Shown here piece by piece: positions 1 through 64,000 of a stretch of 64,000 bases of DNA. The translations under genes and the position numbers were made by a program. The notes below the pieces were generated by a model. The model made no database searches. It had not been told where the DNA came from and was given only the letters and a program-made list of their open reading frames with translations. The stretch's first letter is position 1, and each line of letters begins with the position of its first letter. Source of the DNA: Collinsella sp. An2 (GTDB lineage Bacteria > Actinomycetota > Coriobacteriia > Coriobacteriales > Coriobacteriaceae); NCBI RefSeq assembly GCF_002160065.1, contig NZ_NFJW01000004.1:1-64000 (forward strand), in the 5' to 3' direction.

Positions 1-10
1 CCTCCTCTTT
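1..10 (-). promoter_or_regulatory. Shine-Dalgarno-like site of an off-window gene
   Basis: Read on the minus strand these bases are AAAGAGGAGG, a strong ribosome binding site. A minus-strand gene probably starts just left of the window. The gap to the next gene (11-160) holds only a 7-bp hairpin at 89-107 (GACCGAT / ATCGGTC), which I cannot assign. Confidence 0.3.
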
Positions 11-160
11 GACTGCGGTGCGCGACCGCCGTTTGCACTGACAACAACGATTGTCGCCCAGCCCGCGCTCATGCAAAGGGGAGGCTCCGACCGATTAGTT
101 ATCGGTCATATCTTCTAGGGAAACTCATTCAAGCGGGCTCGTTTCGCGGGCTCGCAGGCT

Positions 161-997
161 TTAGAAATGCCCGACGAGGACGTCTGCCTCGACGGTGACG
201 CTTGATATGCCGCTCCAGTCGACGGCATCGGTGTCCACGTTGAAGAGCAGCGGCGTCATAGCGACCAGCGCCTCAAGCGTGCGGGCGTCAAGTTGGTGCA
301 TGCAGGTGACGGTTTGGCGCGTCTCGAGCGTGCAGGAAGCCGCAAAGTGGTCGAGCACGCGCTGGTTGGAGTAGTCCTGGTGGCGCAGGCTTTCCGCGGC
401 GCGTTCGCGCAGCTCGCGCAGGTGATTTGCGGTGGGAACCACCTTCACGATGCGTCCTGTCGGCGCAAGGATGCGTCGGAACTCGTGGTAGTTGGCGGGT
501 GAGAACACGTCAAGCACGCATCCGGCGTGGCCGTCCTGTACAGGAATGGCGGCAAGGTCCGCCACGAGCCACATGATGCCGTCCTCGGGGTCGGCGGCTG
601 CCGCCAGCTGGATCGAGTCGCGCACGATGTCGAAGGCACATACACCGGTGTCGGTGGCATGGCGAACGGCCCGCGCGAAGAATCCCTCGCCGCAACCGGC
701 ATCGATGACGGGAAGCGTCGGGGAGGCGGCTTCCACCGCGTGGCAAAGTGCGTCGGCAATAGGGTCGTAGAGTCCGCTTTCAAACACCTGGCGGCGATGC
801 TCGAACGAGGCACGGTCGTAGCCCTGCGGCTGCTTCGCGCCGCGCAGCAGGTTGACGTACCCCTGGCGCGCCACGTCAAAGCTGTGGCGGTGTGCGCAGA
901 CCAACGATGCTCCCTGCAGATCGAGCGGTTCGTGGCAGATGGGGCACGCAAGCAGGTTGCGAGTATGTTCGAATCTCTGTAGCTTCCGCGCGTCCAC
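161..997 (-). CDS. RlmA-like 23S rRNA guanine-N1 methyltransferase
   Basis: A 278-residue S-adenosylmethionine-dependent methyltransferase of the RlmA family, which methylates N1 of a guanine in helix 35 of 23S rRNA. The N-terminal zinc ribbon is visible as Cys18, Cys21, Cys34 and His38, the spacing known for E. coli RlmA. It is followed by the SAM loop IDAGCGEGFF near residue 100. The GTG start at 997 is chosen because AAGGAGGC lies 7 bases upstream and the zinc ribbon begins soon after; the frame stays open further upstream but only opposite the neighbouring gene. Length fits the family (about 270). It is divergent from the YbjN gene. Actinobacterial relatives (TlrB-like) can give macrolide resistance by methylating a neighbouring base, so the exact target is uncertain. 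Confidence 0.85.
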   Translation of the reverse strand: MDARKLQRFEHTRNLLACPICHEPLDLQGASLVCAHRHSFDVARQGYVNLLRGAKQPQGYDRASFEHRRQVFESGLYDPIADALCHAVEAASPTLPVIDAGCGEGFFARAVRHATDTGVCAFDIVRDSIQLAAAADPEDGIMWLVADLAAIPVQDGHAGCVLDVFSPANYHEFRRILAPTGRIVKVVPTANHLRELRERAAESLRHQDYSNQRVLDHFAASCTLETRQTVTCMHQLDARTLEALVAMTPLLFNVDTDAVDWSGISSVTVEADVLVGHF

Positions 998-1223
998 GTG
1001 GCGCCTCCTTGTCGCTTGATGCTGCCTTCTCGTCAGTAGCCCTATTGTGGCATAGCTTTGCAGGGCGACGCGACGGCTCGCGCACAGTCCGCGCCATCCG
1101 CTGGCATAATGCAGCGTAGCAACTGATACGGCCCCGGTCGGCCGACGGCGCCTGGCCGTCCCGACAGCCGCAGGGGGTTTGCGACTGCGTGTGCGTACGC
1201 CGCGCGACGTGCAGGAGGGATAC

Positions 1224-1640
1224 ATGTACGACAATTCCATCGCGCTCATGCGCGACATGAGCGATGCGGGCATCGAGTACCGCAGCGATACCCCGCTTGA
1301 GGATGACAACCTCATCGACACCATCCGCGTGGGATGGGAGGGTTCGGCGCTGCCTCGCACCACCATTCTGCTGCGCATCAACGATCGAGGCGCACACCTC
1401 GAGGCGACGCTCGGCACGCTTGGTGCGGGTAAGCGCACCGAGGCACTGGAGCTCGTGAACGCGTGCAACGCAAACTACCGCTGGGTCATGTTCTATGTCG
1501 ATGAGGACGGTGCGGTCGTGTGCACGAGCGACGTCTACCTGGTGCCGGAGGTCGCGGGACTCTTCGGCATCGCCGCCGTAGGGCGCATGTTCGACACCAT
1601 GAACGAGGTCTACCCGCGCTTGCGCGAGGTGCTTGCATAA
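1224..1640 (+). CDS. YbjN domain-containing protein
   Basis: A 138-residue soluble protein matching the YbjN family (a type III secretion chaperone-like fold) in overall pattern. It has a short N-terminal helix, a hydrophobic strand with ILLRIND near residue 55, and a central WVMFYVDEDG strand followed by a helix with an FGIAAVGRMFDTM pattern. YbjN proteins are linked to stress and motility regulation in enterobacteria but have no settled biochemical role. ATG at 1224 follows AGGAGGG by five bases; an earlier in-frame ATG at 1179 lacks an SD. The gene stands alone, divergent from the rRNA methyltransferase. Confidence 0.7.
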   Translation: MYDNSIALMRDMSDAGIEYRSDTPLEDDNLIDTIRVGWEGSALPRTTILLRINDRGAHLEATLGTLGAGKRTEALELVNACNANYRWVMFYVDEDGAVVCTSDVYLVPEVAGLFGIAAVGRMFDTMNEVYPRLREVLA

Positions 1641-1754
1641 GCGACGACCTGCGTCGCTGACGGTGCGTCCCGGACGCGCGCACGTGGTTGTGGAGCGCCT
1701 GCCACAGCGCGGCTCCGCCCCTTGCGGTCCAAGCCCGTTGTGATAGGGTGGTAA

Positions 1755-1776
1755 TTGGTTAGCCATGGCTAACCAA
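1755..1776. promoter_or_regulatory. 22-bp perfect palindrome, DtxR-like operator candidate
   Basis: The left half TTGGTTAGCCA is mirrored exactly by the right half TGGCTAACCAA. The core GGTTAGCC/GGCTAACC resembles the DtxR/IdeR/MntR iron or manganese box (GGTTAG...CTAACC). It lies 82 bp upstream of the ZIP transporter start, so metal-dependent repression of that gene is the likely role. Inference from sequence likeness only. Confidence 0.6.
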
Positions 1777-1858
1777 CTGGATCGACGACGTCGCCTCACG
1801 ACGATGCGAGGCGAGACGGGGCGGCAGGCGACACGTCCGCTGCCCGATAGGAGGAATC

Positions 1859-2680
1859 ATGCTCGACGCTTCGACGCTCCAGGCGCTCGCCTGGGCAGCC
1901 ATGGGGTGCGGCTTCACCTGGCTCATGACCACGGCGGGATCCGCGGTGGTGCTCTTTACGGGAAAAGACCCCGAGAAGGGCAAGCTCACGCACCACATCT
2001 TCTTGGGGTTCGCCGCGGGCGTCATGATCGCGGCAAGCGTGTGGTCGCTGCTCAACCCGGCCATCGAGCAGGCGGAAGAGCTCGGACAGATCGGCTGGAT
2101 TCCCGCTGCCGGGGGATTCCTTCTGGGCGTTGCCTTCCTCATTGCGCTGGACTCGCTGCTGCCGCACCTGCATGCCGGCAGTTCGGAGCCCGAAGGTCTG
2201 CCAAGCAGCTGGAAGCGCACGACCCTTCTGGTCTCGGCTGTGACGCTCCACAACATTCCCGAGGGCATGAGCGTGGGCCTGCTGTTTGCCATGGCGTCTC
2301 AGACGGCGGGGGCAGCAGGCGATGCATACCTGGGCATGGCGTTCGCGCTCGCTATCGGCATCGGCTTGCAGAACTTTCCCGAGGGCGCTGCCATTTCGCT
2401 GCCTTTGCGGCGCGAAGGTATGGGGCGTGTAAAGGCTTTCATAGCAGGCAGTCTTTCGGGAATCGTCGAACCCATCTTTGGTATGCTCGTAGTATTGGCG
2501 AGTGGCTGGATCTCACCGTTCATGCCGTGGCTTCTGGCCTTCGCCGCGGGCGCCATGGTCTACGTGGTGGTCGAGGAACTCATCCCCGAGGCCCATCTGG
2601 GCGAGCACTCCAACGTGGGTACGCTCGGGGTCATCGCAGGCTTTGTGATCATGATGGTGCTCGACGTCGCCCTGGGATGA
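1859..2680 (+). CDS. ZIP family metal transporter (GufA/ZupT-like)
   Basis: A 273-residue integral membrane protein with about eight hydrophobic segments. ZIP transporters import divalent cations (Zn, Fe, Mn). Both metal-binding helices are visible: HNIPEG at residues 131-136 and QNFPEG at 171-176; the Q-N-F-P-E-G version is typical of the GufA branch. A loop with histidines (HLH near residue 103) and the C-terminal YVVVEELIPEAH helix also fit. ATG at 1859 has GGAGGAATC before it. The palindrome at 1755-1776 suggests metal control. Substrate cannot be told from sequence. Confidence 0.88.
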   Translation: MLDASTLQALAWAAMGCGFTWLMTTAGSAVVLFTGKDPEKGKLTHHIFLGFAAGVMIAASVWSLLNPAIEQAEELGQIGWIPAAGGFLLGVAFLIALDSLLPHLHAGSSEPEGLPSSWKRTTLLVSAVTLHNIPEGMSVGLLFAMASQTAGAAGDAYLGMAFALAIGIGLQNFPEGAAISLPLRREGMGRVKAFIAGSLSGIVEPIFGMLVVLASGWISPFMPWLLAFAAGAMVYVVVEELIPEAHLGEHSNVGTLGVIAGFVIMMVLDVALG

Positions 2681-2771
2681 CGCTACTGCTGCGTCCTATC
2701 GACGCGCCGGCCCGCCGCGACATGACAGCGAAGCGCTGGCGCGGATGCCAAAAGAAGAAGTGGGAGAGTGC

Positions 2772-3629
2772 ATGATTAAGCTGTTCGCGTGCGATTTGGA
2801 CGGCACGCTGCTCAATTGGTTTCATGCGACCGACAAGGTGATTTTGGACGCGGTGCGCGAGATTGCGGACGCCGGGGCGCACGTGGCCATCGCGACGGGA
2901 CGCACGATGCGCACGCCGTTTGACAGCGGCTTTCAGGGTGCTCCCATCGAGCTCTTAGGTTCGAACGGTTCGATCGTGCGCGACCGCAAGGGCAACGTTC
3001 TTAAGACGTTTCCCATCGACCGCCAGGCGCTTGAAGACCTGCTTCGGGCATTTCCCACCGTCTGCTTTGATTGCGTGGCGCCCGACGGCACGTTCGTGAC
3101 CGGCTCGCGCGAGGAGCGTGAAGCCGGCTTCAAGAATCGCCGCTTCATCCGGCGCCTCATCATGCGCGGTATGCGCGGGACGGATTCCGAGCAGGACTCC
3201 ATGCATTTCAAGCAGACTGCCGACCAGGTGCTTGCGCACGAGGTCTGCAAGATCAACTGCCACGTGCTGGATCCCGGCCTTAACCGAGAGCTGGCCGCCT
3301 ACCTTGCCGAGCATACCGACACGCTGGTCGACGCTCCGTTCGCGCCCACGATGTTCGAGATCTCGGACCGCAACGTGAACAAGGGGGCCGGCGTTGCCTG
3401 GCTCGCCCAATACCTGGGCATCTCCGAAGACGAGGTCGCGGTTTACGGCGACGGTGGCAACGACATTCGCATGCTCGAGCGCTTTACGCACGCCTATGCG
3501 CCGTCAAACGCAAGCGACGAGGCCAAGCGCGCGGCGGGCAACGTCATCGGCAGCAACGTGTTCCATGCGGTTCCCAAGCACATGTTGCGCACCCTGCGCG
3601 AGGAGCGCAGCCGAACCGTCATCGCCTGA
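2772..3629 (+). CDS. Cof-type HAD-superfamily phosphatase
   Basis: A 285-residue cytoplasmic HAD hydrolase of the Cof/YidA class (C2 cap). Motif I is FACDLDGTLL (nucleophile Asp8, acid/base Asp10), motif II is the threonine in IATGRT, motif III the lysine in NVNKGAG, and motif IV VYGDGGND with its two acidic residues. Such enzymes dephosphorylate sugar phosphates, FMN or similar small phosphoesters; the substrate is not predictable. The start at 2772 is preferred over one 27 bases upstream because the HAD fold begins right there, with the purine-rich GGGAGAG before it. It follows the ZIP gene by 90 bp and could be cotranscribed. Confidence 0.88.
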   Translation: MIKLFACDLDGTLLNWFHATDKVILDAVREIADAGAHVAIATGRTMRTPFDSGFQGAPIELLGSNGSIVRDRKGNVLKTFPIDRQALEDLLRAFPTVCFDCVAPDGTFVTGSREEREAGFKNRRFIRRLIMRGMRGTDSEQDSMHFKQTADQVLAHEVCKINCHVLDPGLNRELAAYLAEHTDTLVDAPFAPTMFEISDRNVNKGAGVAWLAQYLGISEDEVAVYGDGGNDIRMLERFTHAYAPSNASDEAKRAAGNVIGSNVFHAVPKHMLRTLREERSRTVIA

Positions 3630-3783
3630 GGCTGCCGGCGCGCGACGGCGCCGCGTACGGCGGGAGCGCGCGGTGGTGTCACAGGCGCCAAACGGGCGAT
3701 GTCGCAAGGGCCTCGACCGCCCCGTCTCAAACACATCATCCGGATGTAAAGCTTTCTTGATACTTCCGTGAGCGTGAAAGTTC

Positions 3784-3800
3784 TTGCACGTGCTGTGCAA
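3784..3800. promoter_or_regulatory. Inverted repeat upstream of TetR gene
   Basis: TTGCAC and GTGCAA flank a 5-bp centre, 44 bp before the TetR-family start. It is a plausible autoregulatory operator, but short and unproven. Confidence 0.3.
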
Positions 3801-3843
3801 TAATGCACGCAGAGTGTAGGAATATCACGCTAAGGAGGGATGT

Positions 3844-4572
3844 GTGACGGCTTCCGTAGCCTCTGCCGCCAAGGTGGACCGCCGCAGCCTGCGCACGCAG
3901 CTCATGCTGCGCCGCGCGCTTGCCGAGGCGCTCAACGACGGCGAGGACCTCACCCGCATTACCGTAGCGGGCCTTACCGACCGCGCCGGACTCACCCGGC
4001 GCACGTTCTACACGCATTTCAAGGACATACCCGATTTTGTCGAGCAGGTCGAGAGCGGCGTTCTTGCGGACATTCGCCAGCGTATCGACGACGTGGTCGC
4101 GACGAACCTCTCGTCGCTCTACCGCAACATCGACGAGCTGGAGCCCGCACCCGGCTCCGTTGAGCTTCTGGACTATCTTAAGCGCAACGGCGAGCTGATC
4201 GGCGCGCTGCTAGGCCCCGGCGGGGACCCCGCGTTTGGACAGCGCATTTGCGCCATCGCGCGCGAGGCCGTTGCCGGCCGCATGAAGACGGGCATTTTCC
4301 CGGGCGTGCTGGGAACGTTTTTTGACTATTACCTGTCGTACGTGGTCTCCGCCGAGATGGGCATCGTGCAGCGCTGGTTCGCCACCGGCCTGGTCGAGAG
4401 CCCCGAGACCATGGCGCGCATCATGACCGTCGTGGCGTTTGTGCGCCCCGGCGACCTGTATGGCAAGCCTATCGACATCAACGTGCCGGAGTACGGCATG
4501 AAGCTTCTGGGGCTCAATGTTCGTGCGCCCCGCACCGAGAGCACCGATACCAGGGAGGACATCGATGGTTAA
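3844..4572 (+). CDS. TetR/AcrR family transcriptional regulator
   Basis: A 242-residue regulator with an N-terminal TetR helix-turn-helix (about residues 18-65, with LTDRAGLTRRTFYTHFKD). The C-terminal part is an effector/dimerisation domain I cannot assign to a ligand. GTG at 3844 sits directly behind AAGGAGGGATGT, the best SD in the area. The stop overlaps the ATG of the next gene by 8 bp, so the regulator and the giant activase-like protein are translationally coupled and very likely functionally linked. Confidence 0.88.
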   Translation: MTASVASAAKVDRRSLRTQLMLRRALAEALNDGEDLTRITVAGLTDRAGLTRRTFYTHFKDIPDFVEQVESGVLADIRQRIDDVVATNLSSLYRNIDELEPAPGSVELLDYLKRNGELIGALLGPGGDPAFGQRICAIAREAVAGRMKTGIFPGVLGTFFDYYLSYVVSAEMGIVQRWFATGLVESPETMARIMTVVAFVRPGDLYGKPIDINVPEYGMKLLGLNVRAPRTESTDTREDIDG

Positions 4573-7500
4573 GATTCCCGTGACAGACCTTATGGACGAG
4601 CAGCCCGCTTGTCGGACCTGCGGGGAGGAGGCCGCTCAAACCAAAGCCTCTACTACGGAGACGGGCGCAGCTGATGCTCCAGGTTGCCCTGAAAGAGGAG
4701 GGAGTACGCCTGGTGCGCGGCGACCGACGATTGAAGGGCAAGATGGGGCATCAGATGTGTCCGACCAGGTCCCTGAAGGTGCTATTTGGAATCCGGACAA
4801 CAACTACGGAACGCTGCACCTGGGCATCGACGTGGGCTCCACCACGGTGAAACTCGCCGTGCTGAACGACGACAACCAGATCGTCTACGCCAAGTACCAG
4901 CGCCACCACACCGACGTGCGCGCCTGCGCGCGCGACCTGTTCGTGGGCGCCACCGGCCTGCTGCACAACCAGCCCATGACCTGCGCCATCACCGGCTCGG
5001 GCGGCCTGCTGCTCTCCCAGTGGCTCGGCCTCGAGTTTGTGCAGGAGGTCATCGCTTCCAAGCGCGCCGTGGAGACGCTCATCCCCCAGACCGACGTCGC
5101 CATCGAGCTGGGCGGCGAGGACGCCAAGATCATCTACTTCGACCAGGGCATCGAGCAGCGCATGAACGGCACCTGCGCGGGCGGCACCGGCGCGTTCATC
5201 GACCAGATGGCTACGCTGCTGCACACCGACGCAAGCGGCCTCAACGACCTCGCGAAGGGCGCGACCACCATCTATCCCATCGCCAGCCGCTGCGGCGTGT
5301 TCGCCAAAACCGACGTCCAGCCGCTGCTCAACGAGGGTGCGCGCCCCGAGGACGTCGCCGCGTCCATCTTCCAGGCCGTCGTCACGCAGACCATCTCGGG
5401 CCTGGCGTGCGGCCGCCCCATTCGCGGCAACGTCGCCTTCCTGGGCGGCCCGCTGCAGTATCTCTCCGAGCTGCGCCGTCGTTTCTACATCACCCTCGAC
5501 CTCGACGAGGAACACCGCATCGTGCCCGAAAACGCCCACCTGTTCGTGGCGTCGGGCGCAGCCATGGCACACGAGTCCAACAAGCTCGCTACGTTCCCGC
5601 AGCTCATTGCATCGATCGATGCACTCGGTGACACCCAGGGCTCCGAGGTCGCGCGTCTGGACCCGCTGTTCGCCGACGAGGAGGCCTACCGCGAGTTCAA
5701 GGAGCGCCACGACGCACAGGTGGTTCCGAAGGGCGACCTCGCTACCTATGCGGGCAAGCGCGTGTTCATCGGTATCGACGCCGGCTCCACGACCATGAAG
5801 GCCGCGATGGTGGGCGAGGACGGCCAGCTGCTGCACACCTGGTACGGCAATAACAACGGTGACATCCTGGGTACGGCCAAGACCATCATGGCCGACTTCT
5901 ATGCACATATCCCTGCGGGCTGCACGATCGGGCACGTGACCACGACCGGCTACGGCGAGGCACTGCTCATCGAGGCGCTTAAGGCCGACTCCGGCGAGAT
6001 CGAGACCGTGGCGCACCTGCGCGGCGCCCGTGCCTTCCTGCCGGGTGTCCAGTTCATCCTGGACATCGGCGGCCAGGACATGAAGTGCCTGCGCGTGCGC
6101 GACGGCGTGATCGAGCACATCATGCTCAACGAGGCGTGCTCTTCGGGCTGCGGCAGCTTCATCGAGAGCTTCGCGGTGTCCATGGACATGGACGTCGAGA
6201 CCTTCGCCCACGAGGCGGTCAAGGCTAAGCACCCGGTTGACCTGGGCAGCCGCTGCACGGTGTTCATGAACTCCCGCGTGAAGCAGGCGCAGAAGGAGGG
6301 CGCGACCGTGGGCGACATCGCCGCCGGCCTGTCCTACTCCGTCATCAAGAACGCGCTCTTCAAGGTCATCAAGCTGCGCGACCCGTCCGAGATCGGCGAC
6401 CAGGTGATCGTCCAGGGCGGCACCTTCATGTCCGATGCGACCCTGCGCGCCTTCGAGCTGCTGACCGGTCTTGACGCCGTGCGTCCCGACATCGCGGGCT
6501 GCATGGGTGCCTACGGCGCGGCCCTGCTTGCGCGCGACCGTGCCGGCGGCGCCGGCGTCTCGAGCATTCTTTCGGCCGAGGACATCGCCCGCCTTACCGT
6601 CACGCAGAAGCATGCGCGCTGCGGCCGCTGCTCCAACAACTGCCAGCTCACCATCAACGACTTCGGCGGCGGCCGTCGCTTCATCACGGGCAACCGCTGC
6701 GAGAAGGGCGCCGGCCACAAGAAGCAGCGGACCGAGGCCCCGAACCTCTTCAAGCAGAAGAACGACTTGCTCTTCAACCGCGCCTGCCTTGCGCCCGAGG
6801 ACGCGCCGCGCGGTACCGTGGGCATTCCGCGCGCGCTCAACATGTACGAGGACTATCCGTTCTGGCATGCGTTCTTCACCAAGCTGGGCTTCGCCGTCGT
6901 GCTGTCCGACGACTCCACCAAGAAGACCTACGAGGCGGGCATCGAGTCCATGCCGTCCGAGTCGGTGTGCTACCCGGCCAAGCTCTCTCACGGCCACATC
7001 ATGAACCTCATCGACAAGAATCCGGACTTCATCTGGATGCCCTGCGTGCGCAAGGAGCGCAAGGAGGACGAAGCCGCGGGCAACTGCTACAACTGCCCGA
7101 TCGTCATGAGCTACCCCACTGCGCTGGGGCTCAACATCGACGAGCTTGCCGAGAAGAACATCGAGTTCATGTATCCGTTCGTGCCGTATAACGACCGCGT
7201 GGAGCTCAAGCGCCGCCTGTACGAGATCCTGGCTCAGGACCGCGTGGCCGACGCCGCCACGGGCAAGGGACGTGTGCGCGGGCCCAAGCTCACCCGCCAC
7301 GAGATCGACGAGGCCGTAAATTACGCCTACGAGGTCGATGCCGACTTCCACGAGAAGATCCAGACCATGGGCGAGGAGTGCATCCACTGGATCGAGGAGC
7401 ACGGCGGCCACGGCATCGTGCTGGCCGGTCGTCCCTACCACAACGACCCCGAGATCAACCACGCGCTGCCCGAGCTCATCACGAGCTTTGGCTTCGCGGT

Positions 7501-9397
7501 GCTCACCGAGGACTCGGTTGCGCATCTGGTGAAGCCCGACCGTCCCATCCGCGTCGTGGACCAGTGGATGTATCACAGCCGTCTGTACCGCGCCGCCAAG
7601 CTTGTGACGCTGCGCAACGACCTTGACCTCATCCAGCTGAACTCCTTCGGCTGCGGCCTGGACGCGCTCACCACCGACCAGGTGCAGGAGATCCTCGAGG
7701 GCTCCGGCAAGATCTATACGGTGCTCAAGATCGACGAGGTGTCCAACCTGGGCGCCGCGCGCATCCGCATCCGTTCGCTCATGGCCGCCCTCAAGGACCA
7801 GGAGGCCGAGCGCGCCGCCGAGGCCGCCGCTGCCGGCGAGTCCTACGAGCAGGGCGACGCCGCTCCGGTGGCACCCTCCGACGAGGCGCCGGCGTTCGCA
7901 ACCCACAAGTACGCGCTGTCCGCTCAGCGCCGCGCCAATTCATCGGCCTTCCCGAAGGTGCGCTTCACCGAGGAGATGTGCCGCGAGGGCTACACGATTC
8001 TGTGCCCGCAGATGGCGCCCATCCACTTCGACCTCATCAAGGAAGTGTTCCGCAACAGCGGCTACAACCTGGAGTTGCTGCCGTCGACCGACCGCGGCGC
8101 CGTCGAGGCCGGCCTGAAGTACGTGAACAACGACATCTGCTACCCGTCGATTCTCGTCACGGGCCAGATCATGGAGGCCATCGAGAGCGGCAAGTACGAC
8201 CTGTCCAAGACGGCCGTCATCATTTCGCAGACGGGCGGCGGTTGCCGTGCCACCAACTACATCGCGCTCATCCGCAAGGCGCTGCGCGACGCCGGCCATC
8301 CCGAGATCCCGGTCATCTCCATCAGCGCCGTGAAGCTCGACGAGGATAACCCCGGCTTCAAGGTGACGCCGCAGATCCTGAAGGCCGCAGTTTACTGCGT
8401 GCTGTACGGCGACGTCATGATGCAGATGCTCTACCGCTGCCGTCCCTACGAGGTCGAGCCGGGTGCGGCCAACGCCCTGTACGAAAAGTACATGGCCAAG
8501 GCGCGCGAGCTTGCGCCCCACTTCACGCGTCGCAGCTACACCAAGCTTGTGCGTGAGTCGGTCGAGGCTTTCGACAACATGCCGCTCAAGGGCGAGGGAA
8601 CCAAGCCGCGCGTGGGCGTCGTGGGCGAGATCCTCGTGAAGTTCCATCCCACGGCGAACAACCACGTGGTCGACGTCATCGAGCACGAGGGCTGCGAGGC
8701 CGTGGTGCCGGGCCTGCTCGACTTCTTCCTGTTTGCGATGAGCGGCGCAGAGAACGACAAGGGCGAGCTTGGAAGCTCCGGCGCGCAGCGCAGCGTGATG
8801 GCGGGCCTCATGAAGCTCATCGACTGGATGCGCGGTCCGGCGGACGAGATCCTGGAGAAGTCGCGCCGCTTCGAGCGCCCCGAGCCCATCAGCGCGCTTG
8901 CGGACAAGGCGTCGCAGGTGCTGTCGCTGTGCAACACGATGGGCGAGGGCTGGCTGCTGACGGCTGAGATGCTCGACCTCATCGATCACGGTGCGCCGAA
9001 CATCATCTGCACGCAGCCGTTCGCCTGCCTGCCCAACCACGTGGTGGGCAAGTCGGTCATCAAGGAGCTGCGTCGTCGTCACCCCGAGAGCAACATCGTG
9101 GCCGTCGACTACGACCCGGGCGCGTCCGAGGTGAACCAGCTCAACCGTATCAAGCTCATGATCTCGGTGGCCAAGGAGAACCTGCGCGCGGGCAAGGGCT
9201 TCAAAATGGAGCGCATCAAGCCGCTGGCGCTGGACGAGGTCGATTCCAAGTTCCGTCCGCATCATACCGAGGACGACGACAGCGATCCGTTGGGCGGTGC
9301 CGTGTCGGGCGGATGCTCGTCGTGTGGCGCGGTGACCGATGATGCCGTTGCCGCTGTGGCCGAGCGCCTGAGCGCCGGCGTCGGCTCGCATCAATAG
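4565..9397 (+). CDS. Giant 2-hydroxyacyl-CoA dehydratase activase-like protein
   Basis: A 1610-residue protein of the BcrA/BadF/BadG/HgdC activase superfamily, whose members use ATP and a [4Fe-4S] cluster to drive low-potential electron transfer to 2-hydroxyacyl-CoA dehydratases or benzoyl-CoA reductases. There are two ASKHA ATPase modules. The first spans about residues 84-335 (LGIDVGSTTVK; cluster cysteines Cys204 in NGTCAGGTGAF and Cys243 in SRCGVF). The second spans about 400-660 (IGIDAGSTTMK; Cys525 in NEACSSGCGSF and Cys564 in SRCTVF). Then comes a DUF2229-like and HgdB-like reductase region rich in cysteines, and a GGCSSCG tail. Residues 10-75 are a low-complexity linker with extra cysteines. 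Long fusions of this kind occur in Clostridia and Coriobacteria; substrate unknown. The start overlaps the TetR stop. Confidence 0.88.
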   Translation: MVKIPVTDLMDEQPACRTCGEEAAQTKASTTETGAADAPGCPERGGSTPGARRPTIEGQDGASDVSDQVPEGAIWNPDNNYGTLHLGIDVGSTTVKLAVLNDDNQIVYAKYQRHHTDVRACARDLFVGATGLLHNQPMTCAITGSGGLLLSQWLGLEFVQEVIASKRAVETLIPQTDVAIELGGEDAKIIYFDQGIEQRMNGTCAGGTGAFIDQMATLLHTDASGLNDLAKGATTIYPIASRCGVFAKTDVQPLLNEGARPEDVAASIFQAVVTQTISGLACGRPIRGNVAFLGGPLQYLSELRRRFYITLDLDEEHRIVPENAHLFVASGAAMAHESNKLATFPQLIASIDALGDTQGSEVARLDPLFADEEAYREFKERHDAQVVPKGDLATYAGKRVFIGIDAGSTTMKAAMVGEDGQLLHTWYGNNNGDILGTAKTIMADFYAHIPAGCTIGHVTTTGYGEALLIEALKADSGEIETVAHLRGARAFLPGVQFILDIGGQDMKCLRVRDGVIEHIMLNEACSSGCGSFIESFAVSMDMDVETFAHEAVKAKHPVDLGSRCTVFMNSRVKQAQKEGATVGDIAAGLSYSVIKNALFKVIKLRDPSEIGDQVIVQGGTFMSDATLRAFELLTGLDAVRPDIAGCMGAYGAALLARDRAGGAGVSSILSAEDIARLTVTQKHARCGRCSNNCQLTINDFGGGRRFITGNRCEKGAGHKKQRTEAPNLFKQKNDLLFNRACLAPEDAPRGTVGIPRALNMYEDYPFWHAFFTKLGFAVVLSDDSTKKTYEAGIESMPSESVCYPAKLSHGHIMNLIDKNPDFIWMPCVRKERKEDEAAGNCYNCPIVMSYPTALGLNIDELAEKNIEFMYPFVPYNDRVELKRRLYEILAQDRVADAATGKGRVRGPKLTRHEIDEAVNYAYEVDADFHEKIQTMGEECIHWIEEHGGHGIVLAGRPYHNDPEINHALPELITSFGFAVLTEDSVAHLVKPDRPIRVVDQWMYHSRLYRAAKLVTLRNDLDLIQLNSFGCGLDALTTDQVQEILEGSGKIYTVLKIDEVSNLGAARIRIRSLMAALKDQEAERAAEAAAAGESYEQGDAAPVAPSDEAPAFATHKYALSAQRRANSSAFPKVRFTEEMCREGYTILCPQMAPIHFDLIKEVFRNSGYNLELLPSTDRGAVEAGLKYVNNDICYPSILVTGQIMEAIESGKYDLSKTAVIISQTGGGCRATNYIALIRKALRDAGHPEIPVISISAVKLDEDNPGFKVTPQILKAAVYCVLYGDVMMQMLYRCRPYEVEPGAANALYEKYMAKARELAPHFTRRSYTKLVRESVEAFDNMPLKGEGTKPRVGVVGEILVKFHPTANNHVVDVIEHEGCEAVVPGLLDFFLFAMSGAENDKGELGSSGAQRSVMAGLMKLIDWMRGPADEILEKSRRFERPEPISALADKASQVLSLCNTMGEGWLLTAEMLDLIDHGAPNIICTQPFACLPNHVVGKSVIKELRRRHPESNIVAVDYDPGASEVNQLNRIKLMISVAKENLRAGKGFKMERIKPLALDEVDSKFRPHHTEDDDSDPLGGAVSGGCSSCGAVTDDAVAAVAERLSAGVGSHQ

Positions 9398-9538
9398 AGC
9401 GCATATTCGGGTGCTGGACACGCTTGCCATCTAGTGGTCCGGGTATTGAACAAAGATTGTCATGAACGGGGTCGTCCGTGTTGCGCGGGCGGCCCTGCCT
9501 GTTGTTGCGGCATTGTGCCCGACACCGCCATGATGCTG

Positions 9539-9573
9539 GAGGCTCGGTGCCGGTCTGTACGGTGCCCGGCCTC
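9539..9573 (+). terminator. Stem-loop, terminator candidate
   Basis: A 14-bp imperfect stem (GAGGC...GCCTC outside, several G-U pairs inside) with a 7-nt loop, 142 bp after the giant activase gene and before the sugar locus. There is no clear T-run, so termination is only likely, not certain. Confidence 0.35.
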
Positions 9574-9607
9574 TGTCAGTGTCCACGAAGATATCAGTTT
9601 CTGATTC

Positions 9608-9635
9608 TGTAACGGAGGGTTCACCCTTGTAACGG
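9608..9635 (+). promoter_or_regulatory. TGTAACGG direct repeats before the sugar locus
   Basis: TGTAACGG occurs at 9608 and 9628, exactly 20 bp apart, with a GGGTTCACCC palindrome between. A third copy lies at 14527 in the rpiR-chbG divergent promoter region. This shared motif is a candidate operator for the locus regulator (RpiR family). Inference only. Confidence 0.35.
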
Positions 9636-9694
9636 GGAATGCGGTTCGTATCGTCGAACATGGAAGTATCCCGAAACAGGAGCGAGGAGGCGCG

Positions 9695-10603
9695 ATGGCA
9701 AGGTACTTCGGAATCGATGCGGGCGGCACGCAGGTGAAGTGGGCTGTGGTTTCGGACGATTACCGCATCGAGCGGCAAGGAAGCATGCCGACCAGGTTCG
9801 ATGGCGCCGACGAGGCAATCGATGCGTTCTGCTCGCTGGTCAAGCCTTTCAAGTCGGGCGTTGACGGCATCGGTATCAGCATGCCGGGAATCTTCAGCGA
9901 ACAGGATCCAGACGGTGTGGTCGGCGTCGGGGGAGCGCTGCATTATCTCGACGGGTGCCCACTCGGTCGCGTCGTGGGCGAGCGGACGGGGCTGGTTACG
10001 CGGGTCGATAACGATGCGGTCTGCGGAGCGCTCGGAGAGTATGCCGTCGGGGCGCTCAAAGGCGTCGGCGTGGGTGTGATGGTGGTCATCGGTTCTGGTA
10101 TCGGCGGGAGCATTGTAATCGACGGACATGTGTTTCGCGGTGCCCACGGCGCTGCCGGCGGTTTTAGCTTCATGGGCACCGACGCCTCCCGGCCCATTTC
10201 GCCGGGCGCAGTGTTCGGGGACGCTTGCAGTTGGCGTTCGCTGCGCGATCGGATTTGCGCGGAGAAGGGCATCGAGTCCGACGAATCGATTGACGGCTTC
10301 AAGCTGTTCTCGATGGTCGAGGCCGGGGACCCTGCCGCGCTGCGCGGACTCGACGCCTATGCGCGCACCCTCGATGCCTTGCTCATGGACATCCAGGCGG
10401 TTGTCGATCCCGAGGTGATTGTCGTGGGCGGAGGCATCAGCCGCCGCCGCGAGCTGTTCGAGGCGCTGGAGCGACAGCTCGACCAGTCGAGTACGTTTCC
10501 GTTTTTGGCCCTGCCGAAGATCCGTCAGGCGGTGTGCGGTAACGATGCCAATATCTTCGGCGCGGTGAGGACGCTCCGCTTGGCGCTCGGCATCGACCGA
10601 TAG
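9695..10603 (+). CDS. ROK family sugar kinase (glucokinase / beta-glucoside kinase-like)
   Basis: A 302-residue ROK kinase that transfers phosphate from ATP to a hexose or a beta-glucoside. FGIDAGGTQVKW at the N-terminus is the phosphate loop; the sugar region shows DNDAVCGALGEY near residues 107-118 with the catalytic Asp, and IGSGIGGSIV near 130. The usual ROK zinc motif (CGCxGCxE) is absent; the H-G-A-A-G-G-F segment occupies that place, as in zinc-free BglK-type kinases. Start ATG follows GAGGAGGCGCG. It opens a run with two GH1 genes, so glucose or cellobiose-like substrates are likely. Regulation may involve TGTAACGG repeats 60-87 bp upstream. Confidence 0.82.
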   Translation: MARYFGIDAGGTQVKWAVVSDDYRIERQGSMPTRFDGADEAIDAFCSLVKPFKSGVDGIGISMPGIFSEQDPDGVVGVGGALHYLDGCPLGRVVGERTGLVTRVDNDAVCGALGEYAVGALKGVGVGVMVVIGSGIGGSIVIDGHVFRGAHGAAGGFSFMGTDASRPISPGAVFGDACSWRSLRDRICAEKGIESDESIDGFKLFSMVEAGDPAALRGLDAYARTLDALLMDIQAVVDPEVIVVGGGISRRRELFEALERQLDQSSTFPFLALPKIRQAVCGNDANIFGAVRTLRLALGIDR

Positions 10604-10771
10604 GACCTCGGGGTAAAGCTAAGCTGCCTACATGGACTTGGCAGCGAAGCATAGGCGGAGAAGGCGTGACGACGAACGAGGCAGACCCCGAAGCCTGCGG
10701 CGATGTACATCGGAACGGGCCTCTGCATTCGCCAGTAACCTTCCAGAACAATTACGAAAGGATGAAGTTCC

Positions 10772-12067
10772 ATGGACGACACCGTGTTTCCCGACCGGTT
10801 TCTCTGGGGGTCGGCAACATCGGCCCATCAGGTCGAGGGCGGGAATGTGAACAGTGACAGCTGGCTGCTCGAGCATGTCGAGGGCAGTGCGTTTCGAGAG
10901 GCGTCCTGGGACGCCATCGACCATTATCACCGCTTCGCCGATGACATTGCGCTGCTCGCTGCGCTTGGACTGAATGCGTATCGCTTCAGTCTGGAATGGT
11001 CGCGCATCGAGCCTGCTGAAGGCCTATTCTCTCAGGTCGCCATCGACCACTATCGCGACGTGCTCGCTTGCTGCCGCGCCTACGGGCTTGCGACCGTGGT
11101 GACGCTTCACCATTTCACCTCGCCGATTTGGCTTTTGGCGAAGAACGGATGGGAGAGTCCTGAGACCCCTGGTCTGTTCGCCCGCTATGTCCGTCGAGTG
11201 ATGGAAGAGCTCGGCGACCTCATCGACATGGTCTGTACCATGAACGAGCCCAACCTCGCGTGGACGCTCGCCGACGTGGGCATGGCGCCCCGGGAGGCCT
11301 CCGGCCGCGCCGTCGACCCGATGCTGTGCGGTTGCGCCCGCGCGCTCGGCACGGTGCCTGAAGCCATCGCGCAGTTCCAGTTCGCTGCGACGGAGCGCGC
11401 GTTTGAGACCAAGCTCGCGGCTCATCGCGCTGCAGTCGCCGCAGTCCGCGAGGTGTGTCCGGACAAGCCGGTGGGCTGGACGATTGCTGCTTCCGACATC
11501 GTCGCCGCGCCGGGTGGCGAACAGCGCGCCGCTGCTGCCCAGGAGGAGCTGTGCGAGCGGTTCTATCGCGCCTCTCGCGGCGATGACTTCATCGGCGTCC
11601 AGACGTATTCCAGGACGTGGTACGGGCCCGATGGGCCGTGCGATCCCCCTGAAGGGTGTGAGATGACGATGCAGGGGGAGGAGTTCTACCCCCTTGCGGT
11701 CTCCGAGAGCATCAGGCGAGCGTACGCAGTCTCGGACTGTTCCATACTGGTGACGGAGAATGGTATCGCGACCGAGGACGATGCCCAGCGGGTCCGATTC
11801 TATCGCCAGGCAATCGGCGGTGTCGCTGCGTGCATCCGGGAGGGCGTGCCCGTTTTGGGATATATCGCATGGAGTGCGTTCGACAATTTCGAATGGGTGT
11901 TCGGATACGGACCGAAATACGGCATCATCGCAGTTGACCGTGCGACGCAGCGCCGGCTTGTCAAGCCGAGTGCGCTCTGCCTGGGCGAGATCGCCCGCAC
12001 GAACGGCAGGGAAATCGTCCCTGCTACGGATGATGGAATGCAACCGGGAGGAGAGGTGTCGAAATGA
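10772..12067 (+). CDS. GH1 beta-glucosidase (non-phosphorylated type)
   Basis: A 431-residue glycoside hydrolase family 1 barrel. The acid/base glutamate lies in TMNEPN and the nucleophile in VTENGIA. The C-terminal segment reads AFDNFEWVFGY: the N-F-E-W pattern binds free O4/O6 hydroxyls in ordinary beta-glucosidases, and the serine-lysine-tyrosine phosphate pocket of 6-phospho enzymes is not evident. I therefore infer an unphosphorylated substrate, with the ROK kinase upstream phosphorylating the glucose released. ATG follows GAAAGGATGAAG. The 168 bp before it hold no other gene. Its stop overlaps the next GH1 start as ATGA, so the two are coupled. Confidence 0.85.
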   Translation: MDDTVFPDRFLWGSATSAHQVEGGNVNSDSWLLEHVEGSAFREASWDAIDHYHRFADDIALLAALGLNAYRFSLEWSRIEPAEGLFSQVAIDHYRDVLACCRAYGLATVVTLHHFTSPIWLLAKNGWESPETPGLFARYVRRVMEELGDLIDMVCTMNEPNLAWTLADVGMAPREASGRAVDPMLCGCARALGTVPEAIAQFQFAATERAFETKLAAHRAAVAAVREVCPDKPVGWTIAASDIVAAPGGEQRAAAAQEELCERFYRASRGDDFIGVQTYSRTWYGPDGPCDPPEGCEMTMQGEEFYPLAVSESIRRAYAVSDCSILVTENGIATEDDAQRVRFYRQAIGGVAACIREGVPVLGYIAWSAFDNFEWVFGYGPKYGIIAVDRATQRRLVKPSALCLGEIARTNGREIVPATDDGMQPGGEVSK

Positions 12068-13458
12068 ACGGGTTCACGTTTCCCGAGGAGTTTCTTTGGG
12101 GTGCGTCAACGAGTGCCTTCCAGGTCGAGGGTGGAGCCGCCGAGGGCGGAAAGGGCCCGGCGACTACCGACCGCGGGCCGGGTCGCCCCGGCATCTCTGA
12201 CAACCGCGTCGCCTCCGACTTCTATCACCATTGGCGCGAGGACATCGAGCTTATGGCGGAGCTAGGTATTGATGTTTACCGGATGGGGTTCTCCTGGAGT
12301 CGGATTATGCCCGACGCTACTGGCGAGCCCAATCCGGAGGGGCTCGCGTTCTACGACGCCGTAATCGACCGCCTGCTCGAGAAGGACATCGAGCCGCTCG
12401 TGACCCTCTACCACTTCGAATGCCCCCAGGTGTTGGTGGACGCCTTCGGGGGTTGGAAGAGCCGTAGGATGATTGACGCCTACCTGCGCTATGCCGAGGT
12501 CTGCTTCAGGCACTTCAAGGGGCGTGTTAAGCGCTGGGTTACTGTGAACGAGCAACTCATCGCCACCGCTGCGCCCGACAACACCGGCGACGACGAGCGT
12601 GATCCACGCCGACGACAGAAGAACACCTATCAGATGAGCTATCACGTCGCCCTTGCCGAGCACCGTGCTATCGCCCTGCTGCGTTCGATCGATCCGGACG
12701 CATCCATCGGCCCGGTCTGCGCCATGCAGGTCGTCTATCCCCGAAGCAGCTCGTCCGGCGACATCCTTGCCGCCATGAATGCCGAGGAGATGCTGCAGAA
12801 CTACCTCCTGGATCTAAGTGTGCGCGGTACGGTCTCCCCCTACGTGTCCTTCTACCTCAAGCGGGAAGGTTTCGCGCCGGCGGTCGAACCGGGCGATGCC
12901 GAGGTCCTCGCCTCGTCGCGCCCGGACTTCTTGGGCGTGAACTACTACTTTAGTTCCTGCGCGCGCGAGCGGGTGGAGCCTATCCGTTTTGACCGGTTTC
13001 CGCCATGGTCGGGCGGAGACTTCGAGCTGTGCGACAACCCATGTGCCTCGTCCACGGAATGGATGGCTAACGGCATCGATCCGCTTGGTCTTAGGATTGG
13101 CATGCGGAGGCTCTACGACCGCTATCAGCTCCCCATGATTGTCACCGAAAACGGCATGGCCCTCTCAGAGGAGCTCTCCAGCGACGGGAAGGTCGACGAC
13201 CCGTACCGCATCGACTACCTCGCGCAGCACATTGCCGAGGTAGGCGAGTTGGTGCGCGAGGGCTACCCGGTACTCGGGTACTGCGTGTGGAGTCTCATGG
13301 ATCTCTGCTCGAGTCACCAGGGATTCGCGAAGCGGTACGGCTTGGTGTTTGTGGACCGCACCGACACCGATGTCAAGGAATGTCGGCGCGTGCGTAAGAG
13401 CAGCTTTTTCTGGTACCAGCAGGTGATTGAGAACCGCGGGCTCCCGGACCGCAGCTAG
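12064..13458 (+). CDS. GH1 6-phospho-beta-glucosidase-like protein
   Basis: A 464-residue GH1 protein. Acid/base glutamate in TVNEQ, nucleophile in VTENGMA. Near the C-terminus, SSHQGFAKRYGLVFVD carries Ser, Lys and Tyr at the 0/+7/+9 spacing known for the phosphate pocket of phospho-beta-galactosidases and glucosidases. It therefore probably cleaves 6-phosphosugars brought in by the PTS genes further on. The acid/base motif N-E-Q differs from the common N-E-P/N-E-I, which may alter specificity. It is coupled to the upstream GH1 by a 4-bp overlap and converges on the RpiR gene. Confidence 0.83.
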   Translation: MNGFTFPEEFLWGASTSAFQVEGGAAEGGKGPATTDRGPGRPGISDNRVASDFYHHWREDIELMAELGIDVYRMGFSWSRIMPDATGEPNPEGLAFYDAVIDRLLEKDIEPLVTLYHFECPQVLVDAFGGWKSRRMIDAYLRYAEVCFRHFKGRVKRWVTVNEQLIATAAPDNTGDDERDPRRRQKNTYQMSYHVALAEHRAIALLRSIDPDASIGPVCAMQVVYPRSSSSGDILAAMNAEEMLQNYLLDLSVRGTVSPYVSFYLKREGFAPAVEPGDAEVLASSRPDFLGVNYYFSSCARERVEPIRFDRFPPWSGGDFELCDNPCASSTEWMANGIDPLGLRIGMRRLYDRYQLPMIVTENGMALSEELSSDGKVDDPYRIDYLAQHIAEVGELVREGYPVLGYCVWSLMDLCSSHQGFAKRYGLVFVDRTDTDVKECRRVRKSSFFWYQQVIENRGLPDRS

Positions 13459-13476
13459 TCCAAAGCGGTTTGAAGG

Positions 13477-13514
13477 GCGCCCCGCACGCCGTGCATGACA
13501 TTCTGGCGGGGCGC
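13477..13514. terminator. Bidirectional terminator candidate between convergent genes
   Basis: GCGCCCCGC (13477-13485) and its exact complement GCGGGGCGC (13506-13514) form a 9-bp stem with a 20-nt loop. It sits between the ends of the second GH1 gene and the RpiR gene. No strong T-run on either side. Confidence 0.45.
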
Positions 13515-13553
13515 TCCGGCACGCAGCTGGTTCCGGTCCTCACGCAAGACTGC

Positions 13554-14384
13554 TTACAGGGCCTGCGTCCGCCCCTGGTCGACGCTCCCATACTGCTTGA
13601 GATATTCCAAAAAAATCAACTCGACCGCAGCGAGTGCGCCGAACTTCGCCGTGTCAATGTTGTTAGTCACCCCGCAACTCAAGATACTTGCGGCATGGTT
13701 CCAGTACGAGCTCGAGACGTTCTGCGTGATGGCGATGAGCCGGCAGCCGGACTGGGTGATGGCGTTCGCGATGGCGGGGTAGCGAATCGGATAGGTCCCT
13801 CCGGCACTGCAGATAATCGCGGCGTCGCCGGGTCCGAGCGATTGCGCGCACTCGAGCTGGCGGTCGTGGTTCAAGTACAGCTCCACCAGGCGATCGAGGT
13901 ACACCATTCTGCTCTGGAGGTATCTGCCGATGTCCCAGAGGAAGTGATGGGAGAAGAATGCGACTCGCGCGCTACCGTGCAGGATGCGGGCGATGTCGGG
14001 AAGCTTGGCGACGTTCTCAGGCGACATCGTCGTTGTGATGTTGAGGACAATCGCTTCCCGGTAGTCATCAATCACCGAGGAGGTGTCCTGCACGAGCGCG
14101 GTATGGAACGAGTGGGGAATGATGCCGCTCAGCGACACGTCCGCCTCGAGCTGACTGCGCATGTCCTTGAAATCCTCGAATCCTATGAAGCGGCAGAACC
14201 GCGAGATGGTGGGGGTCGAGACGTAGCACATCTCGGCGATATCGCCAATCGACATGTTCTTCAATTTGCTGTAGTTGCGCACCATGGTGGTGGCGATTTC
14301 ATAATTTGTACCCTGCTGGATCGTGGTGTTGATGTAGTCAAGTAGTTTCTCTGCAATCGACCCCATGGCGCTGGGCTCACTCAT
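13554..14384 (-). CDS. RpiR/MurR family transcriptional regulator
   Basis: A 276-residue regulator. An N-terminal RpiR helix-turn-helix covers about residues 5-80 (MSIGDIAEMCYVSTPTISRF), followed by a SIS sugar-phosphate binding domain (about 110-250, with GDAAIICSAGG and VTNNIDTAKFGA). RpiR proteins sense phosphosugars. ATG at 14384 has GGGAGGC eight bases before it; upstream in-frame starts lack SDs. It is transcribed against both flanking sugar operons and is the obvious local regulator; candidate sites are the TGTAACGG copies and the inverted repeat at 14552-14568. Confidence 0.87.
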   Translation of the reverse strand: MSEPSAMGSIAEKLLDYINTTIQQGTNYEIATTMVRNYSKLKNMSIGDIAEMCYVSTPTISRFCRFIGFEDFKDMRSQLEADVSLSGIIPHSFHTALVQDTSSVIDDYREAIVLNITTTMSPENVAKLPDIARILHGSARVAFFSHHFLWDIGRYLQSRMVYLDRLVELYLNHDRQLECAQSLGPGDAAIICSAGGTYPIRYPAIANAITQSGCRLIAITQNVSSSYWNHAASILSCGVTNNIDTAKFGALAAVELIFLEYLKQYGSVDQGRTQAL

Positions 14385-14526
14385 GCGGCATGCCTCCCGT
14401 CCTCTAGATTCCGCCCCTCCGATAGAACGATGAGGCGTCGGTAATCCCATCATAGGCAAAGCGGCGACCTGCCGGTTTACAAGTCCTGAAACTGGGGTTG
14501 GCAACGGGAAACTCTCCGCAACCTCC

Positions 14527-14568
14527 TGTAACGGTCGCACGCTCCACGAGACGGTATACCTAATACCG
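14527..14568. promoter_or_regulatory. rpiR-chbG divergent control region
   Basis: Contains TGTAACGG (14527-14534), shared with the 9608/9628 sites, and the inverted repeat CGGTAT-accta-ATACCG (14552-14568). Both are candidate binding sites for the RpiR regulator controlling the PTS operon. Confidence 0.35.
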
Positions 14569-14663
14569 AAAGGAGCAGACGAGAGGCGTCCCGACAGCGG
14601 CACCGCACGGCGTGCGGCGCATCACATGGTGCGGGGACGTCGGCAGACCGGTAGGGAGGACGA

Positions 14664-15431
14664 ATGAAACGCTTACTGCTTCGTGCGGACGACTTGGGAT
14701 ACAGTGACGGCGTCAACTGCGGAATCGCGGCGGCGGTCGGCGCGGGGCTCATCCGTACGGTCGGCGTCATGACCAACATGCCGACCGCGGAAAGCGGCTT
14801 GGCGCGCCTTCGAGGCGAGGATTTGTGCCTAGGACAGCATACCAACATTTGCACTGGCAGGCCTCTCGTCGACCCGGCGCTCATTCCGAGCATCGTCACC
14901 GGGGACGGGGCGTTCAAACCGAGTTCCGCCTACCGGGCGGCGGCTCGTGACGGAGAGGACTTCGTCATCCTAGACGAGGTAGTGCTGGAAATCGAGGCTC
15001 AGCTCCAGCGGTTCGTCGAGCTCGTTGGCCGAGACCCCGACTACTTCGAGGGGCATGCCGTGGCAAGCCCCACGTTCTTCAAGGGGCTCGAGGTCGTCGC
15101 CGAGCGGCATGGACTTCCCCTCTTCCCGTTCGCCAGCCCCGGGCGGTCGGTTCGGTTTCGGTCGACGGCGGTGACCTCGTTTGTGCCGGAGGATTTTGCC
15201 GCCTACGAGGCAGACCCGTTCGCGGCGTTGCGGGAGGCTGTCTCGAGCGCTCCGGAGGCCGGCTGCCAGCTCATGGTGTTTCACCCGGGATATATCGATG
15301 CCTACCTTATGGATCATTCGAGCATGACGGTCCCGCGCATCCGCGAGACGGCGATGCTGCGCGACCCCGCGGTCGCCGCATGGCTTGTGAGCCAGGACCT
15401 CGAGCTCGTTACGTACAACGATCTCGACTGA
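14664..15431 (+). CDS. chbG: ChbG/HpnK (YdjC) family carbohydrate deacetylase
   Basis: A 255-residue protein of the YdjC family. ChbG removes one acetyl group from chitobiose-6-phosphate or chito-oligosaccharides so that glycosidases can act. The metal site is visible: RADDLGYS at the N-terminus (Asp-Asp), GQHTN near residue 57 (usually GLHLN), EGHAVAS near 128 and HPGYID near 201. ATG follows GTAGGGAGGACGA. It heads an operon with PTS IIC-IIB-IIA and a phospho-beta-glucosidase, so N-acetylated beta-linked disaccharides are likely among the substrates. The symbol is by family and context, not proven function. Confidence 0.8.
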   Translation: MKRLLLRADDLGYSDGVNCGIAAAVGAGLIRTVGVMTNMPTAESGLARLRGEDLCLGQHTNICTGRPLVDPALIPSIVTGDGAFKPSSAYRAAARDGEDFVILDEVVLEIEAQLQRFVELVGRDPDYFEGHAVASPTFFKGLEVVAERHGLPLFPFASPGRSVRFRSTAVTSFVPEDFAAYEADPFAALREAVSSAPEAGCQLMVFHPGYIDAYLMDHSSMTVPRIRETAMLRDPAVAAWLVSQDLELVTYNDLD

Positions 15432-15554
15432 GCCCTGTCCGCATCTGGTCGCGGGCCGACAAATCGGTTACCAGGAACACAAGGGCAGGTGCGAGGCTGC
15501 CAGGGACGTTCTTGTGAAACGGCGTATAAAACTCTCGGATTGGAGGAGTCGTCA

Positions 15555-16850
15555 ATGTCATTGTTCGATAAGATTCAAGGGGTGATGGACAAGACCATCG
15601 CACCCGTTGCGGCTAAGCTGTCAAACAGCAAGATCATCGACGGTCTCATGGGTGGCATGATGTGCACCATGCCCCTCACCCTGGGCGTCGCGCTCATCGC
15701 CATCATCATCAACATGCCCATTCCCGGGCTGAGCGACTGGCTACAGTCGAGCGGTATCGCGGCCACCGGTAACGAAATCCTCACCGTGACGATGAACATG
15801 CTTGGCATCTACATCGCGTTCTTCATCGGTCTGCGTTGGGGCAAGACCTGCGGGCTGAGCGGATACAACGGAGGCATCATCACCGGAGCGGTTTACCTCG
15901 CGTTCATGCCGCTCAACATGGTGTCCGAGATGCCGGTGTCCTATTCCATCACCACCACGTATATGGGGTCTGATGGCATCTTCGTGGCTATCGTGCTTGG
16001 CCTGGTGGTGCCCAAGATCACGGCTCTGCTCATGAGCAAGGTCGCCCTCAAGCTTCCGGAAACCGTTCCGCCGATGGTCGCCAACGCGCTCTCGCCGGTC
16101 TTTGCGTCCATCATCTTGTTCACCGCAGTGCTGTTCGCCAAGTGGGGTCTCACACTCACCCCGTGGGGCAATCTCTTCACGATGATCAATACCCTGCTGG
16201 GCACCCCGATTATGTACGTTGGCAGCTCACCGCTCGCCTATATCATCGTCGGCACGGTCCAGTCGCTTTTCTGGTTCTTCGGCGTGCACCCTAACGTGGT
16301 CATGAACTTCTACGGCCCGGTGCTCATCGCTCTTACCACGCAGAACACGCAGGCCATTATCGCCGGCGACCCACTCCCGTATGGCGCCTGGGCAATCCTC
16401 ACCCTCGCGATGACCGTTGGTGGCCAGGGCAATGCTCTCGGCATTAGCACATCGCTGTTTTTCGCCAAGTCCGAGAGATTCAAAGCCATGCGTGGCCTGG
16501 CCTTTGTTCCCTCGCTCTTCAATATCTCCGAGCCCATGATGTTCGGCCTGCCCGTGGTGCTCAATCCCACCTACTTCATCCCGCTTCTGCTCAACGTGCC
16601 CATTTGCGGCGCGATTACCGAGGGGCTGTATGTCCTCGGCTTGGGAGCAGGTTTCAACCCGACCATTTCGGTGCCGTGGGTCATTCCCTATCCCGTTACC
16701 GGTTTTCTTCAAGGTGGTATCGGGTGCCTGGTCATCGTTCTGGTGGTCTGGGCGGTCTCGACGCTCCTGTACGCGCCCTTTACGCTCATGGCTGACCGCC
16801 AGGCCCTGAAAGAGGAGGCGGAGCTCGCGGAGGAGTCCGCCGCGAAGTAA
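15555..16850 (+). CDS. PTS cellobiose/lactose-type EIIC permease
   Basis: A 431-residue membrane permease of the Lac family PTS (CelB/ChbC-like), about ten hydrophobic segments. It moves the disaccharide across the membrane for phosphorylation by IIB. Recognisable family patterns include the N-terminal FDKIQGVMDKTIAPVAAKLSNS-type amphipathic segment (broken here for length) and the conserved GVHPN and SEPMMFG loops late in the protein. ATG at 15555 is preceded by TGGAGGAG. The cytoplasmic tail is short and acidic. Next genes encode its IIB and IIA partners. Confidence 0.9.
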   Translation: MSLFDKIQGVMDKTIAPVAAKLSNSKIIDGLMGGMMCTMPLTLGVALIAIIINMPIPGLSDWLQSSGIAATGNEILTVTMNMLGIYIAFFIGLRWGKTCGLSGYNGGIITGAVYLAFMPLNMVSEMPVSYSITTTYMGSDGIFVAIVLGLVVPKITALLMSKVALKLPETVPPMVANALSPVFASIILFTAVLFAKWGLTLTPWGNLFTMINTLLGTPIMYVGSSPLAYIIVGTVQSLFWFFGVHPNVVMNFYGPVLIALTTQNTQAIIAGDPLPYGAWAILTLAMTVGGQGNALGISTSLFFAKSERFKAMRGLAFVPSLFNISEPMMFGLPVVLNPTYFIPLLLNVPICGAITEGLYVLGLGAGFNPTISVPWVIPYPVTGFLQGGIGCLVIVLVVWAVSTLLYAPFTLMADRQALKEEAELAEESAAK

Positions 16851-16957
16851 GCCGCCGGTATCCTGTTGTACGAATCCGCGGGAGGGCATGGGCGCGCTCG
16901 GTCCTGTCCTCCCGCACGTGTTCGCGAGGTCGCGCCTCGCGAGAAGGGAGAACTTCC

Positions 16958-17254
16958 ATGAAACGAATCGTCCTTATGTGCGCTGCCGGTGCCTCGACGA
17001 GTATGTTGGTGCAGCGCATGCAAGCGGCTGCGAAGAAGGATGGGCTCGACTGCTCCATCGAGGCGCATCCGGTGAGCCAGGCGGCCGACTTCACTGATGC
17101 CGACGTGATCTTGTTGGGGCCCCAGGTCCGCTTCGAGCTTGAAGCGGTCAAGCAGCAGGTTTCCTGTCCGGTGGAGACCATCGACATGATGGCGTATGGC
17201 ACGATGAACGGCGAAAAGGTGCTCCAGCAGGCGCGCCAGTTGATGGGGGAGTAA
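16958..17254 (+). CDS. PTS cellobiose-type EIIB
   Basis: A 98-residue soluble phosphocarrier. The phosphorylated cysteine is in MCAAGASTSMLV (Cys8), the exact loop of cellobiose-type IIB proteins. It accepts phosphate from IIA (next gene, 2 bp after) and passes it to the sugar bound to IIC. SD GAAGGGAG before ATG. Length is typical. Confidence 0.92.
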   Translation: MKRIVLMCAAGASTSMLVQRMQAAAKKDGLDCSIEAHPVSQAADFTDADVILLGPQVRFELEAVKQQVSCPVETIDMMAYGTMNGEKVLQQARQLMGE

Positions 17255-17256
17255 TC

Positions 17257-17595
17257 ATGGCGAGCGACAAGACGGTGGACACAGAGCGCTTCGAGACGCA
17301 GTGCTTTCAAATCGTTGCACAGGTTGGTAGCGCGCGCAGCTGCTACATCGAGGCAATCTCGCAGGCCGAGAAGGGTGACTTCGAGGCCGCCCGCAAACTG
17401 GTCCAGGAAGGCGACACTGATTTCAATACCGGCCATGCCGTCCATATGGAGCTTCTGCAACAGGAAGCGGACGGCATCGAGATGCCGTTCCGCATCATCC
17501 TGTTGCACGCCGAAGACCAGCTGATGAGCGCCGAGGCGTTCCGAATTCTTGCCGAGCGGTTTATCAACGTCTATCGGCACATGTACGAACAGTGA
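17257..17595 (+). CDS. PTS lactose/cellobiose-type EIIA
   Basis: A 112-residue all-helical trimeric phosphocarrier. The active histidine is His84 in ILLHAEDQLM, and the metal-binding aspartate at the trimer centre is probably in the HAEDQ segment. It takes phosphate from HPr and gives it to IIB. It starts 2 bp after the IIB stop, with GGGGGAG in the end of that gene as SD. Confidence 0.92.
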   Translation: MASDKTVDTERFETQCFQIVAQVGSARSCYIEAISQAEKGDFEAARKLVQEGDTDFNTGHAVHMELLQQEADGIEMPFRIILLHAEDQLMSAEAFRILAERFINVYRHMYEQ

Positions 17596-19134
<1,539 letters not shown>

Positions 19135-19286
19135 CGACGACGCGGCGACCCGATGTAGACGTTGCGACCGTCGTTTTGATGCCTGCGCCGAAGTGATAGT
19201 TTCACGCGGCGTCAGCGCCGCTTTCGAAGCGGGCGAACGGTCTGGTACGGTACCGGTGGTGTCAGTTTGGGAGAGAGGCGGCTGAA

Positions 19287-19997
19287 ATGGTGGGAGGCAT
19301 GCGGTCTCATCCGCGTTTCGATTTCCGCCGCGTAGATGCGCTGCGGGACCAGGCACAAGATCGTGCTGGTTATTTCGCCGCCGATGAGGCGCGTGACCGG
19401 GTTGTTTGCGGCCGTTCGCTCGCGTGCGCCCGGCCGACGCGCCTGGCTGAGTGCGGTGCACACGACCCCACACCTTCGCCCTACGCAGTGCTTGATGACC
19501 TGCTGGGCGGTTTGGAGTTCGACGAACACTCCCGCTTGCTCGACGTGGGTTGTGGAACCGGCCGTGTACTGGCCTACTATGTGGCGGCCGGTCTCCCGGG
19601 TCGCGCCGTGGGCGTCGAGCTCGACCTGGACCTTGCTGTTGTGGCGGCGGCTTGGTCGGTGCGCTACCCGCAGCTATCCGTACATGCTGGCAACGTGCTT
19701 GACCTTCCGCTCGCAGACTTCACCCACCTCTACTTATTCAATCCCTTCGATACCGCCGTGCTGGAACACCTGTTGGACAAGCTCCATGCTGAGGCCGTCC
19801 ATCCCGTTATGCTCGTGCACATGTCCGACAACGGTGAGACCTATTCCTATTGGGGACGCGTCGGTTGGCGGCTGCTTCGCGAAGGCAGCATACAGCAGGT
19901 CTCGACCGCTGCGGCGACCTTTGACATCTACGACGCGCCGCAGCATTATTCCATCTGGCTCTTCGAGCCGGGTCACGGTGGACGCAGTGGCAGCTGA
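19287..19997 (+). CDS. Class I SAM-dependent methyltransferase, target unknown
   Basis: A 236-residue protein with a Rossmann methyltransferase core: LLDVGCGTGRVLAYY at about residues 75-90 (SAM loop I), VGVELD for the acidic residue binding the ribose, and LFNPFD in place of the catalytic D/NPPY loop. The N-terminal 70 residues are Arg-rich and carry no domain I recognise. ATG at 19287 follows GAGAGGCGG; a second ATG 12 bases later is possible. It stands alone between the sugar locus and a repeat array. Confidence 0.7.
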   Translation: MVGGMRSHPRFDFRRVDALRDQAQDRAGYFAADEARDRVVCGRSLACARPTRLAECGAHDPTPSPYAVLDDLLGGLEFDEHSRLLDVGCGTGRVLAYYVAAGLPGRAVGVELDLDLAVVAAAWSVRYPQLSVHAGNVLDLPLADFTHLYLFNPFDTAVLEHLLDKLHAEAVHPVMLVHMSDNGETYSYWGRVGWRLLREGSIQQVSTAAATFDIYDAPQHYSIWLFEPGHGGRSGS

Positions 19998-20090
19998 CAA
20001 GGAGTGAGCGGCGGATTTGTTCGATTGACCCTACTCTCGAACCCGGGCCCGTGAACCTTCCGTCTATGAACGTCATAATCTCATTTTTAA

Positions 20091-20290
20091 AAATGCGTAC
20101 CCTCAATCAAAATTGCGTGCTCGATTCGTCCAAAAACTGCCTGAAAGGGGACCGGTTTTGGACGGATCGGGCACGTAATTTGTAAACAGCGCACGTAATT
20201 TGTAAACGGCGCACGCAACTTTCAGGGAGAGCATGCAACTCGCAAGGGATGCACGTAACTCGCACGTGGCGCACGTAATGCGGGACGAGG
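20091..20290. repeat. Two-armed repeat array, 20-bp period (site C)
   Basis: Six rightward units begin exactly 20 bp apart at 20171, 20191, 20211, 20231, 20251 and 20271, each starting with GCACGTAATT or a near copy. Two inverted units (AATTGCGTGC at 20111, AAATGCGTAC at 20091) face them, also 20 bp apart. Bases 20111-20135 pair with 20156-20180 over 25 positions with three G-U wobbles and no mismatch, around a 20-nt loop. It fills the 342-bp gap between the methyltransferase and coaX. A sister array with the same core and period is at 35765-35974. Confidence 0.85.
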
Positions 20291-20339
20291 GTCCAGGATG
20301 AGAGCCTTTGCGCGATGGTTCCTTATCGACGAGCGACCT

Positions 20340-21227
20340 TTATCGTTGGTTTGTCTGCCACAGCAGGGCAAGGCCTCGCAGGCAGAGCGTATCGTCGACG
20401 GAGGCATCGTGATGCAGGAGTGTTGCCATGACCTCGGCGCCGTTTCCGGTGAGAACCACGGGCGACTCGCAGCTAAGCTCGGCCATGATGGCGTCGAGCA
20501 GGCCGTCAATCCGTGCTGCTTCTCCCAGAACCACGCCGGACTGCATGGCCGAGCGCGTGTTGCGACCGATTACCTGGCGAGGAGCCTTCAGCTCGATCAT
20601 GGGCAGACGTGCGGCGGCTTGGAAAAGCGAGCGAGCTCCCAGCTCGACGCCCGGGGCGATGATGCCGCCCGCAAACGCGCCGGAGGCATCGACGACCTCG
20701 AAGTTGGTGGTGGTTCCCAGGTCGACAACGATGGCGGGTGCACCGTAGGTCGCCCGTGCTGCCACGATGTCTGCCACACGGTCCGAGCCGACCTCGGACG
20801 GATCGTCGTAGAGCATGCGAAGCCCCGTCTTAAGGCCGGGACCAACCACAAGCGGTCGCGTTTTGCAGCTGGCAGCAAGACCCTGGCGCCAGCTTTCGGC
20901 AAGCGACGGGACCACGCACGACAGGATCGCGCCGCACACGCATTCGTCGGGAAGTACCGAGAGCGCATGCTTAAGCTGGATGCGCGCTTCGTCGGCGGTG
21001 AGACGCTCGGGCGTGGTCAGGGAGCAGGAGCCCAGAAAGGCGGGAGCGCCCGAAGAGGTCACGCTGGAGCCGGCGTCGCCCCCAGATGCGCCCGCCGCTG
21101 CGGCATCGGCGCGGAAAAGCCCGAAGCGGGTGGTGGTGTTGCCAACGTCGACGGTCAGGATGGCGCCCGACGTCTTGCGGGCGGCAGCGGTGGCGCCGCC
21201 GGTTTGAGTTCCGTTAGTAGTCGCCAT
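20340..21227 (-). CDS. coaX: Type III pantothenate kinase
   Basis: A 295-residue ASKHA-fold kinase making 4'-phosphopantothenate, the first step of coenzyme A synthesis. LTVDVGNTTTRFGLF near residue 25 is the phosphate loop; GSDRVADIVAA near 147-157 is the CoaX signature with the catalytic Asp; VVDLGTTTNFEVV and GGIIAPG follow. Two low-complexity stretches enlarge it slightly: an N-terminal tail of about 20 residues and a Gly/Ser/Ala insert near 45-62. CoaX needs a monovalent cation and is not inhibited by CoA. ATG at 21227 has AAGGAGGATGCG. Divergent from the OPT transporter. Confidence 0.92.
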   Translation of the reverse strand: MATTNGTQTGGATAAARKTSGAILTVDVGNTTTRFGLFRADAAAAGASGGDAGSSVTSSGAPAFLGSCSLTTPERLTADEARIQLKHALSVLPDECVCGAILSCVVPSLAESWRQGLAASCKTRPLVVGPGLKTGLRMLYDDPSEVGSDRVADIVAARATYGAPAIVVDLGTTTNFEVVDASGAFAGGIIAPGVELGARSLFQAAARLPMIELKAPRQVIGRNTRSAMQSGVVLGEAARIDGLLDAIMAELSCESPVVLTGNGAEVMATLLHHDASVDDTLCLRGLALLWQTNQR

Positions 21228-21371
21228 CGCATCCTCCTTGTTCGTAGACGATTGAGGTCCCGGCCAAGTGAGTGGGGCTTGCAGAGACCTTGGCGTGGAT
21301 TATACTGTACGCGCTTTGCCGTAACCCGACTCCCCGAAGAGGGGGAGCGGATATACGAAGGAGAACAGAAC

Positions 21372-23129
21372 ATGGATCAAGCAAGCCGCCGCGCGGGTCT
21401 GCGCGGGCAGCTGTCCGTTGCCGGTATCATTATCGGCTGCGTAGGCTGCGTCATCATCACGGCGTCGTCGGTGTATACCGCCCTCAAGATGGGTTCGTTG
21501 CCGTGGCCGACCATTTTTACGTCCATCACCGCGCTGGTGCTGCTGCGCGCGGTGGGACGAACCAGCCTCAACGAAGCGAATATCACCCAGGTCATCATGT
21601 CCGCCGGCTCCATGGTGGCGGGCGGCCTTGCCTTCACCATCCCCGGCGTGTGGATGCTCGGCCTTGCCGACGACGTCAGCTGGGGAGAGATGCTTGCCGT
21701 TGCCCTTGCCGGCACGTTGCTGGGCCTTGTGTGCACGGCGCTTATCCAGCGTCATTTCGTCGAGGAATCCGACCTTGAATATCCCATTGGCACCGCTGCC
21801 GCCGAGACGCTGCTTGCCAGCAAGGCCGGCGGCTCCATGGGCAAGAAACTCTTTGGCTCTATGGCGGTCGCGGGGCTGTGGGCCGTGGTGCGAGACGTGC
21901 TTGGATGGCTGCCGTCATTGGTGCTGCAGGTGCCGGTGCCAGGCGTCGCGTTTGGCATTCAGAACTCGCCGATGCGTTGGGCCGTCGGCTTTCTCGCCGG
22001 ACGTCGCTCCATCATCTACTGGACCATCGGCGCTGTCGTGGGCTGGTTTGGCATCGTTGCCTGCGGCAGCTCGCTGGGCATGTGGGATGTGTCAACCGCC
22101 CAGGGCATCGTGAGCAGTCTCGGCATGGGCCTCATGATGGGCTCGGGCGCCGGCGTGGTGGTGCGAGACATCGCGCTGCCGCTGGTGCGTCGTGTGCGGG
22201 CGGGGCGCACGAAAGAAAGTGCCGCGTCCTCGGCCGAGCAGGGGAATGCAGGCAGCGCTGCCGCGACGGACGCCGGTGGCACGCGCACTGCAGGTGGCGC
22301 CGGCGAGGCCGATCGTCCGGGCTTCCTCTCCCGGTTTATCTCTCGCTACGACGCAGGCGTGCTCGCCCTTATGGCCGCGGCCGCCGCGCTTATCGTATGC
22401 TTCGCGCTCGACCTGGGGCCGGCGGTTGCCATAGTGGTGACGCTTCTTGCATTTGTGACCGCCATCATGAGCGCACAGTCCGTGGGCCAGTCGGGCATTG
22501 ATCCCATGGAGATCTTCGGTCTCATCGTCCTGCTGTTTGTGGCCGCCTTTTCCGAGGCCACGCAGGTGCAGCTCTTCTTTGTCGCGGGTGTCATCGCGGT
22601 GGCATGCGGCCTTGCGGGCGACGTGATGAGCGACTTCAAGACCGGTCAGATCATTGGTACGAGCCCGCGCTCCATGTGGTTTGGCCAGGCAATCGGTGCG
22701 CTGCTGGGCACCTTCGTCGCGGTCGCGGTCATGGTCGCGCTTGTTTCCGCCTATGGTCCTAGCGCGTTTGGCGGTCAGGATGCCATGTTTGTCGCCGCAC
22801 AGGCGCAGGTCGTGGCAACGATGGTCTCGGGCATCCCGAGCGTGCCGGCCTTTGTGGTGGGCCTTGTGGTAGGCGCCGTCCTCTACTGCGCGGGCATCCC
22901 GTCCATGATGCTGGGGCTCGGCGTGTACCTGCCGTTCTACATGTCCATCTCCACGGTGCTTGGTGCGGTGATCCGCTGGGTGTACGACCGTGTGTGCGCG
23001 GCCCGCGGCCTCGACACGGAGGCGTCCGAGGAGACCGGCGTGGTCGTGGCGTCGGGCGTGCTCGGCGGCGAGTCCATCGTGGGCGTGATCATTGCGTTCG
23101 CGACCGTTGCAGCGGGGCTTGCAGGCTAG
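21372..23129 (+). CDS. OPT family oligopeptide (or metal-chelate) transporter
   Basis: A 585-residue membrane protein of the OPT superfamily with roughly 14 hydrophobic segments. Recognisable patterns are the first helices with SSVYTALKMGSLPWPTIF, the EYPIGTAAAETLLA loop near residue 137, and MSDFKTGQIIGTSPRSMW near 420, all conserved in bacterial OPTs. A cytoplasmic linker near residues 275-320 is Ala/Gly/Ser-rich and variable. Bacterial OPTs import peptides or metal-chelates coupled to protons. ATG at 21372 follows GAAGGAGAAC; the same frame stays open for a kilobase upstream, but only opposite coaX. Confidence 0.87.
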   Translation: MDQASRRAGLRGQLSVAGIIIGCVGCVIITASSVYTALKMGSLPWPTIFTSITALVLLRAVGRTSLNEANITQVIMSAGSMVAGGLAFTIPGVWMLGLADDVSWGEMLAVALAGTLLGLVCTALIQRHFVEESDLEYPIGTAAAETLLASKAGGSMGKKLFGSMAVAGLWAVVRDVLGWLPSLVLQVPVPGVAFGIQNSPMRWAVGFLAGRRSIIYWTIGAVVGWFGIVACGSSLGMWDVSTAQGIVSSLGMGLMMGSGAGVVVRDIALPLVRRVRAGRTKESAASSAEQGNAGSAAATDAGGTRTAGGAGEADRPGFLSRFISRYDAGVLALMAAAAALIVCFALDLGPAVAIVVTLLAFVTAIMSAQSVGQSGIDPMEIFGLIVLLFVAAFSEATQVQLFFVAGVIAVACGLAGDVMSDFKTGQIIGTSPRSMWFGQAIGALLGTFVAVAVMVALVSAYGPSAFGGQDAMFVAAQAQVVATMVSGIPSVPAFVVGLVVGAVLYCAGIPSMMLGLGVYLPFYMSISTVLGAVIRWVYDRVCAARGLDTEASEETGVVVASGVLGGESIVGVIIAFATVAAGLAG

Positions 23130-23330
23130 CTTCCGGTGTGCTTGCGCCGGGGCATTCGTTGTGCCGGGGGAGCGCACGTGCCCGTGCCAAATACGTGTTG
23201 GTACACGGGATGGACTCCATGCGGGGACGGTGTCGCCGGCCATATAGTATGATGTGCCGTGCAACAGGAAGATTCGCGCGGCGCTGTCTGCTTGCGCGCG
23301 CCGTCGCTTAGCTATGAAAGGAGCCCCCCG

Positions 23331-23615
23331 GTGGCAGTCAATGAAGAGCTTCTGAAGCGGGTCCTTGAGGAGATCCGTCCCAACCTGCAGGCCGACGGCG
23401 GCGACATGGAGTATCACGGCGTGGACGACGAGGGCGTCGTCTCGCTGGAGCTCACCGGCCACTGCGCCGGCTGCCCCATGAGCCAGCTCACCCTGTCCAT
23501 GGGCATCGAGCGCATCCTGAAGGAGCATGTGCCAGGCGTGACGCGCGTGGTTGCCGTGAACGAGCTGGGCGACAACCCCATGGGCGACCTCTACGACGAG
23601 TACACTCCGTTTTAA
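23331..23615 (+). CDS. NifU-like (Nfu domain) iron-sulfur carrier
   Basis: A 94-residue Nfu-domain protein that carries and donates [Fe-S] clusters. The cluster ligands are the Cys pair in GHCAGCPMSQLTL (CxxC). LQADGGDMEY near the N-terminus is the family hallmark. GTG at 23331 is chosen because AAAGGAG lies at the right distance. A TATAGTATGAT stretch at 23243 may be its -10 region. Length and motif are typical of free-standing Nfu proteins. Confidence 0.9.
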   Translation: MAVNEELLKRVLEEIRPNLQADGGDMEYHGVDDEGVVSLELTGHCAGCPMSQLTLSMGIERILKEHVPGVTRVVAVNELGDNPMGDLYDEYTPF

Positions 23616-23813
23616 GCGGACGAGTCTCCGATGGGCCGCGCGCATTGCGGCTGCGTGGTGTGCGTTGCAGCCGGCGGCGCTTGCGCGTTGCACTTGGCGG
23701 CGCGGCAGACATCGGAGAAAACCGCAGATACGTAGTGCGGAGACGATGAGATGGCGGCGGTGCGGAGACGTGCCGTCGCCATCACGTACATCCATGTGCG
23801 ACGTTAGGAGGAC

Positions 23814-24647
23814 ATGGTGCTCAACGAGCTGTATCACAGCCTGAATCCGGTGGCCTTTTCGGCCGGCCCCATCACCATTTACTGGTATGGCATTGCCTAT
23901 ATCGTGGGCGCGATTCTGACCGGCGTGGTGATGTATCGCACGCAGCGACGCTGGGGGTTCAACATCACCATCGACGACCTGTGGACCGTCGTCACCTGCG
24001 TGGTTTTCGGCCTGCTTATTGGCGCGCGCCTCTTCTACCTGGTGTTCTACGGGCGTGGCTTGGACTACTACTTGGCCAATCCGCTCGAGATTATAGCGGT
24101 CAACCACGGTGGGATGAGTTTTCACGGAGGCCTGGTGGGAGGCGTTGTAGGTGGATTCATCGCCTGCAAATTGCTCAACCTGTCGTTTTGGACCGTCGCC
24201 GACTTGGCGGTCATCGGGGCTCCGCTGGCGCTTTGCCTGGGACGATGCGCCAACTTTGTAAACGGCGAGCTGTGGGGCAAGCCGACCGACCTGCCCTGGG
24301 GCGTGGTCTTCGAGACGGGCGGAGACGTGGCGCGCCATCCCTCCCAGCTCTACGAGGCATTTTTGGAAGGCGTGGTGCTCTTCGCGGTGCTCCAGGTGTT
24401 CAGTCGCCGCAAGCCCATACCGCCCCAGGGGTTCTTCATGGGTGTCTTTGTAACTGGGTACGGCATCGTGCGGTTCCTGGTGGAGTTCGTCCGCGTGCCC
24501 GACGCTCAGCTGGGATACATCCTGGGCGGCGTTATCACCATGGGGCAGATCCTTTCGCTGCCGCTCATCGTGATAGGTATTGGCATCTTGGTCTGGTCGC
24601 TCCATGCAAAGCGGCCGCAGCGCGACTATCTGGGGGACGGCGCGTAA
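23814..24647 (+). CDS. lgt: Prolipoprotein diacylglyceryl transferase
   Basis: A 277-residue membrane enzyme that moves a diacylglyceryl group from phosphatidylglycerol to the lipobox cysteine of prolipoproteins. About seven transmembrane segments. Key family segments: YWYGIAYIVGA, GARLFYLVFY, GGMSFHGGLVGG with the catalytic-site histidine, and the signature GRCANFVNGELWG. SD AGGAGGAC directly before ATG 23814. The 198-bp gap before it has no gene. It would process MetQ encoded at 34774. Confidence 0.94.
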   Translation: MVLNELYHSLNPVAFSAGPITIYWYGIAYIVGAILTGVVMYRTQRRWGFNITIDDLWTVVTCVVFGLLIGARLFYLVFYGRGLDYYLANPLEIIAVNHGGMSFHGGLVGGVVGGFIACKLLNLSFWTVADLAVIGAPLALCLGRCANFVNGELWGKPTDLPWGVVFETGGDVARHPSQLYEAFLEGVVLFAVLQVFSRRKPIPPQGFFMGVFVTGYGIVRFLVEFVRVPDAQLGYILGGVITMGQILSLPLIVIGIGILVWSLHAKRPQRDYLGDGA

Positions 24648-24926
24648 GGTCCAGGCTTGGAGCTTGGTGCGGCGCGGCGCATCTGGGGGGACTTGGCGCC
24701 GCGAGCTTGTGTGCGGCCTGGAGCGTCTAGGGGCGAAGCACCGCGAGCTTGCGTGCAGCCCTGGCACGTCCGAAGCGTTCCAAACGCGTTGTTTCGTGCT
24801 GCGGCGCACACGGTCGCACGCGGGCGAACGCACATCTTCATGGGGGGAGCAGGGCGTCTGCGCATGGGCAGGCGCAAGATGATGCGGAATCTGCTGCGCC
24901 GCAGGGTGTAAAGGCGGTTTGACGTG

Positions 24927-27437
24927 ATGAACGACAACAGACGTTATCCCTTGAGCCAGACGGTCGCGGCGTTTGCCCTCGCGCTACTGTGTACGGCGGC
25001 TCTTTCCATAGACCCCACGGCCGTGTCGTATAAGGACATCGTCGACATCGACCCCACCGCCACAGGAGCACTCTACATCTGCTACGAGGTGCTGCTGTCG
25101 TTTGCGGGCCATGCCGACGCGATTGTCCTGCTTGCGCTGGCCATCCTGCTCACCTTCCCCGTTCGCCACGTGTTCTTTGGCCGACGCGACTCCTGGAGGC
25201 CCTCCGTGGTGCTTCCGGCGCTGTTTTTTGCGTTCTGCATGGTCTTTGGGCGCAGCTACGACCTGACGAACAGCGCGCAGCTTGCCATTGGAGGCATCAG
25301 TCGCACGATCGAGTCCGTCATCGCGGGCGCCGGCTTTGCGCTTCTGGCCCATACGGGCATCTACCTGCTGTTCGAGGGGTTCGATTGGCTCGGCGGGCAC
25401 CGCGTCCCGTTTACCGAGGCGCGCTACGGACGCGTGTGGGGCGTGCTCGATTGGCTGCTCAACCGGCATCCGTTTGCGCTTCCGCTGCTGGTGCTGGTGG
25501 TGTGCTGGGCCCCGACCTTCATAGGGTCTGCGCCGGGCATTTTCATGGGAGACACCGGTGCCCAGATTCGCCAGTGGTTCAACCTGCCCAACGGCACCAG
25601 CGATTACCTGAACCTCATAGATCCCAACGTGTTGCTTAACGGGCATCATCCCGTCGTGCATACGGCCTTGTTGGGCAGCTGCGTGCAGCTGGGCATGGCC
25701 GTCTTCGGCGACGAGAACATGGGCGTGCTGCTGTACACCACGCTCCAGTTTGCAGTGAGTGCGCTGGCAATCGCATATGCGGTGAGCTCGCTCAAGCGCC
25801 TGGGCGTGCACCTTCTGGTGCGGGCGATAGCGCTCGGGTTCTTCGCGTGCATGCCGCTCTTTTCGAACTACGCCGTGCTCATCACCAAGGACGTGTTCTT
25901 TGCCGACGCCTTCCTGGTGCTGGTGATCCAGACGATTAAGCTGCTGGTGCCAAACGGCGTTTTGCGCTCCGGCGCGGCGGCGTCTGCGGCGGCGCGCCGG
26001 GCGACGCCCGCAGGGGAGACTGCGCAGAGAACGGTGCCCGCAGGTGAGACTGCGCAGGAAGCGGCCCCTGCGGGGGAGGCGTCGCTTCCTGCATCCATCG
26101 GCGAGGCTGCCCTCGATGCTTCTGCAAGTGCCGAGGGCCGGCAGGCGCTGGAAGGCGGGCTTTCGTTTCGGGGTTTGGCGGCGATGACCTATTCCGGCGA
26201 GGTTGTGCCGTTCGCGGCGCACGACTGGGTGCTTCTGCTGCTCGGTGCTGTAGGGTGTACGTTTTTGAGAAACGGCGGCGTGGTGTTTCCTGCGGCAGCC
26301 TGTGTGGTGGTCGCGGCGTGCCTGCTTATCGACGCGCGTCGCGTGCGCCGCCTGGTGCCTGCGCCGCCCTCACGTCGTGCCGTGTCGGGTGGCGACGGTG
26401 CTCCGTTCCAGCGCGACGTTGAGCCGGGTGCCGGCGACGCCCCGTCCCAGCGCGGCGTTGAGCCGGGGGCCGGCGACGCCCCGTCCCAGCACGGCGTTGA
26501 GCCAGGTGCCGTTGGCGCTTCGTCCTCGCGCGGCCTCGAACATGACCGCCGAGCGTCTCGCAAAGCTATGGGTACGGCTACCCACCTGCGCCGCGCCGCC
26601 ATCGGTGCGGTGGCAGTGCTTGTGGTGGCGGTCTCGCTGCAGCTTGTCTTCTCGAACGTGGTGATGCCCGCCTTCAAGATCACGCCGGGTAGCCGCCGCG
26701 AGATGCTCTCCATTCCCTTCCAGCAGACCGCGCGTTTTGTCCAGAAGCACGACGGCGCCAACGCTGGCATTGACGGTGGAACCTCGGATGGCCTTGTGAC
26801 CGACGAGGAACGCGCGGTGATCGATACGGTGCTGAACTACGACACGCTTGCGAGCCGCTACGACCCCGACAAGTCCGACGACGTGAAAAACGAGTTCAAC
26901 GAGGATACGACTTCAGACGAGCTGGCTGCCTATTTCCGCGTGTGGCTCGAGATGTTCTTCAAAGACCCTGCGTGCTATGTATCGGCGTTTGCGAACAACT
27001 ACTTCGGCTACTTCTATCCCAGCACGAAGGATGCGTGGATGTATACCACGTCGTCGAGCGCGGAGGTGGAGTCGCGCGAAGCCAATCGCCGGTACTTCAA
27101 CTTCCATCGCATGGAAGGCCCGGTTGTGGCGGCGTGCGACAGCGCGGTGAACCTCTACAGGACCGCTGTTCAGCGCATTCCGTTGCTGTCCCTCACCATG
27201 AGCTCGTCGGCGTATGTATGGGTGCTGCTGCTGGTGAGCGTGTACGTGCTCAGGCATCGTCAGTGGCGTACGCTCGGCGCGCTCGTGCCGCTGTGGGGCG
27301 TGCTTGCGATGTGCCTCATCGGTCCGTGCAACGGCTCGACCTATATGCGCTACCTCTATCCCATCATTTTGACGCTGCCCTGCGTGGTGGCCGTGGCGCT
27401 CACCGGCTCGCGTCTGCTATGGAGGCACGACGCGTAG
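24927..27437 (+). CDS. DUF6020 family large membrane protein
   Basis: An 836-residue polytopic membrane protein matching DUF6020 by PGIFMGDTGAQIRQWFN followed by LLNGHHPVVHTALLG around residues 205-245, a pattern also seen in GT-C glycosyltransferases that use polyprenyl-linked sugars. The role is unknown; cell-envelope polysaccharide modification is a guess. Two cytoplasmic low-complexity inserts break the fold: repeated PAGETAQ units near residues 355-385, and a 13-residue repeat (EPGAGDAPSQRGV) encoded at 26391-26537. ATG 24927 or GTG 24924 could start. The last 68 bp are copied at 29839-29906. Confidence 0.7.
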   Translation: MNDNRRYPLSQTVAAFALALLCTAALSIDPTAVSYKDIVDIDPTATGALYICYEVLLSFAGHADAIVLLALAILLTFPVRHVFFGRRDSWRPSVVLPALFFAFCMVFGRSYDLTNSAQLAIGGISRTIESVIAGAGFALLAHTGIYLLFEGFDWLGGHRVPFTEARYGRVWGVLDWLLNRHPFALPLLVLVVCWAPTFIGSAPGIFMGDTGAQIRQWFNLPNGTSDYLNLIDPNVLLNGHHPVVHTALLGSCVQLGMAVFGDENMGVLLYTTLQFAVSALAIAYAVSSLKRLGVHLLVRAIALGFFACMPLFSNYAVLITKDVFFADAFLVLVIQTIKLLVPNGVLRSGAAASAAARRATPAGETAQRTVPAGETAQEAAPAGEASLPASIGEAALDASASAEGRQALEGGLSFRGLAAMTYSGEVVPFAAHDWVLLLLGAVGCTFLRNGGVVFPAAACVVVAACLLIDARRVRRLVPAPPSRRAVSGGDGAPFQRDVEPGAGDAPSQRGVEPGAGDAPSQHGVEPGAVGASSSRGLEHDRRASRKAMGTATHLRRAAIGAVAVLVVAVSLQLVFSNVVMPAFKITPGSRREMLSIPFQQTARFVQKHDGANAGIDGGTSDGLVTDEERAVIDTVLNYDTLASRYDPDKSDDVKNEFNEDTTSDELAAYFRVWLEMFFKDPACYVSAFANNYFGYFYPSTKDAWMYTTSSSAEVESREANRRYFNFHRMEGPVVAACDSAVNLYRTAVQRIPLLSLTMSSSAYVWVLLLVSVYVLRHRQWRTLGALVPLWGVLAMCLIGPCNGSTYMRYLYPIILTLPCVVAVALTGSRLLWRHDA
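26391..26537 (+). repeat. 39-bp in-frame tandem repeat inside the DUF6020 gene
   Basis: Copies starting GAGCCGG/GAGCCAG at 26421, 26460 and 26499 are exactly 39 bp apart, with degenerate copies either side. Each encodes 13 residues. Being in frame, changes in copy number would lengthen or shorten a linker without breaking the protein. Confidence 0.8.
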
Positions 27438-27488
27438 CCGCAGCGCCTTTTGCGGTCGCACCCGCATCCTTGCGCGGGGTGTCTTGCG

Positions 27489-27848
27489 TGGTCAATTTGG
27501 ATGCACGCTGGGTAAGCCGGGCGCGCTGCCGGCTGCGCGTGGTCGATTTGCCCGCCGGCTGGGCACGCGTTGCGCGGCGGAGGAGTCCCTCTGGTCGATT
27601 TGGGTGAGCGCTGGGCACGCGTTGCGCAACGGGAGAAGCCCTCTGGTCGATTTGGGCGGGCGCTGGGCACATCGGGGCGTCCTCGAGACGCCGTGGCGGC
27701 CTTGACCGGGCACGCACATGCCCAGGCGGCGCGCAGATTGACCACATCGCTCTGTTTCGGGGAATCCCTCTGCCCAGCGGGCGGTTGGGTTGACCATTGG
27801 ACCATGGTCTCGACCAATGCTCTGCCCAAGCGCCGAGCAAATTGACCA
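27489..27848. repeat. Two-armed repeat array, 52-bp period (array A)
   Basis: Four left units of 26 bp (TGGTCGATTTG...GCTGGGCA type) start at 27489, 27540, 27592 and 27644. Three inverted units (TGCCCAG...TTGACCA type) start at 27719, 27771 and 27823. Spacing is 52 bp (51 once), and the last left and first right units start 75 bp apart. Intervening 26-bp stretches on the left are themselves similar, so this is not a CRISPR array. It lies in the 890-bp gene-free region 27438-28329; bases 28090-28329 are AT-richer and probably hold the promoter of the next gene. Confidence 0.88.
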
Positions 27849-28329
27849 TCGCTTCATGCGGGCGAGCTCTAACGGCGGCCGAGTGTTCCATGTCGAGCCA
27901 AGTGAGCTCTGTTTGCCATTAAGCGCTCTTGACGCTGACCGGGCGAGTTTTGGCTGCGAGTGAATGTCCTTGCAGCGGTCGAGCGGTCCCGGCTGCGACG
28001 TTTTATATAGCCGCGATTGATTGGCCCCTTGCGGATGCCGAGCACGCTTCGACGGATCTTGCGACCAGAGCACCCCTCACTGAATCTGGAGGCCGTCGGC
28101 GCGCATGAACAACGATCCCTTTACAAAACTTCAAAAGCAAAATGAAACCGCACAACTCTCAAATTGTCTCGTGTGAACAGGAAAACGGCTATTGTTACCT
28201 GCGCTTTCGCCGCACGCCATCACGGTTGCTGCTATCCCGTGTTAGATTCTGTAGAGGTTTCTGTAAGGTCGTGAGAATTGCTCGCCTCATGCTGGCTTGA
28301 TTGAGCGCGGCGCATGCTATGTTCACGCT

Positions 28330-29319
28330 ATGTCTGATATCTGTTTGTTTGGCATATCCGCCTTTGAGGCGTACCGTTCGAGTTCGCTGCTGTCGTCCGG
28401 GCTTTATGGGCTGCCGCGTACCTCGAAGCTTTCGAGCTGCGACGCGGCAACGGTGAAAGACCTTTCGGAAGACTTGGCGTCTTTAGGCGTGCTCGGCCGG
28501 CCCCTCCATGTGCTGCTGGACAACGACCATCTCTCACGTCGCGTTGATGGGGTTGCTGCACACGTTTGGACGCGCGATGTGCCGCCTCGGGCGTTTGTCC
28601 GATGTGCTCCACACATCTTGGTCCCTGTACCAGAGCTTTGCTTTTTGCAGCTTGCCGATCCGAGCCATGTCGTGCGTGGACAAAGCGGTCTGGCGCAAGA
28701 AATCGAATTGGTCCTCAAGGGATTTGAGCTTGCGGGTACTTATCGAATTGATTCCAGCATAGAGCGGGGATTTCGCACGATCGAGCACGCAGTAGCATCG
28801 GTGGCAAGCATGAAGAACATGCTAGAGCAGTGTGCGCCCATGCGGGGATGCGCTCTTGCACGTCGTGCCTTACAGGCGATCCAGGACGGCGCGCATTCTC
28901 CTGGGGAAGTATCAATGGCGTTAATGCTGACCGGTTCGCGTCGGTTGGGCGGCATGGGGTTTCCACGTGGTGTACTTAACTGGCCTGTTCAGACACCCGG
29001 AGGACAGCGGTATATCGATTTGGGACTCCCAGAGTATTTCACGGGGATGGAGTACAAGGGACGGCGCTTTCATCCCGAAGAGCGTTCGAGTGTCGATGAC
29101 CGTCGGGAAAATGCAATTGCCGGATGTGGCATAACGCTGTTCAACGTATGGCATGAAGACCTGGCGGATCCTCAGCTCTTCCGCCAGCTGGTCAAAGATG
29201 TGTCGCGTGTGCTCCACATGCGCGTACGCATTCGCAGCGAGGAGTTTTGGTTCCGGCAAAGCATTTTGCGATCGCGCGTTCTGCCTCCCCTCAGGCGCTA
29301 TGACGATATTGCTGGGTAG
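28330..29319 (+). CDS. Predicted AbiEi/DUF559-like protein with nuclease-like C-terminus
   Basis: A 329-residue protein. The N-terminal 130 residues resemble the winged-helix and linker part of AbiEi-type antitoxins (VPVPELCFLQLA segment). The C-terminal part, residues about 245-310, reads IDLGLPEYFTGMEYKGRRFH then DDRRENAIAGCGITLFNVWHEDL, the layout of a Vsr/DUF559 PD-(D/E)xK fold with Asp in IDLG and Glu-x-Lys in EYK. Whether it cuts DNA or only binds it is unknown. There is no strong SD at ATG 28330. The gene lies between two homologous repeat arrays with a copied gene tail on the far side, which suggests it arrived or moved as a unit. Confidence 0.55.
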   Translation: MSDICLFGISAFEAYRSSSLLSSGLYGLPRTSKLSSCDAATVKDLSEDLASLGVLGRPLHVLLDNDHLSRRVDGVAAHVWTRDVPPRAFVRCAPHILVPVPELCFLQLADPSHVVRGQSGLAQEIELVLKGFELAGTYRIDSSIERGFRTIEHAVASVASMKNMLEQCAPMRGCALARRALQAIQDGAHSPGEVSMALMLTGSRRLGGMGFPRGVLNWPVQTPGGQRYIDLGLPEYFTGMEYKGRRFHPEERSSVDDRRENAIAGCGITLFNVWHEDLADPQLFRQLVKDVSRVLHMRVRIRSEEFWFRQSILRSRVLPPLRRYDDIAG

Positions 29320-29417
29320 TTGTGCGTGTGCTGGATTGCCCTGTCAGATAGAAACGTGCGTGTCGAAACGTTGTTCAGGCAAGTGCGTGCGTGAGGGATG
29401 CTCGGTCGTGGAGTAGC

Positions 29418-29830
29418 TGGCCAATGTGGATGCGTGCTGGGTAGGCCGGGCGTGCCTTCGGGATGTGCGTGGTCGATTTGCCCGCCGGCTGGGCAACAGG
29501 TCTGTGGCCCGCACGGGGGCATGGTCAATATGCCCGCCGGCTGGGCACGCGTTGCACGGCGGGGGAGTCCCTCTGGTCGATTTAGGTGAGCGCTGGGCAC
29601 GGGTTGTGCGACAGGGGAGGCCGTCGGGTCGATTTGGGCGAGCACTGGGCACATCGGGGCGTCCTTGAGGCGTCGTGGCAACCATGGCCTAGCCCGCGCG
29701 TGCCCAGGCGGCGCGCAAATCGACCACATGCACCTGCTTCGCGCCGCTCTTCTGCCCAGCGGGCGATGAAATCGACCAACAGGCTCGAGGCCTAAGGCAT
29801 TCAGTGCCCAGCTGACGGAAGATTTGACCA
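29418..29830. repeat. Two-armed repeat array, 52-bp period (array B)
   Basis: Five left units of 26 bp start at 29418, 29470, 29522, 29574 and 29626, all exactly 52 bp apart. Three inverted units start at 29701, 29753 and 29805, again 52 bp apart. The centre distance (29626 to 29701) is 75 bp, as in array A. The centre and several intervening stretches are clearly homologous to array A (for example CATCGGGGCGTCCT in both). It occupies most of the gap 29320-30153; the rest holds the copied gene tail and about 250 bp in which I see nothing definite. Confidence 0.9.
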
Positions 29831-29838
29831 GAGGCTCT

Positions 29839-29906
29839 TGCCCTGCGTGGTGGCGGTGGCGCTCACCGGCTCGCGTCTGCTGTGGAGGCGCGACGCGTAG
29901 TCGCAG
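29839..29906 (+). pseudogene. Copied 3' end of the DUF6020 gene
   Basis: These 68 bp match 27376-27443 at 64 positions, including the codons for the last residues, the TAG stop and six bases beyond. Flanking bases on either side are not homologous. It lies 8 bp after the last unit of array B. It is a fragment left by a duplication or recombination, not a gene. Confidence 0.88.
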
Positions 29907-30153
29907 AGCTCTCAGATTGCTGCGCCGCGGCCCTATTGCCACGGCGCGCCCCTCGCATCAGGGCTCATTCTTGCACCGGGCTTTTGCGCTGCAATCCTGT
30001 GGCGCGACCGTATGCGTGCTCATTGCATGTCGCAACCGAAAAGGTCTGTACCTGGCAAGGTGAGCGGTATATCATACTGAACCGTGTGTTTCATCAAATG
30101 ATTGGCCGCCGGGGAAGTGACGGCCATGGCATCATGATACGAAGGAGAGTCGC

Positions 30154-30960
30154 ATGTCCGGACATTCAAAATGGGCTACAACCAAGCATCGTAAGGGCGC
30201 GCAGGACGCCAAGCGCTCGGCGCTCTTCTCCAAGCTGAGCCGTAACATCACCGTTGCCGCTCGTCTGGGCAACGACCCCAACCCGGACAACAATGCGTCG
30301 CTCGCGGCCGCCGTCGCCAAGGCTCGTGCGCAGTCCATGCCCAAGGACAAGATCAAGAGCGCTATCGACAAGGCGTTTGGCACCGGTGCCGATGCCGCCG
30401 TGTACGAGAACATCGTCTACGAGGGCTACGGTCCGGCGGGCGTTGCCGTGTACGTTGAGTGCCTTACCGATAACCGCAACCGCACCGCGGCCGATGTGCG
30501 CTCCGCGTTCAGCCACGCGGGCGGCAACCTGGGCACCGCGGGCTCCGTGTCGTTCCAGTTCGAGCGCAAGGGCCAGGTCGTCGTGGCCAAGGAGATCGTC
30601 GACCCCAACGACAAAAAGGAGAACCTCATGGCCAACGGCGCTGCCGGCGATGAGGACGAGTTCATGATGGCCGTGGCCGAGGCCGGCGGCGAGGACTACG
30701 AGGACGCCGGCGACGAGTGGATTGTCTGGACCAACCCGGGCGAGGTCATGGCCGTGTCCAAGGGCCTCGAGGATCAGGGCATCGAGGTCAAGGGCTCCGA
30801 GGTCACCATGGTTCCCACCACGCCGACCACCGTTACCCCGGCCGACGCCAAGAAGGTCCAGCGCCTCATCGACCGCCTGGAGGAGCTCGACGACGTCCAG
30901 GACGTCTACAGCACCATGGACATGACCGACGAGGTCATCGCCGCCCTCGAGGAGGAGTAA
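30154..30960 (+). CDS. YebC/PmpR family protein
   Basis: A 268-residue three-domain protein of the YebC/TACO1 family, starting with the invariant SGHSKWATTKHRKGAQDAKR. Such proteins act as DNA-binding regulators in some bacteria and as translation factors that relieve ribosome stalling at proline-rich stretches. It is about 20 residues longer than usual because of acidic inserts near residues 165-190 (AAGDEDEF, GGEDYEDAGDEW). SD AAGGAGAG before ATG. Followed by a strong terminator at 31141. Confidence 0.92.
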   Translation: MSGHSKWATTKHRKGAQDAKRSALFSKLSRNITVAARLGNDPNPDNNASLAAAVAKARAQSMPKDKIKSAIDKAFGTGADAAVYENIVYEGYGPAGVAVYVECLTDNRNRTAADVRSAFSHAGGNLGTAGSVSFQFERKGQVVVAKEIVDPNDKKENLMANGAAGDEDEFMMAVAEAGGEDYEDAGDEWIVWTNPGEVMAVSKGLEDQGIEVKGSEVTMVPTTPTTVTPADAKKVQRLIDRLEELDDVQDVYSTMDMTDEVIAALEEE

Positions 30961-31140
30961 GCGAGCGCCTTCGTTTGGCATCCGCGCGCGTTGGTGTCGA
31001 GAGACTCTGCGATATGGTGACGTACAAAGCGGTACCAGCGCATTGTCTTCGCCCGCATGCGGCGACGGGCGCGTGACCAAGCGGCCCGCCGCCTCCCGCA
31101 ACGGTTGATACAGACACCGTGACATATGACGAAAGCCTTA

Positions 31141-31181
31141 AGCCGGGCCTGCGAGATGTTTCGCGGGCCCGGCTCCCTTTA
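31141..31181 (+). terminator. Intrinsic terminator after yebC
   Basis: A 14-bp stem (AGCCGGGCCTGCGA with TCGCGGGCCCGGCT, one G-U pair), loop of six bases, then CCCTTTA. It ends the yebC transcript. The rest of the 321-bp gap before amaP has nothing but the promoter listed next. Confidence 0.75.
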
Positions 31182-31185
31182 TAAT
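31180..31185 (+). promoter_or_regulatory. Consensus -10 (TATAAT) for the amaP operon
   Basis: TATAAT lies just after the terminator and 97 bp before the amaP start. The -35 region 17 bp upstream (TGTTTC) is poor and falls in the terminator loop. Probable start site for the amaP-DUF2273-asp23 operon. Confidence 0.45.
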
Positions 31186-31281
31186 CGTGCACAGCTGGCC
31201 GCGCGTCCCATCGACGTCGCGCCGCGCGGGGCGCCGGGGTGGCGGCCTCGCAGGAATACGACGTTGGCCGAGGAGGACTGC

Positions 31282-31830
31282 GTGCGCATCGTCAAAAAGA
31301 TCTTGGCGACCATCTATCTGCTTGCTGCCGTCGTGGTGGTCGGTGGATTTGCGGGCCTCATGTTCGGCCCCTTCACAGGCCGTATCGAACGACTCCTCAG
31401 CTATCCTGCAGCGCGCATCGTGCTTATTGTGGCGCTGGCCATCGTGGGTCTGGGTGTGCTCGTAAGCGTGCTGCGCACCTTTGTTTCACGCTGCGAGCCC
31501 GACTGCATTCGCGCCGGCGGCAACCAGGATATCGAGGTGACGGTCTCGGCTCTTGCCTCCATTGCCCGAACGGCCGCAGAGACCGAAGACATCATGGTCG
31601 AGTCCGTGCGCGGCAAGGTTATGGGGCGCGACCGCTCCGAGGTGCGGTTTACCATCGAGGCTATCGCATTTACGAACTCGGGGCTGGAGGCCCTGGCTCA
31701 GCGCATTCAGGATAAAGTGACCGCGGCGTGCGAGGAGATGCTTGGCACCACAGGCGTTACGACGCGCGTGCGGTTCTGCCCCAGCAAGACGACGGTCGTC
31801 TCCAGGGAGGTTACTCGTGAGCAAGGATAA
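31282..31830 (+). CDS. amaP: Alkaline shock response membrane anchor protein AmaP
   Basis: A 182-residue protein with two transmembrane helices (about residues 5-27 and 45-66) and a cytoplasmic Asp23-like domain with DIEVTVSALASIARTAAE. AmaP anchors Asp23 at the membrane in staphylococci. GTG at 31282 directly follows AGGAGGACT. The last 14 bp overlap the next gene. Gene order amaP-DUF2273-asp23 is the standard module for this envelope-stress system. Confidence 0.82.
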   Translation: MRIVKKILATIYLLAAVVVVGGFAGLMFGPFTGRIERLLSYPAARIVLIVALAIVGLGVLVSVLRTFVSRCEPDCIRAGGNQDIEVTVSALASIARTAAETEDIMVESVRGKVMGRDRSEVRFTIEAIAFTNSGLEALAQRIQDKVTAACEEMLGTTGVTTRVRFCPSKTTVVSREVTREQG

Positions 31831-32257
31831 GAAGGTTCCCCAGCCCTCCATCGAGGGGGCACACGTTGCGGAAACGCCCGGCGCCGCGGACGCTGCTTCC
31901 GGCGGCGCGTCTGAGGCCGAAGGCGCCACGGGCGGCGCGAAGGGTGCTGCTTCCCAGGCATGGGAGGCGGCAAGCGGAGCGGCTCGTGCCGCTGCGGAGT
32001 CCGAGGACCTGCAAAACGCCGTCGGCTTTGTAAAGGGCCTGGGCGCGACCGCATGGAAGTACGCGGGGAGCCATCCCTATACGGTTTTCTACGGGTTTGT
32101 GGGCCTCATTCTCGCGGTGCTCATCCTGACCATCGGCCTGTGGGACACCATCGTCATCGCAATCTTCGTGTGCGTGGGTGCCATGATTGGGCAGATCCGC
32201 GACGGGGATAATGGGATCGTCAACTTCTTTAGTCGCCTCATCAGCGGCAGGCACTAG
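31817..32257 (+). CDS. DUF2273 membrane protein of the Asp23 module
   Basis: A 146-residue protein. The first 75 residues are Ala/Gly/Glu-rich and probably disordered; the C-terminal part has two close transmembrane helices (YTVFYGFVGLILAVLILTIG, then IVIAIFVCVGAMIGQI) ending with the FFSRL.SG tail typical of DUF2273. The N-terminal extension is longer than in most relatives (about 60-80 residues in all). GTG at 31817 overlaps amaP; SD GGGAGGTTA. Confidence 0.78.
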   Translation: MSKDKKVPQPSIEGAHVAETPGAADAASGGASEAEGATGGAKGAASQAWEAASGAARAAAESEDLQNAVGFVKGLGATAWKYAGSHPYTVFYGFVGLILAVLILTIGLWDTIVIAIFVCVGAMIGQIRDGDNGIVNFFSRLISGRH

Positions 32258-32330
32258 GCAGCGGCGCCCAGCATTGGGCGGCGTGCGACAGGGAATCAAG
32301 CGGCGCGCTCGCGCCTGAGAGGAGAACGCC

Positions 32331-32954
32331 ATGACGAGCATGGATACCGAGGCCAAGCGGGACGAGGCCGTCGAGGAGCAGGAGGCCGTGGCGGCCGCTA
32401 CGACCGAGCAGGCGACAGAGGCCGAGCCCGCATCTGCCGAAGAGGCCGAAGCCGCAGGGGCGGCAGACGGCGACGCGGAGGGCGCGAAGGACGAGGAGGC
32501 TGCCGAGGCGTCCGACGCGGACGAGGACGAGGACGAAGACGACTACGACGACACCGAGGACTCGCTCACGTATTCCAACGGCGTCATCGAGAAGATCGTG
32601 GCCATGGCTACGCGCGAGGTGCCGCACGTGCTGGGCATGAAGGGCAACCTCATGCACTTCGTGCAGGAGCAGTTCGGCGCAGAAAACCTCACCAAAGGTG
32701 TGAGCGTAGAGGTCACCGACGACAACCGCGTTATCGTGAACATCTCGGTCATCATCGAGTACGGCTGCTATGCCCCGGCGATCTTCGAAGACGTGAAGGA
32801 GCGCGTGACGCAGCGCCTCGTCGAGATGACGGGCCTCGAGGTCGCGGGCATCAACCTGCGAATCGAAGACGTCGTGACGCGCGAAGAGTACGAGGCGAGC
32901 CGCAAGAAGTTCATCGACAGCCTCAAGCACGAAGAGGCTCAAAAGGCCGAGTAG
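32331..32954 (+). CDS. Asp23/Gls24 family envelope stress protein
   Basis: A 207-residue protein with an acidic, Glu/Ala-rich N-terminus (residues 1-80, probably disordered) and an Asp23/Gls24 domain at about 80-190 (SNGVIEKIVAMATREVPHV, then VSVEVTDDNRVIVNISVII). It forms membrane-associated assemblies with AmaP and responds to envelope stress. SD GAGAGGAGAACGCC before ATG. Third gene of the module. Confidence 0.87.
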   Translation: MTSMDTEAKRDEAVEEQEAVAAATTEQATEAEPASAEEAEAAGAADGDAEGAKDEEAAEASDADEDEDEDDYDDTEDSLTYSNGVIEKIVAMATREVPHVLGMKGNLMHFVQEQFGAENLTKGVSVEVTDDNRVIVNISVIIEYGCYAPAIFEDVKERVTQRLVEMTGLEVAGINLRIEDVVTREEYEASRKKFIDSLKHEEAQKAE

Positions 32955-33032
32955 CCAAGGAGCAATGCGGAGGTGGCGCGGGTGCCTGCGAACGCGGGGC
33001 CCGCGCTTCTTGAAACGGTCAGGAAACATCGC

Positions 33033-33061
33033 TTGCGCTGCTACCAACGGGCTGCTACTCT
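33033..33061 (+). promoter_or_regulatory. Promoter of the met leader peptide
   Basis: TTGCGC (33033-33038) and TACTCT (33056-33061) are separated by exactly 17 bp. The leader ATG begins 8 bases after the -10, about where transcription should start, so the mRNA is predicted to be leaderless, a common situation in actinobacteria. Confidence 0.55.
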
Positions 33062-33068
33062 AGTCTGC

Positions 33069-33185
33069 ATGATTACTACCGCTGCACATATTACGATGAT
33101 GATGGTCATGGAGATGCCCTCGCCCGGGCACTTTGCCATGCCGCGAAACCATCGCGTGCATGGAGAGACCGGGCGCCTTCGTTAG
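33069..33185 (+). CDS. Methionine-rich leader peptide, attenuator of metNIQ
   Basis: A 38-residue peptide MITTAAHITMMMVMEMPS... with seven methionines in its first 24 codons, five of them between codons 10 and 16 (33096-33116). It has no SD and sits on the predicted transcription start. It is followed 10 bp after its stop by a terminator-like hairpin and 64 bp after it by metN. Ribosome stalling at the Met run when charged tRNA-Met is scarce would favour read-through. Leader-peptide attenuation is established for trp, his and ilv genes; this Met version is my inference. Confidence 0.55.
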   Translation: MITTAAHITMMMVMEMPSPGHFAMPRNHRVHGETGRLR

Positions 33186-33194
33186 GTCGTCTCC

Positions 33195-33217
33195 GGCGGG
33201 AGGCGGCCCGCCTTCTT
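33195..33217 (+). terminator. Attenuator-type hairpin before metN
   Basis: GGCGGG-AGGCGG-CCCGCC followed by TTCTTA. A second hairpin (33162-33170 with 33185-33194, GGAGAGACC with GGTCGTCTCC, one bulge) lies immediately upstream and overlaps the leader stop codon, so the two could respond to ribosome position. Folding competition not computed. Confidence 0.5.
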
Positions 33218-33248
33218 ACGGACCATCTCATCGAGCGGAGTTTCACTC

Positions 33249-33998
33249 GTGATTGAAATAAAACACCTCACCAAGACCTATGGCGATGCCGAGGGCGCCC
33301 CGCGTGCCCTGGATGACGTGTCGCTCAAGATTGCTGACGGCGACATTATGGGCATCATCGGCATGAGCGGTGCAGGTAAGTCCACGCTCGTGCGCTGCAT
33401 CAATCTGCTCGAGCGCCCCACGTCGGGCCAGATCATCGTCGACGGCCAGGACGTGACCGGGCTTTCTGGCACGGCGCTGCGCTCCTATCGTCGCCGTGTG
33501 GCCATGATTTTCCAGAGCTTCGGCCTGCTGTCGCAGAAGTCGGTGCTCTCCAACGTGTGCTTCCCGTTCCTTGCTGCCACCGGTCGCGTGACGGCGCAGA
33601 ACCGCGAGCGCGCGCTTGAGCTGCTGGATATGGTGGGGCTCCGCGAGAAGGCATCGTCGTATCCGTCCCAGCTCTCCGGAGGCCAGCAGCAGCGTGTGGC
33701 CATCGCCCGCGCGCTGGCGTGCGACCCCGAGTACATCCTCTGCGACGAGGCCACCTCGGCGCTTGACCCGGCGAGCACGAATACGATTCTCAAACTGCTG
33801 CGCGACATCAATCGCAAGACGGGTGTGACCGTTATCGTGATTACCCACTCCATGGGCGTGGTCGAGAAGATCTGCCACAACGTGGCGGTGCTGGAGCATG
33901 GCCGTGTGGTCGAGCAGGGGAGCGTGGCGGACGTCTTCGCCAATCCTCAGTCGAACGCTGCCCAGGTTTTGCTGGAGAGGGTTGATTGGGATGCTTGA
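33249..33998 (+). CDS. metN: Methionine ABC importer, ATPase
   Basis: A 249-residue ABC ATPase powering methionine uptake. Walker A GMSGAGKST at residues 38-46, Q-loop in IFQSFGLL, signature LSGGQQQR near 144, Walker B ILCDEATSALDP near 165, and the switch histidine in VITHSMGV. Context with MetI and MetQ fixes the substrate class. It is shorter than E. coli MetN (343): the C-terminal ACT-like sensor domain that gives methionine trans-inhibition is missing. GTG at 33249 behind GAGCGGAG. The stop overlaps metI by 8 bp. Confidence 0.87.
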   Translation: MIEIKHLTKTYGDAEGAPRALDDVSLKIADGDIMGIIGMSGAGKSTLVRCINLLERPTSGQIIVDGQDVTGLSGTALRSYRRRVAMIFQSFGLLSQKSVLSNVCFPFLAATGRVTAQNRERALELLDMVGLREKASSYPSQLSGGQQQRVAIARALACDPEYILCDEATSALDPASTNTILKLLRDINRKTGVTVIVITHSMGVVEKICHNVAVLEHGRVVEQGSVADVFANPQSNAAQVLLERVDWDA

Positions 33999-34674
33999 GT
34001 ACTTGAACGAGTTTGTCGCCGAGTACGGCGAGCTGCTGCTTGAGGGAACCGGGGCCACGCTTGTCATGCTTGCGGTTCCGACCATCATTTCTTACGTCAT
34101 CGGCCTTGCGCTGGGCGTGGTGCTGTACCTGACGGCGCCCGGCTCGCTTCGCCCGCACCCCAAGCTCAACGCGGTGCTCGGCTGGGTGGTAAACATCTGC
34201 CGTTCGTTCCCGTTTATCGTGCTGATGGTCTCGATCATCCCCGTCACGCGCACCATCATGGGCACGTCGTCAGGCATTCTGGGCACCATTCCTCCGCTCG
34301 TGCTCTCCACGTCGCCCTTCATTGCGCGCATGGTCGAGCAGTCGCTGGCCGAGGTGCCGCGGGCAAGCGTCGAGGCCGTCGAGGCCTGTGGCGCCAGCAC
34401 GCCGCGCATCGTGTTCTCCGCGCTTCTGCCCGAGGCTCTGCCGTCCATCGTCCGCGGCGTCGCGGTGACGCTCATCGCCGTGCTGGGCTACACCGCCATT
34501 GCGGGTGCCGTCGGTGCAGGCGGTTTGGGCGACATCGCCATTCGCTACGGCTACTACCGCTACCAGACCGAGGTCATGGTCGCGGCCATCATCATCCTCG
34601 TGGTTGTCGTCCAGGTTATCCAGAGCGTGTGTGACATCATTGCGCGCAAGGTGGACCATCGTTCGCAGGGCTAG
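33991..34674 (+). CDS. metI: Methionine ABC importer, permease
   Basis: A 227-residue permease with about five transmembrane helices and the EAA loop (VEACGASTPRIVFSALLPEALPSI) that contacts MetN. The end ITLIAVLGYTAIAGAVGAGGLGDIAIRYGY-type segment is typical of MetI. ATG 33991 overlaps the metN stop, SD GGAGAGGG. Confidence 0.92.
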   Translation: MLEYLNEFVAEYGELLLEGTGATLVMLAVPTIISYVIGLALGVVLYLTAPGSLRPHPKLNAVLGWVVNICRSFPFIVLMVSIIPVTRTIMGTSSGILGTIPPLVLSTSPFIARMVEQSLAEVPRASVEAVEACGASTPRIVFSALLPEALPSIVRGVAVTLIAVLGYTAIAGAVGAGGLGDIAIRYGYYRYQTEVMVAAIIILVVVVQVIQSVCDIIARKVDHRSQG

Positions 34675-34773
34675 CGCTGGATTCGCGACAGCAATTTCTT
34701 GATTTTCGTCACAACATACCGTTTAGCTTGGTACTAATATGTGCCCGGAAATCCGGGCTGGAAAGGACTTATC

Positions 34774-35643
34774 ATGAACCTCATTAACACTTCTGTATCT
34801 CGTCGTTCCTTCCTCGCCGGCGCTGGCGCCCTGATCGCTGCCGGCTCTCTTGCCGCCTGCAATAGCGGTGACAACGCGACCTCGGGCAACGGCTCTGCTC
34901 CCGCCGAGAGCACCAAGCTCGTAGTGGCTGCAAGCCCTTCGCCGCACGCCGTGATCCTCAACGACTACGCCGCTTCGCGTCTGGCCGACGAGGGCATTGA
35001 GCTTGAGGTCAAGGAGTACACGGACTACATCCTGCCCAACCAGGACACCACCTCGGGCGACGTCGATGCCAACTACTTCCAGCACATCAACTACCTCAAC
35101 AACTACAACGAGGAAAACGGCACCGACCTGGTGAACGTGGGCAAGATCCACTTCGAGCCGATGGGCGTGTTCCCGGGCAAGAGCTCCGATATCGACAACA
35201 TCGCCGACGGCGCCACCATCGCAGTGCCGAACGACCCCACCAACGAGGGCCGCGCACTGCTGCTGCTGCAGGACCTGGGCCTGATCACGCTCGACTCCGA
35301 CGCCGGCATCACCGCAACGCCGAACAACATCGTGGACAACCCGCACAACATCCAGTTCTCCGAGCAGGAGGCCGCCGCGCTGCCGCGCACCGTTGCCGAT
35401 GTCGACTTTGCGGTCATCAACGGCAACTATGCCATCGACGCTGGTCTGAAGCTCGAGGATGCCGTTGCGCAGGAGGATGCGAGCTCCGACGTCATTCAGG
35501 AGGAGTATGCGAACGTTATCGTGACCACACCCGAGAAGGAGGACGACGAGCGCATTACGAAGCTTGTCAAGATCCTGCAGACCGACGACTTCAAGGCGTT
35601 CCTGAAGGAGACCTTCGGCGACGCGGTGCAGGCGGCGTTCTAA
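34774..35643 (+). CDS. metQ: Methionine-binding lipoprotein of the NLPA family
   Basis: A 289-residue substrate-binding lipoprotein delivering methionine to MetNI. The signal peptide carries a twin-arginine-like SRRSFLAGAG followed by a lipobox LAAC, so export may be by the Tat route, then lipidation by Lgt. NLPA-family patterns include VVAASPSPHAVIL, DANYFQHINYL and AVPNDPTNEGRALLLL. ATG 34774 has GAAAGGAC. A -10-like TAATAT (34735) and a small hairpin GCCCGG-aaat-CCGGGC (34743-34758) precede it, so it may also have its own promoter. Confidence 0.9.
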   Translation: MNLINTSVSRRSFLAGAGALIAAGSLAACNSGDNATSGNGSAPAESTKLVVAASPSPHAVILNDYAASRLADEGIELEVKEYTDYILPNQDTTSGDVDANYFQHINYLNNYNEENGTDLVNVGKIHFEPMGVFPGKSSDIDNIADGATIAVPNDPTNEGRALLLLQDLGLITLDSDAGITATPNNIVDNPHNIQFSEQEAAALPRTVADVDFAVINGNYAIDAGLKLEDAVAQEDASSDVIQEEYANVIVTTPEKEDDERITKLVKILQTDDFKAFLKETFGDAVQAAF

Positions 35644-35685
35644 GGTTCGCTTCTGTAGCGCTGCGAAGAGTATTTGCTTGAGCTG

Positions 35686-35717
35686 ACGGCCCGGGGCATG
35701 AGCTTCCGGGCCGTTTT
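35686..35717 (+). terminator. Intrinsic terminator after metQ
   Basis: ACGGCCCGG pairs with CCGGGCCGT over 9 bp, loop of 11, followed by TTTTGTG. Ends the metNIQ operon. Confidence 0.85.
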
Positions 35718-35764
35718 GTGTAACGAGGTGTTTGGTCTTGGTTGGGGCGTGGGGGTTGTGGGCG

Positions 35765-35974
35765 AGTTGCGCGCGCGGTGGCCGGGTTGCGTGCCTCATG
35801 TGCGAGTTGCGTGCGCCACGCTTGAGTTACGTGCGCACTTTCAAAATTGATAGAGGGATTCGGCCAGAATTACCCTCAAAACGGGCTTGGAATGGGCGAA
35901 TCACGCTCGCATTTTTCGCCAGGCGCACGCAACTTGAATATGGGGTACGCAATTCGCGGGGAGGGCAAGTAACC
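35765..35974. repeat. Two-armed repeat array, 20-bp period (site D)
   Basis: Four left units (AGTTGCGCGC, GGTTGCGTGC, AGTTGCGTGC, AGTTACGTGC) start at 35765, 35785, 35805 and 35825; three inverted units (GCACGCAACT, GTACGCAATT, GCAAGTAACC) start at 35925, 35945 and 35965. All spacings are exactly 20 bp and the centre distance is 100 bp. An inner 9-bp stem with one mismatch (35857-35865 with 35894-35902) lies in the centre. It has the same core and period as site C at 20091-20290. It begins about 50 bp after the metQ terminator in the gene-free stretch 35644-36928. Confidence 0.85.
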
Positions 35975-36226
35975 TCGGCTGAGGAGGGGTCGCCGGCGCC
36001 ATTAGGGGCGTTCCTGGAACCGCCGTTAGGTCGCTGTCGAGCGATGCGGTCCAGGGCTATCGCCTGGTTTCGTCTTGTGGGACCTGCTGTTCCGAGGCAT
36101 CCTCTCGTTCGCGTTCCACTCGGGGGCCCTTCCGGTTTTGAACAACCTTAGGACGCCCCCTCGGACTTGTCCTCGTCCGCGTGCCGCGCTTAGTGGGGAC
36201 GCCTAGAGGTTTCAAAAGAGCCTGCT

Positions 36227-36380
36227 TGTGTGTAAAAATCGGCGTTTTGTACGACTAGATTTCGATATACAGTTTTATCAACGTTTTATGCATACACTTA
36301 CCAGGCATTTTGACGTTGAAAAGTCCGGCTAGGTTCGTACGAGCGATTTCAGGCGTACAAAACGCCCAGTTTTACACACA
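36227..36380. repeat. 154-bp inverted-repeat element
   Basis: A 26-bp arm at 36227-36252 (starts TGTGTGTAAAAATCGG) pairs with 36355-36380 at 24 of 26 positions. A shorter inner inverted repeat (TCAACGT near 36278, ACGTTGA near 36312) nests inside. No coding sequence, no obvious target-site duplication. It may be a MITE-like element or a large RNA hairpin. The rest of 35975-36600 shows no gene. Confidence 0.7.
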
Positions 36381-36597
36381 CGGGGCCTTATTTTCTACCC
36401 CGCGATTCCCGGGGGATGCCAAAGGCGTGCATATTGTTTGCCGCGTCAGATCTGGACGGAGTTGCCGAGGTCCTCCGGCATGGTGGGACATCTTTGGGGC
36501 AACGCGTGGTGGTCATAGTTTTAAGGGGACAGCGCATAAGCTTCCGAGTCGTTTCTTGTGTGTTGCGCATTTGTGCATAGGACGGACCGAAGGACGT

Positions 36598-36805
36598 TAC
36601 GGGGCGCTTCTCGCCTTGTTTGCACGAAAAATTTTAGTCGAATCGTATGGAGAAAAATGTGGGAGGGGTGATGTCTCTAATTGACGCTGGACAGCTGCCA
36701 AAAACTTGTACCCCCACCAAGAAATGGAAGCACAAAATACGCCTTCTAGCTGGTAAAACCTTACATTTGCAGGCCTTGAAACAGGCTGCCGGGGGGGGGT
36801 ATCCT
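36598..36805 (+). promoter_or_regulatory. Conserved promoter region A with 9-G tract in the spacer
   Basis: About 205 bp closely similar to 40296-40504. At the 3' end, TTGAAA (36776-36781) and TATCCT (36800-36805) are separated by 18 bp, the last nine of which are an uninterrupted G run (36791-36799). The G run sets the -35/-10 spacing, so slippage would switch promoter strength. Upstream conserved blocks include GCTGCCAAAAACTTGTA-like and CTTCTAGCTGGTAAAAC sequences, perhaps regulator sites. Confidence 0.7.
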
Positions 36806-36928
36806 TGGCGCGATAAGCAGGGCGCGGCGGCCTGGGGCATGCTGCCTCGGTGCCGCGTGCGACCGCGCGCCTCGGACGGGCTGCGCGGGGTGAGAGTGGA
36901 ACTCACCGGAGAACAAGGAGGTTTGCTC

Positions 36929-39900
36929 ATGACGAAGGCAAACGGCATGTCCGGCAAGCGTAGGGTGGTGAAGGTTTCCCTGGCGATGGTCCTTGCGGCC
37001 GGGTTGGGAACCGTCGCCACGGTCCCGCTGGGGGCAGTTGCCCCAGCGGTGGCGTATGCTGATCCGAGTGATGCGCTGGAAGAGGCGCAGGCCCAAGAGG
37101 GCAGCATTAGCATTGAGGGCAAGGACGGTACGTACAAAACTGTCGCTGAGGCCGTGGCGAATGCCAGCGCCGGCGAAACTATCAAGTTGGGTGCCGGTAC
37201 ATACGACATCACCAGTCGTATCGAGAAGGCTGTCAACTTCGAGGGCTCCGGTACGGAGACGACCACGATTTACGGTCAGATTCTGTATGGCAATGGCAAC
37301 TTTGAAACTGCCAGCGGAGGCAACCAGAGCCTCAAGGTCTCCGATCTGACCATTGAATACAGTGCGGACATTCTGCCCAGTGCAGACACGGGCATCATCC
37401 TCAACGGCGCTGGTGTCAGTACCCTGAACGTCAACAATGTGACGATTGAGGGCTTCAAGTTCGGTATCAACCTCAACGGCAAGACGGCGAACTGCACGGT
37501 GAGCGCCCCCGCTCTCAAGGTGTCCGGCGTCTGGTGCGCCATCGGTATCCAGGAGACTGGAGGAAACAAACTCGGCGATTTCGCCCTCTCATCTGACAGC
37601 ACTGCGACCTATGCGGTTCAGGGTTTTGGTGATCGCAACGGCTACTATCCGACCGTAGACGACTACAGCAAGGATACGGGAAGGACCAACAACAACGGCG
37701 AGAGCATCACTATGCCCACAACCGGTGAGACGGAGAACTACTCCTACGTCGCGACAGTCGGCTACACGCGCTACGCCAACCTACAGGACGCCTTTGACAA
37801 GGCTCCCGCAGGCGCTACCGTGGAGCTTGCTCAGGGCGTTATCGACCTGAACTCCTATGACAAAAAGAAGGTTAACGTGCACAAGCCGCTGGCGATCGTC
37901 GGCAGCAATGAGGGCGATGGCACCACCATCAAGGGCGCGCTCTGGGTCACCGGATATGACAGTGCTGATGCCATGGATTCGACCGTGACCCTTAGCAACA
38001 TTGACTTCGTCTACCTTGAGGGCTGCAGCAACCAGGGCGTCTGCGTAAACGATCCGGACGTCAGGCGTCTTAATGTCGAGGACTGCTCCTTCACCAACTA
38101 CGTCTTCGCCATTGGTAACGGCGGCACGCACGACTTCACGCTCGCGGTCGAGAACGTGACGATGAACAACGTCTGGTGCGGTGTCGGCTTCCAGAAGTTC
38201 TCCGGAAGCATCGAGAACACCCTGGCGTCATTTAACATCACCGATGATTCAACGGTTGTGTACGAGGTTCAGGGCTTTGGCTCTGAAACCGAAAACGGCA
38301 CAACTACGCACAATGGCTATTACATCAACTACAAGGATTATGTAGCGGACAAGGACAACACCAACAACAACGGTCTTGGAGGTGAGTCGGCCTCGATCGT
38401 GCCTCCTAAGGCGGATGTGGGGTTAGTTCCCACCTACGCTGAGCAGAACAGCTACGAGGCCACGCTGAACGGCTTCCCGTACGAGTCCCTTGAGGACGCC
38501 GTTGCGAACGCGAGCGCTGGCGATACCATCACCCTTCAGAAGGACGTGGAGCTCACAAAGCGTCTTGCTATCACCAAGGGCGTGACTCTTGATCTGAATA
38601 AGCATACGATTTCCGCCGCCGGAGACTTCACTAAGGACGCGGGCAGCAACACCAACAACCAGCTCGTGAGCATTGATGGCGCCACCGGTGTGATTGTCAA
38701 GAACGGCACCATCGAGGCCGGCCCCAACAACTACCACGCGCTTAACGTCTGGAACTCCTCGAAGGTCACCCTCGATGGTCTCACGCTCGACCACAGCCAG
38801 GCCTACGGCGGCGCCCCGCTGATTGTCGGCGCATCTGACGTTACACTCGCGGGCGAGACGACGTTCGTCGTCGGCAACAACTCTTGGTACGCGGGCAACG
38901 TCGACAGCCGTGACGTCAGCGGCACCAAAACGGCTGGTAGTATCGCAACCGCAGCCGATACGACCCTGACATTCAAGGGCGTTGGCCAGAGCTTGGTCAA
39001 CGGCATCTGCATCGAGAACACCGCAGCGGCTGGTTCCACGGTGGCCTTCGGTGAGAACACTGTCATCATTCCGCCCGCTGGTGTGAGCGGGTTCAAGCCT
39101 GTCTACATGCACGAGGGTAACAGTGGGTCGATTCAGGACGCCGTCAAGAATCCTGAGAACGCCGGCATTGGATTTAACCAGAACGGCACGTCGCATGTCC
39201 ATTCGCTGAATGCCACCCCCGTTCCCTATAAAGCGCCGACTGCCACTAAGCCCGGCAATTATGCGTACTGGGTTTGTAACACGTGTCACAAGCTTTTCAA
39301 AGATGCAGCATGCACTCAGGAAACCACTCTGAGCGAGATGACTATTCCTGCTACAGGTGTTGTAAAGCCCACGTACGCCACCACGGTCTCCAAGGCTGAG
39401 CACGGCACGGTGAAGGTAACTCCTGAGCGTGCTAAGGCCGGTGACGACGTGACCATCACCGCGACTCCCGACGAGGGCTTCAAGGTCTCCAAGGTCTCCG
39501 TCGCCGACAAGGACGGCAAGGAATTGAAGGTCGCCGCCAACGCCGACGGCACCTACACCTTCGAGATGCCCTCCGGCGGCGCGACCGTGACGGTCGAGTT
39601 CTCCTGCGACGGCGGGGAGCTCTGTCCTTCGCGCGGCCTCGTCGACGTCGACCCGGGCGAGTGGTATCACGACGCCGTCGACTGGGCCGTCAAAAATGGC
39701 GTCATGACCGGCTACGACGACGGCTCGCACAAGTTCGGCCCCGATGACCCGCTCACGCGTGCGCAGCTTGCGGCCACGCTCTACAAGAAGGCGGGGCAGC
39801 CCGCGGTGGACGGATCCAAGGTGGAGGCCTACTCCGACTGCGACGCGGACGCCTGGTACGCCAAGGCGGTCGCATGGGCAACCGAACAGGGTCTCATGAC

Positions 39901-40186
39901 CGGTTACTCCGACGGGTCCGGCCGCTTCGCACCCGACGCCGAGCTCACCCGCGAGCAGCTCGCGATCGTGTTCTGGCGCATCGCCGGCGAGCCCGCCGCG
40001 GAGGCCGACCTCGCGCAGTTCCCCGACGGCTCCGAGACGAGCCCCTGGGCCGAGGACGCCGTCGAGTGGGCGGTCTCCACGGGCCTGCTCAAGGGCTACG
40101 ACAACACCGGCGAGCTCGACCCCGCCGGCAGCCTTACCAGGGCCCAGACCGCGACAGTCTTCATGCGCGAGGCCGACGCCGACTAA
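36929..40186 (+). CDS. Surface protein with beta-helix repeats and three SLH domains (A)
   Basis: A 1085-residue exported protein. A signal peptide (about residues 1-50, RRVVKVSLAMVLAAGLGTVA core, AYA cleavage) is followed by pectate-lyase-like beta-helix repeats (about 55-790, with recurring AVANASAGETIKLGAGTY and SLEDAVANASAGDTITLQ turns), an InlB/Flg_new-type repeat (about 810-890, AEHGTVKVTPERAKAGDDVT) and three SLH domains (about 905-1085, WAVKNGVMTGYDDG.. FGPDDPLTRAQL). SLH domains hold proteins to cell-wall polysaccharide. The role may be adhesion or glycan binding. ATG 36929 has AAGGAGGT. Its promoter has a poly-G spacer and it is paralogous to the next gene, best conserved in the last 260 residues. 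Confidence 0.82.
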   Translation: MTKANGMSGKRRVVKVSLAMVLAAGLGTVATVPLGAVAPAVAYADPSDALEEAQAQEGSISIEGKDGTYKTVAEAVANASAGETIKLGAGTYDITSRIEKAVNFEGSGTETTTIYGQILYGNGNFETASGGNQSLKVSDLTIEYSADILPSADTGIILNGAGVSTLNVNNVTIEGFKFGINLNGKTANCTVSAPALKVSGVWCAIGIQETGGNKLGDFALSSDSTATYAVQGFGDRNGYYPTVDDYSKDTGRTNNNGESITMPTTGETENYSYVATVGYTRYANLQDAFDKAPAGATVELAQGVIDLNSYDKKKVNVHKPLAIVGSNEGDGTTIKGALWVTGYDSADAMDSTVTLSNIDFVYLEGCSNQGVCVNDPDVRRLNVEDCSFTNYVFAIGNGGTHDFTLAVENVTMNNVWCGVGFQKFSGSIENTLASFNITDDSTVVYEVQGFGSETENGTTTHNGYYINYKDYVADKDNTNNNGLGGESASIVPPKADVGLVPTYAEQNSYEATLNGFPYESLEDAVANASAGDTITLQKDVELTKRLAITKGVTLDLNKHTISAAGDFTKDAGSNTNNQLVSIDGATGVIVKNGTIEAGPNNYHALNVWNSSKVTLDGLTLDHSQAYGGAPLIVGASDVTLAGETTFVVGNNSWYAGNVDSRDVSGTKTAGSIATAADTTLTFKGVGQSLVNGICIENTAAAGSTVAFGENTVIIPPAGVSGFKPVYMHEGNSGSIQDAVKNPENAGIGFNQNGTSHVHSLNATPVPYKAPTATKPGNYAYWVCNTCHKLFKDAACTQETTLSEMTIPATGVVKPTYATTVSKAEHGTVKVTPERAKAGDDVTITATPDEGFKVSKVSVADKDGKELKVAANADGTYTFEMPSGGATVTVEFSCDGGELCPSRGLVDVDPGEWYHDAVDWAVKNGVMTGYDDGSHKFGPDDPLTRAQLAATLYKKAGQPAVDGSKVEAYSDCDADAWYAKAVAWATEQGLMTGYSDGSGRFAPDAELTREQLAIVFWRIAGEPAAEADLAQFPDGSETSPWAEDAVEWAVSTGLLKGYDNTGELDPAGSLTRAQTATVFMREADAD

Positions 40187-40236
40187 CGTGGTCTTGTCAA
40201 TCTGAAAGAGTAGGGCATAGCCTGCTCGGCGTTTCC

Positions 40237-40272
40237 GCACCCGCCGCTCCGTTGGGGTGGCGGGCGCTTTGT
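40237..40272 (+). terminator. Terminator after SLH gene A
   Basis: Stem centred on CCCGCC / GGCGGG with outer GC pairs and a partly paired loop, followed by TTTGTGT. It ends gene A before promoter region B in the 380-bp gap 40187-40566. Confidence 0.6.
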
Positions 40273-40295
40273 GTATGGGACGGGCGGTGAGTGTT

Positions 40296-40504
40296 ACAGG
40301 GCGGTTCTCGTCGGGTTTTCGAGAAAAATTTATGGGCGAACCGGAAATCGAAAAATGTGGGAGGGGTGCGGTCTCAAATTGACGCTGGACATGTGCCAAA
40401 AACTTGTAACCCCACCAAGAAATTGAAGAACGAAAAATACCTTCTAGCTGGTAAAACATTGCATTTGCAGGCCTTGAAACAGGCTGCCGGAGGGGGGGTA
40501 CTCT
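40296..40504 (+). promoter_or_regulatory. Conserved promoter region B with 7-G tract in the spacer
   Basis: The second copy of the region at 36598-36805. TTGAAA (40474-40479) and TACTCT (40499-40504) are 19 bp apart; the spacer ends in GGA followed by seven Gs (40492-40498). The longer spacer predicts a weaker promoter than region A in this clone. The two copies are direct repeats 3.7 kb apart and could also recombine. Confidence 0.7.
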
Positions 40505-40566
40505 CTTCTCATAACATATCGCTGTAGATGTTCTGCTGCAGCGAAGATAAGCGAGGAGGATAGGGA

Positions 40567-43500
40567 ATGGAGAAAAGGAGACCTCGGAGTACGCTACTGC
40601 TGATGTTCAGTATTGTTCTTACGGCTTTGCTGTGCTTTGCACCAAAGACAGCGTTGGCTGCCGATGGCGACGTTGCGATGATCGGGGATACCGGCTACCC
40701 TTCGCTCAGTGAGGCCATTAAGGCGGTTGCGCCCGGTACACCAACAACCATTAAGATTGTGGAGGATAACGTTACGTTTTCCTCCTTCATGGTGAGCGAG
40801 GGCGTCGATCTTACCCTTGATTTGGGCGGTCGCACCATAAAGTCGAATGGTGGCGGCGGCACTGCTATATTTTCAACCGGAGACAATAAGAAGATTATCT
40901 TTAAGCCATTCGTTACAAATAAGGGAAAGTTGACCATAGATAATGGGGCGATTCAGTTCGTCGGAGCTAACGATGGGGTCTATAACACCGGAACGCTCAT
41001 CATAGGAGAAGCTGCCACGCTTGAGAGCACTCTTAAGGTACCCAGTGGCCCAAGCGCAAACCGAAACTACAGCACTCTGGTGGTAAACGACAGTGGTCAC
41101 ATAACGACCGGGGGCAATCTTAGTAGCCCCGCAAACAGCGGCATCGCGACGTACGGCGGTGAGGTTGAGGTTACCGGAGGTACGATTACCACCGGTGACG
41201 ACTATGGTGCCGCGATAGACATCTACAGCTCTGACAACACGGTTAACGGCAAGCCCGCGAACGTGACGATTTCCGGTGGCACGATTACGAGCGATATTGT
41301 GGCCGTAAGTACGAACAACGTTCAGTCCGCAAGTAGTTCCCTCACCATCACCGGCGGCACCATCTCGACGGGTTCAACCTCGATTTACTGGCCGACCTCG
41401 GGCACCCTTACCATTGGCGATAAGGAAACGGGCGAAGGTCCAACCATCACAAGCAAGATAGGATCAGCTATCGAGATATGCTCCGGCTCCCTGAACGTGT
41501 ATGGGGGCACGCTTAAGGGCGGCGTCGGTCAAGATGACGAGGCCATATATAATACCCAGAGCCTCCACGATGCAATCGTCCAAGGAAACATGACGAGTGG
41601 ATACATAGGCATCGGCGACGCGATAACCGTATTCGCCAATCGCGCAAGTTCGTACGCAGCGGCGCCCCTTTCGGTAAACATCGCCGGGGGAACATTCTCG
41701 AGCGCGAAGAACTACGGGATTCGCCTCTTCGACAACGATGTCTTCGAAGGGGTTGATGAGCCGAGCAATCAAGAAATCCAGCTCGAAATTACCGGGGGTA
41801 CGTTTAGCGGCAACCTCGGAGCCCTCGATGCAAAGTACCTGCAGGACGAGGACAAGAAACTGGTCACGGGCGGCACATTCGAGCGCGGCGTCGACGCCGG
41901 TAATCTGTCTGATGACGTGATGCAGGACGGGAGCGGTCAGATTATCCAGAAGCCTGCTGAGGTGAACGGAGTCCGCTACAAGTCTGTTCAGGATGCAATC
42001 GACAATGCGACCAACGGCCAGACCGTCACCCTCGTCGCCAACGTCACCGAGTCCGTTAACATCCCCGCTAACAAGACCCTCACCCTCGACCTCAACGGCT
42101 TTACGCTGACCAACGAGGACGGCAACCACACCATTAACAACTACGGAGTCCTCACCGTTAATGATTCCGCTGGAGGTGGCGCTGTCGATAATGTTTCCCA
42201 TGGCCGTGCAGCGCTCTATAACTACGCGGATGCGACTGCGGTGCTAAATGGCGGAACGTTCAAGCGTTCAAAGGAGACGGGCTCTGCCGGCAACGTCGGC
42301 GGGGGCAACTCCTGGTACACCATCAGGAACAAGGGAATGATGACGCTCAACAGCGGTGTGGCTGTTGAGTCCCTGCTTGCCAATGGCTCCCTGTCGAAGT
42401 TCTCGAGTGTCATCTGCAACGGATTCAACAGCTCCGAGGTCGCAAGCGAGTACAAGGGCAAGAGCCCTACCCTCATCATTGATGGAGCAACCATCCGTGG
42501 TGGCCTCTACGTCAAGAACGACTACTACGGGACGCTCGAGATGCGCTCCGGCGATGTGAGGGGAAGCAGCGCGGGCATCTTTAACTACGCCGATGCCACG
42601 ATCAGCGGCGGCACGGTAAGCGTGGACCTGCCCGATCGTGGCGCCGTGTGGAACTACGCGGAGACGGCGTCGGACGTGACGACCACGCCGACGCTCAAGA
42701 TCACCGGCGGAACGATTGATGGCTCCGGCGAAGGTCAGATGGCCGTGCGTCAATCTGTTGATGGCAGTGGCGTCGAACCGGGGGCGGTGACCATCAGCGG
42801 CGGTGAGTTCAAGGGTTCGATAACTGCCGACAGCAGCATCCCCACCGGCACTAACGCCAACATCCATATCTCCGGCGGTACCTTTACTTCGGCTCCGAAT
42901 GAAGAATTCCTCGCCGACGGGCTCGTGTGGAACCCGAACACGGGCTTGGTCTCAGAGCCGAAGCCCGTCATCCCCTCCAAGCCCACGTACTCCGCCACAG
43001 TCGCCGAGTCCGAGCACGGCGCGGTGAAGGTCTCGCCCGAGCGCGCTAAGGCCGGTGACGGCGTGACTATCACCGCGACTCCCGACGAGGGATTCAAGGT
43101 CTCCAAGGTCTCCGTCGCGGACAAGGACGGCAAGGACGTGAAGGTCGCCGCCAACGCCGACGGTACCTACAGCTTCGAGATGCCCTCCGGCGGCGCCACC
43201 GTCACTGTCGAGTTCGCCTGCGACGGCGGGGAGCTCTGCCCGTCCCACGGCCTCGTCGACGTCGACCCGGGCGAGTGGTACCACGAGGCGGTCGACTGGG
43301 CGGTCTCCACGGGCCTCATGACCGGCTACGACGACGGCAGCCACACCTTCGGTCCCGACGACCAGCTCACCCGCGCGCAGCTCGCGCAGATCCTCTACAA
43401 CCGTGCCGGCAAGCCCGCCGCCGACGGCGACGTGTCGCAGTTCTCCGACTGCGCGTCCGGCGCCTGGTACGCGCCCGCCGTCTCCTGGGCGGCGGACCGG

Positions 43501-43794
43501 GGCCTGCTCAAGGGCTACGACGGCCAGGGGACCTTCGGCCCGGACGACGTGCTCACCCGCGAGCAGCTCGCGATCGTGTTCTGGCGCATCGCCGGCGAGC
43601 CCGCCGCGGAGGCCGACCTCACGCAGTTCCCCGACGGCTCCGAGACGAGCCCCTGGGCCGAGGGCGCGGTCGAGTGGGCCGTCTCCACGGGCCTGCTCCA
43701 GGGCTACGACAACACCGGAGAGCTCGACCCCGCCGGCGACATCACCCGCGCCCAGGCCGCGACGGTCTTCATGCGCGAGGCCGACGCCGAGTAG
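40567..43794 (+). CDS. Surface protein with beta-helix repeats and three SLH domains (B)
   Basis: A 1075-residue exported protein. The signal peptide is RRPRSTLLLMFSIVLTALL with ALAA cleavage near residue 32. Parallel beta-helix repeats (ITGGTI/ISGGTF turns recurring through residues 40-800) are followed by an InlB/Flg_new-type repeat (about 805-880) and three SLH domains (about 890-1075). The last 260 residues are nearly the same as those of gene A, while the beta-helix parts differ, so a shared wall anchor presents different outer regions. SD GCGAGGATAGGGA. A strong terminator follows. Confidence 0.82.
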   Translation: MEKRRPRSTLLLMFSIVLTALLCFAPKTALAADGDVAMIGDTGYPSLSEAIKAVAPGTPTTIKIVEDNVTFSSFMVSEGVDLTLDLGGRTIKSNGGGGTAIFSTGDNKKIIFKPFVTNKGKLTIDNGAIQFVGANDGVYNTGTLIIGEAATLESTLKVPSGPSANRNYSTLVVNDSGHITTGGNLSSPANSGIATYGGEVEVTGGTITTGDDYGAAIDIYSSDNTVNGKPANVTISGGTITSDIVAVSTNNVQSASSSLTITGGTISTGSTSIYWPTSGTLTIGDKETGEGPTITSKIGSAIEICSGSLNVYGGTLKGGVGQDDEAIYNTQSLHDAIVQGNMTSGYIGIGDAITVFANRASSYAAAPLSVNIAGGTFSSAKNYGIRLFDNDVFEGVDEPSNQEIQLEITGGTFSGNLGALDAKYLQDEDKKLVTGGTFERGVDAGNLSDDVMQDGSGQIIQKPAEVNGVRYKSVQDAIDNATNGQTVTLVANVTESVNIPANKTLTLDLNGFTLTNEDGNHTINNYGVLTVNDSAGGGAVDNVSHGRAALYNYADATAVLNGGTFKRSKETGSAGNVGGGNSWYTIRNKGMMTLNSGVAVESLLANGSLSKFSSVICNGFNSSEVASEYKGKSPTLIIDGATIRGGLYVKNDYYGTLEMRSGDVRGSSAGIFNYADATISGGTVSVDLPDRGAVWNYAETASDVTTTPTLKITGGTIDGSGEGQMAVRQSVDGSGVEPGAVTISGGEFKGSITADSSIPTGTNANIHISGGTFTSAPNEEFLADGLVWNPNTGLVSEPKPVIPSKPTYSATVAESEHGAVKVSPERAKAGDGVTITATPDEGFKVSKVSVADKDGKDVKVAANADGTYSFEMPSGGATVTVEFACDGGELCPSHGLVDVDPGEWYHEAVDWAVSTGLMTGYDDGSHTFGPDDQLTRAQLAQILYNRAGKPAADGDVSQFSDCASGAWYAPAVSWAADRGLLKGYDGQGTFGPDDVLTREQLAIVFWRIAGEPAAEADLTQFPDGSETSPWAEGAVEWAVSTGLLQGYDNTGELDPAGDITRAQAATVFMREADAE

Positions 43795-43841
43795 CGGCTC
43801 CTTTCGCCAAGACGCATCGCCTCTAGGCGGCACGTAACGCG

Positions 43842-43875
43842 AGCCCCTCCCGTTCACGAAGCGGGAGGGGCTTTT
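43842..43875 (+). terminator. Intrinsic terminator after SLH gene B
   Basis: AGCCCCTCCCG and CGGGAGGGGCT form a perfect 11-bp stem with a loop of nine, followed by TTTTCAC. It separates gene B from the convergent M20 gene. Confidence 0.9.
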
Positions 43876-43923
43876 CACAGCTTGGATATCGGGGCCAAGC
43901 GCGACTCAAAAATGCACGGCCGG

Positions 43924-45189
43924 CTATTCCGCCAGATAATCGACCGCATATTGCGCGGCAAGCATCGTACCCTTGGCCAGCACGCTCTCATCCACCTTGT
44001 AATAGCAGGAATGTTGCGCCCACGTGGCGCCGATCTGCGGGTTGCGCGTGCCCACAAAGGCGAGCACGCCCGGCACGCGCTGCAGATACAGCGAGAAGTC
44101 CTCGCCCGAAAGCGTGCCGCGGTACCGTCCTGTGGCCTCATGGCCCAGAACCTCTTCAACGGCGCGCGTGCACCGAGCCGACGCAGCTTCGTCGTTTATA
44201 ACCGCCGGATGCGCCACGGTATATTCGGTGAGCTGCGCTTCTGCTCCCAGCGCCATGGCGGTGTGCATGCAGATGCGCTCCATGAGCTTGGGCATGGCGT
44301 CGTGTGCGCTGTCGTGATACGTGCGCACCGTGCCGGTGAGGTAGGCCGACCCGGCGATGACGTTGCGCGCCGTGCCTCCGTGCAGCTCGCCGATGGTTAC
44401 GACGGCGGGTTCGTAGGGCGAGAGGTCGCGGCTCACGATGGTCTGCAGGTTGTTTACGATCTCTGCGGCGGCGACCACGGCATCGGCTCCGCGCTGCGGC
44501 ATGGCGCCGTGGCACGAGGTCCCGCGCACGTCAATACGGAACCAGTCGGTATTGGCCATGCGAGGACCAGGTTCGCACGAGATGGTGCCCGCGTCGACCT
44601 CGCTCCAAATGTGCATGGCAAACGCGCCGTCGACTCCTTCAAGCACCCCGGCGTCGATCATCATCTGGGCTCCGCGGCCGTTTTCCTCGGACGGCTGGAA
44701 CACCACGCGCAGCTCGCCGCGCAGCCTGTCCGTCAGCTGGGAGAGAACGCGGCACGCGCCGAGCATCATGGCGATGTGGCAGTCGTGGCCGCAGGCGTGC
44801 ATGATGCCTTCGTTGACGCTGGCGAACGACTCGCCGGTCTCCTCGGTGACGTGCAGAGCGTCGATGTCCGCGCGCAGCAGCAGACGGCGGCGCGGCGTTC
44901 CATCGGGAGCATAGGCATCGGGCGCCGTTCCGTGAATGGTGGCAACAAGCCCCGTTGCAAGCGGCCGCTCGTAGGGGATATCCATGGCATCGAGCTCGCG
45001 CGCGATGGCGGTCGTGGTCTCGAATTCCTCAAGGCTGGGCTCGGGATGCTGGTGGAAGAACCGCCGCTGCTCGATGATGTACGGCTCGACTTCCTGTGCA
45101 AGCCGGCGAATGGTGTCGGTTGTTTCTTGCGTTGTGCTGTTCGCGCTGGATGGAGTCGATGGCGACGCTGAGGTGGGCTGTTCGGACAT
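43924..45189 (-). CDS. M20 family amidohydrolase/peptidase
   Basis: A 421-residue metal-dependent amidohydrolase of the M20D (hippurate hydrolase/HmrA-like) group. Metal ligands and catalytic segments: ADIDALHV near residue 108, HACGHDCHIAMML near 130, FQPSEENGRGAQMM near 163 (catalytic Glu pair), and GEDFSLYLQ near 370. The lid domain spans about 200-315. Substrates in the family include N-acyl amino acids and aminobenzoyl-glutamate. The first 20 residues are a Ser/Thr-rich tail. The 350 bp between this gene and groES hold a -10-like TATAAG at 45440 but nothing else I can name. Confidence 0.85.
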   Translation of the reverse strand: MSEQPTSASPSTPSSANSTTQETTDTIRRLAQEVEPYIIEQRRFFHQHPEPSLEEFETTTAIARELDAMDIPYERPLATGLVATIHGTAPDAYAPDGTPRRRLLLRADIDALHVTEETGESFASVNEGIMHACGHDCHIAMMLGACRVLSQLTDRLRGELRVVFQPSEENGRGAQMMIDAGVLEGVDGAFAMHIWSEVDAGTISCEPGPRMANTDWFRIDVRGTSCHGAMPQRGADAVVAAAEIVNNLQTIVSRDLSPYEPAVVTIGELHGGTARNVIAGSAYLTGTVRTYHDSAHDAMPKLMERICMHTAMALGAEAQLTEYTVAHPAVINDEAASARCTRAVEEVLGHEATGRYRGTLSGEDFSLYLQRVPGVLAFVGTRNPQIGATWAQHSCYYKVDESVLAKGTMLAAQYAVDYLAE

Positions 45190-45539
45190 GGGACGCTCCT
45201 CGAGACTGCTCTTGAGATGTCGGCTTCCATCTTACGCTTTGTGGTTTCGAAGGTGCGCGCGTCTTGGCTTAGGAGGGTGCGCGCCGCCGTCCATCGACGA
45301 CGAAACGTCCGGAAAGAGCGCAATCTGGCCCGCCTGGCACCGACCTCGAATCGCTCCATCCGTCCACCTTAAACACCCTGCGCCCGCACACACCACAAAA
45401 TCTAAGTGCCAATTGATAAGATTTTTTGCTTCCTCGTTGTATAAGTTCAAAATCATGGGTACTATTCACTGCGTACGTAAAGGCATGGATGGCCCGGCGA
45501 CCGCAGTGCTCCGGGGCACCAGCAAAGGAGGAATCAAGA
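45190..45539. other. groESL upstream region without CIRCE or HAIR element
   Basis: I looked for the HrcA site (TTAGCACTC with its inverted copy) and the HspR HAIR site (CTTGAGT with ACTCAAG) and found neither. TTGATA (45413) and TATAAG (45440) are 21 bp apart, a poor promoter spacing. Heat control of this operon is therefore not evident from sequence. Confidence 0.5.
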
Positions 45540-45827
45540 ATGAGTCTCAAGCCGCTTGGAGATCGCGTTCTCATCAAGCCCGAGGCAGCCGAGCAGAAGA
45601 CCGCTTCCGGCCTCTACATTGCTAGCAACGCGCAGGAGAAGCCGCAGCGCGGCGAGGTCATCGCTGTGGGCGAGGGCAAGCTCAACGACAAGGGCGAGCG
45701 TCTGCCTATGGACGTGAAGCCGGGCGACACCGTTATCTACGGCAAGTTCGGCGGCAACGAGGTCAAGATCGACGGCGAGGATTACCTCCTCATGCGCGCC
45801 GACGACATCTACGCGATCGTCGAGTAA
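45540..45827 (+). CDS. groES: Co-chaperonin GroES
   Basis: A 95-residue cochaperonin capping the GroEL chamber. SLKPLGDRVLIKPEAAEQKT at the start and the C-terminal YLLMRADDIYAIVE are diagnostic; the mobile loop lies in QKTASGLYI. ATG follows AAAGGAGGAATCAAGA. It precedes groEL by 50 bp in the usual order. Confidence 0.97.
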   Translation: MSLKPLGDRVLIKPEAAEQKTASGLYIASNAQEKPQRGEVIAVGEGKLNDKGERLPMDVKPGDTVIYGKFGGNEVKIDGEDYLLMRADDIYAIVE

Positions 45828-45862
45828 CGTTCCGCGTTCCTAAAACGACTCATCATCTGTAA

Positions 45863-47515
<1,653 letters not shown>

Positions 47516-47539
47516 GCCGCGGGTCATATAGCACCCACC

Positions 47540-47608
47540 GGGAAGCCCCCGGCGGTTCCGCTCGAACGTCTTTGGACTGCTCGCGACGGAATCCGCCGGG
47601 GGCTTCCC
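47540..47608 (+). terminator. Large terminator hairpin after groEL
   Basis: GGGAAGCCCCCGGCGG (47540-47555) pairs perfectly with 47593-47608 over 16 bp; inside, TTCCG and CGGA(A) extend the stem. Weak T-rich stretch (CGTTTGTG) follows. Between here and 47812 I see nothing. Confidence 0.75.
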
Positions 47609-47812
47609 TGCGTTTGTGGCCTGGGAACGGCCCGGCAGGTGCCATGAGGTCCTGCCGCCTTTCATTTTCGGGTTCTCGAAGCGGCATGAGGGGCAGCGCT
47701 CCTGTGCGGCCGCAGTGAAACACATCGGATCCTGTGGCCGTATTCATTTTGGCTACCGTTGAAGGGCTTTTTACTCGGTGTGAGGATGTCATGCAAGTTG
47801 CGTTCCAAAACT

Positions 47813-47946
47813 CGTTTCGGTTTTATGCAGTTAGTTCGGGAATCCTCGAGTAGACGGCCGATTTCGCTGACAAAACCGCAGGTCGCGATTGGCCGCATAG
47901 GGGGCCTACTCGGCAAATCGCAAGCTAACTGCATAAAACCGAAACG
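47813..47946. repeat. 134-bp inverted-repeat element
   Basis: A perfect 22-bp arm at 47813-47834 (CGTTTCGGTTTTATGCAGTT...) is matched by 47925-47946. Inside, CGAGTAG (47847-47853) pairs with CTACTCG (47906-47912), and GCC-GATTTCGC faces GCGATT-GGC near the centre, so the whole element folds into one long hairpin. No coding content. In layout it resembles the element at 36227-36380, but its sequence differs. Confidence 0.75.
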
Positions 47947-48121
47947 AATTAATCGGAGAGCGTCTTGTGGCGGCTCGTGTTCTTGTTGCGTGTGCGCGAC
48001 GGCTCCTTGCAAGGCGTGCGCACTCGGTTGCCGTACAATAAGCAAATTGCCTGAACAACATCGTCGCGTCGGCACGTCCTCTGTGCGGCACGGCATTTGG
48101 TGCGGGGGAGGACGACGCTCT

Positions 48122-49387
48122 ATGGCGCAACAGCACGACCTGTTCGATGACATCATCGACATTAGCAAGGGGCTCGAGGGGCTGAAGGACCCCCTGGGAG
48201 GCCTCACCGACGCGTTCTTGGGCAAGACAGACCCCAAGGCACCCGAGTGGAATCCTGCCGACTACAAAGAGCGTCCGCGTGCGAACACGATTCCGTGCTT
48301 GGTGTGCAAATCCGAAAAGAGTTCGTGCAAGAAGTGCGTGGACATCTGCCCGGTCGACGCCATCGAGATCGAAGACGGCGGCATCGACATCCATGACAAC
48401 TGCCGCAAGTGCGGTCTGTGCGTGGCGGCATGCCCCACGGAGGCATTCGTGTCTCCGCGCATCCAGCCCAAGAAGCTCTACGATGCGGTGGCCCGTGCGG
48501 CGGCCTCCCACGAGACTGCCTATGTGACCTGCACGCGCGCGCTGCGCCGCATTCCGCGGGAGAACGAGGTGGTCATTGCCTGCGTGGGCGACGTGACGGC
48601 CGAGACCTGGTTTTCCATTCTGGTCGATTTCCCCAACGTAAGCGTGTATCTGCCGCTGGGCATCTGCGACAAGTGCAAGAACCCCCAGGGCGAGGAGATG
48701 CTTGGCGACGCCATTGCCACCGCCGAGGAATGGACGGGCGTTGGCATGGGGCTCGAGGTCGAGCAAAAGGCGCTTACCTGCAAGAAGCGTCGCGAGTTCG
48801 AGCGCAAGGAGTTCATGGACAACATCATGCGCACGACTGGATTGACCGTGTCGAAGCTCAATCCTGCGACGGCGGCCATCGCCAGTGTGGCACAGCGTCT
48901 TAAGGAGCACTCGAACCAGATCACGCAGCTCGAGCGCACGCTTGCCCGCGCCACAGGCACAACCACTCAGAAGCGTCGGCGCATCCTTACGCAGGGCAGG
49001 CAGCTCATGCTCTCTACCCTGCAGTCCAATCCCGAGCTGGCGAAGAACGTCCAGATCGAGACGCCGGAGTGCGACTTTGCCAAGTGCACCATGTGCGGCG
49101 AGTGCACGCGCGTGTGCCCCACGTTTGCCTGCGACCTGGTGGGTGCCGGACGTTTTGCCCTTGAGCCTGCCTACTGCATTGGCTGTGGGCTGTGTGTCGA
49201 GGTGTGCGAGGAACATGCGCTTACTATGTCGGCTCACGATGCGAGCGACCTTGTCGTGCCCGATCTCGATGCCGAGAAGAAGGCCGCAGAGGCCGCAAAG
49301 GCTCATGAAGAGGCCGAGAAGGCCAAGGCTGCCGCCAAGAAGAAGATCAACGCCGCGCTGGATCGCGTAGAGAAGCTCGCTGACTAG
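48122..49387 (+). CDS. Multi-[4Fe-4S] ferredoxin-domain protein
   Basis: A 421-residue protein with two pairs of ferredoxin-type cysteine clusters: KSSCKKCVDICPVDAIEIED and DNCRKCGLCVAACPTEAF (residues about 60-115), then CDFAKCTMCGECTRVCPTFACDL and YCIGCGLCVEVCEEHAL (about 320-370). Between them is a region with HETAYVTCTRAL and GICDKCKNPQGEEM (further Cys) and a coiled-coil-like helix. The tail (about 385-421) is an Ala/Lys/Glu-rich coil. Likely an electron-transfer protein of anaerobic metabolism; partner unknown. ATG 48122 is weakly supported (GGGGGAGGACGACGCTCT upstream). Stand-alone gene. Confidence 0.7.
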   Translation: MAQQHDLFDDIIDISKGLEGLKDPLGGLTDAFLGKTDPKAPEWNPADYKERPRANTIPCLVCKSEKSSCKKCVDICPVDAIEIEDGGIDIHDNCRKCGLCVAACPTEAFVSPRIQPKKLYDAVARAAASHETAYVTCTRALRRIPRENEVVIACVGDVTAETWFSILVDFPNVSVYLPLGICDKCKNPQGEEMLGDAIATAEEWTGVGMGLEVEQKALTCKKRREFERKEFMDNIMRTTGLTVSKLNPATAAIASVAQRLKEHSNQITQLERTLARATGTTTQKRRRILTQGRQLMLSTLQSNPELAKNVQIETPECDFAKCTMCGECTRVCPTFACDLVGAGRFALEPAYCIGCGLCVEVCEEHALTMSAHDASDLVVPDLDAEKKAAEAAKAHEEAEKAKAAAKKKINAALDRVEKLAD

Positions 49388-49536
49388 TGGGCAGGCGGTC
49401 GGCTGTACGAGGTTGCGGCCGGCCGCCGACCTTGCCTCTTCCTGCCGGTCCGCCGCCGTCACGCGCTCACGACCCGCTGTTTCGCCTACAATACAACGGT
49501 TAGGTATTTCTTACGCTGACCAGAGAGGTGAACCTC

Positions 49537-50613
49537 GTGGCGCTATCTATTGGTATTGTGGGCCTGCCCAACGTGGGCAAGTCGACACTTTTCACCGCAC
49601 TTACGAAGAAAGGCGGCCTTGCCGCCAACTATCCGTTTGCGACGATTGATCCCAACGTGGGCGTTGTCGACGTGCCCGACGACCGCCTGCAGAAGCTCGC
49701 GGATATCGTGCATCCGGGCCGTATCGTTCCGGCGACGGTCGAGTTTGTGGACATCGCCGGTTTGGTGAAAGGCGCTAATGAGGGCGAGGGCCTGGGCAAC
49801 CAGTTTTTGGCAAACATCCGCGAGACCGACGCGATTTGCGAGGTCGTGCGCTACTTCAAAGACCCCAACGTCATGCGTGAGGTGGGGCGTACCGGCGAGT
49901 TCGTCGACCCGGCAGCAGACGCGGACACCATTATGACCGAGCTCATCCTGGCCGACTTGGGCTCGCTTGAAAAGCAGCTTCCCAAACTTGAGAAGGATTC
50001 CAAGCGCGACCACGAGCTGGCGCCTAAGTTCGAGGTGGCAAAGCGTCTCGTGGCATGGCTAAACGAGGGCAACCGAGCGGCCACGATGGAGATGACCGAC
50101 GAAGAGCGTGCCGCCGCAAAGGGTCTCTTCCTGCTTACCATGAAGCCGATTCTCTACGTTGCAAACGTGGACGAGGACATGCTTGGCGAGGAGCTTGAGC
50201 CCATCGATGGCGTGGCGCCGATCGCCATCTGCGCCAAGGTCGAGGCGGAGCTCTCTGAGCTTGATCCCGAAGAGGCTGCGGAGTATCTGGAGACCCTGGG
50301 TCTTGAGCGCCCGGGCCTGGAGGTGCTCGCCCAGGCTGCGTATAAGCTGCTGGGCCTGCAGTCGTTCTTCACTGCCGGCGAGATGGAGGTCAAGGCGTGG
50401 ACGGTGCGCCAGGGTGCGACCGCCCCGCAAGCTGCCGGTGTCATCCACTCCGACTTTGAGCGTGGCTTCATCAAGGCCGAGGTCATCTCCTACGACGACT
50501 ACATCGAGCTCGGCGGCGAGCAGGGTGCCCGTGCCGCCGGCAAGCTGCGCATGGAGGGCAAAGACTACGTCATGGCCGATGGCGACGTGGTCCACTTCCG
50601 GTTCAACGTGTAG
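49537..50613 (+). CDS. ychF: Redox-regulated ATPase/GTPase YchF
   Basis: A 358-residue Obg-related P-loop protein that prefers ATP. G1 GLPNVGKST at residues 8-16, the G4-like NVDEDM replaces NKxD as in YchF proteins, a coiled-coil insert spans about 130-160, and the TGS domain with HSDFERGFIKAEV closes it. GTG at 49537 is preferred because AGAGGTGA is placed correctly for it; GTG at 49528 is an alternative. Implicated in ribosome function and stress. Confidence 0.95.
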   Translation: MALSIGIVGLPNVGKSTLFTALTKKGGLAANYPFATIDPNVGVVDVPDDRLQKLADIVHPGRIVPATVEFVDIAGLVKGANEGEGLGNQFLANIRETDAICEVVRYFKDPNVMREVGRTGEFVDPAADADTIMTELILADLGSLEKQLPKLEKDSKRDHELAPKFEVAKRLVAWLNEGNRAATMEMTDEERAAAKGLFLLTMKPILYVANVDEDMLGEELEPIDGVAPIAICAKVEAELSELDPEEAAEYLETLGLERPGLEVLAQAAYKLLGLQSFFTAGEMEVKAWTVRQGATAPQAAGVIHSDFERGFIKAEVISYDDYIELGGEQGARAAGKLRMEGKDYVMADGDVVHFRFNV

Positions 50614-50628
50614 ACGGCGAGGTACACC

Positions 50629-51009
50629 ATGTTCCGCTATGGTAAAACCAATGGATACCTGGCGATCCTGCTGATCGCGCTCGGTGTGCTGCCGGTGGTG
50701 CTCGCGGCCATTCTTGTTCCGCAGATGGCCGACAGCATTCCGACGCAGTTCGATGCCGCCGGTAACGTCACGCGCTGGGGGAGCCGCTTCGATTTGCTGT
50801 ACGTCCCTGCGCTGTGCTTCCTGCTGAGCGCTGGCACCTGCCTGACCGCGTTTCGACAGGCGCGCCTCTCCGATGACTCGCACGCCATCGCCGCTATGAC
50901 GTTCAAGCGCTATGTGCGCAACGGGCTGGTGACCTCCGTGATCATCAACGTGCTCAACGCGTATATGATGATCTCGGCTATGACGGGGACGGCGTATCTG
51001 CCTTTCTAG
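50629..51009 (+). CDS. Small DUF1648 membrane protein
   Basis: A 126-residue protein with three hydrophobic helices (about 10-30, 58-75, 98-115). Residues 35-52 (IPTQFDAAGNVTRWGSR) match the DUF1648 pattern found at the N-terminus of SdpI-type immunity proteins. The SdpI C-terminal half is absent. It starts 15 bp after ychF with GGCGAGG as SD and may be cotranscribed. Confidence 0.7.
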   Translation: MFRYGKTNGYLAILLIALGVLPVVLAAILVPQMADSIPTQFDAAGNVTRWGSRFDLLYVPALCFLLSAGTCLTAFRQARLSDDSHAIAAMTFKRYVRNGLVTSVIINVLNAYMMISAMTGTAYLPF

Positions 51010-51117
51010 CGGGTGTGCTAGAAGGCGCGCGCTGCTGCCCGCGTTTCGGCGGACAGCCGCTCTCCTTGGTCCTGCGTTGGGCCGGGCAGGTTTATGGGGT
51101 CGCACGGCCCCAGGTGT

Positions 51118-51654
51118 TTACAACGTGAAATGGCGCTGCGCAAGACGCCGGAGTGCCAGCATAAGGCCGCCACGGTCGCGTTCGGGGAACACGGCTGCGG
51201 CGGTCGTTTCGTTTATAGGGCCCGCACCGCGCAGGGCGAGCGTCAGCCCGACTTCAAGAGCAAGGGGAGCGTCGAGCGGGTTGGTGGCGACAAGGCAAGT
51301 AGCATCAAGCCGAGTATGTTGGCGCCGGCAGGCTTGTACCAGGTTTGACGCAGGGTCGTTGCCGACGCCCTGGGCATCGTCGAGGGCGATTACGTCTGTG
51401 CTCTCCAGGGTGGGACGCAGAGCGGCGTCGCTGGAGACGTGGCGGAGCAGGCCGGGCTCGTAGGCTGTTGCGAAAGCGATGTTCGCTCCAGAATCTAAAA
51501 GTGTTTTGAGGTCGCGTACCTCGTGAGCGGAAAGGCGCGGTCCTCCGGCGGCGGGGTCGTCGATATCGAGAACGACCAAGTCGATTTCCTGTGTGGGCAG
51601 GTCGCTGAAAGCCGAGAGCGAGGACGCCGACCGGTGTCCCGAGCGCTGCTTCAT
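51118..51654 (-). CDS. HAD-like protein, function unknown
   Basis: A 178-residue protein. IDLVVLDIDD near residue 24 resembles HAD motif I, and LVATNPLDAPLALEVGLTLALRG near 122 resembles motif IV, but the family is not certain and the motif I nucleophile pair is D-I-D rather than D-x-D-G-T. It may be a degenerate or novel HAD-type regulator. ATG 51654 follows GGTTGGAGGTGAGAG. It diverges from a small XRE regulator across a 20-bp palindrome, so regulation by that protein is likely. Confidence 0.45.
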   Translation of the reverse strand: MKQRSGHRSASSLSAFSDLPTQEIDLVVLDIDDPAAGGPRLSAHEVRDLKTLLDSGANIAFATAYEPGLLRHVSSDAALRPTLESTDVIALDDAQGVGNDPASNLVQACRRQHTRLDATCLVATNPLDAPLALEVGLTLALRGAGPINETTAAAVFPERDRGGLMLALRRLAQRHFTL

Positions 51655-51724
51655 GGGCTCTCACCTCCAACCGCCTGGCCGACACAGGCGGTGAAGTCCC
51701 GGAATGCCTGTGCAGTTTGCATCA

Positions 51725-51744
51725 ACGTAAACTATAGTTTACGT
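51725..51744. promoter_or_regulatory. 20-bp perfect palindrome, XRE operator candidate
   Basis: ACGTAAACTATAGTTTACGT is fully self-complementary and lies between the divergent HAD-like and XRE genes. Its centre TATAGT could itself be a -10 element (51733-51738). Classic layout for autoregulation by a small HTH protein. Confidence 0.7.
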
Positions 51745-51775
51745 CTTGACTGACCCACTTCAGCACACTCGACCT

Positions 51776-51994
51776 ATGAGTGTGCGCCTTCAACAGATCG
51801 TCGGTTGGAATGTGCGCGACTTGCGCGAGCGCCAGGGAATCTCAATGCAGGAGTTTTCCCTGATGGCCGGCGTGAGTCGCCAGTACCTGAGCCATATCGA
51901 GGCAGGGCGCGCAAACCTGACGCTGAAGATTCTGGACGACTTGGCGCAGGCTCTGGATGTGCCGGCGGCTGAGTTGCTTCGCGAATCGGAGTAG
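51776..51994 (+). CDS. XRE family transcriptional regulator
   Basis: A 72-residue protein that is almost entirely one Cro/CI helix-turn-helix (WNVRDLRERQGISMQEFSLM, then VSRQYLSHIEAGRANLTLK). ATG at 51776 has no SD; a TTG at 51746, eight bases after the TATAGT box, would give a leaderless, 10-residue longer form. It probably represses itself and the divergent gene through the palindrome 51725-51744. Confidence 0.82.
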   Translation: MSVRLQQIVGWNVRDLRERQGISMQEFSLMAGVSRQYLSHIEAGRANLTLKILDDLAQALDVPAAELLRESE

Positions 51995-52018
51995 GCGGCA
52001 CAGGCCGCAGGGGGCCTT

Positions 52019-53059
52019 CTAGACCGTGCGGTCGTGGTTGACGGGCCGATAGAACAGTAGGCGAATCTCCTCGGGATCGGTGGTCTGGCCGAGCGCCCAC
52101 ATGGTCTTGGCGACAATGGCCTCGGTCGTCATGTCATCTCCACGCAGGATGCCGGGATGCTCGGCATAACTGCGGCCGACTTCGTAGACGCCTAGGTCAA
52201 GCCCCTCTTCAGGCACCTGCGTGGTCATAACGACGGTGCGTCCGGATTCCACCCAGCTAAAGATTGCCTCTTTATAGGACGGCCCGGCGACTCCATAGTC
52301 GGGAATGCCGCCCAGGCCGAAGGTCTCCAGCACGACGGCGTCGTAGCCCTCGCGTAGCAGCTCCAGGATGTGCGGGTCGAGACCCGGCGTAAGTTTAAGA
52401 ACGGCTACGCGATCGTTGATGGACCGATAGGACCTCAGCTTGGTGGGCGTGGAGGACGTCGGGCGCAGGAAGGCGGCACCCTGACGCAGGAAGCCTTCGT
52501 CGCCGCTGCGAACGATGCGATCGTTGCGAATGTAGGCGAGCGGCGGGAAGTTGACGCTGCTGAAGGCGTTTGCGCTCATGGTGCGCTGCTTGCGCGCGCG
52601 GGTTCCCGCAATGACGATGCCGCCGAACACGATACGGACGTCGTGGGAATGGTCATCTACGGCATAGAGCAAGCTTTGGTACAGGTTGAGCTTTGCGTCG
52701 GTGAACGAGCTGACCATGGGGCGCTGGGAGCCGGTGAGTACGATGGGCTTGGGGCTCTGCTGAATGAGGTAGGAGAGCGCAGCTGCGGTGTAGGCCATGG
52801 TGTCGGTGCCGTGCAGGATGAGAAATCCATCGTGGTCGGCATAGTTTTCGACAATGACGTCGCAGATGCGCAGCCAGTCGCAGGGACGCATGTTGGTGCT
52901 GTCGATGTTCATGGGCTGCACGACGTCGAGGTTGCACAGGCCCTGGATCTCGGGCACGCAGGACGCAAGCTCCTCGCCGGTGAGCGCGGGGGAAAGGCCG
53001 TTGCCGGCTTCCGCGGAAGCGATGGTGCCGCCGGTGGCGATGAGCAGGATGTTTTTCAT
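52019..53059 (-). CDS. ansA: Type I L-asparaginase (cytoplasmic)
   Basis: A 346-residue asparaginase hydrolysing asparagine to aspartate and ammonia. First catalytic threonine Thr12 in IATGGTIAS, second in LHGTDTMAYTA with Thr and Asp; lysine in TGSQRPM region follows. There is no signal peptide, so it is cytoplasmic, as in type I enzymes. ATG 53059 has AACAAGGACGGCCC upstream, a weak SD. Convergent with the XRE gene, 24 bp apart. Gene symbol by family. Confidence 0.88.
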   Translation of the reverse strand: MKNILLIATGGTIASAEAGNGLSPALTGEELASCVPEIQGLCNLDVVQPMNIDSTNMRPCDWLRICDVIVENYADHDGFLILHGTDTMAYTAAALSYLIQQSPKPIVLTGSQRPMVSSFTDAKLNLYQSLLYAVDDHSHDVRIVFGGIVIAGTRARKQRTMSANAFSSVNFPPLAYIRNDRIVRSGDEGFLRQGAAFLRPTSSTPTKLRSYRSINDRVAVLKLTPGLDPHILELLREGYDAVVLETFGLGGIPDYGVAGPSYKEAIFSWVESGRTVVMTTQVPEEGLDLGVYEVGRSYAEHPGILRGDDMTTEAIVAKTMWALGQTTDPEEIRLLFYRPVNHDRTV

Positions 53060-53382
53060 GGGCCGTCCTTGTTGCGCGATGTTAATGAATGACTTCTATT
53101 GTAGGCGAGAGGGGGCGATTTCGGTTGCTTCGGGGTGTTTGTAGGGTAGTTGGAACGGGGTGGGTGTCTGGCTGGGGTTGAAGCGGGGCGGGTGCGATGC
53201 TTGGTTGCGGTTGGGGCCGGCGGGAATGGGGGAGCTGCGGCGCCTGGTAGCGATTGGGATCGGCGGGAAGATGGGCAGGGCTGGAACTCTCGTGCATTGG
53301 ACGAAAAGGGCGCGTGGGCCGGTGCCTGCGTGTATGATAGGTTCGACAGCACTCGCGCGCTCGCGCAAAGGGGAGGAGACTC
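53060..53382. other. G-rich spacer between ansA and guaA
   Basis: The 323 bp have several imperfect G-rich repeats (GGCGGGAA at 53219 and 53262, GGGGTTGAAGCGGGG). TATGAT at 53333 is a possible guaA -10 without a clear -35. I see no gene and no purine riboswitch. Confidence 0.4.
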
Positions 53383-54984
53383 ATGTCGCAGAACGCTTCC
53401 AACAGCAAGGTCCTGGTACTCGACTTCGGCGCTCAATACGGGCAACTCATCGCTCGTCGCGTGCGCGACCTGCACGTATATTCCGAAATCGTGCCATGTG
53501 ACATCACTGCCGACGAGGTTCGCGCCATGAATCCCTCGGCGCTTATTCTTTCTGGCGGTCCTGCAAGTGTGTATGCAGAGGATGCGCCGTCCATTGATCC
53601 GGCCATCTTCGATCTGGGCCTGCCGGTCCTTGGTTTTTGTTACGGACATCAGATCATGGCGGTAACGCTTGGCGGCCAGGTAGACCACTCCGAGGTGGGC
53701 GAGTATGGCCCGGCGACGCTTGCCTGCGACAACAGCTCGGCGCTCTTCAAGGGCACCCCGCTTGAGCAGACGGTGTGGATGAGCCATCGTGACTCCGTCG
53801 ATCGCGTGCCCGAGGGCTTCGTGGTGACCGCCCGGACCGAGGTGTGCCCGGTGGCTGCCATGGAGTGTCCCGAGCGCAAGCTGTTCTCGACGCAGTTTCA
53901 TCCGGAGGTTCGTCACACGGAGTACGGTCAGCAAATTCTGAAGAACTTCCTGTTCGACATCTGTGGCCTCGAGGCGACGTGGACCATGGACAACCTGGTC
54001 GAGACCATGACCGCGCAGATTCGCGAGCAGGTGGGCGACGACCGCGTTATCCTGGCCCTCTCGGGTGGTGTGGACTCCTCTGTGGTGGCCGCGCTGGGCG
54101 CTCGTGCCATCGGCCGCCAGATGACCTGCGTGTTCATCAACCACGGTCTGCTGCGCAAGGGTGAGCCCGAGCAGGTGGAGGAGGTCTTCACCAAGCAGTT
54201 CGATGTCGATTTCATTCACGTGCACGCCGAGGACCGCTATGCCGAGCTTCTGGCTGGCGTGACCGATCCCGAGCAGAAGCGTCGCATTATTGGCACGCAG
54301 TTCTGGAAGGAGTTCTTCGCGGTCGCACAGCAGCTCGAAGAGGACGGTCGCCCGGTGAAGTACCTCGCTCAGGGCACCATCTACCCCGATATCATCGAGA
54401 GCGGTGCGCGCAAGACGGGCGGCAAGGCGAGCACGATCAAGAGCCATCACAACCTGATTCCCTTCCCCGAGGGCGTGCATTTTGATCTGATTGAGCCGCT
54501 CGACCACTTCTTCAAGGACGAGGTGCGCGAGCTTGGTCTGGCGTTGGGGTTGCCCGAGCACATCGTGTACCGCCAGCCGTTCCCGGGCCCGGGCCTGGCG
54601 ATTCGCATCATCGGCGCGGTCGATCCCGAGAAGCTCGAGATCCTGAAGAACGCCGACGCGATTGTGCGTGAGGAGCTTGATGCGTACAACGCACGCCTCT
54701 TTGAGGAGACGGGCGAGCGCAACAGCGAGCACAGCTGCTGGCAGTACTTCGCTGTGCTGCCTGACATCAAGAGCGTGGGCGTGATGGGCGATGAGCGCAC
54801 GTATCAGCGTCCCGTGATCCTGCGCGCCGTGGAGTCGAGCGATGCCATGACCGCGGATTGGGCCAAGCTGCCCTACGATGTGTTGTCCAAGATCTCGAGC
54901 CGCATCGTGGCCGAGGTGCCGGGTGTCAACCGGGTTGCGTACGATATCACGAGCAAGCCCCCTGCGACGATCGAGTGGGAATAA
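53383..54984 (+). CDS. guaA: GMP synthase (glutamine-hydrolysing)
   Basis: A 533-residue enzyme converting XMP to GMP. N-terminal glutaminase with LGFCYGHQ (nucleophile Cys86) and the His/Glu pair in STQFHPEV; ATP pyrophosphatase P-loop LALSGGVDSSVV near 223; C-terminal dimerisation domain with RPVILRAVESSDAMTADWA and the closing PPATIEWE. SD GGGGAGGAGACTC. Confidence 0.97.
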   Translation: MSQNASNSKVLVLDFGAQYGQLIARRVRDLHVYSEIVPCDITADEVRAMNPSALILSGGPASVYAEDAPSIDPAIFDLGLPVLGFCYGHQIMAVTLGGQVDHSEVGEYGPATLACDNSSALFKGTPLEQTVWMSHRDSVDRVPEGFVVTARTEVCPVAAMECPERKLFSTQFHPEVRHTEYGQQILKNFLFDICGLEATWTMDNLVETMTAQIREQVGDDRVILALSGGVDSSVVAALGARAIGRQMTCVFINHGLLRKGEPEQVEEVFTKQFDVDFIHVHAEDRYAELLAGVTDPEQKRRIIGTQFWKEFFAVAQQLEEDGRPVKYLAQGTIYPDIIESGARKTGGKASTIKSHHNLIPFPEGVHFDLIEPLDHFFKDEVRELGLALGLPEHIVYRQPFPGPGLAIRIIGAVDPEKLEILKNADAIVREELDAYNARLFEETGERNSEHSCWQYFAVLPDIKSVGVMGDERTYQRPVILRAVESSDAMTADWAKLPYDVLSKISSRIVAEVPGVNRVAYDITSKPPATIEWE

Positions 54985-55017
54985 ATTTCGCCTGATTTTC
55001 TCCAAAACTGGCTCTGT

Positions 55018-55059
55018 TACGGCCTTATTTTCGCCATCTTGTGCGAAAATAAGGCCGTA
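55018..55059 (+). repeat. 42-nt perfect hairpin before the AAA ATPase
   Basis: TACGGCCTTATTTTCGC and its exact complement form a 17-bp stem with an 8-nt loop, between guaA and the ATPase, ending 23 bp before the ATPase start. Without a downstream T-run it is a poor terminator. Two other 42-nt hairpins lie beside relics of the same gene family. Confidence 0.8.
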
Positions 55060-55082
55060 TCCATTTTAGGGGAGGAGCTTGC

Positions 55083-56384
55083 ATGGAACGATTCCTTATG
55101 GATGAGCTTGTTGCCTGGAAGGACAGGCCCCGCCGCAAGCCGCTCATCCTCAACGGTGCGCGCCAGGTGGGCAAGACGTGGCTGCTCAAGGAGTTCGGCA
55201 GGACGCAGTTCGAGAACGTCGCGTACGTGAATCTCGACGACAACCCAAGGATGCGCGAGCAGTTCGAGCTGGGCTACGACATCCCGCGCATCGTCTCGGC
55301 CATCCAGTTCGAGACGGGGGAGGTCGTGTCCGAGGGCGGCACCCTCATCGTCCTCGACGAGATCCAGGCGTGCCCGAAGGCGCTCACCTCCCTCAAGTAC
55401 TTCTGCGAGGACGCGCCCGGGTACGTGGTGGCTGCGGCCGGCTCGCTTCTGGGCATCACCGTGCACGAGGGAAGCGGGTACCCCGTGGGGAAGGTGAACA
55501 CGCTTGACCTCCATCCCCTCAGCTTCCGGGAGTTCCTCGCCGCGACGGGGAACCGGACGCTCTGCGACCTTGTCGACACGGGAGACACGAGCCTCATCAA
55601 CGGCTTCTCAAGCAAGCTCGTTCCGCTCCTCCGCCAGTACTACTACGTCGGGGGCATGCCTGAGGCGGTGAGCGCCTTTCTTGAGCGAGGTCTCTTGGAG
55701 GATGCGCGTGAGGTGCAGCTTGAGGTCCTGCGCGGCTACGAGCGCGACATCTCGAAGCACCTAAGCAGAACCGAGACCGAGTACGCGCTCGCCGCGTGGC
55801 GGTCGATCCCGTCCCATCTCGGGAGGGAGAACAAGAAGTTCGTGTTCAGCCACATTGCTTCGGGTGCGCGGGCACGGAACTACCAGGCGGGCATCACGTG
55901 GCTCACGCAGGCCGGCATCACGACTCTCGTCCGCAGGATCTCGAAGCCTGGCATCCCTTTGGCCCCCTATGCTGACGATACGGCCTTCAAGCTCTTCCTT
56001 GTGGACGTCGGCCTGTTGGGCGCGATGGCGGGGCTCGACAAGGAGACGGTCGTCGGGGGTAGCGAGATCTTCGAGGAGTTCAAGGGCTCCCTCACCGAGC
56101 AGTACGTCTGCCAGCAGCTCGTTTCCGACTGCGGGCTCACGCCGTACTACTGGTCGGCCGAGAACTCTTCAGGAGAGATCGACTTCCTGGCGCAGGGGCC
56201 GAATAGCGTCTACGCCATCGAGGTGAAGGCGGAGGAGAACCTGCGCGCCAAGAGCCTCCGGGCGTTCAAGGGCGCCCACCCGGAGATCAAGTCCGTTCGC
56301 TTCAGCCTGTCGGGCTACCGCGAGCAGGACTGGATGAGGAACGTCCCGCTGCACGCGATGTCAAACATGGGGTTGTGGGGATAG
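55083..56384 (+). CDS. AAA/DUF4143 family ATPase
   Basis: A 433-residue protein of the large AAA_14 + DUF4143 family. Walker A GARQVGKT at residues 25-32, Walker B TLIVLDEIQACP near 90, sensor AAAGSLLGI near 119, a central helical domain (REFLAATGNRTL), and the C-terminal DUF4143 part whose EIDFLAQ...YAIEVKAEE near 365-385 looks like a PD-(D/E)xK nuclease site. These genes are often present in many divergent copies in gut bacteria; function unknown, possibly defence or selfish elements. SD GGGGAGGAGCTTGC. A 42-nt hairpin lies in the leader. Confidence 0.82.
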   Translation: MERFLMDELVAWKDRPRRKPLILNGARQVGKTWLLKEFGRTQFENVAYVNLDDNPRMREQFELGYDIPRIVSAIQFETGEVVSEGGTLIVLDEIQACPKALTSLKYFCEDAPGYVVAAAGSLLGITVHEGSGYPVGKVNTLDLHPLSFREFLAATGNRTLCDLVDTGDTSLINGFSSKLVPLLRQYYYVGGMPEAVSAFLERGLLEDAREVQLEVLRGYERDISKHLSRTETEYALAAWRSIPSHLGRENKKFVFSHIASGARARNYQAGITWLTQAGITTLVRRISKPGIPLAPYADDTAFKLFLVDVGLLGAMAGLDKETVVGGSEIFEEFKGSLTEQYVCQQLVSDCGLTPYYWSAENSSGEIDFLAQGPNSVYAIEVKAEENLRAKSLRAFKGAHPEIKSVRFSLSGYREQDWMRNVPLHAMSNMGLWG

Positions 56385-56529
56385 GCCGAGCAATGTGATG
56401 GTCTGCGTGACTGTTTACGGGGAGGCGGCAATGGTCGTAGGGCCGGAGATGGGGCATGCAGTGATTTGAGCGGGACGTGTTTAGCGTGACAGCATTTTGA
56501 GCCGGGCGTCTCTGTGGCACAAGACACTT

Positions 56530-56571
56530 CTATTGAGAAGAAATGCCGCATACGGCAAAACTGCTCAATAG
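56530..56571 (+). repeat. 42-nt hairpin beside an AAA ATPase relic
   Basis: CTATTGAG ... CTCAATAG arms with an inner TGCCG / CGGCA stem. Nearly the same sequence recurs at 61784-61825, again directly before a relic of the same ATPase family. Confidence 0.75.
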
Positions 56572-56574
56572 AAC

Positions 56575-56882
56575 CGACTTGGAAACCAAGATGAGGTACG
56601 CGTGGAAATCGGGCATGACCAATACCTCAACAGACTCAACGGGCTTCTGCGCATGAGAAACGTCGACGTGTGCGTGACGGGGGCAACTCGAAGCTCCTCT
56701 CGCATGACGTCATGACGAAGTTCCGGGGCCGCGGGGACGAGGTTCGAATACGGCCGTTGTCCTTCTCCGAGTTCATGCAAGGCTCCGGCGGCGACCGCTA
56801 CCAGGGCTGGGCCGAGTACGCGGTGCGCGGAGGCATGCCGCTCGCTCGCGTGGCCCCGTATCAAAAGGGCATCACGATATAG
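56575..56882 (+). pseudogene. Relic of an AAA/DUF4143 ATPase
   Basis: The first readable part is EVRVEIGHDQYLNRLNGLL-RMRNVDVCVTG, then a frameshift near 56688, then GNSKLLSHDVMTKFRGRGDEVRIRPLSFSEFM and WAEYAVRGGMPLA, the middle of a typical family member. The N-terminal ATP loop and the C-terminal half are missing. It is not expressed as a working protein. The short gaps on either side (56385-56529 and 56883-56954) hold nothing else. Confidence 0.8.
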
Positions 56883-56954
56883 AGACACCCCCGTGTCCTC
56901 CTACGTGAGGGGCAGGCGCACCACAAAGACGCTGCCCGGCAAAAGGCGGTGCCG

Positions 56955-57323
56955 TCACTCGACGATTTCGTATCCCGCGCGCCCGAGAATGTCCAGAGCC
57001 TTCTGGTAGCTCTCCTTTTTCATCAAAACGTAGTCGGTGTTATAGGTCGAGATGGCAAAAATCGAGATGCCGTTCTCTGCCAGGATCTCCGCGATGCCGG
57101 TCAGTATCCCGATGAGCGAGAAGTCCAGCACCCCCTGGATGCGGAAGCCCTTCCACCCGTCGTCGCGCTCAACAACGTTCGACGGGACATCGCTGGTGGC
57201 GCATACCAGGGAGTTCTCTTCATCCGTCTTGCCGATGAAGCTGTACTCTGCGCTCAGATCTACCAGCGAGTAGTCCTCCACCTTGCATACGGAGAACTCC
57301 CGATCGAGCTCCTTCGGCTTCAT
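56955..57323 (-). CDS. ACT domain-containing protein
   Basis: A 122-residue protein with an ACT_7/CASTOR-like domain. The second half, DFSLIGILTGIAEILAENGISIFAIS-type helix and strand followed by YNTDYVLMKKESYQKALDIL, is the standard ACT pattern; the first half (FSVCKVEDYSLVDLSAEYSFIG) is the partner module. Such proteins bind amino acids. ATG 57323 has AGGAGGGGC upstream. Next to an EamA exporter on the same strand, which may fit amino acid homeostasis. Confidence 0.78.
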   Translation of the reverse strand: MKPKELDREFSVCKVEDYSLVDLSAEYSFIGKTDEENSLVCATSDVPSNVVERDDGWKGFRIQGVLDFSLIGILTGIAEILAENGISIFAISTYNTDYVLMKKESYQKALDILGRAGYEIVE

Positions 57324-57440
57324 GGCGCCTGCCCCTCCTGCATTCCGATTCCGCCCTTTCCCCTTAGATAATCGCATTGTCCCCGCCGGCTGCGGCATCC
57401 GACCGAACGTTCGGAGGCCGCAGCTGCCTCATTGGCGCGG

Positions 57441-58403
57441 CTATGCCGTCGGCCTCTGCGCACGAGCCCCTCTCAGCGCGGGCACTTGCGCGAGGCACAC
57501 GCCGGCGAGGATAACGACCACGCCCAGCCATTCGATGACACCGAGGGGCTCGCCAAGCACGATCATGGCGATGAGAAGGCCGGCGGGGAGCTCGGCGGCC
57601 GCCATGACGGTGGAGAGGCCGGCGGGCAGGTGAGGGGAGCCCAGGCCGAAGAGCAGTACCGGGCACATGAGGCCGAAGAATCCCGCTACGGCGGCAAAGG
57701 GCAGGATGCCCTGGAAGACGACGCCGGAGACGAGGTAGTTGGGACACACAGTGAGCGACATGATGCCCGCGCCGAGGCACACGATGACGCCTCGCTGCTC
57801 GTTGGAGCAGCTAGCCTTGACCTTGCCAGAAAACGTGACGAACAGAGAGCAGGTCACAGCCGCTCCGAGGGCACAGACGAGGGCGACGGGGTCGTAGCCG
57901 GCGAGCCCTGTTTTGTAGACGCCGCTTGCGAACACGGTGCCGAACACGATGACCGCGGCCGAGGCGATTTCGAGGGGCTTGGGCGCCCGCCGCGTTATGA
58001 TGGTCTGCCAGATGAGTCCCATCCAGGTGAACTGGAACAGCAGCGTGAGCGCTACGGGTGCGGGGAGCACGCTCATGGCGTAGCAGTACAGAATCGAAGT
58101 GGTGCAGGTTAGGGCGCCAAGCCCCATGAGTTTGAGCGCCTGCGTGCCCGTAAGGCGAACCAAGCGCCCGCCGCGCGCCAGTTTCACAGCCGTTGCAAGT
58201 ACGAAGAACAGGCAGCCGAACCACGCCTGGCTCGCCACCACCTGCGCGGAGGTAAAGCCTGCTGCGTAAGCAAGCTTGTACGTGGTTGCCATCGCGCCAT
58301 AACAGGCCCCGCCGGCAAATACCTGCAGGGCGGCCGTAACCTGGCGATGCTGCGAAGACGAGGCGTCCGTAGATGGCGTTTGCGAATTGATTGCGCTTCC
58401 CAT
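57441..58403 (-). CDS. EamA/DMT family transporter
   Basis: A 320-residue membrane protein with ten hydrophobic segments in two EamA halves (GGACYGAMATTYKLAYAAGFTS start; GLMCPVLLFGLGSPHLPAGLST in the second half). DMT transporters export or import small metabolites such as amino acids. ATG 58403 follows GGGAGGGAGAGGAC. Its leader contains a terminator-like hairpin and a promoter with a consensus -35, suggesting transcription attenuation. Confidence 0.85.
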   Translation of the reverse strand: MGSAINSQTPSTDASSSQHRQVTAALQVFAGGACYGAMATTYKLAYAAGFTSAQVVASQAWFGCLFFVLATAVKLARGGRLVRLTGTQALKLMGLGALTCTTSILYCYAMSVLPAPVALTLLFQFTWMGLIWQTIITRRAPKPLEIASAAVIVFGTVFASGVYKTGLAGYDPVALVCALGAAVTCSLFVTFSGKVKASCSNEQRGVIVCLGAGIMSLTVCPNYLVSGVVFQGILPFAAVAGFFGLMCPVLLFGLGSPHLPAGLSTVMAAAELPAGLLIAMIVLGEPLGVIEWLGVVVILAGVCLAQVPALRGARAQRPTA

Positions 58404-58496
58404 GTCCTCTCCCTCCCGCGCCCCGCCTCGCGCGGGGCATGGCTTCGTACGTTTCGAGCTGTCGGAAGAGAGACCATGCGGTTGGCGACCGCCGAC

Positions 58497-58612
58497 AAAG
58501 AAAAGGCCACGCGACCGAAGCTCGGTTGCGTGGCAAAAAGGTGGCTTGCGCCCAGAAAAGTCCACACGTTTTTAGACGGACTAAATTGTCGAGGGTTCTT
58601 CGAAAATGTCAA
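58497..58612 (-). promoter_or_regulatory. Promoter and attenuator-like hairpin of the EamA gene
   Basis: On the minus strand, TTGACA (58612-58607) and CAATTT (58588-58583) are 18 bp apart. About 45 nt into the transcript, CCACGCAACCGA and TCGGTCGCGTGG (58533-58507) form a 12-bp stem with one G-U pair and a 3-nt loop, followed by CCTTTTCTTT. This is an intrinsic terminator inside the leader, about 95 nt before the start codon. No known riboswitch recognised. Confidence 0.5.
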
Positions 58613-58789
58613 GCAGGAATGGTCGGATCGCCCTCGGCTCTTGACAGCGCTGACGTTGAGGCCATAATGGGTCTCGAAAATCGCAGCGGATTTTTCCGGA
58701 TACCGTCATCTTTTCGCCGCTCGCCTGCCTCTGGCAGACGGGCGGCCTTTCTATATAGACAGCACCAGCGGGAGAAAGGACATGACATC

Positions 58790-59311
58790 ATGGCGAACGA
58801 CCTTATCGACCTCATCAAGACGCGTCGCAGCGTGCGATCATACACGGCGGAGCCCGTGCCGGAGGAGCTGCTCGATCAGGTGCTCGAGGCGGGCACCTTC
58901 GCGCCCACCGGCGGCGGCCATCAGTCTCCGGTAATCGTGGCGGTGACCAACCCCGAGACCCGCGAGCGCCTGCGTCGGCTCAACGCCGCCGTCATGGGCA
59001 GGGACACCGACCCGTACTATGGCGCCCCGGTCATCGTGGTCGTGCTCGCCGACGGCGGACGCGGCACCTTCGTTGAGGACGGTTCCTGCGTGCTGGAGAA
59101 CCTCATGCTCGCGGCGCATGCCCTGGGGCTCGCCAGCTGCTGGATCCACCGCGAGCGTGAGGTCTTCGACAGCGCGGAGGGCAAGGCGCTCCTCAGGGAG
59201 TGGGGCCTGCCCGAGACGCTGCGCGGCGTGGGTGCCATCGCCTTGGGATACGCCGCGGGGCCCGAGGGCGCGGCCGCCCCGCGCAAGGACGGCTATGTTG
59301 TGCGCATCTAG
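58790..59311 (+). CDS. Nitroreductase family protein
   Basis: A 173-residue FMN-dependent nitroreductase-like oxidoreductase. The N-terminal IKTRRSVRSYTAEPVPEELL and FAPTGGGHQSP hold the FMN-binding Arg and the usual Pro/Ser segment; the C-terminal GVGAIALGYAAGPEG precedes an RKDGYV end. Short for the family (about 170-200). ATG 58790 is preceded by GAGAAAGGAC at a rather long spacing. Confidence 0.88.
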   Translation: MANDLIDLIKTRRSVRSYTAEPVPEELLDQVLEAGTFAPTGGGHQSPVIVAVTNPETRERLRRLNAAVMGRDTDPYYGAPVIVVVLADGGRGTFVEDGSCVLENLMLAAHALGLASCWIHREREVFDSAEGKALLREWGLPETLRGVGAIALGYAAGPEGAAAPRKDGYVVRI

Positions 59312-59570
59312 CAGGATTTGGTCTTGCCAGAGGCGTCCGTCCTCCTCGGCGGGAATGCAAGCCGCTCGGAAGCTGTCGAGCGAACATCGGCGTTGAGTTC
59401 ATATTGAGTTCAACTCAAGTGCTCGAAAATTGCCAGATTCTGGCGAATAGGGGGACACCGATACACCACGTAGACGAGAGGCTATGGAAGTGCACGATTT
59501 GATTACTGAGTGGGAGTAAAACGATCGCCGTAGGATTGTGGTTCTTGCTATTCCAGGCAGGAGCACTTCT

Positions 59571-59756
59571 ATGGATCGTAAACGTCTCATGGAGGAGGCC
59601 ATCCACTCTGGCGAGATGGAGGGCGCGTACGTGTCGGCGGAGTTCCGCGAGGACGCCGACGAATACGTCAAAGGGGACATCTCTATCGAGGATTTGATGA
59701 AGCGCACTAAGCGGCGCTGGAAGGTCGACCGGGAGAAGGGGACTCGTGCCGTCTGA
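59571..59756 (+). CDS. VbhA-like antitoxin of a Fic module
   Basis: A 61-residue protein. S13-G-E-M-E17-G18 matches the Fic inhibition motif (S/T)xxxE(G/N) in which the glutamate blocks ATP binding in the partner Fic protein. The rest (FREDADEYVKGDISIEDLMKR) is typical of the VbhA family. ATG 59571 has GCAGGAG. It overlaps the fic gene by 11 bp. The 259 bp before it have only a small GCCAG/CTGGC hairpin. Confidence 0.8.
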   Translation: MDRKRLMEEAIHSGEMEGAYVSAEFREDADEYVKGDISIEDLMKRTKRRWKVDREKGTRAV

Positions 59757-60396
59757 GTTCGTAGACCCGTATATTGACCCGGCGACCGGGGTACTGAGGA
59801 ACCTGGTTGGTGCGCAAACGTACGACGAGCTCGCTCGTGCGGAGGGTGAATTCGCCGCCCTGCGCACGGGCGAGCTCTTTGAACAGGGGGATTTGCACCC
59901 GACGGGGACGCTCGATGATTTCTGCAGGATTCATCGCGCCCTTTTTCAAGATGTATACGAGTGGGCAGGATGCATCCGCATCATCGAGATTCGAAAGAAC
60001 ATCGAGGGCTCTGAGTTTTTCCTTCCTTCGACAAATATTGCCATGGGCATCGAATGGTCTCGATCAGAGCTTATGAATGATGGCTTGCTCAGACATCTTG
60101 ATAAACGGCGATTTGTCGAGCGCTTGTCATACCACTACGACAATTACAACTTCGTTCACCCGTTCCGGGAGGGAAACGGGAGAACCCAGCGGGTGTTCTA
60201 GTCGCTGCTCTGCCATGATGCGGGTTATGACCTCGATTGGCGCCGCGTGTCCGGCGAGGAGAACGACGAGGCGAGCCGTCTTGCGGCCGAGGATAGGGAT
60301 TACACAGCGTTGGTTGGCATGTTTGAGAAGATTGCGTCGCCTTGCGATTCGAGCGTTCCCATCAATAGGGACTTGCTGAGTGGGAGACATTTGTAG
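59746..60396 (+). pseudogene. fic: Fic AMP-transferase toxin broken by an in-frame TAG
   Basis: GTG 59746 opens a Fic domain whose full active loop HPFREGNGRTQR is at residues 138-149. The AMP-transfer enzyme would need this plus the following helix, but codon 152 (60199-60201) is TAG, in the place where relatives have tryptophan (R-V-F-W-S). The frame continues after it for 64 codons with clear Fic content (SLLCHDAGYDLDWRRVSGEEN) to TAG at 60394. A single G-to-A change (TGG to TAG) explains it. Probably inactive, though a 151-residue product may be made. Confidence 0.8.
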
Positions 60397-60408
60397 GCTG
60401 GTCAGAGC

Positions 60409-60485
60409 GGCGTCCACGGGCAGTTGCTTGCCCGGAACGGCATCTACGCGGAGCTGTGCAACAGCCAGTTCGAGCAGACGTTGTA
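60409..60485 (+). pseudogene. 3' relic of an ABC exporter ATPase gene
   Basis: HGQLLARNGIYAELCNSQFEQ followed by a stop is the characteristic C-terminus of multidrug-type ABC transporters (GTHxELLxxxGxYAxLYxxQF). Nothing upstream of it belongs to such a gene. It opens a 1.4-kb stretch (60397-61783) of fragments and short repeats without an intact gene. Confidence 0.6.
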
Positions 60486-60620
60486 GCAGCTGTGTGCTGA
60501 GGAGGTGGACCGGCCGGTCCAAGCTCGAAGGGCCGACGCGACCTAAGGACTTCGCTCATGCCGAGCTGCTGGTCTGAGGCTTCCACCCATGCGAGGCGTT
60601 GCTGGGTGGGGGCCTCGATT

Positions 60621-60668
60621 CTGGACATAATCTGGACACTAAACTGGACAGTAATCTGGACATGAACG
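60621..60668 (+). repeat. CTGGACA tandem repeat, 11-12 bp
   Basis: CTGGACA starts at 60621, 60632, 60644 and 60656. Short AT-containing linkers separate the copies. Nothing else is recognisable between 60670 and 61140. Confidence 0.7.
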
Positions 60669-61142
60669 GGGGATGTCCAAAATGGGTTGAGCTTCGGTAC
60701 TGGCCGTGTCCGGCCCGCATTGCTTCGCGGGTACAAAAAGGCAGTCGGGGAAGCCTGGTGGGACGAAAAATGCGGCTGAAGGTACAGGTACCCGCAGCCG
60801 CTAAAAGCCTTAGAGCTTTTCACACTGTGCCAAAATTACCACATTAATGGATCCGTTGCAGGGTCGTGGTCATAATGGGGGGAGTGGAGGCGCATCTGTT
60901 GGTTTTCCGGCGGGGAGGCGCCGCCGACCGGTTGCTTCGGGCGTGCTTCGCCGACACCGCTCTGAGCGGGGTCGGCTGAACCCGAAAGAGGCCGGGAAGG
61001 CATCGCGGCCCTTGCGGGGAGAGCGGACCCCTTGATAGGCTGCGGCGCGAGGAATAACCGACATCCGCCGGCCTCGGCTCGTCGTTATTGGGCTGTTGTC
61101 TGGATTTCGTTCGATCGGCTCAGCGCCTGGCCGCGAGGGCGA

Positions 61143-61313
61143 ACTCGGTCCCTACTCTGACCACTCGGACTTACTCTTACCCGAACTAGGCGCTTCATGT
61201 GACGGCATGTCATGCGTCTGAGCTGCTGTTTTCATGCATCGGGTAGCCGGCTTGCTGCTGGGCTGCTCGGATCTGCTCGGACTTACTCGGACCTACTCGG
61301 AATTACTCTTACC
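61143..61313 (+). repeat. Two runs of a 10-bp tandem repeat (TACTCGGACY)
   Basis: Four units at about 61143-61182 and five at 61264-61313, period exactly 10 bp, each run ending TTACTCTTACCCG. The two runs are direct copies of the same motif 120 bp apart. Confidence 0.7.
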
Positions 61314-61317
61314 CGCT

Positions 61318-61359
61318 CGTCCCCGCAGGCCCGGGAATCTCGCCGGGCCTGCGGGGACG
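61318..61359 (-). terminator. 15-bp perfect stem-loop, 42 nt
   Basis: CGTCCCCGCAGGCCC pairs exactly with GGGCCTGCGGGGACG, loop of 12. It lies 12 bp beyond the stop of the minus-strand relic at 61371 and may have been its terminator, though it lacks a T-run. Confidence 0.45.
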
Positions 61360-61370
61360 TCTCATCAGTC

Positions 61371-61777
61371 TTAACGGGAACGGGAGAAGGAGTAGTACTG
61401 GGACGGGTCCTTGGGGCCGAAGCCGTGCCATGAGAGGATGTCCTTATCGGTGAGGCTCCTCAGGGTCGACCTGGCGAACTTGGCGCTTCTTCCGAGGTGC
61501 TCGGACAGCTGCTTGACGGTGACCTTGCCCCTTGCATACACGATCTGAACCGCTGACAGCTCGGGTTCGGTGAGGGCCCTGTACGCGTTCTCCTTTTGAG
61601 GCAGTGTTCGATGTCGAGCGCGAGGTCGAGGAAGAGCGAGCGCGGGGCCGAGGTCTGAAAAAGGGCGACTAGCTCAAGCTGTTCATAAATGATGGTGAGA
61701 CGCTGCTCAATAGCCCTGACTCCGTAAGCCAACAAGGAAGGTTTTCGGCGCGGCTTTGGTCGAGTCCTATGGTCCAC
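61371..61777 (-). pseudogene. Frameshifted winged-helix relic
   Basis: Reading leftwards, MDHRTRPKPRRKPSLLAYGV through LALDIEHCL is in one frame, then a frameshift at an AAAA run near 61594 leads to KENAYRALTEPELSAVQIVY through GFGPKDPSQYYSF and a stop at 61371. The second part looks like a winged helix-turn-helix (VTVKQLSEHLGRSAKFARSTL). I cannot name the parent family; ATPase-associated C-terminal wHTH domains look similar. Confidence 0.5.
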
Positions 61778-61783
61778 GACTAT

Positions 61784-61825
61784 CTATTGAGAAAAAATGC
61801 CGCATGCGGCAAAAATGCTCAATAG
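61784..61825 (+). repeat. 42-nt hairpin beside a second AAA ATPase relic
   Basis: CTATTGAG (61784-61791) and CTCAATAG (61818-61825) enclose a perfect 14-bp palindrome TGCCGCATGCGGCA (61798-61811). Close copy of the element at 56530-56571. Confidence 0.78.
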
Positions 61826-62230
61826 GTATCATTCGGAAAACTCAGGGAAGCCCAGCGAGCTCGATGGCCTCGTGAACGCGCTCGCCTCCGGCATCGGGAC
61901 GCTCACGAATCCGAGCAAGCTCGAGGACACGTTCCGAAGCGTGCTCCACTCAAAGATCTCCTCGAACACGATCTCCGGCACATAGGATCTCTCGAGGTGG
62001 ACTTCGTTGCCAACAGGGGCTCCGACCGCGTCTACATCCAATCAGCGCTGGAGATGCGGACTCCCGAGAAGGCCGCCCAAGAGAAAGCCTCCCTACTCGG
62101 CATCAACGACAGCTTCAAGAAGGTCGTGCTCGTGCGGGACGTGGTGAGGCCCCTGCGCGACGAGCGGGGCGTGGTCACGATGAGCGTGTTCGACTTTCTG
62201 CTCGACGAGAACAGCCTTGCGGGGATATAG
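61826..62230 (+). pseudogene. Second AAA/DUF4143 ATPase relic
   Basis: LVNALASGIGTLTNPSKLEDTFRSV is the family's DUF4143 entry segment; after a stop and frame change near 61985, LEVDFVANRGSDRVYIQSAL through SFKKVVLVRDVVRPLRDERG and VFDFLLDENSL is its C-terminus. The ATPase half is gone. The nuclease-like Glu-x-Lys is replaced by Q-S-A. Confidence 0.75.
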
Positions 62231-62521
62231 GGGATGAGCTCGCTTGGATGATCGCAACGATGTTCGCCACGTACCTCTCTTTCGGACGGTGATTCCCGGT
62301 CCTTTGGGAGAAGTGTCTGCCACGGTCGCAAACAGCCTTCCCGCTGGGGGCGGATCGTGGCGTTTTGTCACTTCACGCAATGGCTCACAGGGGAGTTAAC
62401 TGCTCGAAAAGCTGTGCGAATCGAGATGGGAAGGCTTCGAACTGGCAGCGGATCTACGTAGAAACGGGCGTCTCCGATAAAATAAAATCTAGGCAGCATC
62501 CATTTCGAGAAAGTATTTCTT
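62231..62521 (+). other. Gene-free spacer with a probable promoter
   Basis: AT-rich GATAAAATAAAATCT at 62477-62491 is the likely -10 region for the last gene. No -35 match stands out. No other feature seen. Confidence 0.35.
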
Positions 62522-64000
62522 ATGGGCAAAGAAGACGTCAATCGAACATCGCCCAACCAACAAAACGAGAGATTGGGACCGGCTGAATCCGCGGGAAGGG
62601 GTATCGGCGCAGAACGCGCCGTAAACCAGCTCTTTGACCAAGAAAAGTTTCACGCACGGCAAGGTCATGGCTTTGCGGCAGAACAGGCGAATAACCTGTA
62701 TAACAGGATTCATGGCAAAGATGCGCGCGTACTCGGGGATGATTTCGCGAAGAATGGGCCGGATCGAATCGTAGACGGCCAATGGATTCAATCAAAGTAC
62801 TACGCCAACGGTCGCGAAGCCGTGAACGCATGCTTCGAGGACAGCGGAAAAGGGGCGTTTCGCTACGTAGGCAAGCATGGCGAACCGATGGTCATCGAAG
62901 TGCCGAAAGACGATGCTATCTACGATCAAGCCGTCAAGGCGATGCGAGAGAAGATCGCCAACGGCCAGATAGAGGGGGTAAGCGACCCCGCTCAAGCAGA
63001 GAAATTCGTCAAGCGCGGCAACTACACCTACCAACAGGCAAGAAACATCGCCAAAGCGGGCAACATCGACTCGCTCAAATTCGATGCGACCAACGGGGCC
63101 GTAACGGCCGCTTCCGCCTTTGGCGTGAGCGCCGTCATAGCCTTTGGAACCTGCATCTGGAATGGTGACAAGCCGGATGTCGCCGCGAAGAAGGCGGCGC
63201 TATGTGGACTTCGGGTAGGGGGAACTTCGTTTCTCGTCTCTGTCGTTTCGAGCCAGCTTCTAAAAGCAGGACTCAACAGCGCAATGGTTTCAGGCACGGA
63301 GGCCATTGCGTCCGCGTTGGGGCCGAAGGCATGCGCGGTCATCGTGAACGCATTCAGAACAGGCGGAAACATCTACGGTGCCGCTGCGATGAAAAGCGCG
63401 GCAAAGCTCTTGCGCGGGAACGCCGTGGTCGCCGGCCTCACGGTCGTCGTACTCTCGTCGTTCGACATAGCGGATATAGTACGCGGAAGAATATCTCCCG
63501 GCCAGCTCGCGAAAAACCTCGCCAGCACACTCTCATCCGTGGCAGGCGGAACGGCCGGGTGGGTCGGAGGTGCTGCGTTTGGCTCCATGGTGCTCCCAGG
63601 CGTCGGCACGGTCGTAGGGGGCGTAATCGGCTCGCTTGGCGGCGGAACTGCCGCAGGAGCAGCGGCGAAAGCGATAACCGGCCTATTCGTCAAAGACGAC
63701 GCAGAGCAGATGTGCTTGGTCATCGAGGAAGAGATCAAAATCACGGTGACGAATTACCTCATGAATGAAGACGAGGTGAAGCGTCTCGTTGAGTTCGTGA
63801 ACGGGAAGCTCGACGGGAAGACCCTGAAGGACATGTTCGCGTCCAAAGACCGACCAGAGTTCGTGAGGACTCTCATGAAAGAAGAGATCGAAACGATAGC
63901 GGGAGAGCGTCCTGCCATAGACGGGGACATCGATAGCAGAATCGTTGAAGGCCTGGCAAGCGTTCTCGACGATGCGGCGGAAGGCGGAGACCATGGAAAC
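62522..64000 (+). CDS. Large protein with nuclease-like motif and glycine-zipper region (partial)
   Basis: 493 residues are visible and the frame is still open at the window edge. Residues 78-92 (NGPDRIVDGQWIQSK) fit a PD-(D/E)xK-type pattern with Pro80-Asp81 and Gln90-x-Lys92. Residues 165-260 are a helical region that includes TAASAFGVSAVIAFGTCIW; 335-385 form a glycine zipper (SVAGGTAGWVGGAAFGSM, GVGTVVGGVIGSLGGGTAAG), typical of membrane-inserting or pore-forming segments; the remainder is charged and helical. GC content is lower than that of the left-hand genes. I do not know the function; an effector of defence or competition is possible. ATG 62522 has CGAGAAAG as a modest SD. Confidence 0.6.
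   Translation, partial: MGKEDVNRTSPNQQNERLGPAESAGRGIGAERAVNQLFDQEKFHARQGHGFAAEQANNLYNRIHGKDARVLGDDFAKNGPDRIVDGQWIQSKYYANGREAVNACFEDSGKGAFRYVGKHGEPMVIEVPKDDAIYDQAVKAMREKIANGQIEGVSDPAQAEKFVKRGNYTYQQARNIAKAGNIDSLKFDATNGAVTAASAFGVSAVIAFGTCIWNGDKPDVAAKKAALCGLRVGGTSFLVSVVSSQLLKAGLNSAMVSGTEAIASALGPKACAVIVNAFRTGGNIYGAAAMKSAAKLLRGNAVVAGLTVVVLSSFDIADIVRGRISPGQLAKNLASTLSSVAGGTAGWVGGAAFGSMVLPGVGTVVGGVIGSLGGGTAAGAAAKAITGLFVKDDAEQMCLVIEEEIKITVTNYLMNEDEVKRLVEFVNGKLDGKTLKDMFASKDRPEFVRTLMKEEIETIAGERPAIDGDIDSRIVEGLASVLDDAAEGGDHGN

Follow-up and report, generated by a model that had tools for sequence, protein, structure and literature searches.

The first 64,000 nucleotides of contig NZ_NFJW01000004.1 from Collinsella sp. 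An2 (hereafter the window) contain two arrays of 26-bp repeat units, A and B, in each of which a left arm faces an inverted right arm. The question raised by this locus is what reads these units, and whether they are read as RNA or as DNA. A first-pass annotation of the window had described the geometry, phasing and homology of the arrays, regarded them as new, and proposed that their transcripts fold into a long RNA rod. In our analysis the geometry, phasing, homology and novelty stood, and the RNA rod did not. The annotation had passed over a gene that lies between the two arrays and is probably their partner in the system. We consider it probable that the arrays serve as DNA sites for a cognate PD-(D/E)XK protein, which would bridge them over a short phased loop, the gene and its dispersed sites forming a repeat/enzyme partnership.

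Two facing arrays enclose a putative nuclease gene

All the units previously reported were found at their positions, with the same arm counts and facing layout (Table 1). The start-to-start distance between the innermost left and right units is 75 bp in both arrays, as had been noted, and the left-arm spacings of array A are 51, 52 and 52 bp. The window holds 12 matches to the unit pattern, against 0.01 expected from shuffles. The homology proposed for the two arrays was also evident, with 82% identity between them over 260 nt. On either side of the whole block (array A, nuclease gene, array B) lies one copy of a 71-bp direct repeat, which corresponds to the 3' end of the upstream DUF6020 gene and may be a trace of the arrival or duplication of the block.

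Table 1. Positions of the arrays and associated features in the window.
Feature	Position	Strand	Description
71-bp direct repeat, first copy	27376..27446	+	DUF6020 gene 3' end, before array A
Array A left arm	27489..27669	+	4 units of 26 bp: 27489, 27540, 27592, 27644
Array A centre	27670..27718		49 bp separating the facing arms
Array A right arm	27719..27848	-	3 units: 27719, 27771, 27823
Putative nuclease gene	28330..29319	+	329-aa Vsr/DUF559/MTES_1575-like PD-(D/E)XK protein; intact ORF between A and B
Array B left arm	29418..29651	+	5 units: 29418, 29470, 29522, 29574, 29626
Array B centre	29652..29700		49 bp
Array B right arm	29701..29830	-	3 units: 29701, 29753, 29805
71-bp direct repeat, second copy	29839..29909	+	93%, beyond array B

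Arrays with a 52-bp pitch occur in four Coriobacteriales genomes

The core of the unit, TGGTCR-N13-CTGGGYA, has 76 exact matches in the genome of the window (G000), with 0 matches for the reversed pattern used as control, and 58 in that of Enorma phocaeensis An718 (G001). After clustering, we obtained approximately 14 facing arrays in G000 and about as many in G001. Apart from the window's own genome, G001 was the only record with two exact tandem units in genome_contigs (84,980 species). When 399 Coriobacteriales genomes were searched with a looser two-unit pattern, two genomes of another genus (G056 and G057) were added, giving a total of 4 out of 399; ten further Coriobacteriales genomes had a single match, the level also seen in the control. 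In G056 and G057 the motif reads TGGTCA-N..-TATGGGYR, with a changed inner part, the same pitch of 52 and a centre of 64 or 74, taken here as the same geometry. A TGGTCA-N14-TGGG geometry with a 52-bp pitch is therefore common to two genera whose inner motifs differ. No arrays were found in G002, the third genome belonging to the genus of the window. According to the first-pass annotation, the window arrays would be a local accident if no other arrays had a 52-bp pitch or if the pitch varied freely. The survey of Coriobacteriales genomes found neither and, because G000 and G001 contain approximately 14 arrays each with a regular 52-bp pitch, the window arrays are not a local accident.

The exact pitch of 52 bp was confirmed in the arrays of five genomes, where 129 of 146 same-strand neighbour spacings measure 51–53 bp. 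The remaining 17 are 63, 73–74, 84, 103–106 or 115 bp. Facing pairs have an outer length of 100/101 bp in 21 cases, 90 bp in three and 79 bp in one, and the others are widened by the loss of a unit. Most deviant spacings can be accounted for by additional full helical turns of ~10.5 bp or by the loss of a unit, in agreement with the suggestion that all units lie on one face of the helix and that arms expand or contract while keeping their phase. An intermediate form was found in another genome (G036), which has multi-unit arrays with a pitch of 63, 73–74 or 84 and a centre of 101.

Within the unit, the position weight matrix carries information at positions 0–8, 13–14 and 19–25 and little elsewhere. 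Array positions between the informative ones mutate fast, and orthologous arrays of two Enorma species cannot be aligned outside the motif. A weak extra element, CGYG, at +33 to +36, is found only between tandem neighbours and is missing outside the outermost and inside the innermost units, which suggests that adjacent bound proteins touch one another along the arms.

The genes next to the arrays are unrelated housekeeping genes (among them rplL/galU/rpoB, alaS/ruvX, ilvC, rpsA, mraZ and ftsX), and for this reason a reading of the arrays as a regulon was dropped. One of the arrays (L083:4995-5303) lies within the ribosomal/RNA-polymerase region, from rplL to galU-rpoB, where G001 keeps one degenerate unit.

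The gene between the arrays encodes a distant Vsr/DUF559-like protein

The window protein has no Pfam match at E 0.001. On its own it reaches a profile match of only E 0.1, below the curated cut-off, so its placement among Vsr-like proteins is a distant one. In an alignment of 23 homologs, D230, E241-Y-K243, H248, D256 and R259 form a conserved motif, with D230 and E241 invariant and K243 present in 20 of the 23 (Q in the other three). Judged from this alignment, the residue pattern is that of a PD-(D/E)XK nuclease. PF18741 (MTES_1575), a family named as a Vsr-type REase (PMC3710099), matches 22 of the 23 members, the best at 6.6e-7, and DUF559 matches 10. Pfam and NCBIfam scans of the associated gene returned matches to Vsr/DUF559-type nucleases only. 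Because an AlphaFold model built from two sequences was poor (pLDDT 34, unusable), the fold assignment relies on these weak profile matches and on the invariant residues. Sequence comparison with solved structures gave weak matches only, one of them to an endonuclease-like protein at E 0.5, and no PADLOC defence model matched the window protein at E<=1.

Close orthologs of this protein (E<=1e-108) are encoded in exactly 4 of 67 genomes of the family, and these are the four genomes with arrays; the next best match is at 4e-71. The ortholog of G001 is 61% identical and those of G056 and G057 about 51–52%. An array adjoins the nuclease gene in all four genomes, and G002 lacks both the arrays and a close ortholog. 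In f2 and f3, two further families of the same order, a genome may have as many as 15 paralogs. Searches of viral contigs found neither the array pattern nor relatives of the protein, phage records held no relatives, and plasmid records gave a single distant match (26%), on a Collinsella record of 900 kb. A distant homolog of the nuclease (25%) is also encoded in the window's own genome, where it shares a small contig with an array (G000:C25, L081:3862-4653).

Each nuclease lineage is accompanied by its own inverted site pair

We then considered the DNA around more distant homologs (36–42% identity), and found an inverted pair of 26–30-bp sites near each of them. Simple autocorrelation missed these pairs, as it was swamped by coding periodicity. 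All 23 close homologs have within 700 bp an inverted pair scoring at least 20 of 26 arm bases, compared with 15–21 in control segments, and in 22 of the 23 the arms could be arranged with TGGNCA-type sites outermost and private halves inside. The outer half is approximately TGGNCA plus A/T-rich bases almost throughout, and the inner half is private. The site reads TGGTCAAAGACCCCCGCAGAATAATAAA in G055 and G058, TGGTCAAAATACCCYGATTGTGCGC in G023, G035 and G046, and TGGTCAAATCACCCNNYGAGAGGGCATT in G059, where it flanks the gene on both sides. The window's own genome has a second family (C8), with the site TGGTCAATTTACCCACTGAGGTAGTTTTT, whose motif is confined to three loci of G000, each of them a pair (outer lengths 185, 195 and 206 bp). 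The C8-family pairs L186:6459-6643, L200:5208-5402 and L201:5229-5434 share the tetranucleotide GCTA approximately 22 bp outside the pair.

These site pairs are also dispersed along the chromosomes. The motif TGGTCAAANNNCCC has 9–26 sites, mostly in facing pairs, in each of seven other genomes (control 0–2), and dispersed pairs were found in G023, G035, G046, G055, G058, G059 and G036. Collinsella-like genomes, whose homologs are only 25–31% identical, have another motif, GTGCAAAANNNNGAGTNTTCNGCA, with 5–14 occurrences per genome in six of them (no control matches) and pairs of 170/171 and 211–213 bp, that is, four turns apart. Every further genome tested had dispersed pairs. At the f2 and f3 loci (L260-L299), a pair scoring at least 21 of 26 was present at 24 of 40, and the maximum in 80 shuffled segments was 20; since real genomic controls reached 21 once, a score of at least 22 is the safer line (17 of 40). 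In the G023/G035/G046 family, a second inner element resembling GCAATCCTGGGGTTTTG is present in both arms, 68–88 bp from the outer end (L178, L179, L181, L202, L204, L207 and L208).

Across all homologs, protein and motif similarity were weakly related (Mantel test, rho 0.15), and a clear relationship was limited to proteins more than 60% identical. The nucleases adjacent to htpG in G000 and G001, which are matched in position and 60% identical, have visibly different motifs.

These associations bear on whether the sites could be read by some other protein, such as a nucleoid or regulatory factor, with the nuclease gene as a mere frequent neighbour or cargo. Long tiled arrays resemble the sites of an oligomerising architectural protein, and the confinement of CGYG to tandem gaps and the unrelated housekeeping genes beside the array loci would fit such a factor as well. 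However, the array motif is restricted to genomes with a close nuclease ortholog, a distinct motif accompanies each nuclease lineage, and arrays and close ortholog are missing together from G002. We thus consider another reader unlikely, and the nuclease itself the better candidate.

Site pairs are helically phased, which argues against an RNA rod

The outer lengths of independent simple pairs group at approximately 164, 185, 195, 206, 217, 237 and 246 bp. Among periods from 6 to 20 bp, the best fit was 10.46 bp; R was 0.85 after de-duplication per genome family (38 values) and 0.89 for the 45 raw values. Pairs had been picked by sequence and closeness and not by phase, and some share a common ancestry. 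The maximum R in 5000 jittered sets was 0.56. The single inverted pairs of the relatives keep their phase across more than 100 bp of unrelated DNA. With a pair length quantised in this way, the two sites are expected to lie on one face of the DNA and to be bridged by protein, and the pairs are probably looped or synapsed in this way.

The same data speak against the RNA rod, or a cruciform, in which the left and right units of an array transcript would pair, because steps of 10.46 bp are meaningless for the loop of an RNA hairpin, and simple pairs hold their loop length to such steps. Array RNAs were predicted to fold with greater stability than their shuffles (z -4.3, -3.3 and -3.0), but any inverted repeat folds better than its shuffles, and this stability is therefore no support for a rod. 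Complementarity between the interiors of paired units across the centre was 0.535, against 0.509 for units of other rank, so that the expected pairing partners have almost no extra complementarity, and compensatory changes already appear to be largely absent. An Rfam search gave no match. We regard the RNA reading as very improbable.

Units persist while interiors diverge

At an orthologous locus of G023 and G046, identity amounts to 88% in the units, 47% in the interior and about 75% in the flanks. As the units outlast both the interior and the flanks, they are under selection. Within one genome, the interiors of pairs are mostly unrelated though their ends are nearly identical. The exception is a pair of loci in G046, d and e (L205:4091-4294 and 8304-8508), which are 4.2 kb apart and have interiors ~70% similar, with flanks that differ beyond about 20–45 bp. 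This shared interior indicates that whole pairs can, at least on occasion, be copied.

Array loci also differ between species. The rplL-galU gap measures 1098 bp in G000 (array), 434 bp in G001 (degenerate) and 358 bp in G002 (no unit), and the DUF711 gap 494 bp (array), 345 bp (degenerate units) and 151 bp (none), respectively. Units were missing from all 11 loci examined in G002. From these series we conclude that arrays gain, lose and decay in place. In empty-site comparisons the gaps are shorter, with junctions blurred by divergence.

Such observations could be explained if each pair represented the ends of a non-autonomous miniature transposon of 160–250 bp, moved in one piece by the nuclease as transposase, with the arrays as degenerate or nested copies. 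The sites always face inwards with TGG outermost, the d and e interiors are alike between different flanks, a 71-bp direct repeat brackets the window block, and the gaps of G002, which has no array at any locus examined, are shorter. However, other interiors within one genome are unrelated apart from the short inner motif, and lengths within one family of a single genome differ by whole turns (185, 195 and 206 bp). Furthermore, a constant target-site duplication was not seen, the direct repeat being found at the window block only, and the units outlast the interiors at the orthologous locus. A miniature transposon is in our view an unlikely explanation, and we favour resident sites bridged by the nuclease, which may have been spread by its activity in the past.

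Using a home-made gene caller, we found that none of the 39 classifiable arrays of Enorma and the second genus lies between divergent genes, compared with 43 of 151 long gaps. This distribution could mean that arrays act at the 3' ends of genes, as protein-bound roadblocks or insulators behind them, the nuclease having turned into a DNA-binding factor. By contrast, simple pairs showed no such bias (7 of 22 between divergent genes, same gene caller), and the avoidance of promoters by arrays could reflect tolerance rather than function; the classification itself also depends on that gene caller. We consider 3'-end control quite unlikely.

A proposed nuclease–repeat system and its relation to known systems

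We propose that the Vsr/DUF559-like PD-(D/E)XK protein encoded between the arrays reads them as double-stranded DNA sites. In its basic form, the system would consist of one family member and one or more inverted pairs of ~26–30-bp sites, in which the outer half of each site (TGGNCA and A/T-rich bases) hardly varies and the inner half is private. Facing sites would be spaced in steps of ~10.5 bp, so that they present one helical face, and the bound protein could join them in a short loop or filament. The gene-adjacent pair, which is the usual finding, would most likely serve self-control, and other pairs are scattered over the chromosome. In Enorma and the two species of the second genus, the pair would have expanded into arms of several units at a constant spacing of 52 bp. 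The activity of the enzyme, presumably cutting or nicking of DNA, may once have spread the sites, in a way similar to REPtrons with an unrelated enzyme, and the sites would now be largely resident and may benefit the cell. A difficulty for this reading is that an active nuclease amid ~14 array loci of its own genome would need control. Whether this amounts to a class of repeat system, in which the large family of Vsr-like nucleases of the Coriobacteriia, gut bacteria with as many as 15 such paralogs in a genome, each synapse a private, helix-phased and dispersed pair, sometimes expanded into nucleoprotein arrays of 52-bp pitch, is a proposition that we judge could go either way. The open-licence PubMed Central papers searched contained no description of such a system nor, as the first-pass annotation had stated, of an element with this layout.

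The closest counterpart is the REPtron, formed by a TnpAREP/RAYT gene and its cognate REP/BIME repeats (PMC8266576). In both cases the gene of a DNA-processing enzyme, usually in single copy, lies beside inverted repeats, cognate repeats are dispersed between genes, arrays avoid divergent promoters, and repeats differ by enzyme lineage. In contrast, the enzyme found here is PD-(D/E)XK-like, and that of REPtrons belongs to the Y1/HUH type. The unit TGGTCR-N13-CTGGGYA is non-palindromic and has no GTAG, whereas a REP is a hairpin palindrome of 20–50 nt after a GTAG. In addition, the sites described here are ~90–250 bp apart and helically phased, which points to double-stranded DNA rather than to single-stranded hairpins of the REPtron type. 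As both enzyme and repeat differ in these defining features, the system is not a member of the REPtrons. If our reading is correct, a repeat and a partner enzyme would have co-evolved twice in bacteria, once as a single-strand Y1/REP system and once as a double-strand-type nuclease with two phased sites. The many natural motif–protein pairs would then be a data set for studying how this nuclease family chooses its DNA, and many Coriobacteriia proteins that are now unnamed or merely labelled DUF559-like would acquire a role.

With Vsr, MTES_1575 (PF18741) and DUF559 proteins the family shares a C-terminal domain that matches weakly but consistently, with an invariant D and E, mostly a K, plus H and D. 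It differs in its long N-terminal region, which has no Pfam match, and in its long private site pairs; Vsr itself cuts at mismatches within a short sequence. MITEs and IS ends resemble the pairs in having inward-facing ends of 26–30 bp, a non-coding interior and a dispersed distribution. However, interiors here are mostly unrelated within a genome (G046 d/e excepted), no constant target duplication was seen, lengths change in helical-turn steps, and units have multiplied into arrays. The regular 26 + 26 bp layout recalls the repeats and spacers of CRISPR, but ~13 of 26 repeat positions are conserved in two facing arms, instead of near-identical repeats in one direction. By inspection of translated neighbours, no cas genes were present at 15 loci, and orthologous loci do not follow a spacer logic.

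Looped operator pairs, such as those of Lac, AraC or the NrdR type, lie on one helix face in steps of ~10.5 bp, often upstream of the gene of their own regulator. The period of 10.46 bp in site separation agrees with this pattern. The system described here differs from such operators in the putative nuclease active site of its protein, in its scattered sites, which also occur between convergent genes, and in its multi-unit arms with a 52-bp step.
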